From contig DUOG01000069.1 of NCBI GenBank assembly GCA_012838945.1, positions 1-44,083 of the forward strand: a DNA stretch of 44,083 nucleotides, read 5' to 3'. The notes under the pieces were generated by a model that saw only the letters and a list, made by a program, of their open reading frames with translations, searched no databases and had not been told where the DNA came from. The first letter of the stretch is position 1; every line of letters starts with the position of its first letter. Below, piece after piece: positions 1 to 44,083 of the stretch. A program made the translations under genes and the position numbers. The stretch comes from Acholeplasmataceae bacterium. GTDB taxonomy: Bacteria > Bacillota_I > Bacilli_A > ML615J-28 > CAG-313.

Positions 1-606
1 AATCAATCATTAGTCAATTATACCGAAATGTATAATCGGTTACTTGATGAAGGAAAAAAACCAAAAGAAGCTTTGGATGCAGTGTTGATGAGTATCTATC
101 AATTAATCGACACTTCAGCAAAAAACTTCTACAAGGTTACTGATGATCCGGCCTTAGTCCTTAGTGAATACTTCAATCCAAAAAATCTTGATATCGATGA
201 ACAAATAAGTATTATGAAGGATAAGACCGAAGTCTTAAACCGAACGATAAAGATTAAAGAAGCCGACGTTCAAAAATCCAAAAAAGAACGAGATCGATAT
301 TTAAAACAAATAAAGAAATTAGAAAAGACAAAAGCAGATCGCGAAGCCAAGAAACGTAAACAAATGGAAATCGCTAAAGCTAAAGCAGAACTATTAAAAG
401 AATACAAGCGACAAGTTGCTGAAGAACAAGAAAGACAACGTAAGCTTTATGAAAAGATTGCTCGTGAAGAACGAGCAAAGGAAGCGAAACGCCTAAAGGC
501 CTTAATGAAGAAGGAGAAAGAAAAAGAACGCTTAAAGCAAAAAGAAATGAAAGAAACTTCAAAATCTAAGGCTAAAACAAAAAAGGATACTAAAGTAGAA
601 GAATAA
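1..606 (+). CDS. Hypothetical protein, 5' truncated by window edge, with long Lys/Glu/Arg-rich helical C-terminal region
   Basis: Frame 1 is open from base 1 (NQSLVNYTEM...) to the stop at 606; the listed ATG at 28 may be internal. Low-complexity K/E/R-rich C-terminal half. Confidence 0.6.
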   Translation, partial: NQSLVNYTEMYNRLLDEGKKPKEALDAVLMSIYQLIDTSAKNFYKVTDDPALVLSEYFNPKNLDIDEQISIMKDKTEVLNRTIKIKEADVQKSKKERDRYLKQIKKLEKTKADREAKKRKQMEIAKAKAELLKEYKRQVAEEQERQRKLYEKIAREERAKEAKRLKALMKKEKEKERLKQKEMKETSKSKAKTKKDTKVEE

Positions 607-630
607 AGTTAATAATAGATTATACAAAAT

Positions 631-654
631 AAAAAAGAGTTTAAACTCTTTTTT
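631..654. terminator. Perfect palindromic terminator, probably bidirectional
   Basis: AAAAAAGAGTTTAAACTCTTTTTT, 24-bp perfect palindrome just after the stop at 606. Confidence 0.75.
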
Positions 655-672
655 ATCTTAAGGAGTGACAAC

Positions 673-1290
673 ATGAAAAAAGTATTTAAAACCCTGGGGA
701 GTGTTTTAACAGCCATTCTATTTTTCTTGTGTATAGTGGTGATTGTTAAATCAACCGTAGCAGCAAAACAAAATCGCCCTGCCTTCTTCTTCGGGTATGC
801 GATCAGTACAGTGGTTACTGAAAGTATGGAGCCAACCATTATGGTGGGTGATATTATCATCTATAAACAAGTTGATATATCAGAAGTGCAAGAAGGAGAC
901 ATTATTGTCTTTCGAAGTTTAGATCCCAAATTAAGAGGGGGAGCTGTAACCCATCGGGTTATTCGCACCAAATATGAGTATGGTGATTACTCACTAACTA
1001 CCAAAGGCGATAATAATGATAGTGAAGACTGGGATCCAGTAACTTCAGGTAACTTTTATGGTAAAGTTGTCACTTATGGTTCATTCTTTGGACTGGGAAA
1101 ACTGATTAAAAATGGACGCGGAATATTATTTATTCTCGTCATTACTGGTTTTTTAGTTCTTGCTTTGATGGAAGTTAAGTCAATCTATCTACATATTAAA
1201 GCAAACAAAGAAGAAGAATTAAAAAATAAAATGAAAGAAGAATTACTAAAGGAATTAGAAGAAGAAGGTATAGACATTAAAAATGATTAA
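673..1290 (+). CDS. Signal peptidase I, S26B (ER/SipW-like) type
   Basis: N-terminal TM; catalytic Ser in VTESMEPTI; His in AVTHRVIR replacing the Lys of S26A; downstream KGDNNDSED motif; second TM near the C-terminus. SD aaggag. Confidence 0.85.
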   Translation: MKKVFKTLGSVLTAILFFLCIVVIVKSTVAAKQNRPAFFFGYAISTVVTESMEPTIMVGDIIIYKQVDISEVQEGDIIVFRSLDPKLRGGAVTHRVIRTKYEYGDYSLTTKGDNNDSEDWDPVTSGNFYGKVVTYGSFFGLGKLIKNGRGILFILVITGFLVLALMEVKSIYLHIKANKEEELKNKMKEELLKELEEEGIDIKND

Positions 1291-1338
1291 GAATCATAGT
1301 ATTCCAATAAGCATTCTTTATTGGAAGGAGGATTCCCT

Positions 1339-2094
1339 ATGAAAAGAATATTGAAAATAATAATCTTGTTAGTGTTAATGGTCGGTTTAGTTGGCTGTAA
1401 TAAGATCGATGAAATCTTTGATGATACGCTAAGCGGTGAAGAACTAAAGTTTAAGTTGATTGAAACACGTAATCGACTTCAAAAGCAAAATATTATAATC
1501 AAAGCCACCATCGACTTTGGGCTTATTCGGGGCATCGGAACCCAAGAAGGTTCTGGGGTGGTTATTGCGAGTGATGAAGTTTATTATTATATAATAACCA
1601 ATAGTCATGTGGTTGATTATAAAGGCACTGATACCTATAAATCAATAACGGTCAAAATGGGCACATATTTTGGTGATGAGTTTGAACCAGAACGCCTAAA
1701 TGGAAGTACCATATATGATTTGGCTCTTTTCAGAGTAGAAAAGGCTAAACTAACCAATGAGTTGGAGCCAATTAATATTGATGCTAGATATAATGATATT
1801 TTGATCTTTGGTGAGATGGTGCTAGCGGTAGGGAATCCAGGTCTTACTAAATTTAATGTTACCTTTGGTTCTTATGAAGGTACAGCAAATCTAAAAAATG
1901 TTAGTTATCTGGTCTTAAGACACAATGCTACCATCTTTGAAGGTAATAGTGGTGGTGCTTTAACTGATATTGATGGCAATCTCTTAGGTATCAATACCTG
2001 GGGTTATGAGGAAAGGATTAACCTCGGGTTTGCGATTGGCTTGGATGAGATTCATGACTTTTTAAATAGTTTTGACGAGTTAAGTGGAGCATAA
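1339..2094 (+). CDS. Trypsin-like (S1/DegP-like) serine protease lipoprotein
   Basis: Lipobox LVGLVGC; triad motifs TNSHVV (His), YDLALFRV (Asp), GNSGGAL (Ser). Start set to the ATG at 1339 after AAGGAGG; the track start at 1321 is upstream. Confidence 0.8.
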   Translation: MKRILKIIILLVLMVGLVGCNKIDEIFDDTLSGEELKFKLIETRNRLQKQNIIIKATIDFGLIRGIGTQEGSGVVIASDEVYYYIITNSHVVDYKGTDTYKSITVKMGTYFGDEFEPERLNGSTIYDLALFRVEKAKLTNELEPINIDARYNDILIFGEMVLAVGNPGLTKFNVTFGSYEGTANLKNVSYLVLRHNATIFEGNSGGALTDIDGNLLGINTWGYEERINLGFAIGLDEIHDFLNSFDELSGA

Positions 2095-2106
2095 AGCTCC
2101 ACTTTT
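2082..2106 (+). terminator. Intrinsic terminator overlapping the end of the protease gene
   Basis: AAGTGGAGC-ATAAA-GCTCCACTT followed by TTTG; the stop codon lies in the loop. Confidence 0.75.
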
Positions 2107-2193
2107 TGTCTTATTCCATATTTTAGATTATTTATTAAACAATATGATTGCGCTGATGTGGTTAAAAATGTTAAAATATTAGTGGAGGTAGTT

Positions 2194-3435
2194 ATGTTGA
2201 TTAAAGCTGTTAGAACATTTGAAAAAGATCAAACCAAAGGTGATATTACTAAAATATCAAATATCGCCAAAGAGCGAAAAATGTCTAATCCGCGTGTTGT
2301 TGATGGTACCATAGGTGCTTTATATAATGATGATGGACATTTCTTTGCTTTCAAATCAATTGATAATGTGATTGATAAATTGCAAGATATTGATAAATAT
2401 CCTTATGCACCAATTAATGGTGGTGCCATTTATCAGACCCAGGTTTTACAGTGGGTGTTTGGCCCTTTTTTAGCACGGGTGGTTGCTGAGAAACATCTGG
2501 CTGTTTGTGCTACCCCAGGGGGGACTGGAGCTTTATCAATTGCCCTTTATCATTACTTAGATATTAATGAGACCTTACTAATCCCTGATTTAAACTGGCC
2601 AGTTTATGAGCATCTTGCGAAAGAGTTTGGAATTAATGTGAGTACATATCATCTGTTTAGAGATGACTGTTTTAATATTGAAGGTTTTATCGAGGCAGCG
2701 GATGCTATTGTTAAAAAAGAAGGTAAGTTAGTTACAATTATTAATAATCCAAATCATAATCCAACTGGTTTTAGTATGACCTATGAGGACTTGTATCAAT
2801 TAGGTGATTATTTTAAACGACTAGAGGAAGAAAATATTCCAGTAGTCTTTATCTATGATGTTGCCTATATTGATTATTGGGATTATCAAAATGGTCGTAA
2901 GGGTTTAAACATTGTCTGTGACTATGGGAAAAATGTTTTAACGCTTGTTACTTTTAGCGCCTCAAAATCTTTTGGTATATATGGGATGCGATTAGGTGCT
3001 CTAATCGCAATCAACCAAGAAGAAAAGGTTATTGAAGATTTTAGGACTTGGTCAACGGTAGCCTGTCGAACTAGATGGGGAACCCCTAATCGAATTGCTT
3101 TAAGTATCTTTAATCAAATTGTAACTAATAAAGAAGATCGTGATGAATTCATGTCGGAATTGAAGAAGGCTCAAGAGTTACTTTTCAACCGATCAGATTT
3201 CTTCATAAGAAAAGTTAAAGAATATAATATTCCAATTTATCCTTATCAAGGAGGATTCTTTGCGATTATCAAGGTTCAAGACAGTTTGCACCTTTATGAA
3301 TATCTAAAAGATCTAGATATTTTTGGGGTGCCGTTTGACAGCGGATTTAGGTTAGCACTTAGTTCAATGTCAATAAAAGACATTGATAAAACCTTAATTG
3401 CGATTCGTCAATATTTTGAAATTTATCGGATGTAA
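2194..3435 (+). CDS. PLP-dependent aminotransferase, class I/II
   Basis: GGTGALSIALYHY, NNPNHNPTGFSMT, FIYDVAYIDY, and PLP-Lys motif TFSASKSFGIYGMRLGA. ATG at 2194 is preceded by GTGGAGG. Confidence 0.85.
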   Translation: MLIKAVRTFEKDQTKGDITKISNIAKERKMSNPRVVDGTIGALYNDDGHFFAFKSIDNVIDKLQDIDKYPYAPINGGAIYQTQVLQWVFGPFLARVVAEKHLAVCATPGGTGALSIALYHYLDINETLLIPDLNWPVYEHLAKEFGINVSTYHLFRDDCFNIEGFIEAADAIVKKEGKLVTIINNPNHNPTGFSMTYEDLYQLGDYFKRLEEENIPVVFIYDVAYIDYWDYQNGRKGLNIVCDYGKNVLTLVTFSASKSFGIYGMRLGALIAINQEEKVIEDFRTWSTVACRTRWGTPNRIALSIFNQIVTNKEDRDEFMSELKKAQELLFNRSDFFIRKVKEYNIPIYPYQGGFFAIIKVQDSLHLYEYLKDLDIFGVPFDSGFRLALSSMSIKDIDKTLIAIRQYFEIYRM

Positions 3436-3456
3436 TCGTTATCATGAAAAAGTAGG

Positions 3457-3486
3457 TTGACATTTTTAACTCTTGTATCATATAAT
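3457..3486 (+). promoter_or_regulatory. Sigma-A type promoter for the riboswitch/ABC transporter operon
   Basis: TTGACA (3457-3462), 18 nt spacer, TATAAT (3481-3486). Confidence 0.8.
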
Positions 3487-3510
3487 ATTAATGCATAAAA
3501 ATAAAAAAAG

Positions 3511-3735
3511 AATCTCAAGATAGAGGTAGCGGTGCAGATGAGTATAGTACTGAGCTGGCAGGCAATGAAGTACTAGAAAGGCAACCACCGCCGAGTAGTT
3601 TTTCGAGGCATCGGAAAGCTACGGGGTTATAGGGAATACCTATAACACTCCTACTTATAACTAAGTAGAGGCGCTAGCTTTTAATATATTTAATATTGAA
3701 AGAATAAATTTGGCGTCTTTGACGCTTTTTTTATT
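3511..3735 (+). ncRNA. Lysine riboswitch (L box) with downstream transcription terminator
   Basis: Conserved-looking elements GATAGAGGTAGCGGTGC, ATGAGTA, AGAAAGGC, CCGCCGAGTAG, and a 12-bp stem 3595-3606/3611-3622 (GTAGTTTTTCGA/TCGGAAAGCTAC), then stem GTTATAGG/CCTATAAC (3626-3633/3639-3646). Upstream of an amino-acid ABC transporter. Confidence 0.85.
3712..3732 (+). terminator. Riboswitch-controlled intrinsic terminator
   Basis: GCGTC-TTT-GACGC followed by T7. Confidence 0.75.
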
Positions 3736-3767
3736 TTTATAGTATTAAATTTTAAGGAGAGAACGAA

Positions 3768-4592
3768 TTGAAAAGATTTTTTATCGTTTTAACAATTATT
3801 TTTGTAGGCGTCCTTGTTAGCGGGTGCCGAAATGATGAGGAGACCTTAGTGGTCGGTTTGGAGTGTAATTATCCTCCATTTAACTGGACAACAATGACAA
3901 CTAATGAACATACAGTGAAGATTGCTGATGTGGTTGGTTATGCTGATGGTTATGATATTGTGATGGCTAGGAGGATTGCTGAAGAATTAGGTTATAAATT
4001 AGTCATTAAGAAGTTACCTTGGGAAGGGCTAATTGAAGCATTGAATTCTGGAATGATTGATTTAATCATCGCTGGCATGAGTCCTACCGCTGAACGAAAA
4101 GAAAACATTGACTTTACAGAGCCGTATTATATTTCAAAACAATGTATCGTTGTAAGAACTGACTCAGCTTATGCTAATGCAACTAGTATTGCTGATTTTA
4201 ATGGTGCAAAAATGATTGCTCAAAATGGCACTTTACAAAATGATTTAATTGACCAAATTACTGGGTCTACACGCCTTGCGCCAAGAAACTCATATCCTGA
4301 GTTATTCATTGCTTTAGAAGCGGGGGTTGCTGATGGAGTGATTGCAGAAGACCCAGTTGCCAAGTTGTATGCAAACAATAACCCGGCCTTTAAAGTTATC
4401 ACTTTTAGTGAAGGAAATGGCTTTAATGTAACGCTTGAACAAGAGGCTGTATCAATTGGCCTTAAAAAAGGCAATCAAGAGTTAGCAAATCAAATAAATG
4501 AAGTGTTAGCATCTATTAGTGAACAAGAACGTGATGCTTGGATGCAAGCAGCAGCAAACCGTTATCTTGCCTTAAACCCTAGTGGTGAATAA
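3768..4592 (+). CDS. Amino-acid ABC transporter substrate-binding lipoprotein (probable lysine or basic amino acid)
   Basis: Lipobox VLVSGC; family 3 solute-binding signature (VGLECNYPPFNW, DGYDIVMARRIAEELG, MIDLIIAGMSPTAERKENIDFTEPYY). TTG start after AAGGAGAG. Confidence 0.88.
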   Translation: MKRFFIVLTIIFVGVLVSGCRNDEETLVVGLECNYPPFNWTTMTTNEHTVKIADVVGYADGYDIVMARRIAEELGYKLVIKKLPWEGLIEALNSGMIDLIIAGMSPTAERKENIDFTEPYYISKQCIVVRTDSAYANATSIADFNGAKMIAQNGTLQNDLIDQITGSTRLAPRNSYPELFIALEAGVADGVIAEDPVAKLYANNNPAFKVITFSEGNGFNVTLEQEAVSIGLKKGNQELANQINEVLASISEQERDAWMQAAANRYLALNPSGE

Positions 4593-4594
4593 TA

Positions 4595-5344
4595 ATGTAC
4601 TGGTTAGCTTCAAGAACACCATTCATTGAAATCATCATCAAAATTATCAAGAATTTTTGGCCTCTCCTCGTTCAAGGTTTAGGCGTTACTTTGTTACTTT
4701 CAACTGCTGGAACTATTTTTGGTTTCATCATTGCCTTGCCACTTGGGTCAATGAAATTGGCTCGACCCGCCAAAAGTGATTCTCGTTTTGTTGCTTTTTT
4801 CAAAAGAGTAAGCAAAGGATTTAGCAGTTTATATATTACCTTGTTTCGGGGAACACCAATGATTGTTCAAGGAATAATATTTTACTATGGTCTTTATAAG
4901 ATCGGGATTAAATGGAGCCCGCTTGCTGCTGGTCTAACGGTAGTGTCACTAAATACTGCCGCATATATTGCTGAAATTATTCGGGGCGGCATTATGTCTA
5001 TTGATCCAGGTCAAATGGAGGCATCAAGAAGTTTAGGCTTTAGTCATTTTCGAAGTATGATTTTAGTAGTTTTACCTCAAGCGATTAAAAACTCAATCCC
5101 TGCGATCATCAATGAGTTTATTATTAATATTAAAGATACTGCTGTTCTTTCGGTAATTGGTGTTGTTGATATATATAATGCATCATATACTGGGGGAATC
5201 ACCTATGGTGTTTACTTTGAAGCAGCCACTATTGCAGCAACCATCTACCTTATCTTAACCCTTACTACCACCAAAATTGGTTCTTATATTGAAAAGCGCC
5301 TCAATACTGTTTCAAAAAGTACCAATCTAAAGGAGGCTAACTAG
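4595..5344 (+). CDS. Amino-acid ABC transporter permease
   Basis: HisM/GlnP-like multi-TM protein with [35 protein letters not shown]. Confidence 0.9.
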
Positions 5345-6084
5345 TGGAACCGCTAATTAAAGTTGAAAAGTTAGTAAAAAAATATGATGGAAAAATCATT
5401 GTTGATGAGATTGATTTTGAGGTTTATCCTAATGAGGTAGTGTGTATCATTGGTCCTAGTGGTAGTGGGAAGACCACCCTTCTAAGATGTTTGAATCGTT
5501 TAGTGGAAGCTGATGGCGGAAGTATCTATTTTAAGGGAGATAGAATTAATGATAATGATTATGATATTAATGCCATGCGGATGCAAGTAGGAATGGTTTT
5601 TCAAAACTTCAATTTATTCAACAATTATAACGTCTTAGAAAATTGTACACTCGCTCCAATCAAACTAAAAAAGCTTTCCAAAAATGAGGCTAATAATATT
5701 GCGAGAAACTATTTAGCTAAGGTCGGAATGAGTGATTTTGCTAATAGTGATCCACGTTCTTTAAGTGGAGGTCAAAAACAAAGGGTAGCGATTGCCCGGG
5801 CTTTATCGATGAATCCATCATTAATGCTCTTTGATGAGCCGACTAGTGCTCTTGACCCAATGATGGTAGGAGAAGTCCTGGAAGTTATGAAGGATCTGGC
5901 GAAACAAAAAATGACAATGGTGATAGTCACTCATGAAATGAGTTTTGCAAGAGACGTTGCTACCAGGGTAATCTTTATGGACCAAGGTAAGATCATTGAA
6001 AGTGGTCGCCCAGAAGTCTTATTTACCAATCCAAGTGATCAAAGAACTAAAGATTTCTTAAAAAGATATATGAATCAGTTTTAG
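5344..6084 (+). CDS. Amino-acid ABC transporter ATP-binding protein
   Basis: Walker [10 protein letters not shown], signature [15 protein letters not shown], Walker [17 protein letters not shown] start overlapping the permease stop. Confidence 0.95.
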
Positions 6085-6090
6085 TATTTT

Positions 6091-6125
6091 AAGGATTTCT
6101 AACATTAGAAATCCTTATCTTCATT
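6091..6125 (+). terminator. Intrinsic terminator of the ABC operon
   Basis: AAGGATTTCTAA-CA-TTAGAAATCCTT (12-bp stem) then a T-rich stretch. Confidence 0.7.
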
Positions 6126-6138
6126 TTTACACTATTTA

Positions 6139-6167
6139 TTGCTAAAATGGATAAAAAAGTATATAAT
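6139..6167 (+). promoter_or_regulatory. Sigma-A type promoter for the decarboxylase operon
   Basis: TTGCTA (6139-6144), 17 nt spacer, TATAAT (6162-6167). Confidence 0.75.
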
Positions 6168-6252
6168 AATGAATGTAAATTTAATGCTTTATTGATGAAA
6201 GAGTAGTAAAATAATACATCGAGATATGACTTATTAATTAAGAAGGAGGAAC

Positions 6253-6277
6253 TATTTCTAAAGTATCTTTAGAAATA
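6253..6277 (+). promoter_or_regulatory. Perfect 11-bp hairpin between SD and start codon of the decarboxylase
   Basis: TATTTCTAAAG-TAT-CTTTAGAAATA, between SD AAGGAGG (~6243-6249) and ATG (6289). Confidence 0.7.
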
Positions 6278-6288
6278 ATAAATAAAAA

Positions 6289-7779
6289 ATGAAGAGTGAT
6301 GAAAAACAGTCCCAAACACCCTTTTTTACGGCCTTGAAAGATTATGTTAAAAGTGGCGTAGCACCCTTTGATGTTCCAGGCCATAAATTAGGACGTATCC
6401 AAAATGATATGATTAAAGAACTGGGCGATAGCATCTTTTTATATGATGCTAATGCTCCCTATGGATTAGATAATTTGAGTAATCCGCGTGGTGTAATTAA
6501 AGAAGCAGAAAACTTATGTGCCGAACTCTTCAATGCTGATGCGGCTTATTTTATCGTTGGTGGGACCACTACTGCTATTCACGCTATGATCATGAGCACC
6601 TGCCGGGCTCGTGATACCGTATTATTACCGCGTAATGTTCATAAGTCAATTGTCAATGCGCTGGTCTTAAGTGGGGCAGTCCCAGTGTTTATGAAACCAT
6701 TAATTGATGAGGAATATGGCTTTGCTAATTCAGTTCCTTTTGAAGAAGCCAAAAGGGCCATTGATGAAAACCCCGATGCCAAAGCAATTGTCTTGCTAAA
6801 TCCAACCTATTTTGGAGCGGTCAGTGACTTAAAGCGAATTTGTGATTATGCTCATGAACGAAACATTTCGGTTCTTGTTGATGAGGCTCATGGGACCCAG
6901 TTTGCTTTTAATGATCAACTACCGTTAAGTGCTATGGAAGCAGGGGCTGATATGGCAGCTACCTCAATGCATAAAACTGGTGGTTCATTAACTCAAAGTT
7001 CAATTCTCTTGTGTAAGGGATCACGTAATAATTATGAATATATTAGAACCGTATTAAATATACTACAAAGTACTTCTCCATCTAGTTTGCTCCTTGCCAG
7101 TCTAGATGTCGCTCGTAAATCTTTAGCCGAAAATGGTTATGAGTTAACGAGTCGTGCTATCGAGATGAGAAACTATGCGGTGAATAAATTGAAGGACTTA
7201 AAAAGGGCTAAAGTCTTAGATGAAGATTACTTTTTAGAAAATGGTGTCTTTAATTATGATAAGACACGACTAGTAGTTAGTTTCAAAGATATGGGGTATT
7301 CTGGTTTTGCTATATATCGCTTGTTGAAAGAAAAATATAATATTCAAGCCGAACTGGGTGAAAAGTATGTAGTGCTCTTTATCTTTACTGGGGGAACAAC
7401 TCTTAATGATGTCAATCGATTAGTGGAAGCCATCAAAGATATTGATCAAATAGAAGTTGATCAAGTGTTTGATGAGGATTTCCTTTTTGGCCATCATTTC
7501 CCTGAGTATGTGGTGCGACCTCGTGAGGCCTTTCACGCTCCAAAGAAATATGTTAATTATCTAGACGCTAAAGGTGAAATAAGTGCTGAATCAATTATGA
7601 TTTACCCACCAGGAATTCCGTTAGTTATTATGGGTGAACGAATTGATGATAATGTTATGAAAACCATCAAGTTTTATTTGATGAAGGGCTTTACTATTTT
7701 GAAAGATAGTGCTGGCGAGTTTATTAAAGTAATTGATACCGAAAATTGGATCAAAAGGAGTGATGAAGATGAAATTTAA
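6289..7779 (+). CDS. Orn/Lys/Arg decarboxylase (aminotransferase-fold family; probable arginine or lysine decarboxylase)
   Basis: TPFFTALKDY..FDVPGHKLG, LVDEAHGTQFAF, PLP-Lys motif TSMHKTGGSLTQSS. Confidence 0.9.
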   Translation: MKSDEKQSQTPFFTALKDYVKSGVAPFDVPGHKLGRIQNDMIKELGDSIFLYDANAPYGLDNLSNPRGVIKEAENLCAELFNADAAYFIVGGTTTAIHAMIMSTCRARDTVLLPRNVHKSIVNALVLSGAVPVFMKPLIDEEYGFANSVPFEEAKRAIDENPDAKAIVLLNPTYFGAVSDLKRICDYAHERNISVLVDEAHGTQFAFNDQLPLSAMEAGADMAATSMHKTGGSLTQSSILLCKGSRNNYEYIRTVLNILQSTSPSSLLLASLDVARKSLAENGYELTSRAIEMRNYAVNKLKDLKRAKVLDEDYFLENGVFNYDKTRLVVSFKDMGYSGFAIYRLLKEKYNIQAELGEKYVVLFIFTGGTTLNDVNRLVEAIKDIDQIEVDQVFDEDFLFGHHFPEYVVRPREAFHAPKKYVNYLDAKGEISAESIMIYPPGIPLVIMGERIDDNVMKTIKFYLMKGFTILKDSAGEFIKVIDTENWIKRSDEDEI

Positions 7780-8656
7780 AAGAGTATATCCTCCATTTCA
7801 AAGTTGTGATAGTACTTATGAGCGATCAGATGTCGTTATTTTTAGTTGTCCAATGGATACAACAACTTCCTTTAGACCGGGAACAAGGTTTGCTGGAAGT
7901 AGTATAAGAGTTGATTCGTTTGGGGTTGAATGGTACTCTCCATATTGGGATATGGATTTAAAAGATTATTTTACTTGTGATGTTGGCGATTTGGATTTGC
8001 CGATTGGTGATGTTAAAAAAGCTTTAAAGGTAATTTACAATGCTACCAAGACTATTATTAATGATGATAAGAAAGTAATGATGGTTGGTGGGGAACATTT
8101 AGTATCTTACGGTGTTATTAAAGCACTAGTTACTAAATATCCGGATCTACACATCATCCACCTTGATGCCCATACTGATTTACGCGATGAGTTCTTTGGG
8201 AATAAATTCTCACATGCGACAGTTATCCGTAGAGCCTTTGACCTTCTTGGTCCGGGACGGATCTTCCAATTTGGGATTAGATCCGGTGATCGCAGTGAAT
8301 TTGCATGGGCTGCAGAGGGTAATACTTATCTACAAAAATTTGACTTAACTGGACTTGAAGAGATAATTGAAGTGATTAAAGACCATCCTGTCTATATTAC
8401 TATTGACTTAGATGTCTTAGACCCAGCGGTATTTCCGGGGACTGGTACTCCAGAACCAGGAGGGATCACTTATAAAGAATTGTTAGATGCTATTTATTCA
8501 TTTAGAAAGCTTCATCATATCGTGGGCTGTGACATTGTTGAACTTGCTCCGCACTATGATCACTCAGGAGCTTCAACTGCCGTTGCTTGTAAAACACTTA
8601 GGGAGTTAATTTTACTACTTCACCGAAATGTCAAACATGAAAAAGATCATCGCTAA
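7769..8656 (+). CDS. speB: Ureohydrolase family protein, probable agmatinase
   Basis: Metal-binding motifs GGEHLVSYG, HLDAHTDLRDE, SHATV, TIDLDVLDPAVFPGTGTPEPGG. ATG 7769 overlaps the decarboxylase end. Confidence 0.87.
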   Translation: MKFKRVYPPFQSCDSTYERSDVVIFSCPMDTTTSFRPGTRFAGSSIRVDSFGVEWYSPYWDMDLKDYFTCDVGDLDLPIGDVKKALKVIYNATKTIINDDKKVMMVGGEHLVSYGVIKALVTKYPDLHIIHLDAHTDLRDEFFGNKFSHATVIRRAFDLLGPGRIFQFGIRSGDRSEFAWAAEGNTYLQKFDLTGLEEIIEVIKDHPVYITIDLDVLDPAVFPGTGTPEPGGITYKELLDAIYSFRKLHHIVGCDIVELAPHYDHSGASTAVACKTLRELILLLHRNVKHEKDHR

Positions 8657-9467
8657 TTATCATACCCACACTAAATTGTGTGGGCATGCGATTGGGATGT
8701 CAGAAGACTATGTGAAACAAGCGTTAGAGAGGGGCTTTCTAGAAATCGGCATTTCTGACCATGGCCCAATTCCTCGCTCATGGATGTCACCAGAGACCTA
8801 TGATGCGATGTGGCTTTCCCGTCAAATGGACTTTGAAATGTATAAAGAAATCTATTTACCCGACCTTGAAAGAACGATTAAAAAGTATGGTCATTTAATT
8901 AAGATTTATAAAGGTGTGGAAATTGAATATATTGAGGGCTATGATGATTATTATCAAGCATTACTAAAAGATCTTGATTATCTAGCTTTAGGAATGCATT
9001 TCTTTAAATATAAGGGTAAGTTTTGTAATACCTATGAAGAAATGGATATAGAACTTCTCAAACAGTATGCCCTTACTGCCCAAAAGGCAATGGAAAGTGG
9101 GCTCTTTAAGATTTTTGTTCATCCAGATCTTTTCATGTATAACTATGTATTGACCGAAAGTCCACTTGTTTTTGATGAGATTTGCGAAGAAGTTGCTAAA
9201 GATATAATTGAAGCTGCTATTAAAAATGATGTCTACCTAGAAGTAAATGCTGGGGGAGTAGCTAAAGGAAAAATCAGCAAAGATCTTGATGAATACTATT
9301 ATCCTCGTAGTGAATTTTGGAAAATAGTAAAAAGATATCCTGAAGCTAAAGTAATCATTGGATGTGATGCTCACAAACCATCTGCATTAGACGATGATGC
9401 CCTACTTGACACTTTAAAATTTGTTGAAGAAATTGGCTTAAAAGTAGAATCAAAAGTGATGTTTTAA
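8637..9467 (+). CDS. PHP-domain phosphoesterase, histidinol-phosphatase-like
   Basis: NYHTHTKLCGHA, GISDHGPIP, KIFVHPDLF, VIIGCDAHKPS. Start at 8628 or 8637. Confidence 0.8.
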   Translation: MKKIIANYHTHTKLCGHAIGMSEDYVKQALERGFLEIGISDHGPIPRSWMSPETYDAMWLSRQMDFEMYKEIYLPDLERTIKKYGHLIKIYKGVEIEYIEGYDDYYQALLKDLDYLALGMHFFKYKGKFCNTYEEMDIELLKQYALTAQKAMESGLFKIFVHPDLFMYNYVLTESPLVFDEICEEVAKDIIEAAIKNDVYLEVNAGGVAKGKISKDLDEYYYPRSEFWKIVKRYPEAKVIIGCDAHKPSALDDDALLDTLKFVEEIGLKVESKVMF

Positions 9468-9501
9468 GAGATTGTTATTAAAAATATAACAATCTCTTTT
9501 T
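9468..9501 (+). terminator. Intrinsic terminator
   Basis: GAGATTGTTAT-TAAAAAT-ATAACAATCTC-TTTTTG. Confidence 0.8.
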
Positions 9502-9571
9502 GTTTTTATTAATAAAATTAATTTAAATATTAAAAAAATTAATTATTAAATTAAAATAATTAATAAATATC

Positions 9572-9600
9572 TTGACATTATTAATTTAAAAGTGTATTAT
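9572..9600 (+). promoter_or_regulatory. Sigma-A type promoter of the DUF2089-like operon
   Basis: TTGACA (9572-9577), 17 nt spacer, TATTAT (9595-9600), embedded in TTAATTA-rich DNA. Confidence 0.75.
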
Positions 9601-9656
9601 ATTGGTGTATAAATAAGAAATGGAACATATAATACTAGTAAATGGCGGTGGTTTGA

Positions 9657-9992
9657 ATGAATTATGAGAAAATATTAAAGAAAGTAGAAGAGAATAAACT
9701 TGATCCTCAAGAAGCATTTGAAAAACTCTATGTGAAAGAAGTAGTCTTACCAAAAGCACGCTTTGTTAAGTTAAAGATAAATATTTTAGATAGTCCAGGA
9801 ACAACAGCATTCTTGAAGGTATTATTTTGTTTACCGCTCCCTATCTTTTTTGTAAAAAGTTTGGTTAAACTTGCTAGAAAGGATATGGGGGATGAAACCT
9901 ATGAACTTGTAAGTGAGTTGCTTGGGTATGCTAAAGGTGCATCAGTTATGGTAGATTCTGATGAAATTAAAGTAGATATTAAAGTATCTTAA
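9657..9992 (+). CDS. Small hypothetical protein with N-terminal SHOCT-like helical hairpin and a hydrophobic segment
   Basis: ILKKVEENKLDPQEAFEKLYVKE; hydrophobic stretch TAFLKVLFCLPLPIFFV. Confidence 0.65.
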   Translation: MNYEKILKKVEENKLDPQEAFEKLYVKEVVLPKARFVKLKINILDSPGTTAFLKVLFCLPLPIFFVKSLVKLARKDMGDETYELVSELLGYAKGASVMVDSDEIKVDIKVS

Positions 9993-10005
9993 AGGGGGTT
10001 AAAAA

Positions 10006-10371
10006 TTGAGAAAAGTAGTTATTCCTAAATGTCCAATCTGTAGTAGTGATTTAAAAGTTGCCAAACTTTATTGTCACCATTGCCATACAGAAATTAATGG
10101 CGATTTTGATTTACCTGATTTTACTCATCTCACACCATCTCAATTACAATTTATTGGGGTGTTTTTGAAAAATCAAGGTAGTATCAAAGGGGTGGAAAAA
10201 GATTTAAACATATCTTACCCAACCGTCAAAAAGATGTTATCAGAGATTCTTCAGGTATTAGGTTATGAAGTGGTTGTTGAAAGAACCGCTGACCGCTCAG
10301 AGATCTTAGATAAAATAGCTCGTGGTGAGCTTACCGCTGATGAAGCACTTGAACAACTTAAAAACTTATAG
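10006..10371 (+). CDS. DUF2089-like protein: zinc ribbon, HTH and C-terminal SHOCT-like motif
   Basis: CPICSSDLKVAKLYCHHCHTEINGDFDLPDFTHLTPSQLQFIGVFLKNQGSIKGVEKDLNISYPTVKKML; C-term ILDKIARGELTADEALEQL. Confidence 0.82.
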   Translation: MRKVVIPKCPICSSDLKVAKLYCHHCHTEINGDFDLPDFTHLTPSQLQFIGVFLKNQGSIKGVEKDLNISYPTVKKMLSEILQVLGYEVVVERTADRSEILDKIARGELTADEALEQLKNL

Positions 10372-10380
10372 GAGGAAATT

Positions 10381-10746
10381 ATGAACGAAAGAGTAAAAAT
10401 TCTTGAAATGTTACAACAAGGAATTATTTCGGTGGAGGAAGCCGAAAAACTATTGAGAGCAATTGATGAAAATGTAGTTGAAGTAAAAGAAGTTCAAACT
10501 GCAGGAAAAATTCTCAATATAGATATAAATAGTTCTGATGGTGATGTCGTTAAGGTTAAATTACCACTTAATCTAATTCGCCTACTAAACGGTAAAAACA
10601 TCTCCATCGGTAATGGTAAAGCAAATGATGTTATGAGCCAAATTGATTTTGATCAATTAATGGCGATGATTGAAAGTGGAGCTGTTGGTGAACTAGTTAA
10701 TATAAAATCATCAGATGGTGACACAGTTGTCATTAATGTTCAATAA
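10381..10746 (+). CDS. SHOCT-like domain protein, partner of the DUF2089 protein
   Basis: N-term ILEMLQQGIISVEEAEKLLRAI; C-term VNIKSSDGDTVVINVQ; AGGAGG SD. Confidence 0.7.
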   Translation: MNERVKILEMLQQGIISVEEAEKLLRAIDENVVEVKEVQTAGKILNIDINSSDGDVVKVKLPLNLIRLLNGKNISIGNGKANDVMSQIDFDQLMAMIESGAVGELVNIKSSDGDTVVINVQ

Positions 10747-10801
10747 ATAGGCAATAAAACCTTCTCTTTTTAATATGATAAAAAGAGGAGGTTTTTAATA
10801 A

Positions 10802-11149
10802 ATGAATGAACAAAGAAAAGTATTACAATTACTGAGTGAGGGGAAGGTTACGGTTACTAAAGCAGAGAGTTTGTTAAAGCAATTACAGGAAAACAAGCCT
10901 ATAGAAAAGCAACTCTCAATTCTTGTTGTGGGTAGTGATGGTGAAAGAGCCAGTTTTAATATCCCACTAAGTGTTCTGTCACTCTTAAAAGGGAATCTTG
11001 TTAGTCTTGATTCAATACATGCGATTAAAGATATTTTAAAAGAGATAAATTTAGAGAGGTTAATCCATGAAATTGAAAGAAAGGTTGCGGGGGAAGTTGC
11101 TAATATCAAAACGGCTCGGGGCGATCAGTTAATTATTAATATAAAATAA
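10802..11149 (+). CDS. SHOCT-like domain protein, paralog of the 10381 gene product
   Basis: N-term VLQLLSEGKVTVTKAESLLKQL; C-term ANIKTARGDQLIINIK parallels the 10381 product. Confidence 0.7.
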   Translation: MNEQRKVLQLLSEGKVTVTKAESLLKQLQENKPIEKQLSILVVGSDGERASFNIPLSVLSLLKGNLVSLDSIHAIKDILKEINLERLIHEIERKVAGEVANIKTARGDQLIINIK

Positions 11150-11217
11150 TAATTCATAGAAGTTGATAAATTAGATGGATAAGAGTATAATAAATATAAT
11201 AGTAAATAGGAGGAATT

Positions 11218-12654
11218 ATGTACAAAAAGATTAAGGAACTTAGTAACAATATTCAAGGCGAATTAATTTTAGGTATTTTTGGTGATGGTACTCTAAATAG
11301 TGAAATAGCACTTGGAGACCATATTGAAGGATTAATTAAAAATCAAAAGATTAGTACTAAACTAGGAAAAGTGACAACTATTTTTCCTACGGGAGTGGAA
11401 AACCTTGAAAAGATTCATTTCATTGGTTTAGGCGAAAAAGACAAATATGATTTAAATAAAGTAGCTACCGCTGCCCGTGATATCAAATACACTTTAGGGA
11501 AAGATTTAATTGTTGACACTAAGTCATTTATTGCAAATGACTTAACGGAAATTGAAGTAGTTAAAGCTTTGATTTACACGATTGACTTTTACAACTACCA
11601 ATACCTAGAGTGCAAAAGCAAACCAGAATATCAAGAAGTAAATATTAGTTTTATCACTAATATCAGTTGTGAAGCGTTTGATGAGTTTGTCAATATTTGT
11701 GAAGCTCTAAAAAACACTCGCGATTTAGTTAATAAACCATATAACTATTTAAATGTTAATGATTTAGTAAAATACGTTGAAGATTTAGTAAAGAAACTTA
11801 ATAATGATAAGTTTAAATTAAGAGTCTACACAAAAGAAGAATGTGAAGCAATGGGAATGAATGCTTTCTTAGGAGTAAACAAGGGTTCGGATATCCCTGC
11901 TCGTCTAATCTACTTGACTTATGAAGGAAGCAATGATGAACCAATCACTTTGGTTGGTAAAGGCTTAATGTTTGACACAGGTGGTTATTCCCTTAAGACT
12001 AAAATGAACACGATGAAGTGTGATATGGGTGGTGCCGCAACCGTACTTGGAGTAATGGAAGCAGTAGTTAAAAATAACTTACCGGTTAATTTAAGAGTTG
12101 TGATTGCTGCGACAGATAATAAAGTTAATTCAGGTGCTATTTTACCAGATGATGTCCTCACAGCAATGGACGGTCAAACTATTGAAATCGAGTCAACTGA
12201 TGCCGAAGGTCGTTTGACTTTAGCCGATGCAATTTGTTTTGCTCAACAAGAAGGATCAAAAGTTGTAATTGATGTGGCTACTTTAACTGGTGCAGTTGTC
12301 GTTGCCCTTGGTGATTATACTACTGGTCTATTTGGCAATGACCAAGAACTAGTTGATAAGATTCTTAACTCGGCTAAAGAAGAAAACGAAAGCCTATGGC
12401 AACTACCAATTACTGATCATATTCGTGATCGAGTTCGTAAGAGTCCAGTCGCTGACTTGATTAACTCAACCGGTCGAGATATGGGTGCCAGTGGTGCAGC
12501 TGCTTTCTTAGAAGCTTTTGTCAAACCAGAAACTAAATGGTTACATTTAGATATCGCAGGAACCGCTTTTACTACTTCTCCGAGATATCGTGAGCCTTAT
12601 GGTGCAACTGGTGCCATGGTAAGAACTCTATACAATTTTGTGAAAAAGAATTAG
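11218..12654 (+). CDS. pepA: Leucyl aminopeptidase (M17 family)
   Basis: VGKGLMFDTGGYSLK, signature NTDAEGRLTLADA-type motif STDAEGRLTLADA, AGTAFTTSPRYREPYGATG. Confidence 0.92.
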   Translation: MYKKIKELSNNIQGELILGIFGDGTLNSEIALGDHIEGLIKNQKISTKLGKVTTIFPTGVENLEKIHFIGLGEKDKYDLNKVATAARDIKYTLGKDLIVDTKSFIANDLTEIEVVKALIYTIDFYNYQYLECKSKPEYQEVNISFITNISCEAFDEFVNICEALKNTRDLVNKPYNYLNVNDLVKYVEDLVKKLNNDKFKLRVYTKEECEAMGMNAFLGVNKGSDIPARLIYLTYEGSNDEPITLVGKGLMFDTGGYSLKTKMNTMKCDMGGAATVLGVMEAVVKNNLPVNLRVVIAATDNKVNSGAILPDDVLTAMDGQTIEIESTDAEGRLTLADAICFAQQEGSKVVIDVATLTGAVVVALGDYTTGLFGNDQELVDKILNSAKEENESLWQLPITDHIRDRVRKSPVADLINSTGRDMGASGAAAFLEAFVKPETKWLHLDIAGTAFTTSPRYREPYGATGAMVRTLYNFVKKN

Positions 12655-12680
12655 TTTGAGATAGAGGGAATATGCTTTTT

Positions 12681-12704
12681 AAAACTTTTGTTTTGAAAAG
12701 TTTT
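12681..12704 (+). terminator. Hairpin, probable terminator of the pepA unit
   Basis: AAAACTTTT-GTTTTG-AAAAGTTTT, followed by T-rich sequence after GATTCC. Confidence 0.45.
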
Positions 12705-12803
12705 GATTCCTTCTTTTCTTGTGTTTTATTGGATTTTTTAACAAAACCCTCACGTTTTAATCATAAAAATGTGAAAAATATAAACATTTGTTGAATATTC
12801 AAA

Positions 12804-12832
12804 TTGATTAAATTTGAATATTAGAGTATAAT
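12804..12832 (+). promoter_or_regulatory. Promoter of the trk operon
   Basis: TTGATT (12804-12809), 17 nt spacer, TATAAT (12827-12832); overlaps a 12-bp inverted repeat. Confidence 0.65.
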
Positions 12833-12865
12833 AAAACTGAATTAATATAGAAAAAAGAGGTAAAT

Positions 12866-13297
12866 ATGATTTTAAAAAGTCGTCGTCAAGTATTTATTGT
12901 TGGTTGTAGTACGATGGGAGCATATATAGCCGGCAATTTATCACGCAAAGGTGATAATGTTATTATCATTGATAAAGATGCTACCGCTTTTCAAAACCTT
13001 CCTTCATACTATAGTGGTTTTCAAATTGAGGCCGATGGAACTGACATTGATGCTTTAAAAGAAGCGGGTATTGAATCAGCTGATTTAGTCGTGGTAGCCA
13101 CCAATAGTGATAATGTAAATATTATGATAGCTGAAGTATCTTCCAAAATATTTGGAATAAAAAATGTGATTATTCGACTTGATAGTCTTAAAAAAGGTGA
13201 TATTATAGATGATCCTAATATCAAGATTATCTTCCCATCAGCCTTAACGCTCGATTATTTCTTTGAATTAACCAAACAAGAGGGGGATGACAAATGA
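12866..13297 (+). CDS. TrkA-N domain potassium uptake regulatory protein (short, no TrkA-C)
   Basis: Rossmann motif VFIVGCSTMGAYIAGNLSRKGDNVIIIDKD, VVVATNSDNVNI; 143 aa. Confidence 0.85.
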   Translation: MILKSRRQVFIVGCSTMGAYIAGNLSRKGDNVIIIDKDATAFQNLPSYYSGFQIEADGTDIDALKEAGIESADLVVVATNSDNVNIMIAEVSSKIFGIKNVIIRLDSLKKGDIIDDPNIKIIFPSALTLDYFFELTKQEGDDK

Positions 13298-13959
13298 AAA
13301 TAGTAGTAGCAGGTGGCCAAAATAAAGCAGACTTCTTAATTGGACTATTACTTGAGAAAAAACACAAAATAAAGATTATAAATGATAATGCTGATTATGG
13401 AACTTATCTTGCTAAAAAGTATGGAGTACCAGTTTTCATTAATGATCCCTCTGATCATGAAAGTCTAGAAGAAGCTGACATATATGATTATGATTTATTA
13501 ATTGCTTTAACCCCAAGTGATGCTGATAACTTAGTTATTTGTAAAACTGCCCGAAAACTTTTTAATGTGAAAAAGGTGGTTGCTATTGTCAGTAACCCTC
13601 GGAGTGTAGATGTGTTTAAAGCCCTGGGGATTAATACTGCCATTAGTGCAACCTATATGGTAGCAAAGATGATTGAGCAAGCTTCAACTTTTGAATCAAT
13701 TGTGAATACTTTAATGATTGAATCCGATAAGATTGCTATTACTGATGTGATTGTAAATAGTACTTCCCCTTTAATTAATAGAGCCTTGAAAGATATAAAA
13801 TTTAGTAGAGGGATAACAATCGGTTGTATTTTACGTGATTTAAACGTTGTGATTCCTAAAGGGGATACGACCATTATGGAAAATGATAAACTATTGATTA
13901 TCTCTGAAGCCAATAAGCAGGATGAAGTTCTAGAAGCTGTGTTTGGTAAAAAAGCATGA
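13294..13959 (+). CDS. trkA: TrkA potassium uptake protein (TrkA-N plus TrkA-C)
   Basis: IVVAGGQNKADFLIGLLLEKKHKIKIINDN; LIALTPSDADNLVICKTARKLF; TrkA-C-like C-terminus VIPKGDTTIMENDKLLIIS. Confidence 0.88.
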   Translation: MKIVVAGGQNKADFLIGLLLEKKHKIKIINDNADYGTYLAKKYGVPVFINDPSDHESLEEADIYDYDLLIALTPSDADNLVICKTARKLFNVKKVVAIVSNPRSVDVFKALGINTAISATYMVAKMIEQASTFESIVNTLMIESDKIAITDVIVNSTSPLINRALKDIKFSRGITIGCILRDLNVVIPKGDTTIMENDKLLIISEANKQDEVLEAVFGKKA

Positions 13960-15476
13960 CCGAAGTTCAGGTTAAACAAGCAAGTGGCTATCGTTTAGTC
14001 ATTGGCTATTTAGGAATTATTACAATTTTTATTGGAATTATTATCTTACTTCCATTGTTGGCTTTGGTGTTCTTTCCTGAAGAAAGCGGTTATGCCCTAA
14101 ACTTTCTAATACCTGGAATCCTAGCTATTTTGATAGGTTTTGGTGGTTATTCCTTCATACATAAACGGGAGAAGGGAAGGTTACATTTACACCATGATGC
14201 CATCATTGTGTTTTTCTCATGGGTCCTAGCAATCCTGTTTTCTTCCTTTCCGATGTATCTCTTAGGTGAATATTCTTTTAGTGAATCGTTCTTTGAAATG
14301 ACTAGTGGATGGACAACCACAGGATTTACCATTGTCAATTTTGATACCTTACCTAAGATTTATTTTCTATACCGTAGCATTTCCCACTTCTTTGGGGGGA
14401 TTGGGTTAATCCTAGTTATGCTTTCCGCTTTATCGGATACCTTTGGTATGAAGTTATATAATGCTGAAGGACATTTGGATAAATTGATGCCAAACCTGGC
14501 TAAATCCACTAGAATCATCTTCACCATTTATTCAGGGTTTATTGTGATGGGGATGCTCTTATATCGAATCTTTGGTATGTCATGGTTTGATGCAATTAAT
14601 CATTCGATTGCATCGGTAGCGACAGGTGGTTTTTCCACAAAAGCTGATAGCATAATGGCATTTGAATCAATTCTTAATCCAGGAAACTACTTAGCAATTC
14701 AAGTTGTAACAATTATCTTAATGTTACTTGGAAGTATCAACTTCTTAGCACATCTAATGATTATCACTGGTAAATTCAAACGATTCTTTAAAGATTCAGA
14801 AAATAGAACCTATTTTAGTATCATTGCTATACTAGTTATAATTGTAACGCTTATATCGGTTAGTTCAAAAATCAGCTTTAAAGAAGGGTTTATGACATCA
14901 CTATTTATGGTTATTTCCTCAATCTCTACTACCGGTTATTCAATCGTTCCGACCTTGGCAGGTCTTGGGCCCTTCATCATTTTTGTTTTGATGATCGCAA
15001 TGTTTATTGGTGGTGAGTCTGGTTCAACCTCTGGGGGAACCAAAGTGTACCGAATCGATATACTGTTTAGAAGCTTTTACTACCATTTACGTAATCGTTT
15101 TGTTGCTAGTAAAAACATTAAACGCTTTGATTATATCCACAAATTATCAGGAAAAGAAGTAATTGATCATTCAAAATTTACTGAAATTGCAATCTTTGCT
15201 TTCACAATGATTGTGATTATTGTAGTCGGATCGATGGTATTTTTGTCTCAAGGATATTCTTTTGAAGAATCATTATTTGAGGCTTTATCATCAGTTACGA
15301 ACACCGGTCTATCATCTGGAATAATCAAACAGGGGGTTAGTCCCGTTGTTTTATGGACTAGTACCATTGGGATGATTTTAGGTCGTCTTGAGATTTTTAT
15401 TGTCTTTATTGCCTTGATTAAATTATCTAAAGATGGACTTTCTGGCTTCACAAAATCTAAAAAATTAACTAAATAA
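13956..15476 (+). CDS. trkH: TrkH family potassium uptake protein
   Basis: Multi-TM with pore loops MTSGWTTTGFT, SIASVATGGFSTK, ISSISTTGYS, SSVTNTGLSSG. Confidence 0.93.
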   Translation: MTEVQVKQASGYRLVIGYLGIITIFIGIIILLPLLALVFFPEESGYALNFLIPGILAILIGFGGYSFIHKREKGRLHLHHDAIIVFFSWVLAILFSSFPMYLLGEYSFSESFFEMTSGWTTTGFTIVNFDTLPKIYFLYRSISHFFGGIGLILVMLSALSDTFGMKLYNAEGHLDKLMPNLAKSTRIIFTIYSGFIVMGMLLYRIFGMSWFDAINHSIASVATGGFSTKADSIMAFESILNPGNYLAIQVVTIILMLLGSINFLAHLMIITGKFKRFFKDSENRTYFSIIAILVIIVTLISVSSKISFKEGFMTSLFMVISSISTTGYSIVPTLAGLGPFIIFVLMIAMFIGGESGSTSGGTKVYRIDILFRSFYYHLRNRFVASKNIKRFDYIHKLSGKEVIDHSKFTEIAIFAFTMIVIIVVGSMVFLSQGYSFEESLFEALSSVTNTGLSSGIIKQGVSPVVLWTSTIGMILGRLEIFIVFIALIKLSKDGLSGFTKSKKLTK

Positions 15477-15518
15477 ACGGAAATAATGGCTTGATAAAAA
15501 TATATTATTTAACTTTAT

Positions 15519-15545
15519 AACACACCTTTTTAAGGTGTGTTTTCT
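15519..15545 (+). terminator. Intrinsic terminator
   Basis: AACACACCTT-TTT-AAGGTGTGTT then TTCT. Confidence 0.75.
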
Positions 15546-15652
15546 GTGGTAAAATTTACTTTTATCTTTTCTTTCTTTAATTCTATGTAAAAGTTTTCAT
15601 TTATGATATAATTATTATAGATTATAATTAACTATTTAGGAGAGAGGGTAAT

Positions 15653-17470
15653 ATGAAAAGAGTTTTTATAATTTTACTTGTTGTTTTTGTTAGTATCCTT
15701 GGGGGATGTACCAATGGTAGTACAGCCGCTCATGAAAAAGCAAAAGGAATTATTGAAGAAAATTTACCAGAATATCTTTTTGAAGATATTGACTTAGCAA
15801 AGCTTGCTGAGTTGGCTGAAGCAGATATTGAATGGAAATCAAGTAATACAGCAATTTTAACTAATGATGGTAAATTTGGTGAAGCCCTTGAAGATACTGT
15901 TACCTTAAAGGCAACAATAACAATTAAAGGAGCTAAACAAACATATAACTTTGTCATTAAAACCGTTAAACAACTAGAAAATAATTTCTCGGTAGCTTGG
16001 GAATATTTTAGAGGATTTATCAAGAGTCCTACAGGTCTCAATTTAAATCTTAAAACAAGTTACCTAAATAAATATACGGCTCGTTATGAGTCTAGTGATG
16101 AATCCATTTTAACTAATGAGGGAGTAATCACTAAACGTGAATATGATCAAACGGTAACCTTAACAACAATCATTACTTATGAAGGTGTCGATATGAAATA
16201 TACTAGTGAAGTAACCGTAGCCGCTTTTTCTGATGGTGAAAAAGCAAGGATGATTCATGATTGGCTTCCTAGTCAAGTTGAATTATATTTAGATGGACTT
16301 GCTGATAGATTACCGACTACTCATCCTCAGTTAGGTGGAAGAATATCTTACTATAGTGTTATTCCTGGACTAATAAAGACTGATGGTCGCATAATTAAAC
16401 CTGTTGAAACTATTGATGCTACAATTGAAGCAACAATCGTTACTGGTATTGCGACAACTACTTATATCTTTAATTTAGATGAATTTGGTGGAGCAACGGA
16501 AGAAGAGTTCTTAGACCAATGGTTATCAAACTTACTACCAGAAGAATTCTTAGGATCACAACATTTCTTTGATCCAGTTTATCGTGATGGAGTACTAGTT
16601 GACTATTCATTTAGAGCTCAAATTAGAACTAATGATTATGGTGTTGTGAACTTAGTTACTGGTCAAGACCCTGTTATCCACACAGATTATTTAATTACTG
16701 GTACAGATTTAAGATACTTAACTAATTGGGATACCGCAAACAACCGACCAGCAGCTCGTCCAGTTCCAACACAAGAAGTATTGGACCGTGACTTATATCC
16801 TGGTTATGTTGTTCCAAATGATGATAATGTTTTATGGGTTGTTATCCATGAAACAGGTATGCCTGCTGCTGGCAATAATGCGGTTCGTTTGAGCCAATTA
16901 ATGCGCAGCAAAATTGGTGACGATTCCAATCGTAGTTCTTGGCATTTCTCAGTTGATGAATATCACATTCAACAAAACATGCCTCTAGATGTTAGAGGAT
17001 GGCATGCTGGTGGAAATGTTCAAAGTAAATATTGGGGTCATAACTCTAATAGTATTGGAATTGAAATGTGTATTAACAATGATGGTAACTATGAAGGTGC
17101 GATGAATAATAATGCAAAATTAGTTGCTTATTTACTAGACCTTTATAATTTATCAATGATTAATATTAAACGTCACTATGACTCAGTAGGTAAGATTTGT
17201 CCAAACATTATGATCAATACAAATCGTTACTATGAGTTCTTAGAATTAGTAAGTACCGAAGTTCTTGCTCGCAAATACTTAAAAGATGCGACTGTTAATT
17301 GGACAATCAGTGATCCAGACTTACTAATACCACTTGGAAATGGAATTTATGCAAGTAAACCACAAACTGAAGCTAAAGAAGTTATCTTTACTCTTGATGT
17401 AGTTAAAGGAAGCTATACTTTCCATAAGGACTTCAAAGTTACAATTAACCCAAGTGATAGTGGTAAATAG
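15653..17470 (+). CDS. Lipoprotein N-acetylmuramoyl-L-alanine amidase (Amidase_2/PGRP-like) with Ig-like repeats
   Basis: Lipobox SILGGC; amidase motifs [49 protein letters not shown]; repeated WxSSNxAILTxxG-type segments N-terminally and WTISDPDLL... C-terminally. Confidence 0.87.
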
Positions 17471-18384
17471 TGAAAAGATATTTAGAAATTAGCCCCGAAG
17501 TTCAAGATGCTCTTCTAAATAATAAGCCGATCGTAGCCCTAGAGTCGACGATTATTGCGCATGGGATGCCGTATCCGGAAAATGTGGAAATGGCTAAACA
17601 GTGTGAACAAATCGTCCGAAGCTATGGTGCTACACCTGCTACCATTGCGATTATTGGTGGCAAGATAAAAGTAGGCTTAACCGAAGATCAAATTGAACTC
17701 ATCGGTAAAAAAGGAAAAGAGGTTATTAAAACCTCAAGACGGGATTTATCTTATGTGCTAAGTCAAGGATTACTAGGCGCAACCACCGTCACTACGACGA
17801 TGTTTGCGAGTAGTCTGGCAGGCATTAAGATTATGGCTACTGGTGGTATTGGTGGGGTGCACCGAGGCGCCGAGCTAACCTTTGATATTTCAGCTGATCT
17901 TGATGAGTTTGGAATGAGTGGGGTTGCGGTGGTGTGTGCTGGTATTAAGGCAATCCTTGATATCCCTAAGACCCTAGAGTATTTAGAGACAAAGGGTGTT
18001 CCGGTGATTGGTTATCAGACTAAGTACTTACCTTACTTCTATAGCGCAAGCAGTGAGCATTTGGTTGACTATACGTTAAATACCCCAGAAGAAATTGCGT
18101 GCCTACTTAAGACCCATTGGGATTTAGGTTTAAAAGGAGTTCTTATTGCAAATCCAATCCCGGCTGAACATTCAATGGACCCCGTTCTCATCAATCAAGC
18201 TATTGATAAAGCAATAAAGGAAATGGAAAAGTTAAATTTAAGAGGTAAGGAGCAAACTCCTTATCTCTTAAAGACAGTTAAAGACTTAACAGCGGGCAAA
18301 AGCTTAGCATCAAATATCGCACTAGTGTATAATAATTGTAAACTTGCAAGTCAAATTGCTGCATCTTATGATAATATTAAATGA
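17470..18384 (+). CDS. psuG: Pseudouridine-5'-phosphate glycosidase
   Basis: VALESTIIAHGMPYPENVEMA, GATPATIAIIGGKIKVGL, ATGGIGGVHRGAE, NPIPAEHSMD. GTG start overlapping the upstream TAG. Confidence 0.92.
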   Translation: MKRYLEISPEVQDALLNNKPIVALESTIIAHGMPYPENVEMAKQCEQIVRSYGATPATIAIIGGKIKVGLTEDQIELIGKKGKEVIKTSRRDLSYVLSQGLLGATTVTTTMFASSLAGIKIMATGGIGGVHRGAELTFDISADLDEFGMSGVAVVCAGIKAILDIPKTLEYLETKGVPVIGYQTKYLPYFYSASSEHLVDYTLNTPEEIACLLKTHWDLGLKGVLIANPIPAEHSMDPVLINQAIDKAIKEMEKLNLRGKEQTPYLLKTVKDLTAGKSLASNIALVYNNCKLASQIAASYDNIK

Positions 18385-18390
18385 TGAAAA

Positions 18391-18433
18391 TAAAAACTGT
18401 CCATTGCTACTATTGCTTTAGGCAGTTTTTATA
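18391..18433 (+). terminator. Putative intrinsic terminator
   Basis: AAAAACTGTC ... GGCAGTTTTT around a ~19-nt loop. Confidence 0.55.
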
Positions 18434-18446
18434 ATGGAGTGTATCT

Positions 18447-19808
18447 ATGTTTATTGCGACTTTCAAAGACAAAGCTTTTCTTAAAAGAGTATTAATTATT
18501 GCCCTTCCAATTGTTATTCAACAATTATTTTTGACAACCCTTGGGATTGTGGACACAGTAATGGTTGGTAATTTTGAACGTGGGGTAGCCAGTGTTGGGC
18601 TGGCCAGTCAAATATCCACCATTGTGGGAACCGTTATCTTTGGAATAACGGTGGGTATTGGGTTATATATTGCCCAGTATTACGGGGAACGTAACTATGA
18701 AAATATCCGAAAGTCAATGGCATTAATGATAATAATTGTTTTTTTCATTGCCTTATTCTTTAATTTACTAGCTTTCTTTTTCCCAACACAACTCCTTGGA
18801 ATCTTTTCCGATGATGAATTTGTTTTGGAGTTGGGAAGCCAGTACTTAATAATTGCTTCCTTTAGTTATGTACCTAACTTGTTAGCCTTTTGTTTTTCGA
18901 TTGGCTACCGAAACATTCAAAAAACTAAAGTACCACTAGTAGTTAGTATTGTCACTGCCCTTTTTAACGTGACATTGAACTATGTTTTGATTCATGGTTT
19001 TTGGTTCTTCCCACGGTTAGAAGTAAAGGGGGCCGGGGTGGCGACCGTCATCTCTAGTTTTATCTCAATTATCTTTTATATCGTCCATGCCCTTATAACT
19101 AAAGAAGCAATCATGCCACGCCTAAAAGATTTTAAAGGTGCCATTCGTAAAATGTTTGCTTTACCAAAACTAAAGCGAACCTTACCGTTTTTAATCAATG
19201 AGACTTTCTTTAGTGTTGGTAGTAGTTTATATATTGTAGTCTTTAATAATGTTGGTACCGATGCCTATGAAGGATATCGGATTGCTGAGACGGTTATCTC
19301 AGTAATGTTTATTATCATTATCGGACTTGGTACCGCCGTCGGTGCGATGATTGGTGAGTCCCTAGGTAAAAAAGACTACGAAGAAGCCAAACGCTATAGT
19401 CAAAACTTCTTGGTGATTGGGATCGTTATGGCCTTGGCACTAGGACTAATATCAATTGTCTTTGCCCGACCACTGGTTAGTATCTTCCAAAATAACTCAC
19501 CAGCAGTAGTTGATAATGCAATTAAACTAATGTATGTCTTTGCGATTAGGGTTAGTTTAAGAGTATTAGTCATCATTATGTTTTCTATCTTTAGAGCTGG
19601 TGGTTTATCGAAGTTCGTTATGTTCATTGACTCAGGGGTTATGTGGCTAATTGGTATTCCAATTGCTTTCTTGTCTTATTACGCCCTTGGAATTAATAAT
19701 ATCGTGGTATTATTTTTATTACTTCAAATTGAACCAGTAGTAAGATTAATTATAAGTTTTAGAGCGTATTTAAAAAATAAATGGGCTCAAAACGTCTTGT
19801 CTAATTAG
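18447..19808 (+). CDS. MATE family efflux transporter
   Basis: About 12 TM; IALPIVIQQLFLTTLGIVDTVMVG, internal repeat, GLGTAVGAMIGESLGKKDYEEAKRYS. Confidence 0.92.
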   Translation: MFIATFKDKAFLKRVLIIALPIVIQQLFLTTLGIVDTVMVGNFERGVASVGLASQISTIVGTVIFGITVGIGLYIAQYYGERNYENIRKSMALMIIIVFFIALFFNLLAFFFPTQLLGIFSDDEFVLELGSQYLIIASFSYVPNLLAFCFSIGYRNIQKTKVPLVVSIVTALFNVTLNYVLIHGFWFFPRLEVKGAGVATVISSFISIIFYIVHALITKEAIMPRLKDFKGAIRKMFALPKLKRTLPFLINETFFSVGSSLYIVVFNNVGTDAYEGYRIAETVISVMFIIIIGLGTAVGAMIGESLGKKDYEEAKRYSQNFLVIGIVMALALGLISIVFARPLVSIFQNNSPAVVDNAIKLMYVFAIRVSLRVLVIIMFSIFRAGGLSKFVMFIDSGVMWLIGIPIAFLSYYALGINNIVVLFLLLQIEPVVRLIISFRAYLKNKWAQNVLSN

Positions 19809-19853
19809 TTTCATTCATAATGTGATAAATTTTTTAAAAATGAGGTGTTAATC

Positions 19854-20555
19854 ATGTTTAAGGTATTTCTTGCCCGTTATAAAAATTTAATAACGCTCAT
19901 TTGGTGTGTTGGAGTCTTTTTGTATTATAAGATTGTCCATGATTTTCAATTTAAAAATGGTTCATCATTAGTCTTTTTAACACTGATTTTAGTGTTGCCC
20001 CTTAGTTTACATCTTCACTATGCGATTGTGAGAAAAAGAACAAAGAAATTAAAAAAAGGTCATCAAGCATCCTTTTTTGGTCAGATACAATTTGACTATC
20101 ATTCAAAAGAAATGAATTATACTTTGTTAAACCCGCTTCATCTACTTAATAAAACAACCAAATTAGAAGAAACTGAAGATGAACTAAAAATCATAACTGG
20201 TGATGAGGCCTATGCAACAATAACCTTTAACAATAGGTTATGTAAAATTGAAATTGAAAACACCGAAATCGTTTATAACTTATATTATGATCGAGTGGTT
20301 TTTGATACCAGTGATTATGATCAAAAAGGCTTTAAATACTATACAACGGAAAATCTCTATAAAGCTATATTGTCAATCATTAAAAATCTTAAACGGGAAC
20401 GCCTCTTTTACCAAGAGACAAGACAAGGTGATAAGATCCTCGTCTTAAAACTATTTGATCGTGAAACCGAAGAAATTTTATATGAGAAGAAATTGCGCCG
20501 CCGTAGTTTGTTTGGTGGAGAAATCTCATTATATGAAAAAAAGATAATTATATAA
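19854..20555 (+). CDS. Hypothetical protein with two N-terminal TM segments
   Basis: Hydrophobic segments LITLIWCVGVFLYYK and LVFLTLILVLPLSLHLHYAIV; no recognised family. Confidence 0.6.
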   Translation: MFKVFLARYKNLITLIWCVGVFLYYKIVHDFQFKNGSSLVFLTLILVLPLSLHLHYAIVRKRTKKLKKGHQASFFGQIQFDYHSKEMNYTLLNPLHLLNKTTKLEETEDELKIITGDEAYATITFNNRLCKIEIENTEIVYNLYYDRVVFDTSDYDQKGFKYYTTENLYKAILSIIKNLKRERLFYQETRQGDKILVLKLFDRETEEILYEKKLRRRSLFGGEISLYEKKIII

Positions 20556-20560
20556 AAATA

Positions 20561-20593
20561 GTCCACAAGCATCTTTTTTGGATGTTTGTGGAC
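20561..20593. terminator. Convergent bidirectional terminator
   Basis: GTCCACAAGCATC-TTTTTTG-GATGTTTGTGGAC between convergent genes. Confidence 0.8.
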
Positions 20594-20595
20594 TT

Positions 20596-20859
20596 TTATT
20601 TTTTGTCTTCACTTTTCATCTGCATTAGTCTTTTTTCCTCTTTAGTTAAAGGAACGGGATCATACACCTTCTTAGTGAAAGGGTTGCAGCGGATAATCCG
20701 GTAGAAGGTTAGCCAAGTAGCTTTGAAAAAATTGAACTTTTGATAGCACTCAAGTCCATAATTCGAGCAACTTGGATAGTGTTTACAACGACCCGAGCCA
20801 ATGATATCTTTATTTTTTTGATATGCTTTTATAATTTTAATAGCTAGTTTATTTAGCAT
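20596..20859 (-). CDS. yidD: Membrane protein insertion efficiency factor YidD
   Basis: KIIKAYQKN..IGSGRCKHYPSCSNYGLECYQKFNFFKATWLTFYRIIRCNPF. Confidence 0.95.
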   Translation of the reverse strand: MLNKLAIKIIKAYQKNKDIIGSGRCKHYPSCSNYGLECYQKFNFFKATWLTFYRIIRCNPFTKKVYDPVPLTKEEKRLMQMKSEDKK

Positions 20860-20892
20860 AGTATCACCTAATTATTTGTTTCATTTATTATA

Positions 20893-20921
20893 GCATATGA
20901 TTTTAAATAATGGTAAAAATA
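20893..20921 (+). promoter_or_regulatory. Candidate forespore sigma-F-like promoter upstream of the ytfI/ytfJ-like pair
   Basis: AGCATA, 14 nt spacer, GGTAAAAATA. Confidence 0.35.
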
Positions 20922-20939
20922 AACTCAAGGGGGATCTAA

Positions 20940-21515
20940 ATGGAACATTTTATTTTACCACTAATCATTATCATTTTTTTAATGTTACCAATTAGTGTTC
21001 GAGCGGTCCGATCCAAACAGGCAATAGATGTGGATATATACCTTTCTAAACTGCTTGATATTAAAATTGATTATAATACTTTTATGCGGGGATTATTATC
21101 AGCAGGTCGGGAACAAGTGAAGTCTAGTGGTTTATTTCAAACCATTCAAAAGACATATGAGTATCGCAGTTTATTAAATGATATCACTAAAAGATCCAAT
21201 GTTACTAAAGTAACCTTTGTTCCAAAATATTATATTGATGACCCCATTGTTGGTACTTATATTAATATTTTGAATTGGAATGTTATTAGCATCTTTAAGA
21301 AATATCTTCATGACAACTTTCGTAAAGTTGAGGATGAATATTATTATGTTAACATTCCAAATGAAAGTCAAGTTGGTTTCTTATTTGAAATTGAAATTAA
21401 AACAAGAGTCATTTACCTCATTATTAGTATTATCAAAAATATAAAAATAGTACCTAAAATTATTAAATCTATTTTTAAAAGAAGGAGTGAATCAAATGAA
21501 CGAGCATCAAGTTAA
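20940..21515 (+). CDS. DUF2953-like (YtfI-like) membrane-anchored protein
   Basis: N-terminal TM; genomic partner directly upstream of ytfJ as in Bacillus; C-terminal membrane-adjacent segment. Confidence 0.5.
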   Translation: MEHFILPLIIIIFLMLPISVRAVRSKQAIDVDIYLSKLLDIKIDYNTFMRGLLSAGREQVKSSGLFQTIQKTYEYRSLLNDITKRSNVTKVTFVPKYYIDDPIVGTYINILNWNVISIFKKYLHDNFRKVEDEYYYVNIPNESQVGFLFEIEIKTRVIYLIISIIKNIKIVPKIIKSIFKRRSESNERASS

Positions 21516-21942
21516 TAGAAATGTTCTTAGCGAACACCCCATTAGTGAACTCTTAAGAATTTCGATGGGTAATATTAAAGAAATGATTGATGTCAACATC
21601 ATCGTTGGTGATCCAATTGAAATGCGAAATGCTTCAATTGTTCCAGTATCTAAGATTAAGTGTGGTATCGTAAGTGGTGGAACTGATCAAAAGTTAGGTA
21701 GATCATTTGATAATATCAGAGAGTATCCTTTTGGTGGTGGTGCTGGTGGGACGTGGTCTATTACACCAATTGCATTTTTAGTGGCTTCTAACGATGAAGT
21801 AAAAGTATTACATCTTGAAGAAAGTTCTCACATCTTAGAAAAGATGATTGACTTTGTGCCAAACCTAATTGATCAATTGAAAAAATCACTAGCAAAACCT
21901 AAAGATGGTGCCAAAACTGAAGTAATGAAAGTGGAAAAATAG
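21496..21942 (+). CDS. ytfJ: GerW/YtfJ family sporulation protein
   Basis: VNIIVGDPIEMRNASIVPVSKIKCGIVSGG...YPFGGGAGGTWSITPIAFLV is the YtfJ signature. Confidence 0.9.
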   Translation: MNEHQVNRNVLSEHPISELLRISMGNIKEMIDVNIIVGDPIEMRNASIVPVSKIKCGIVSGGTDQKLGRSFDNIREYPFGGGAGGTWSITPIAFLVASNDEVKVLHLEESSHILEKMIDFVPNLIDQLKKSLAKPKDGAKTEVMKVEK

Positions 21943-21949
21943 TTAAACA

Positions 21950-21983
21950 AAAGTCAAGTGGGCTTGACTTTTTGTTTTTTTTG
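21950..21983 (+). terminator. Intrinsic terminator
   Basis: AAAAGTCAAG-TGGG-CTTGACTTTTTGTTTTTTT. Confidence 0.8.
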
Positions 21984-22073
21984 ATAATATTAATTTTAAA
22001 TCAAAATAAATTGTAGATATATGGTATAATAATAAAAGAAGTTGTATTGTAAATGGAGAAGTGGTGAAAATAA

Positions 22074-23342
22074 ATGTCGATGGAATTAGTAATTGTTGGT
22101 GGGGGAGCCTCGGGATTGATGGCCGCCATCACCTCAAAACGCATCTTAGGCGATGCGGTAAATGTAACAATTTTAGAAAGATTAGAACGAAGCGGGAAGA
22201 AAATATTAGCTACCGGTAATGGTAAGTGTAATTTAACCAACGCTTCATTAGATAAAAAATACTATAATGAGCCAAACTTTGTGGAAGCGGCTTTTAAGAA
22301 ATTTGGTTATAATGAAACAATTAACTTCTTTGATAGTATTGGTGTGTTAACCAAAGTGGATCGCGATGGACGGGTATATCCGTTACCAGAAGCAGCAACC
22401 GCAGTTGTTGATAATTTACGTAATGAATTAAAAAGATTAAATATTGAAGAACGGATAAATTTTGATATTAGAAAAATTCAAAAAAATACTCATTTATTTA
22501 CTTTGATAAATAGTAGAGGCCTAAAAGTTGAAGCTGATGCAGTCATTATTGCCTCAGGTGGAAAGGCTAGTCCAGTCCTTGGTTCAAATGGAACGAGTAT
22601 GCAACTATTAAAAAGCTTTGATTTAAAACTCACGGAAAACTATCCGGGTTTAATAGGGGTGAAGGTTGACCAAAATTTAATCAAAGGTTTAGGTGGTATT
22701 AGAGTTAAAGGTGTCGTTAGTCTTTATGAGAAGAAAGATAAGATATGGGAAGACTCTGGTGAGATCCAATTTAAAAATGATGGAATCTCCGGAATTGTCA
22801 TCATGCAAATGACATCGCATATCGGCAGAATTATGTTGAAACGCCCACGCGCAAGCTTTACTTTCTCAATTGATCTGTGGCCAGATAAAACCCAAGAAGA
22901 AGTTAATCAATACTTATTAGACCGTCAATATCGATTTAAAGATTTGGCTAATGAAAACTTCTTAGTAGGTGTAGTTAATAAGAGTTTAGGGATTAACTTA
23001 CTTCGTAGAGCAAAAATCGAGATTGCTGGGGACGTTAAAGATATTAGTCATCGTGAAATGTTGCGTCTCGGAAACTTAATCAAAAACTTATCTTTTGATG
23101 TCAAATCTACCTATGATTTTGCTAATGCTCAAGTGACCATTGGCGGCCTTGATTTAAAAGAAGTGAATCCAGATACTTTGGAGGTCTTAAAAGTTCCGGG
23201 TTTATTTGTGTCTGGTGAAGCACTCAATGTTGATGGTGAATGTGGTGGCTTTAATTTACAATGGGCTTGGACCAGTGGATATCTAGCAGGCACCGGTGCA
23301 GCAATGTACCTTCACAATCTCCTCTTTAGTTCAGAGGAATAA
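22074..23342 (+). CDS. NAD(P)/FAD-dependent oxidoreductase, HI0933/BaiN family
   Basis: VIVGGGASGLMAAI, LATGNGKCNLTNA, IASGGKASPVLGSNG, VPGLFVSGEALNVDGECGGFNLQWAWTSG. Confidence 0.92.
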   Translation: MSMELVIVGGGASGLMAAITSKRILGDAVNVTILERLERSGKKILATGNGKCNLTNASLDKKYYNEPNFVEAAFKKFGYNETINFFDSIGVLTKVDRDGRVYPLPEAATAVVDNLRNELKRLNIEERINFDIRKIQKNTHLFTLINSRGLKVEADAVIIASGGKASPVLGSNGTSMQLLKSFDLKLTENYPGLIGVKVDQNLIKGLGGIRVKGVVSLYEKKDKIWEDSGEIQFKNDGISGIVIMQMTSHIGRIMLKRPRASFTFSIDLWPDKTQEEVNQYLLDRQYRFKDLANENFLVGVVNKSLGINLLRRAKIEIAGDVKDISHREMLRLGNLIKNLSFDVKSTYDFANAQVTIGGLDLKEVNPDTLEVLKVPGLFVSGEALNVDGECGGFNLQWAWTSGYLAGTGAAMYLHNLLFSSEE

Positions 23343-23415
23343 ATTAAGATTTGGTATTGTTAATTAATGCCATCTGTGCTATACTTTATATATAGTTGAA
23401 AGGAGAAAATATATT

Positions 23416-24099
23416 ATGAAAAAAAATAATATATTGAAATTAGGCCTAATTTTACTTTTTGTATTATTCTTTAATTTAGTTGTCTTTTTAGTGACTAAAA
23501 AGGAACACCACACAACTACCTTCTGGGTTGCTTATGCTTTTGTGATGGTGTCTTATGGATTCCTAGCGTTTGCCTTTTTAATAGTAGGAAATCCAAAACA
23601 AAAGGTATTTTCCGGTTTATCTTATTTTGCTTTGACCATTATTTATCATGTCTTAGCATTATTGCTAGGTATTATCTTTATGTTCCTTTATAAAATGAAC
23701 TTTATCGCACCATTCTTAATTCAAAGCTTATTAGTGATTTTATATATTGGCATTACGATCATTGGTTTAATGGGAGACAATATTGTCAAAGGAAGCCTTG
23801 AACGTGATGAGAAAAACAAACAATTCTTAAAGAGATTAGCCTTTCAAGTAAGTGTGTTTGAACAAACCGTCAGTGATGAAAACCTTAAAAAACAACTCAA
23901 TCGCTTATTCGAAAGTATTAGTAGTAGTCCATTCCATACGGAAGCTGGAGTTGAAGAAATTGAAAGTCGCTTAGTCGAAACAATTGATGATTTAAAAGAT
24001 GCAGTTGAAGATCATGATTATCCATTAGTTGAAAAACTAACTGAAGATGCGTTAAAGGTCGTTAAAGAACGAAATAACTACTTGAAGTTAAATCATTAA
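23416..24099 (+). CDS. Hypothetical membrane protein (four TM plus helical cytosolic tail)
   Basis: Four hydrophobic segments followed by a charged helical C-terminus. Confidence 0.6.
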   Translation: MKKNNILKLGLILLFVLFFNLVVFLVTKKEHHTTTFWVAYAFVMVSYGFLAFAFLIVGNPKQKVFSGLSYFALTIIYHVLALLLGIIFMFLYKMNFIAPFLIQSLLVILYIGITIIGLMGDNIVKGSLERDEKNKQFLKRLAFQVSVFEQTVSDENLKKQLNRLFESISSSPFHTEAGVEEIESRLVETIDDLKDAVEDHDYPLVEKLTEDALKVVKERNNYLKLNH

Positions 24100-24114
24100 T
24101 TAACTTTTAAAGGA

Positions 24115-24139
24115 TAAAAAAACTGCCAATAGCAGTTTT
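24115..24139 (+). terminator. Intrinsic terminator
   Basis: AAAAAACTGC-CAATA-GCAGTTTTTT. Confidence 0.8.
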
Positions 24140-24155
24140 TTATTTGGAGGGTTAT

Positions 24156-25169
24156 ATGAAAAGTTTAAACAAAACAAAGGTCATGATCATTGTAGTACTT
24201 ACACTTATTGTTGTCGGTGCGATTGTGGTTGGATATTTTAGCATTCCGCGAATCTTCTATGAAAAACGAGGGGATTATTATGCGGTTACGGGCTTCTATG
24301 GTAGTGTAAAGAAAGTAGAAATTAAAGAAACCAAAAATAAGCTACCAGTTTTAGAAATTGATGACTATGTCTTTCAAGACTGTGGAACGATAAAAGAAAT
24401 AGTTATTCCGAGTAGTATTCAAAAGATTGGAAAGGGTATTTTAAAAGGAGCAATCAATCTTGAGTCAATGAAGGTACCTTTTACTGATGAGATTAATACC
24501 CTGGGTTATTATTTTGAAGCAACGCGCTATTTGGATGTTCCTCGTAGCGTAACCAAAGTAGAAATTAACTCTGAAATAACCACTTTAAAAGAAAATGCTT
24601 TTTCTGAACTCTCAGCAATCACAGAAATCATCTTGCCCAATACTATTACCAAAATTGAAGCAAGAGCTTTTGAAAGATGTGCCAGTTTAGAAAGAGTGAC
24701 TTTACCGGAAAACCTAGAGATAATCGGTGATTATGCTTTTAGTCATTGTCTTGCTTTGACATCCATTACGCTACCGAGTAAGGTAAAAGAGATCGGTAAA
24801 TATGCCTTTTATAATTGTAAGGAAATGTGGCAGATTGAAATGCCTGATACGGTAAGCACGATAGCAGAAGGCGCCTTTAGTTATTGTCAAAAACTTGAGG
24901 ATGTGAAGTTGTCAAATAATATTACCGAAATTTCTGAAATGCTATTTGATTGGTGCACCCGCCTTAAAACAATACAATTGCCTTTAGGTATTACCAAGAT
25001 TGGCGAAAAGGCATTTAATAATGCGGTTAGTTTAGTTGAAGTTAATTTTCCCGATGGATTAGAAGTAATTGAAAGCAGAGCTTTTTATAACTGTAAAAGT
25101 TTAACTGATATAACATTACCTAATTCAGTTAAAGAAATCGGTGAAGATGCTTTTACTTTAAATTCTTAA
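24156..25169 (+). CDS. Membrane-anchored BspA-like leucine-rich repeat (LRR_5) protein
   Basis: N-terminal TM; repeats such as LPNTITKIEARAFERCASLERVTLPENLEIIGDYAFSHCLALTSITLP. Confidence 0.88.
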   Translation: MKSLNKTKVMIIVVLTLIVVGAIVVGYFSIPRIFYEKRGDYYAVTGFYGSVKKVEIKETKNKLPVLEIDDYVFQDCGTIKEIVIPSSIQKIGKGILKGAINLESMKVPFTDEINTLGYYFEATRYLDVPRSVTKVEINSEITTLKENAFSELSAITEIILPNTITKIEARAFERCASLERVTLPENLEIIGDYAFSHCLALTSITLPSKVKEIGKYAFYNCKEMWQIEMPDTVSTIAEGAFSYCQKLEDVKLSNNITEISEMLFDWCTRLKTIQLPLGITKIGEKAFNNAVSLVEVNFPDGLEVIESRAFYNCKSLTDITLPNSVKEIGEDAFTLNS

Positions 25170-25208
25170 CATCATTTAGTATTAAATGTTGGAAAAAGAT
25201 TCACAATA

Positions 25209-26186
25209 ATGGAGAGATATATGATTATTGATAATAATAAAATTATTTTATTACAAGATAAATTAGATGAGGCTGCCATGCTATACTATGAACAAAAGGA
25301 TGGCAAACTCAAATATTTAGATTGTTTAGAAGCAATTACTAAGGCTTTCTTAAATGAAGAAGACCTTGATAACGAAGAGATTGTTCATATCTTATCGGAA
25401 CTTGATCAAATAGACTTTAACAGTGAAGAGGTCAGACAAGCCATACTTTATTTAATTATTAAAGGATTCAAACATCAACATTTACCTCTTGATACGATTA
25501 CCCCTGATCGGATTGGGGTTATTTGTGCTCATTTGATAGATGCTTTATTTGAAGGTAAAGATAAGGTCTATTTGATGGATTTAAATTTAGGTACCGGTAA
25601 TTTGGTTTACACCATTAATAATTATTCGGATTTAGAATTATACTTAATGGGTATTGAAAATAATGAAACAATGATCAAAGTGGCACAAATCTTTTCAGAG
25701 ATGATGATGCAAGATGTTCAAATCTATTTTCAAGATGCCCTTAAAGATAATTTCCCACAAGTTGATTTGGTGATTGCTGATGTTGATAGTGATGAGTATC
25801 ATAGTGATACTTATGAATCAGAATTGACTAAATTAAATATCAACTATTTTCCTTATCTCTTGATTGAAAAACATCAGTACAGTGGTGATGAGGATACGCA
25901 GTTTATGTTTATTGTCCCTAATGATTTCTTTAGTCAAAAGGGAAGTGATGAATTTAAAAAAGCTATTAGTGAAAACCTTGAGATGGTAGCCTTGATTGTC
26001 TTACCAGAAACAATGTTTGTTGATCCTTCTTTGGCTAAATCAATTTTGATTATGCAAAAACAAAAACAAGGAGAAAAACGAATTCCAGTATCAGTTTTCA
26101 ACCTTCCAAGTATCAGTGATCAAGAAGCTTTTATCACTATGATTACCGAAATTAAAAAGGAATTGAAAGAAAGACGTTTTCATTAG
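25209..26186 (+). CDS. ytxK: YtxK-like class I SAM-dependent methyltransferase
   Basis: Motif I LMDLNLGTGNLVYTI; directly upstream of ackA as in Bacillus. Confidence 0.72.
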   Translation: MERYMIIDNNKIILLQDKLDEAAMLYYEQKDGKLKYLDCLEAITKAFLNEEDLDNEEIVHILSELDQIDFNSEEVRQAILYLIIKGFKHQHLPLDTITPDRIGVICAHLIDALFEGKDKVYLMDLNLGTGNLVYTINNYSDLELYLMGIENNETMIKVAQIFSEMMMQDVQIYFQDALKDNFPQVDLVIADVDSDEYHSDTYESELTKLNINYFPYLLIEKHQYSGDEDTQFMFIVPNDFFSQKGSDEFKKAISENLEMVALIVLPETMFVDPSLAKSILIMQKQKQGEKRIPVSVFNLPSISDQEAFITMITEIKKELKERRFH

Positions 26187-26269
26187 TTTTTTTAGTTACA
26201 AAACTTATATATCGTTAGATTTAAAATACAAAATATGATAAAATATCTATTAGTTTGGAGGAATATTGT

Positions 26270-27478
26270 ATGAAAAAAGTTATGGCTGTAAATGCAGGTA
26301 GTTCATCTTTAAAATTTCAATTATTACTAATGCCTGAAGAAACCGTAATTGTCGAAGGTATAGTAGAGCGAATTGGTTTTGAAGATGCTGGCTTCACGAT
26401 TAAATATCAAGGCCAAAAAGAAAAGAAAGTATTACCGGTTGCTGATCATGGAGAAGCCGTAAAAATCGTATTAGATACGCTTATCAGTAAAGGAATTGTG
26501 AAAAGCCTTGAAGAAATCTCAGGTGTTGGGCACCGTGTTCTTCACTGTGGTGACCGTTATGCTGATTCAGTTATCATTGACGATGAAGTTATTGACGTTA
26601 TTGATTCAGTATCGGATTTAGGTCCTTTACACAACCCAGCAAACCTTATCGGTATTAAAGCATTCATGAAGGCATTACCAGGGGTTATTGAAGTAGCAGT
26701 TTTTGATACTTCTTTCCACTTAACAATGCCAGAAGAAGCTTATATGTATGCTGTTCCATATTCATGGTATGAAAAGTATGGCGTTCGTCGTTATGGATTC
26801 CACGGCACAAGCCATCGTTATGTATCACATGAAGCAGCAAGATTTTTAGGTAAACCAATTGAAGATTTAAGAATTATCACTGTTCACTTAGGAAATGGTT
26901 GTAGTTTAGCCGCTGTTAAGAATGGTAAAGTTGTTGATACTTCAATGGGATTAACACCGCTTGAAGGCTTACCAATGGGAACAAGAAGTGGTTCCATTGA
27001 CCCAGCAATCATCGGTTTCATCGCTGATAAAGAAGGTTTAACTGCTCAAGAAGTTATTAATAAACTTAACTATGAAAGTGGTTATTTAGGAATTTCCGGA
27101 ATTTCAAGTGATGCACGTGACTTACGCAAAGCAGTTGAAGAAGAAAATCATCACTTAGCTAACCTTGCAATTCAAATTCAAAATAAACGCATTGTTGACT
27201 ATATCGCAAGTTACTACGTGTATATGGGTGGAGCAGACGCGATCGTCTTTACCGCTGGTATTGGCGAAAGATCACCAGAAACAAGAGAAGAAGTATGCGA
27301 ACGCTTAAAAGAAGCTCTTGGTGTCGAAATTGATAAACAAAAGAATATTGAGACTTGGGGTATCGAAGGTGAAATCTCAACTCCAAATTCTAAGATAAAA
27401 GTATTAGTAATTCCAACAAATGAAGAATTACTAATTGCTCGCGATGTGGTGCGTTTAGCTAAAACTCAAGGAAAATAA
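26270..27478 (+). CDS. ackA: Acetate kinase
   Basis: VNAGSSSLKFQL, YGFHGTSHRYVS, VHLGNGCSLAAVKNGKVVDTSMGLTPLEGLPMGTRSGSIDP, VFTAGIGERS. ATG 26270 after GGAGG. Confidence 0.97.
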   Translation: MKKVMAVNAGSSSLKFQLLLMPEETVIVEGIVERIGFEDAGFTIKYQGQKEKKVLPVADHGEAVKIVLDTLISKGIVKSLEEISGVGHRVLHCGDRYADSVIIDDEVIDVIDSVSDLGPLHNPANLIGIKAFMKALPGVIEVAVFDTSFHLTMPEEAYMYAVPYSWYEKYGVRRYGFHGTSHRYVSHEAARFLGKPIEDLRIITVHLGNGCSLAAVKNGKVVDTSMGLTPLEGLPMGTRSGSIDPAIIGFIADKEGLTAQEVINKLNYESGYLGISGISSDARDLRKAVEEENHHLANLAIQIQNKRIVDYIASYYVYMGGADAIVFTAGIGERSPETREEVCERLKEALGVEIDKQKNIETWGIEGEISTPNSKIKVLVIPTNEELLIARDVVRLAKTQGK

Positions 27479-27499
27479 TTTTAAAATAAACGAAGTAAA

Positions 27500-27526
27500 A
27501 GGTATCAATTTGATACCTTTTTTCTA
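27500..27526 (+). terminator. Intrinsic terminator
   Basis: AAAAGGTATCA-ATT-TGATACCTTTTTT. Confidence 0.8.
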
Positions 27527-27635
27527 TTATTCGATATATTTTTTAAAAATTATAACTATTTATGACAGATGGTTCACTTTTTCGAAAACGCAAAAACAAA
27601 TAGTTTCACCTAAAGATAAAAATGAGGTGAAAAAT

Positions 27636-29612
27636 ATGAAAAAGTTAATGTTTATAATCACTTTAATAATAGGTGCGTTCCTAATATCTTTTAGTCCGGT
27701 TGAGGCTGTAAGCACTAATGAGGAAGTGGAGCGAACCTTTGTTTGTTTAGTTGGAGGAAATTATGAAGAATATCTAAAGTTTGATGGTTTTAAAGAAGTA
27801 AAGAGGGAAGTAAACTTTCATCAAACTGGCGAGTATTATATCGTCTATCAAAAGATAGGTAGTGCAACAGAAATTACCAAGAAAGTTGTCGTCTTAAGCC
27901 GGAGCGAGTTGTTAAATGAAGGATACTATGAGAATAAAATAGATCTGCTTACTAGTCCTAGTTCGCTCGATAATACCCCAACCGCTACCCTCTCTTTAGA
28001 GGGTGATGCGTGGGTGATTGCCTATTCAATATTAGATCCCTCCAACCAAGAAGCAGGATGTAAGATTGTGATAGCCTATGGTGAAGCAACTAAGATCATC
28101 TGGCAAAAAGTATTGCGTTTTGATGCCTATGGCGCAATCGAAAGTTTGGCTTGGGACAACGGCAAGATAATAGGGGTTGGAACTCTATATAACGATATAT
28201 CCCGAAATGACGGGTGGTTGGTCGTTTTAGATGAGAAGGGTTCAATCCTTTATGATCAAACTTATGGAGGCAGTGGCCATGATTATTTTAAGATGTTACA
28301 AGTAACGAGTGATGAGTATTTGATTGTGGGGAAAAGCAATTCGACGGATTCAATATTTATCGGAGAAAAGGAACTGTTTGATTCATTTATAATCTCAATT
28401 GATAAAGAGAGTTTTCAAGTAAAGTATATATACAATGTGGGAACTCCGGGAAATGATGAGCTGGTTGGTTTCTTATATGATGGTGGGTACTTCTATGCCA
28501 TCCAAAAGACAACTACCACGAGCCTGTTTATGCAAATAATCAAAGTTAATTTGTCTGGAAAGATTATAAGTACCAATGAACTATACTTACCTAACAATTT
28601 GGAAATAATTAAGATGAAAATGAATCCTATGGGCAAGATGAATTTTATGGCTAAATATTATAGTTATCAATATAATCACGACTTAATCTCTTTTTATGAG
28701 TTAAATAGTGACCTAAGTATTAAAGAACTAGATGTTCATAAGAAGAGTGGAGATAAACAGGTGAGAGGAATGGATTTTCAGTTTTTAGAAAGTGGAGAAA
28801 CCATTCTTTATTATGAAACAAGAACAAAAGATAATGTTTACGGATATCAGTTAAAAACGAAAAAGGGTAATGAGACCACCGCATTCATTGAAGCAAGCAC
28901 TGGTGCTTATATTCCTTCAGATGGAATGCTAACCCCGGTTGCCTCAGTTTTACTGAGAAACTCCAAAACTGGTGAACTTGCAATTGCCAGTAACAATAGC
29001 ATTAATGTGAACTCACTCGGGAAAGAAATGATTCAAAATAAGAGTGAAAGTGTCTTAATTTATGACATCATGATTAATAATCAACCAGTAACTCATGGCA
29101 ATAAGTCAAGCATCAATTATAATCCAGATCTGTTTGGTTCATATTTACTAAAATTCTATTTTGAAACTCCAAGTTTAACCCTAGCTTATTATCTGGATCT
29201 CTATGTTGATTTGGTGGTATCAGTAAAAGACCATGAAATCTATGATTTAAACACAAAACTAATCTTTAATGGAGAAGGGTTATTAAACAACCAAAGAATA
29301 ACCAGTAATTACGTGGTAACAGAACCGGGGGATTATATCTTAGAAATCACAGGTAGGGATCACCGGAAGAAGTTTATTAATTTCACTGTTAAAGAATTAT
29401 CAGTTAATAAAGAACCAATATACCACGAAGAAGAAAGTGGTGATCTAGAAGTTCATTTTGAACTATCAGATGATGATGCTACGATTAGTTATCAAAAAAG
29501 TTTATCAGAAGAAAATAAAATCGATTTTCGCGATGAATGGTATTTAGGTTTTCCAATCCTTAGTGCTTTGATTGTCATCTATTCAATCGTTCGAAGAAGA
29601 TGGGGCCTATGA
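27636..29612 (+). CDS. Secreted, C-terminally membrane-anchored surface protein with propeller-like repeats (paralog 1)
   Basis: Signal peptide from ATG 27636; YGGSGHDYFKML-type repeat; C-terminal TM plus RRR. The track start at 27510 lies upstream of the SD. Confidence 0.72.
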   Translation: MKKLMFIITLIIGAFLISFSPVEAVSTNEEVERTFVCLVGGNYEEYLKFDGFKEVKREVNFHQTGEYYIVYQKIGSATEITKKVVVLSRSELLNEGYYENKIDLLTSPSSLDNTPTATLSLEGDAWVIAYSILDPSNQEAGCKIVIAYGEATKIIWQKVLRFDAYGAIESLAWDNGKIIGVGTLYNDISRNDGWLVVLDEKGSILYDQTYGGSGHDYFKMLQVTSDEYLIVGKSNSTDSIFIGEKELFDSFIISIDKESFQVKYIYNVGTPGNDELVGFLYDGGYFYAIQKTTTTSLFMQIIKVNLSGKIISTNELYLPNNLEIIKMKMNPMGKMNFMAKYYSYQYNHDLISFYELNSDLSIKELDVHKKSGDKQVRGMDFQFLESGETILYYETRTKDNVYGYQLKTKKGNETTAFIEASTGAYIPSDGMLTPVASVLLRNSKTGELAIASNNSINVNSLGKEMIQNKSESVLIYDIMINNQPVTHGNKSSINYNPDLFGSYLLKFYFETPSLTLAYYLDLYVDLVVSVKDHEIYDLNTKLIFNGEGLLNNQRITSNYVVTEPGDYILEITGRDHRKKFINFTVKELSVNKEPIYHEEESGDLEVHFELSDDDATISYQKSLSEENKIDFRDEWYLGFPILSALIVIYSIVRRRWGL

Positions 29613-31864
29613 AACGGATTGTAGGAATAATTTTAGTTTTAATAGCTCTTATATCTTTTTCTAACATCGTTCAAGCTAGTAGTGGCGATTCGAGTCTTAT
29701 CACAAGTAAGAAAAAACTCTTATCAGATGAAAAAGTAAATAAGGTTTTATCATACAGGGAAGAAGTAGTTCTTTATGAAGCAAGTGATCAAATCGGAAGA
29801 TTATTTGTTCGATTAAGTGTTTCAGGTAAAGTTAAGTTTAGTTATGAAATAAGGGTAACCGCTTTTTATGAAGGACTAAACTCCTATTATATTGGTGGAA
29901 TAAAAGATAATGAGACGGGAATATTAGAGATTAATAAAACCACCTATAAAACAAAATATCACAAAATTGAAACTAGTATGATTAACTCAATCAAAGAAGT
30001 TGAAGGATACTTCATCTTAAGTGGTGCTAAAAATAATGATGGTTGGATTATGATTACCAATCTTGATTTTGAAATTCTTAAAGAAGCAACCTTTGGTGGA
30101 GCCGGAAAAGAAGAATATCAAGAGTTAATTATAACTGATGACCATTATATCTTGATGGGAGAAAAAGATGCTGATTCTTTAACTAATGTTGGTAATGTGG
30201 GCGAAGAAAAAGTGTTTCTTACTTTACTTAATAAAGAACTTGAGTTAATTAAGCACGAATATTTAAATTTCCTTGCCCCACTAGAAAAAGTAATAGGAGT
30301 GGTGTATCAAAATGATTTAATTAATGTATTAATTAAAGCTAGTAATACCTTTTATATGAGTCAGTTTGATAGTGAGTTGAAATACATCTTTTCCCTTAAT
30401 TTGAATGAAATATATCAAGGTGACCTAAATGATGGTTTTTTAGTTAGTGGTTATGAAGATGCTTTAATTACTGTTTTTCGAAAGGGATCTTATTGGAGTT
30501 ATGGTGTAATTTCTAGTGTTAATGGAAAAGATCAAGCAAAGTATTTACTAGATATAGAAGGAAAGGTGCTTAAAGCAGAGGTGAGAGATGGCGTCTTAGC
30601 GATTCTTACGATAAAGGATGAGGTGTTATACCTTTATCAAATTGATAACTATGAAGAAAATATTGAGACGTTTATTGGTTCAAAAGAATACTTTAATGTT
30701 AATGATTTAGATGGGATTGGGGTTAAGTCCCACTTTGGGAAGGTCGGAATCACAAGAAAATCTATTAGTCCATACTTTTCAAATTCAATCCCTGGGGACT
30801 ACCTAGCAACTTATGAGATCACTCTTCCTAGTGGCAGAGTTATTACAAAGATACGGGAAGTTAAGATTTATCCTTATGTTAATGTGGCTGATGGTGGTAT
30901 CTATCCAACCAACTACACACTTGATTTTTTTGGTCATGGGAAACTAAATGGCGTAACGATCCCGAGAAATAAAAAAGTTACTACCCCCGGTAACTATACT
31001 TTAACCCTAACCAATAATATAGGTGAGAGTGAAACAATCAACTTTCAAGTAGTTGATAATTACTTGAAAAATACCACCGATAATATTCAAAAGACGGACT
31101 TTACCTTAGCTAAGGGAGAAAACTTTACTGTAGAACTACCATTTAGAACCACTGGAATTATCAAAAGCATTGAGGTAAATAATATGCCTTATGATAACTT
31201 TAGTTATCAAAATGATCGATTAGTTATTCAAATGACAGCACCTAACATTGATGGGGTCTTTCCTTATGTGATTAACAAAGTAGTAATTGATTATGGGGGA
31301 AGGGAAGTCATAAAAGAGATAAATCAAGTAGCAATGGTAAGAGTTATTAAAGAAAGTCCAAGTATTAATATTACAAGTGATTTAACAAATAGGTATACGT
31401 TCAATTTATCCATAGATGACCCGGATCAAACACTTGTTGATTTAGTACTTGATGTCCATGATAATGGGGTATTAAAAAGTAGGATTTCCTCACTCCTTCA
31501 AAATGTAGAATATGTAATTGATAATGTGATAAAAGATAAAAGGTACGACATAAAACTAGTGATGAAATATCATTTGGGAGATGGAGAAATTTTAGAAAAA
31601 ACATTGCTGGAATTTGCAACTACTGCTGAAAGTAATGAATTAGATATTGGAAGTTTTAAAATCTTAAAGCAAAGTCAAACATTAGAAGAGTTATCATTTA
31701 CCCTTAAAACCAAAGACATTCAAAAATTAAAGGTTGGTGGTATGGAAGAAATAATAAACAACTCAAGTCCTAACTATCAAGCGATAATTGTTGGCGTGAT
31801 AATGGTTTTTGGTGCACTTATCGCTGGTGTTATCATTAACCGAAAAAGAAAAGTGGTGGAATAA
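29609..31864 (+). CDS. Secreted, C-terminally membrane-anchored surface protein with propeller-like repeats (paralog 2)
   Basis: Signal peptide; FGGAGKEEYQEL repeat; shared IYxxNxxLxFxGxGxLNxxxI...PGxYxLxxT...INFxV segment; C-terminal TM plus NRKRK. Confidence 0.75.
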   Translation: MKRIVGIILVLIALISFSNIVQASSGDSSLITSKKKLLSDEKVNKVLSYREEVVLYEASDQIGRLFVRLSVSGKVKFSYEIRVTAFYEGLNSYYIGGIKDNETGILEINKTTYKTKYHKIETSMINSIKEVEGYFILSGAKNNDGWIMITNLDFEILKEATFGGAGKEEYQELIITDDHYILMGEKDADSLTNVGNVGEEKVFLTLLNKELELIKHEYLNFLAPLEKVIGVVYQNDLINVLIKASNTFYMSQFDSELKYIFSLNLNEIYQGDLNDGFLVSGYEDALITVFRKGSYWSYGVISSVNGKDQAKYLLDIEGKVLKAEVRDGVLAILTIKDEVLYLYQIDNYEENIETFIGSKEYFNVNDLDGIGVKSHFGKVGITRKSISPYFSNSIPGDYLATYEITLPSGRVITKIREVKIYPYVNVADGGIYPTNYTLDFFGHGKLNGVTIPRNKKVTTPGNYTLTLTNNIGESETINFQVVDNYLKNTTDNIQKTDFTLAKGENFTVELPFRTTGIIKSIEVNNMPYDNFSYQNDRLVIQMTAPNIDGVFPYVINKVVIDYGGREVIKEINQVAMVRVIKESPSINITSDLTNRYTFNLSIDDPDQTLVDLVLDVHDNGVLKSRISSLLQNVEYVIDNVIKDKRYDIKLVMKYHLGDGEILEKTLLEFATTAESNELDIGSFKILKQSQTLEELSFTLKTKDIQKLKVGGMEEIINNSSPNYQAIIVGVIMVFGALIAGVIINRKRKVVE

Positions 31865-31874
31865 ATTATTAAGA

Positions 31875-31906
31875 CAAAAGTGAAGAAAGGTCTTCACTTT
31901 TTTTCC
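31875..31906 (+). terminator. Intrinsic terminator
   Basis: AAAGTGAAGA-AAGG-TCTTCACTTTTTTT. Confidence 0.8.
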
Positions 31907-31963
31907 TTTATGTTAGAAAAAGGAGCATAAATATGATATACTTAAATTAATAAAGGTGGTGAA

Positions 31964-34900
31964 ATGATGCGGCCAGTTAATCTCTATCTGAAAACTGAAT
32001 ACTCACTTTTAAATAGTAATATTAAGATTCATGAGTTGATGTCAGTAGCTTCTGAAAAAGGTTATCAAGTGATTGCGATGACAGATGACCAAAATATGCA
32101 TGGAGCCATTAAGTTTTATCAAGCTGCTCATAAACATCATCTTAAACCAATCATTGGTTTAAATGTAAGGTATCAATTCAATGATCAAACTTCTAACTTG
32201 TTATTATATGCCCTTGATAACTTTGGTTATCAAAACCTAATGAAAATATCAAGTCGGATGATGATTAATGAAGGTGTTGTGGAACTAGAGTATTTGGCTA
32301 GAACCGCTCAAGGAGTTCTAGTTGTTACTCCAAGTGATGAAAACATCATCTTTGATTATATTGCGAGAAACGACCTCACAAGTGCCGTAAATCATTTAAA
32401 TACACTTACTAGCATCTATTATGACTTTTATTTAGGAATAGCAAAGCAATCAGAAGCTGAGGTAAAGCTATTTGAAACGATTTATCAATTTGGCTTACAA
32501 AACAAGGTTAAAATGGTTGCCCTACATAAAAGTTGTTATTTAAGGAAAGAAGACCTCGATGTCTATTTAGCAGTTCGGGCAATCGATAAGAATGAAACCA
32601 TTGGAGAACCAGTTGGTAAAGACTTATCGCTATACTTGCCATCACCAGATGAACTAGTGGCTACTTTTAGAGATCACTTGGATCTTTTGGAAGAAACTAT
32701 TACTATTAGTGAAAAGTGTAATGTTAAGATTGATTTTTCCGAGTATCAATTACCTAAATATGATGAGAGTATTAATGCTGATGATTATCTAAAAGAACTA
32801 TGTCAAGTAGGTCTTAAAAAAAGGCTTAGTGGCACTAATAAAGATTCTAAATACTATTTAGAGCGATTATTTTACGAACTTGCTGTTATTAAGAAAATGG
32901 GGTTCAGTGATTACTTCTTAATCGTTTGGGACTTTGTAAAGTTTGCGAAGAAGAGAGGTATTTTGGTTGGTCCGGGAAGAGGATCAGCTCCGGCTTCTTT
33001 AGTTAGTTATTGTTTGGGTATTACGGATATTGATCCGATTGAATATAATTTATTATTTGAACGATTCTTAAATCCTGAGCGAATTACGATGCCCGATATT
33101 GATTTAGACTTTCCCGATGATGAACGGGATTTAGTTATCCAGTATGTTGCTGAGAAATACGGTAAAGAAAGAGTAGCGCACATTGTTACTTTTGGAACCT
33201 TTGCTTTGAAACTTGCCATTCGTGATGCGGCTCGAATCTGTAATTTATCAGATGTTCGTTTCAAGGAAATATCAAGGCTGCTACCATCAAGAGTAACTAG
33301 TGGATTAAACGAAATAATTGAAAAGAGTGAACCATTACAAAGGTTAATGGCCGAGTTCGAAGACATTCGAAAAGTCTTGAAGATTGCGATGAAGTTGGAA
33401 GGATTACCAAAGAATACTTCTACGCATGCTGCGGGGATTATTATTACTCGTTATGACTTAGTGAACTACACCCCAGTAGAAAATGGACTTAACAATGTCT
33501 ATCAAACCCAATATGAAGCATCAGATTTAGAAGCATTGGGTCTTTTGAAGATTGACTTTTTAGGATTGAGAAATCTAACAAATATTAGTAAGACCATTAA
33601 ACTAATAAAACGCGATAATCCAAACTTTAAAATGCCAGATCAGTTTAATGACCCACTTACTTTTGAAATGATTCGAAAAGGTGACACAACTGGAGTATTC
33701 CAACTAGAATCACCGGGAATGCGAAAACTGCTTACTAATCTACGAACTAATTCTTTTGAGGATATAATTGCTGCTATTGCGCTTTTCCGTCCAGGACCGA
33801 TGGAGATGATTCCAACCTTTATCAAGCGAAAGCATAAAGAAGAAAAGGTCACTTACCCGCATCCTGATTTAGAGCCAATCTTAAATCCAACCTATGGAAC
33901 GATTGTCTACCAGGAACAAATCATGCTAATTGCTTGGCGGTTTGCGGGGTATAGTTTAGGAGAAGCAGATGTCTTAAGACGAGCAGTTTCTAAAAAGAAC
34001 CGCGAGATCTTAGAACGTGAGCGATCGCAATTTGTAGCGCATTCAATTAAACGAGGTTACGAAAGAGCCGTAGCTGAAGAAATATATGACTATATTATTA
34101 AATTTGCCAATTATGGTTTTAATAAAGCACATTCTGTCGCATATTCAGTTATTGCGTATCAAACAGCCTATTTAAAGGCTCGTTACTTTAAATATTATGT
34201 TTCTGTGCTCTTAACAAGTGTTATTGGTAGTCAAAAACTAACTGATGACTATTATAAAGAAGCACTAAGTCGAAAGGTAAAAATCTTTGGACCGTCGATT
34301 AATATTAGTACTAATGAATATACAATTGAAAATGGAGCAATTTTCTTCCCACTTCAAGCAATCAATGGTTTAGGTGGTGTCCTTTCTAATAAGATCCTTG
34401 AAGAGCGAAGTAAGGGTATGTTTAAGAGTTTTGAAGACTTCATCAGAAGAACTTGTGATTTCTTACCATCAAGTATCATTGAAAACCTCATTTATGGGGG
34501 AGCCTTAGATATCTTTAAACTTACCAAAAAAGCTATGATAAACGAGTATCAAAATATTATTGATACCACCAAATATCAATTTGTGGAAGGTTTATTGAAA
34601 CCTGATTATACCACTGAAGAATTTGATTATGGAACTTGTTTAATGAAAGAAAAAGAAGTATTGGGTATCAATATCAAATATAACTTCTTTTATCAATATG
34701 CCCACCGTTTTCCAAATAAAAAGTTAGTCAAGATTAGTGATATTACTAAAGAAGGAAATGTAGAAATGCTTTTGATGATTAAAAGCATCCGCCCTCATAC
34801 TACTAAAAAGAATGAGCCGATGGCCTTTGTCGAGTTTACCGATGATACTGGTGACTTAAGTGGTGTACTATTCCCTCGAGTATATTTAGCATCAAGTTTT

Positions 34901-34993
34901 ATGAAGGTGGGTATGATTGCGTTAGTCTATGGTAAAATTGAAGAACGTAATCAACGAAAACAACTAGTAGTGGAAAAATTAACTACTGTTTAA
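31964..34993 (+). CDS. dnaE: DNA polymerase III subunit alpha, DnaE type
   Basis: Polymerase motifs GPGRGSAPASLVSYCLGITDIDP, MPDIDLDFPDDERD, GVFQLESPGMRKLL, NYGFNKAHSVAYSVIAYQTAYLKARY; C-terminal OB-like domain. Confidence 0.95.
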   Translation: MMRPVNLYLKTEYSLLNSNIKIHELMSVASEKGYQVIAMTDDQNMHGAIKFYQAAHKHHLKPIIGLNVRYQFNDQTSNLLLYALDNFGYQNLMKISSRMMINEGVVELEYLARTAQGVLVVTPSDENIIFDYIARNDLTSAVNHLNTLTSIYYDFYLGIAKQSEAEVKLFETIYQFGLQNKVKMVALHKSCYLRKEDLDVYLAVRAIDKNETIGEPVGKDLSLYLPSPDELVATFRDHLDLLEETITISEKCNVKIDFSEYQLPKYDESINADDYLKELCQVGLKKRLSGTNKDSKYYLERLFYELAVIKKMGFSDYFLIVWDFVKFAKKRGILVGPGRGSAPASLVSYCLGITDIDPIEYNLLFERFLNPERITMPDIDLDFPDDERDLVIQYVAEKYGKERVAHIVTFGTFALKLAIRDAARICNLSDVRFKEISRLLPSRVTSGLNEIIEKSEPLQRLMAEFEDIRKVLKIAMKLEGLPKNTSTHAAGIIITRYDLVNYTPVENGLNNVYQTQYEASDLEALGLLKIDFLGLRNLTNISKTIKLIKRDNPNFKMPDQFNDPLTFEMIRKGDTTGVFQLESPGMRKLLTNLRTNSFEDIIAAIALFRPGPMEMIPTFIKRKHKEEKVTYPHPDLEPILNPTYGTIVYQEQIMLIAWRFAGYSLGEADVLRRAVSKKNREILERERSQFVAHSIKRGYERAVAEEIYDYIIKFANYGFNKAHSVAYSVIAYQTAYLKARYFKYYVSVLLTSVIGSQKLTDDYYKEALSRKVKIFGPSINISTNEYTIENGAIFFPLQAINGLGGVLSNKILEERSKGMFKSFEDFIRRTCDFLPSSIIENLIYGGALDIFKLTKKAMINEYQNIIDTTKYQFVEGLLKPDYTTEEFDYGTCLMKEKEVLGINIKYNFFYQYAHRFPNKKLVKISDITKEGNVEMLLMIKSIRPHTTKKNEPMAFVEFTDDTGDLSGVLFPRVYLASSFMKVGMIALVYGKIEERNQRKQLVVEKLTTV

Positions 34994-35020
34994 TAACTAA
35001 AAAAGAGGGTTTTGGATAAG

Positions 35021-36673
35021 ATGAATGAAAATTATCGAAAATGGGTTGAATATCAGGAGCTTGACCCCGAACTAAAAGCCGAACTAGAAAAATCCACCGA
35101 AGCAGAAATCGAAGATGCTTTTAATGGCCACTTGACTTTTGGGACTGGGGGTTTAAGAGGTATTATTGGAGTTGGAACAAATCGAATCAATATTTATGTG
35201 ATTCGAAAAACCACCTATGGTTTTTTAAAGTATTTGATGAATCATATACTAGACTTCAAAACTAGAGGGATTGTCATTGGTTATGATTCGAGAAAGAACT
35301 CGAGAAGGTTTGCTGAAGAGGCAGCTTGTGTCCTGGGGACAGCAGGAGTAAAAGTTTACCTTGCAAAGAAAGTTACGCCCACTCCTCAACTCAGTTATTC
35401 AGTACGGAGTTTAAAATGTGCTGGCGGCATCATGATAACCGCAAGCCACAACCCTCCACAGTATAATGGCTTTAAGGTATTTGACGAAACAGGTTGTCAA
35501 CTCCTTCCTGAGGGAAGTGACATCATCAGTCAAGAAGCCAGTAGCTTAGTTGATGTATTCTCCTTAGAAGTGGCTTCTTTAGAGAAGTTAATGGAAAAGG
35601 GAATAATCGAGTACTTCGATAATGATCAAGACTACTTAAAAATGGTGGATAGTGTTCAGGTTAATGATGTTCAAAAAGGAAATATCCTAGTTGTCTATAC
35701 TCCCCTTCACGGGGCAGGAGCACTATTGCTTCCTGATTATCTAAAAGATAAAGGATATAATATTATTACTGTGCCTGAACAAATGGAATTAGATGCAGAG
35801 TTCAAAACGGTTAGATATCCTAATCCAGAAGACCCAACATCATTTGTCTTGGCGGAACAGTTAGGGAAGAAGTACCGAGCTGATCTCTTAGTCGCCACTG
35901 ATGCCGATGCGGACCGGATGGGAGTAGCAGTTTTGATTAATAATGGCTATTATTATTTGAGCGGTGATGAAATAGGGGCTTTGATGTTATATTATTTAGC
36001 CCAACATCGAAAAGGGGTTGTCATTAACACCATCGTTACTTCCTCAATTGCTCGGGCTATTTGTGAAAAATATCAGATTGAATTAAAAGAAACCTTAACC
36101 GGTTTTAAGTATATTGGAACAATAATGAATGAAATTGAAAAGGAAGGTAAAAACTTTCTCTTTGCTTATGAAGAGTCGTTTGGTTATGTGATCAAAGATT
36201 TCATTCGCGATAAGGATGCTTTTCAAGCTACTTTATTGATGCTTGAAATAGCAAGTTTTTATCAAAGACAAGGCTTAACCTTAGTTGATGTATTAGAACT
36301 TATTGACGAAGAATTTGGTTACTATCGAACTCGTCATCTAAATATTACCCTTGAAGGACCAAGTGGCAGTGAAAAGGTAAGGACAATTATGGATTACTTT
36401 AGAAGTAATCCCTATGCCCTTAATCAACCAACTTGGATCGAAGATTATTTAGCGGGGGTTAGATGGACAAATGATGAAACCACGAAGCTCTTACTTCCAC
36501 CATCTAATGTTTTAAAGTTTGGTGGAGCTAATTGGTGGGTTGCCCTTAGACCATCTGGGACTGAGCCAAAGATGAAATTTTACCTTTTAGTTGTCGGAAA
36601 AACTAAGGATGAGGCACTCCAATTACTAGAAAAATTAGAAGCACAACTTCAAGAAATACTTGCGACAATATGA
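35021..36673 (+). CDS. Phosphoglucomutase/phosphomannomutase (phospho-sugar mutase)
   Basis: GTGGLRGIIGVGTNRIN, MITASHNPPQYNGFK, DADADRMGVAV, EESFGYVI, ALRPSGTEPKMKFY. Confidence 0.93.
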   Translation: MNENYRKWVEYQELDPELKAELEKSTEAEIEDAFNGHLTFGTGGLRGIIGVGTNRINIYVIRKTTYGFLKYLMNHILDFKTRGIVIGYDSRKNSRRFAEEAACVLGTAGVKVYLAKKVTPTPQLSYSVRSLKCAGGIMITASHNPPQYNGFKVFDETGCQLLPEGSDIISQEASSLVDVFSLEVASLEKLMEKGIIEYFDNDQDYLKMVDSVQVNDVQKGNILVVYTPLHGAGALLLPDYLKDKGYNIITVPEQMELDAEFKTVRYPNPEDPTSFVLAEQLGKKYRADLLVATDADADRMGVAVLINNGYYYLSGDEIGALMLYYLAQHRKGVVINTIVTSSIARAICEKYQIELKETLTGFKYIGTIMNEIEKEGKNFLFAYEESFGYVIKDFIRDKDAFQATLLMLEIASFYQRQGLTLVDVLELIDEEFGYYRTRHLNITLEGPSGSEKVRTIMDYFRSNPYALNQPTWIEDYLAGVRWTNDETTKLLLPPSNVLKFGGANWWVALRPSGTEPKMKFYLLVVGKTKDEALQLLEKLEAQLQEILATI

Positions 36674-36720
36674 TATAATAATATCTAAAATGTTTATAAT
36701 AAATACTGACTATTAAGGAG

Positions 36721-37206
36721 ATGCTTATGGATTCAAATAGAAAACTTATTACCGATATTACTATCGGTGCGATATTTGCAGGAATATATGTAGCACTTAC
36801 TTCGCTTAACCCAATAGGTTATGGTGCCATTCAATTTCGCTTTAGTGAAATATTACTACTCTTTCCTTTTTGGCACAAGAAGTTTATTATTCCAAGTGTG
36901 ATTGCGGTGGGAATTGCTAATATATTTTCCCCATATGGATTACTTGACGTTGCTGTTGGAGTCGGAATTGCCATTATTTCTTATACGTTAATAATTAAAT
37001 TTAAAAACAAATTTGTCAATATTGGTTTATATTCACTTTTGTGTGGACTCTTGGTTGGATTAGAATTAACCTATATTGAAAAGACTCCCTTCTGGTTCAA
37101 TTTTCTTTCAATTACCGCTTCACAACTAGCCATTGGCTTAATTGGAATCTATATCATAAATTATTTGTATAATATTGCAATAATTAAGACCAATTGGTTT
37201 GAATGA
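36721..37206 (+). CDS. queT: QueT family queuosine-precursor transporter
   Basis: YVALTSLNPIGYGAIQFRFSEILLLFPFW..ANIFSPYGLLDVAVG; next to tgt. Confidence 0.85.
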   Translation: MLMDSNRKLITDITIGAIFAGIYVALTSLNPIGYGAIQFRFSEILLLFPFWHKKFIIPSVIAVGIANIFSPYGLLDVAVGVGIAIISYTLIIKFKNKFVNIGLYSLLCGLLVGLELTYIEKTPFWFNFLSITASQLAIGLIGIYIINYLYNIAIIKTNWFE

Positions 37207-37251
37207 TAATTAATATTTTTAATAATTAAACAGAACAGTAAACAAAGGTAG

Positions 37252-38391
<1,140 letters not shown>

Positions 38392-38405
38392 AAAGGAATT
38401 GTATT

Positions 38406-39275
38406 ATGGATAGAAAGTTGAAACGACTAGCAATCATTTTATTATTGTTTGTCTTAATTCTTAGTGGTTGTGGTCCTACCTATAAGACGATGCCAAACCG
38501 AGAACTTGTAGTGACGGTTGCGGAAGATTATATTGGTCATTTAATCTATGAAGGCGAATTGCCGAAACTTGTGATTCCTTTTTCTAAAAATGTCAATGTG
38601 GCTAATTTTTCTCAAAACAACTATTATGTTTTGACTAAAAACGATGATTTTGAAATTTCTAAAGATATAGCTCTTTTCTTTAAAGAGTATGATGATCGTT
38701 CAATCATCACTAAACGAGTTGAGACGCCAACCGAAGAAGGAGAAGCCCGCTTGGGTGGAAAGAAGTTTCCGATTGACTCCCCATCTTATGATTACCGACG
38801 AATCATTACAACTGAAGATGGTACCCGTTTTTCAATGGAATATCGTCAGTTTACCAGTGGGGGCGTTACCTATTATGGTTGGACTTATCATAGTGGAATA
38901 ACTATCACAATGGAGATGCCACTAATGGTGGTAAGGGATAACAATGTGCTTCGCTTAAAACTATTACCACTTCCTTTTGATACTCGTTATGAAGTAAGTG
39001 GCAGTTTAAAACTTGATAAAGTGTTATCTGGTAGTAAATATCTTGATGAAAGTTATTATACATTCCAATACCCTGATAGTATGAAGGCACTCACTCTAGA
39101 ACAAAAAGAAAATCGCGTCAAGAATTGGTATATTGAACATACCAATGGACGGATGGAAGATGATAAGTTTGTCATCACCTATTTAGGAAATGACTTTATC
39201 ATTGAGTTTGGAGTTACCAAACGAGACAAAGATAGTGGTGCTGAAAGTGATGCCTTCAAAATAATGCAAAAGTAA
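38406..39275 (+). CDS. Hypothetical lipoprotein
   Basis: Signal peptide with lipobox LILSGC; no recognised domain. Confidence 0.65.
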   Translation: MDRKLKRLAIILLLFVLILSGCGPTYKTMPNRELVVTVAEDYIGHLIYEGELPKLVIPFSKNVNVANFSQNNYYVLTKNDDFEISKDIALFFKEYDDRSIITKRVETPTEEGEARLGGKKFPIDSPSYDYRRIITTEDGTRFSMEYRQFTSGGVTYYGWTYHSGITITMEMPLMVVRDNNVLRLKLLPLPFDTRYEVSGSLKLDKVLSGSKYLDESYYTFQYPDSMKALTLEQKENRVKNWYIEHTNGRMEDDKFVITYLGNDFIIEFGVTKRDKDSGAESDAFKIMQK

Positions 39276-39299
39276 AAGACCCGATTGGGTCTTTTTTTG
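39275..39299 (+). terminator. Intrinsic terminator
   Basis: AAGACCC-GATT-GGGTCTT-TTTTTG. Confidence 0.85.
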
Positions 39300-39343
39300 A
39301 TACCTTTAACATAAATAAAGTATTTAACTAATAAAATATAACG

Positions 39344-40447
39344 GTGAAGAATATGTATAAACGCTCGGTGGATTATGTAATTGTCCTATGTGTTGCTTTT
39401 TTGATTATCTTTGGGTTAGTAATGGTTTATAGTGCTAGTAATGTTGTGGCTAATTATCGCTTTCAAGATTCGTGGTATTTTTTTAAACGACAGCTTATTT
39501 TTGCGGTAATTGGTCTCGTGGTAATGGTTGGGATTATTAAACTTGATCTTCACCGGATTAAAAAATATACAACTGTCATTTTCTTTGTTTCGATTGCCCT
39601 TTTAATTATTGTCTTAATTCCAGGTGTTGGAGATGTTCGTGGGGGAGCCCGTAGTTGGATTGGCTTTGGTTACTTCTCCCTTCAACCAGCTGAATTTGCT
39701 AAGTTATCCATTGTTATGTTAATCGCCAAATATATTAGCGTATATTATGAAGACTTAAAAAAATTTAAAGTATTTATCGCCTTTTTAGCTTTAATCGGTG
39801 TTGTCTTTTTACTGATAATGTTACAACCAGACTTTGGCACTGGTTTAGTATTAGTAATATCAGCCGTCTTATTGCTTTTTTTAAGTGGGGCACCACTTAA
39901 ATATTTTGGTTTGTGTTTAGTTGTTGGATTGGTAGGTATTACAGGACTTATCTTAAGTGCACCGTACCGTTTAAAGAGGATCCTTGCCTTCCTTGACCCT
40001 TGGCAAGATCCACTTGGTAGTGGTTTTCAAGGAATCCAATCATTGTTTGCGATTGCACCTGGAGGGCTCTTTGGTTTAGGTTTTAATCGCAGTATGCAAA
40101 AGCATTTCTTTTTACCTGAACCTCAAAATGATTTTATTTTCGCGATTGTCATCGAAGAGTTAGGATTAATTGGGGGTATAATTCTGATTAGTGCCTATAC
40201 CATTCTTTTTGTCAAAACGGTTCAAAATGCGATGCGAATAGAAGATCACTATCCTCGCTTTTTATCTCTGGGGATTGCGGTGTCTTTATATGTTCAAGTC
40301 TTTATTAATGTTGCGGTTGTGATTGGACTCCTTCCAGTTACCGGAATTACCTTACCGTTTTTAAGTTATGGGGGCTCTAGTTTACTATTATCAATGATTA
40401 GTGTCGGTATTATCTTAAATGTTAGTCGATACCGGGAATATGATTAG
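39344..40447 (+). CDS. SEDS peptidoglycan glycosyltransferase, FtsW/SpoVE-like
   Basis: LVMVYSASNVVANYRF, GARSWIGFGYFSLQPAEFAKL, PEPQNDFIFAIVIEELGLIGG, GLLPVTGITLPFLSYGGSSLLLSM. GTG at 39344 or ATG at 39353. Confidence 0.92.
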   Translation: MKNMYKRSVDYVIVLCVAFLIIFGLVMVYSASNVVANYRFQDSWYFFKRQLIFAVIGLVVMVGIIKLDLHRIKKYTTVIFFVSIALLIIVLIPGVGDVRGGARSWIGFGYFSLQPAEFAKLSIVMLIAKYISVYYEDLKKFKVFIAFLALIGVVFLLIMLQPDFGTGLVLVISAVLLLFLSGAPLKYFGLCLVVGLVGITGLILSAPYRLKRILAFLDPWQDPLGSGFQGIQSLFAIAPGGLFGLGFNRSMQKHFFLPEPQNDFIFAIVIEELGLIGGIILISAYTILFVKTVQNAMRIEDHYPRFLSLGIAVSLYVQVFINVAVVIGLLPVTGITLPFLSYGGSSLLLSMISVGIILNVSRYREYD

Positions 40448-40459
40448 GGAGGGGTTTTT

Positions 40460-41515
40460 GTGAAAACGGTCGCTTTTACTGGTGGGGGAACGCTGGGCCA
40501 TCTATATCCAGCCTTGGCCGTAATTGAAGCATTAAAAATTGAGAAACCATCGACACGGATAATTTATATATCAACCCCAAAAGAAGTTGAAATCTTATCA
40601 AACCATCCTGATATTGATGCAGTTTATCAAGTTGAATTGCAAGGATTTAAGCGTAAACCATCCTTTGAAAATATCCAATTAATCTTTAAACTAATTAATA
40701 CAATTAAAAGAGTTAAGAAAATATTAAAAAAAGAAAAAGTTGATCTTGTAGTTGGGATGGGTGGATACCTTAGTGGCGCGGTCGTTTTTGCATCTCACAG
40801 GGTTAGAGTACCGTCACTAATTCATGAACAAAATGCCTGTTTAGGTATGGCCAATCGTTTTAGTATGCGATATGCAAAGAGGACTATGATGTCCTTTCCA
40901 ATCCTTTTAAATACGAAAAAAGTGATCTTTACTGGTCATCCGCGCAAAGATGAAATAGAAAGTAAGTATCATAAAAAGGAATCAAACGATCACAAAATTT
41001 TAATAACTTCAGGAAGTGGTGGTGCCCAAGTTGTTAATGATGTCGCAATTCAGTTTTTAAAAGATAATCGTTCCTTAAAGTATAATGTAACCTTAGTGAC
41101 GGGCATAAAATATTATAAAGAGGTCCTTGATAATTTAGAAGGTGATTATGATCACTTTCAAGTAGTTCCTTTTATCAAGGATTTGCCAAGAGCGATGAAT
41201 GAAGTTGACTTGGTGATTACTCGTGCAGGAGCGACCACAATTTTTGAAATCCTTGGGTTAAAGAAACCAGCTATCTATATTCCTTCTCCTAATGTCGTAG
41301 GCAACCATCAAGAAAAGAATGCATCATACCTTAGGGACTATCAATTAGGTGAAGTTATCTTAGAAAAAGAATTAACCAAAGAGATACTTTTTGAAACGAT
41401 AGAGAATATCTTTAATGATGTAACTTACCAAGAACGCATCGAAAAAAATATGGAGAAATTCATAAAAACAAATGCTCAAGCAAAAATTGTGGAAGAAATT
41501 AAGAAGTGGTGGTAA
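40460..41515 (+). CDS. murG: UDP-GlcNAc--undecaprenyl-pyrophosphoryl-MurNAc-pentapeptide GlcNAc transferase
   Basis: FTGGGTLGHLYPALAVIEAL, VVGMGGYLSGAVVFAS, LIHEQNACLGMANR, ITRAGATTIFEILGLKKPAIYIPSPNVVGNHQEKNA. Confidence 0.94.
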   Translation: MKTVAFTGGGTLGHLYPALAVIEALKIEKPSTRIIYISTPKEVEILSNHPDIDAVYQVELQGFKRKPSFENIQLIFKLINTIKRVKKILKKEKVDLVVGMGGYLSGAVVFASHRVRVPSLIHEQNACLGMANRFSMRYAKRTMMSFPILLNTKKVIFTGHPRKDEIESKYHKKESNDHKILITSGSGGAQVVNDVAIQFLKDNRSLKYNVTLVTGIKYYKEVLDNLEGDYDHFQVVPFIKDLPRAMNEVDLVITRAGATTIFEILGLKKPAIYIPSPNVVGNHQEKNASYLRDYQLGEVILEKELTKEILFETIENIFNDVTYQERIEKNMEKFIKTNAQAKIVEEIKKWW

Positions 41516-42414
41516 ATATGAAGGGATTTATTAATTATGCCCAAACATATCACTTAGGGGATATTAGTTTAAATCAATCCTTTAAAAACTTAACAACCTT
41601 AAAAATTGGTGGAGCGATCAAGTGTGTCTTTTATCCGTATACTAAAGATACCTTAAGAGAGGCCTATCGTTATATCATTGACCATCAGTTACCATACTTT
41701 GTAATTGGTGGGGGTTCTAATTTGTTAGCAAGTGATGAAGAGTATAATGGAATTGTAATATCGATGAAGAAAATTAGAAACTTTCATTGGATTGATGAGG
41801 AGACCATTTATTTAGATGCTGGTGTCTATGCCAGTGCCATTGCTCGTTATATTAGTTCCAATGGGGTTGAAGGGGCAGAATTCATGAGTGTAATACCAGG
41901 TATGATTGGTGGTTTAATCTACATGAATGCTGGAGCCTATCATCGTGAAATAAAAGACTGTTTAATATCGGCCGACTATCTCGATGCTAATGCTAATGTG
42001 GTTACCATAGAAGACTGTAAGTTTAGTTATCGTGATAGTATATTTCGTCATATCCCATCGATTATTTTAGGAGGAACCTTTCGCTTTAAAAAGACAAATA
42101 ATCAAGATGAAATTAAAAGAAAATTAGAATTATATTATCAAATAAAAAGGGACCATCAACCAATAGATAAGCGTAGTGCCGGTAGTACCTTTCATAATCC
42201 TAAAGATATTAAAGCTTGGGAAGTAATTGATAAACTGGGTTTTAGAGGTTATCAAATCGGTGGTGCTAAGGTTAGTGAAAAACATGCTAACTTTTTAATC
42301 AATGAAGGTAATGCTACCTTTGATGATATGATGGAATTAATCCATAAAATCAAAACAGAAGCAAAATCAAAATTAAATATTGATTTAAATTGTGAATGGA
42401 TAATTCGTAAGTAG
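41506..42414 (+). CDS. murB: UDP-N-acetylmuramate dehydrogenase
   Basis: NLTTLKIGGAIKCVFYP, FVIGGGSNLLASDE, GVEGAEFMSVIPGMIGGLIYMNAGAYHREI, RSAGSTFHNP. Confidence 0.95.
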   Translation: MVVNMKGFINYAQTYHLGDISLNQSFKNLTTLKIGGAIKCVFYPYTKDTLREAYRYIIDHQLPYFVIGGGSNLLASDEEYNGIVISMKKIRNFHWIDEETIYLDAGVYASAIARYISSNGVEGAEFMSVIPGMIGGLIYMNAGAYHREIKDCLISADYLDANANVVTIEDCKFSYRDSIFRHIPSIILGGTFRFKKTNNQDEIKRKLELYYQIKRDHQPIDKRSAGSTFHNPKDIKAWEVIDKLGFRGYQIGGAKVSEKHANFLINEGNATFDDMMELIHKIKTEAKSKLNIDLNCEWIIRK

Positions 42415-42473
42415 TTATCTGCCTATTCCAATTGTCTTCCTCTTCATATATTAAAGTAGGAGGAAATGATAAT

Positions 42474-42971
42474 ATGAACTATTACAATCCAGGCCATTAT
42501 AACTACTTTCACCAACGAGAAGCAACTAAATATGGTCCAACTGTTTTACCGCAAACCCCTCAGACAATGCAACCGCCAATGAAACCAATGGCAGCAGTAA
42601 AACCGTCGGTTAATTTACCTCCTCGATTTTTAACTCCTGAAGAAGGATGGAAGCGAGGAAATTTAGATGCTAATGCTTATGATCCTTATGAACCATATGT
42701 ACCTAAGACTCCTATTCCTAAGACTGAAAAGGAAGCGTTAATGCAAAGAATCCAAGCTTATAGTTTTGCTTGCTTGGAACTTGGTTTGTATTTAGATACG
42801 CATCCTAATGATCGGAATGTTCTTGAGATGTTCTTACGATATCGAGAAGAACTAAGAAAGATGACAATGGATTATCAAAACCGTTTTGAACCGATCAGTA
42901 TTCAGACAGCACCATTAAATAAATTACCATGGCAATGGGCAGCAACTGACTGGCCTTGGGAAAGGATGTAG
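42474..42971 (+). CDS. cotJB: CotJB-domain spore coat protein with apparent CotJA-like N-terminal region
   Basis: C-term LMQRIQAYSFACLELGLYLDTHPNDRNVLEMFLRYREELRKMTMDYQNRFEPI..WQWAATDWPWE (CotJB); N-term FLTPEEGWKRGNLDANAYDPYEPY (CotJA-like). ATG 42474 after AGGAGG. Confidence 0.82.
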   Translation: MNYYNPGHYNYFHQREATKYGPTVLPQTPQTMQPPMKPMAAVKPSVNLPPRFLTPEEGWKRGNLDANAYDPYEPYVPKTPIPKTEKEALMQRIQAYSFACLELGLYLDTHPNDRNVLEMFLRYREELRKMTMDYQNRFEPISIQTAPLNKLPWQWAATDWPWERM

Positions 42972-42977
42972 AGAGTT

Positions 42978-43538
42978 ATGTGGGTTTATGAGAAAAGATT
43001 ACAGTATCCGGTGAATGTTACGAAAAAAGACGTGCGAATGGCTAAATTTATTGTCACTCAATATGGAGGACCTGATGGCGAATTAGCAGCAGCGCTTCGT
43101 TATCTGAATCAAAGATATACGATGCCAGATGATTATGGGAAAGCACTTTTAACCGATATCGGTACGGAAGAATTAGCTCATGTGGAAATGATTAATACAA
43201 TGCTCGTCCAATTGACCAAAGATGCGACACTAGAAGAACTCGAAGCAGTGGGTCTTGGTGGGCATTACACCCAACATGGCTTCTCAATCTTCCCAACTGA
43301 TGCAAACGGCGTTCCATTTGCGACTAAGTATTTTCAAGATTTAGGTGACTGGCGTACTAACCTCTATGAGAATATGGCAGCTGAACAAAAAGCACGTTCT
43401 ACTTATGAACACTTGATTGATTTGGCGAAAGACCCTGCTGTTATTGACCCCCTCTTATGGTTAAGGCAACGGGAAATCATTCATTTCAATCGCTTTAGAG
43501 AACTCCTAGAACACTATGAACGTCTAGGAATAAAGTAA
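42978..43538 (+). CDS. cotJC: CotJC-type manganese catalase family spore coat protein
   Basis: MWVYEKRLQYPVNVTKKDVRMAKFIVTQYGGPDGELAAALRYLNQRYTMP, DIGTEELAHVEMI. Confidence 0.93.
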   Translation: MWVYEKRLQYPVNVTKKDVRMAKFIVTQYGGPDGELAAALRYLNQRYTMPDDYGKALLTDIGTEELAHVEMINTMLVQLTKDATLEELEAVGLGGHYTQHGFSIFPTDANGVPFATKYFQDLGDWRTNLYENMAAEQKARSTYEHLIDLAKDPAVIDPLLWLRQREIIHFNRFRELLEHYERLGIK

Positions 43539-43566
43539 AAGTTGGCAAATAGCCAACTTTTCTTTT
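43538..43566 (+). terminator. Intrinsic terminator of the cotJ operon
   Basis: AAAGTTGGC-AAATA-GCCAACTTT-TCTTTTT. Confidence 0.8.
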
Positions 43567-43581
43567 TCTAGGAGGATATAC

Positions 43582-43647
43582 ATGTATTATGATAATCATT
43601 TTTCTTTTATAATCTTATCAATAAAACTTTGCTTTATGATAAAATAA
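43582..43647 (+). CDS. Possible 21-aa small ORF
   Basis: MYYDNHFSFIILSIKLCFMIK preceded by AGGAGGATATAC-ATG (strong SD, good spacing). Confidence 0.35.
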   Translation: MYYDNHFSFIILSIKLCFMIK

Positions 43648-43690
43648 AGAAATAAGAGAAGGCTTAAAGCCTTCATTAGTGTACAAAACC

Positions 43691-43855
43691 TTAGAAATTC
43701 CTACTAGCAATTTCAATTGCTTTTTGGACTATTCTACCACAATCTTTAGAAGAAACAGCACCCCAACCTTGGTTTTGAACAATATCAAAAACACCTAATT
43801 CTTTGGCTATTTCCGTTCTTAAGTTTTCGGATATTAATCTTTTTCTTCTACTCAT
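43691..43855 (-). CDS. sspF: Alpha/beta-type small acid-soluble spore protein, SspF-like
   Basis: Reverse complement translates to MSRRKRLISENLRTEIAKELGVFDIVQNQGWGAVSSKDCGRIVQKAIEIASRNF*, matching the SspF pattern (E(I/L)AK(E/D)LGxxDxVxxxGWGxxxxxDxGxxVxxAIEIA). SD GGAGGTAAT upstream. Absent from the ORF track because it is shorter than 60 aa. Confidence 0.9.
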   Translation of the reverse strand: MSRRKRLISENLRTEIAKELGVFDIVQNQGWGAVSSKDCGRIVQKAIEIASRNF

Positions 43856-43949
43856 TGTGTATTACCTCCTTTTTGTACACTTATATTTTGTGTTTATATT
43901 TTTATTTTAAACTTGGAAGAAAATATTAAAATAAATTAAGAGGAGTATT

Positions 43950-44083
43950 ATGAAATATTTATTCGAATCAAAAAATTTATGTTTTAGAAGATTTGAAATA
44001 ACTGATGCACCGGTATTATTTGAACACCATTTGGAGCCTGAATTAAAAGAATGGATTCCTAATGAAGTGTATGAGGATCTTGA
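43950..44083 (+). CDS. GNAT family N-acetyltransferase, 3' truncated by window edge
   Basis: MKYLFESKNLCFRRFEITDAPVLFEHHLEPELKEWIPNEVYEDL resembles RimJ/RimL-type N-termini; AGAGGAG SD. Confidence 0.7.
   Translation, partial: MKYLFESKNLCFRRFEITDAPVLFEHHLEPELKEWIPNEVYEDL

Follow-up and report, generated by a model that had tools for sequence, protein, structure and literature searches.

Here, we describe a 54-codon gene near the end of a 44,083-nucleotide contig (DUOG01000069.1, the window) of an Acholeplasmataceae bacterium, whose product, judged from its sequence, we assign with high confidence to the clostridial SspF branch of the alpha/beta-type small acid-soluble spore proteins (SASPs), and which is very probably a minor spore DNA-coating protein. 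Under sigma-G control, the forespore produces alpha/beta SASPs, which occupy the minor groove of DNA, alter its structure and photochemistry, and guard against heat, UV and chemicals (PMC3533761; PMC8999374), and their conserved EIA site is cut by GPR at germination (PMC8452069; PMC2323104). Within the group, SspF is described as a minor member that can be set apart, and clostridia have the related Ssp4 (PMC3533761). The window protein is an ordinary addition to this large, already known family, and is notable mainly for its small, uncultured lineage, in which SASPs have been reported lost.

The frame from 43855 to 43691 is intact (54 codons, product MSRRKRLISENLRTEIAKELGVFDIVQNQGWGAVSSKDCGRIVQKAIEIASRNF before the stop codon; features in Table 1) and is confirmed as a real gene. 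The first-pass annotation had described this minus-strand ORF with a strong Shine-Dalgarno sequence, both of which are present, and had attributed its omission from the ORF track to a length cutoff, which is consistent with a 54-aa product falling under the default of 60 aa. Differences from the closest homologue (G019) number 9/6/18 at the three codon positions, a third-position excess that is expected of a coding gene. The terminator-like hairpin (-9.5 kcal/mol, z -2.8) lies 16 nt 3' of the stop codon; because the gene has its own hairpin and the convergent cotJC also has one, it is most likely monocistronic. The upstream CAAAATA fits weakly the sigma-G -10 consensus. Of 68 homologues, 20 have the motif CAWAMTA upstream, where mononucleotide shuffles of these AT-rich regions predict 4.4, an over-representation that is suggestive of a sigma-G promoter.

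Table 1. Coordinates of the SspF-like gene, its signals, its neighbours and the second SASP of the genome
Feature	Position	Strand	Basis or remark
SspF-like SASP ORF	43691..43855	minus	PF00269, homologues, codon-position bias
Peptide within SspF-like protein, ELGVFDIVQNQGWGAVSSK			
PF00269 core match, including TEIAKELG of the GPR cleavage site	43730..43828	minus	Pfam
Shine-Dalgarno GGAGG, in AAAAAGGAGGTAATACACA-ATG	43865..43869	minus	sequence; 9 nt spacer to ATG
Possible sigma-G-like -10 element CAAAATA	43884..43890	minus	weak; without clear -35
Intrinsic-terminator-like hairpin, SspF gene	43658..43674	minus	7 bp stem, GAAGGCTTTAAGCCTTC, U-rich tail after
cotJC-like (Mn_catalase family)	42978..43538	plus	Pfam; convergent neighbour, separate transcription unit
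Terminator-like hairpin of cotJC	43537-43561	plus	own hairpin of cotJC
cotJB-like, N-terminal extension	42474..42971	plus	neighbour of SspF locus
Canonical SASP of the genome	G000:C7:14229-14393		

A search with the alpha/beta SASP profile, which the first-pass annotation had suggested as a check, matches the window protein to PF00269 at 23.9 bits (E 4.1e-5), a margin of only 1.9 bits over the gathering cut-off of 22; its orthologues score between 21.4 and 28.1 bits. The annotated B. subtilis SspF retrieves it from a small search set (E 2.6e-13), with about 42-43% identity over 52 aa, and is in turn recovered when the search starts from the window protein. Profile-profile comparison with canonical SASPs aligns the EIA...G region (E 1.8e-4) at a modest probability of 49%. 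NCBIfam gave no match to the protein, and its profile made no sequence link to the SspC-DNA structure 2z3x, which the genome's canonical SASP did reach. Near its N-terminus the protein has the GPR-site motif E-(I/L/F)-A (TEIAKELG, residues 14-21); of 76 distinct homologues, 74 carry an N-terminal E-(I/L)-A. At the C-terminus it keeps the conserved GxxVxxAIEIA. From the SspF-branch signature GWG...G...AIE(I/K)A, GWG and AIE are common to the window protein and SspF. In two homologues (L034 and L068) the residue at which GPR would cut is Lys in place of Glu (KIAQELG), and these proteins are possibly poor GPR substrates.

The window protein is nearer to SspF (about 42-43%) than to the canonical SspA/B/C-type SASP of its own genome, with which it shares the EIA-x-E-(F/L)-G-V cleavage region but only 33% identity with indels; the canonical protein is without the GWG motif and scores 80.7 bits to PF00269, against about 22-24 for the window SspF. 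B. subtilis SspF is of the same length class and shares the core MS...K-x-E-(I/L)-A-K-(E/D)-L-G...GWG...GxxVxxAIEIA, but has Ala in place of Cys39 (RDAG vs KDCG). The protein had been called near-canonical SspF-type: the SspF type stands, whereas "near-canonical" does not fit 42% identity to B. subtilis SspF, the 1.9-bit margin and a Cys-type, clostridial sequence. SspF-like SASPs of Clostridia, Ruminiclostridium, Syntrophomonas and Caldicoprobacter are 57-75% identical to it and share the SSRDCG motif and E-I-A site, although clostridia typically hold several sspF copies (PMC3533761) and the window genome a single one. Clostridium perfringens Ssp4, an SspF-related alpha/beta SASP (PMC3533761) set beside the window protein by description, binds DNA and supports spore resistance, and differs in its length of 90 aa (PMC2323104).

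The Cys39 codon lies at 43739-43741. Cys-Gly occurs in 74 of 76 distinct homologues, a fraction that comes from a sample weighted towards relatives of the query and does not stand for SspF at large, and Ala-Gly in the SspF of Bacillus and Paenibacillus. The clostridial-type proteins thus carry a near-invariant cysteine (SSRDCG) in a DNA-coating family; a limited literature search found no role for it.

Sporulation genes were sought family by family in the same genome (1.69 Mb, 149 contigs, 97% complete). Two SASPs are encoded, namely the window SspF and a canonical protein of 76 aa (the 80.7-bit match above). The endospore programme of the host comprises Spo0A, SpoIIGA, SigE and SigG (the last three consecutive), SigK, a SigF-like factor with SpoIIAA and SpoIIAB, SpoVAC, SpoVAD, SpoVAE, and GPR, so that the core regulators whose absence the first-pass annotation had named as grounds for doubt (spo0A, sigF/E/G/K) were all found. 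GPR has an open frame of 355 aa, with one stop flagged within the matched stretch that is probably the end of the gene. In one cluster lie an ORF resembling D-Ala-D-Ala carboxypeptidases (DacF, judging by its position and by eye), SpoIIAA (STAS), SpoIIAB (HATPase), a sigma factor, and SpoVAC, SpoVAD and SpoVAE; this divergent sigma factor reaches only 81 bits with the SigF model and is taken as SigF from its place behind SpoIIAA/SpoIIAB. SigE, SigG and SigK score below the strict NCBIfam cut-offs, and were identified by best match together with gene neighbourhood.

The SspF gene was found in 7 of 80 genomes (its own and 6 of 79 relatives), the six others being 53-72% identical to the window copy, with 18 invariant positions among the orthologues. 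All seven encode a canonical SASP, six encode GPR, and all seven encode Spo0A, against 37/80 overall (hypergeometric p 0.003, a value that ignores kinship). When all 43 genomes of the order were searched by profile, the SspF carriers within the order, that of the window included, were the same six; the gene is missing in the window's family from the other 14 genomes, where it is therefore dispensable, and present in 5 of 28 in the sister family. In public genomes at least 420 SspF-encoding stretches were located, the best 80 of which are mainly from Clostridia. Horizontal transfer from Clostridia gained no support from a tree of the 54-aa proteins, in which the window protein had no firm placement and its nearest neighbour by path was that of G019, from the same order. 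A mobile origin was rejected: none of 50,697 phage records matched SspF, and plasmid matches were confined to 3 records. One of these, a B. subtilis record labelled as a plasmid (NZ_AP028965.1), carries rsmA-veg-sspF-ispE-purR and looks like chromosomal DNA. In one related genome (G074, L034:1223-1372), the SspF-like gene adjoins a gene for a YjcZ-type small hydrophobic peptide (PF09680).

The first-pass annotation had placed the gene next to a cotJ operon on the opposite strand. The adjacency holds, as the genes are convergent and cotJC stops at 43538, but a conserved link does not: tblastn with CotJB and CotJC against 86 SspF loci (1.5-3 kb flanks, some shortened by contig ends) gave 0 matches, a functional cotJ-SspF link was rejected, and the adjacency is incidental, without functional weight. 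The same annotation ranked the SASP among the most specific sporulation markers of the window; it is the more specific of the two beside cotJC, which is widespread outside sporulators (PMC3533761). The CotJB-like protein has an N-terminal extension of ~87 residues, with similar extensions in relatives from the order; neither Pfam nor BLASTP detected similarity to CotJA there, and a CotJA-CotJB fusion was rejected. Upstream of the cotJB-like gene, no ORF for a separate CotJA was seen. B. subtilis sspF lies between veg and ispE, whereas a veg/sspF/ispE/purR neighbourhood was not found in the window or at any homologue locus. Just past the cotJC hairpin, 43582-43647 (plus strand) may encode a hydrophobic peptide of 21 residues (MYYDNHFSFIILSIKLCFMIK), for which AGGAGG would be the ribosome-binding site, and on the other side of SspF the first part of an ORF at 43950-44083 (plus strand), truncated by the contig end, is N-acetyltransferase-like by eye only.

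From what was directly observed (the gene with its homology and cleavage motif, the terminator-like hairpin, and the regulators and GPR in the genome), we infer that this organism sporulates, and propose that the SspF gene would be transcribed by sigma-G in the forespore as a single-gene unit. Together with the one canonical SASP of the genome, the protein would bind spore DNA and, once bound, shield it from UV, heat and chemicals, until GPR cuts it at T-E-I-A-K-E during germination.

Three other readings were weighed against this DNA-coating role. That the frame is a spurious, intergenic ORF might be suggested by its shortness, under the usual ORF cut-offs, but its homologues are conserved across families and classes and the codon-position bias is that of a gene; this reading is already refuted, and we give it next to no weight. 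It is improbable that the gene is a relic in a lineage that no longer forms spores. In order ML615J-28, a 2024 survey reported spoIID, spoIIE, spoIVFB and other genes to be absent or reduced (PMC10868615), and SpoMAG assigns a sporulation probability of 0% to ML615J-28 and RF39 genomes (PMC12536801), findings that bear on this genome only given its placement in that order; the SspF frame is nevertheless intact, has a strong Shine-Dalgarno sequence and a hairpin, and is constrained at its first and second codon positions, and the same genome also encodes Spo0A, sigma factors, spoVA and GPR.

A mainly regulatory role, as a sporulation checkpoint or transcriptional modulator in place of bulk DNA protection, appears very unlikely. 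In its favour, one canonical SASP is already present in the genome, and two C. difficile reports (PMC8452069, PMC11392383) describe SspA and SspB as required for spore maturation besides UV resistance. That effect, however, concerns the main SASPs, single deletions of the minor C. difficile SASPs (CDR20291_1130, CDR20291_3080) left sporulation unaffected (PMC8452069), and no regulatory feature was seen in the window SspF.

In their division into two families and in their Spo0A frequencies, the window genome and its relatives are like order ML615J-28, with its families CAG-313 and CAG-698 (PMC10868615), to which the order probably corresponds. Alpha/beta SASPs are encoded by 25 of 43 genomes of the order, among them 13 of the 15 from the family of the window. 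Within the sister family, Spo0A is encoded in 11 genomes and a SASP in those 11 and one more, and across the order the presence of SASPs closely tracks Spo0A and GPR. Two genomes of one genus (G003 and G008) have a split, weaker GPR match (about 240-250 bits), and their SASP match begins only at profile position 13-14, which may point to a divergent GPR/SASP pair; another (G063) has Spo0A and a weak GPR-like match, with no SASP detected. These profile results disagree with a 2024 study based on KEGG orthologues, in which all SASPs were inferred to be lost in the ancestry of Mycoplasmatales-related Bacilli (PMC10868615); most simply, short and divergent genes escaped KEGG annotation. On balance, we lean towards the view that these genome-reduced, walled relatives of Mycoplasmatales kept SASPs (canonical ones widely, SspF patchily) and GPR, and that the reported loss is an annotation artefact. 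With SASPs in 25/43 genomes tracking Spo0A and GPR, it is probable that these uncultured bacteria sporulate and that their spores contain DNA-coating proteins. Such retention bears on the persistence and spread of the lineage, and on claims that it has lost SASPs or does not sporulate.
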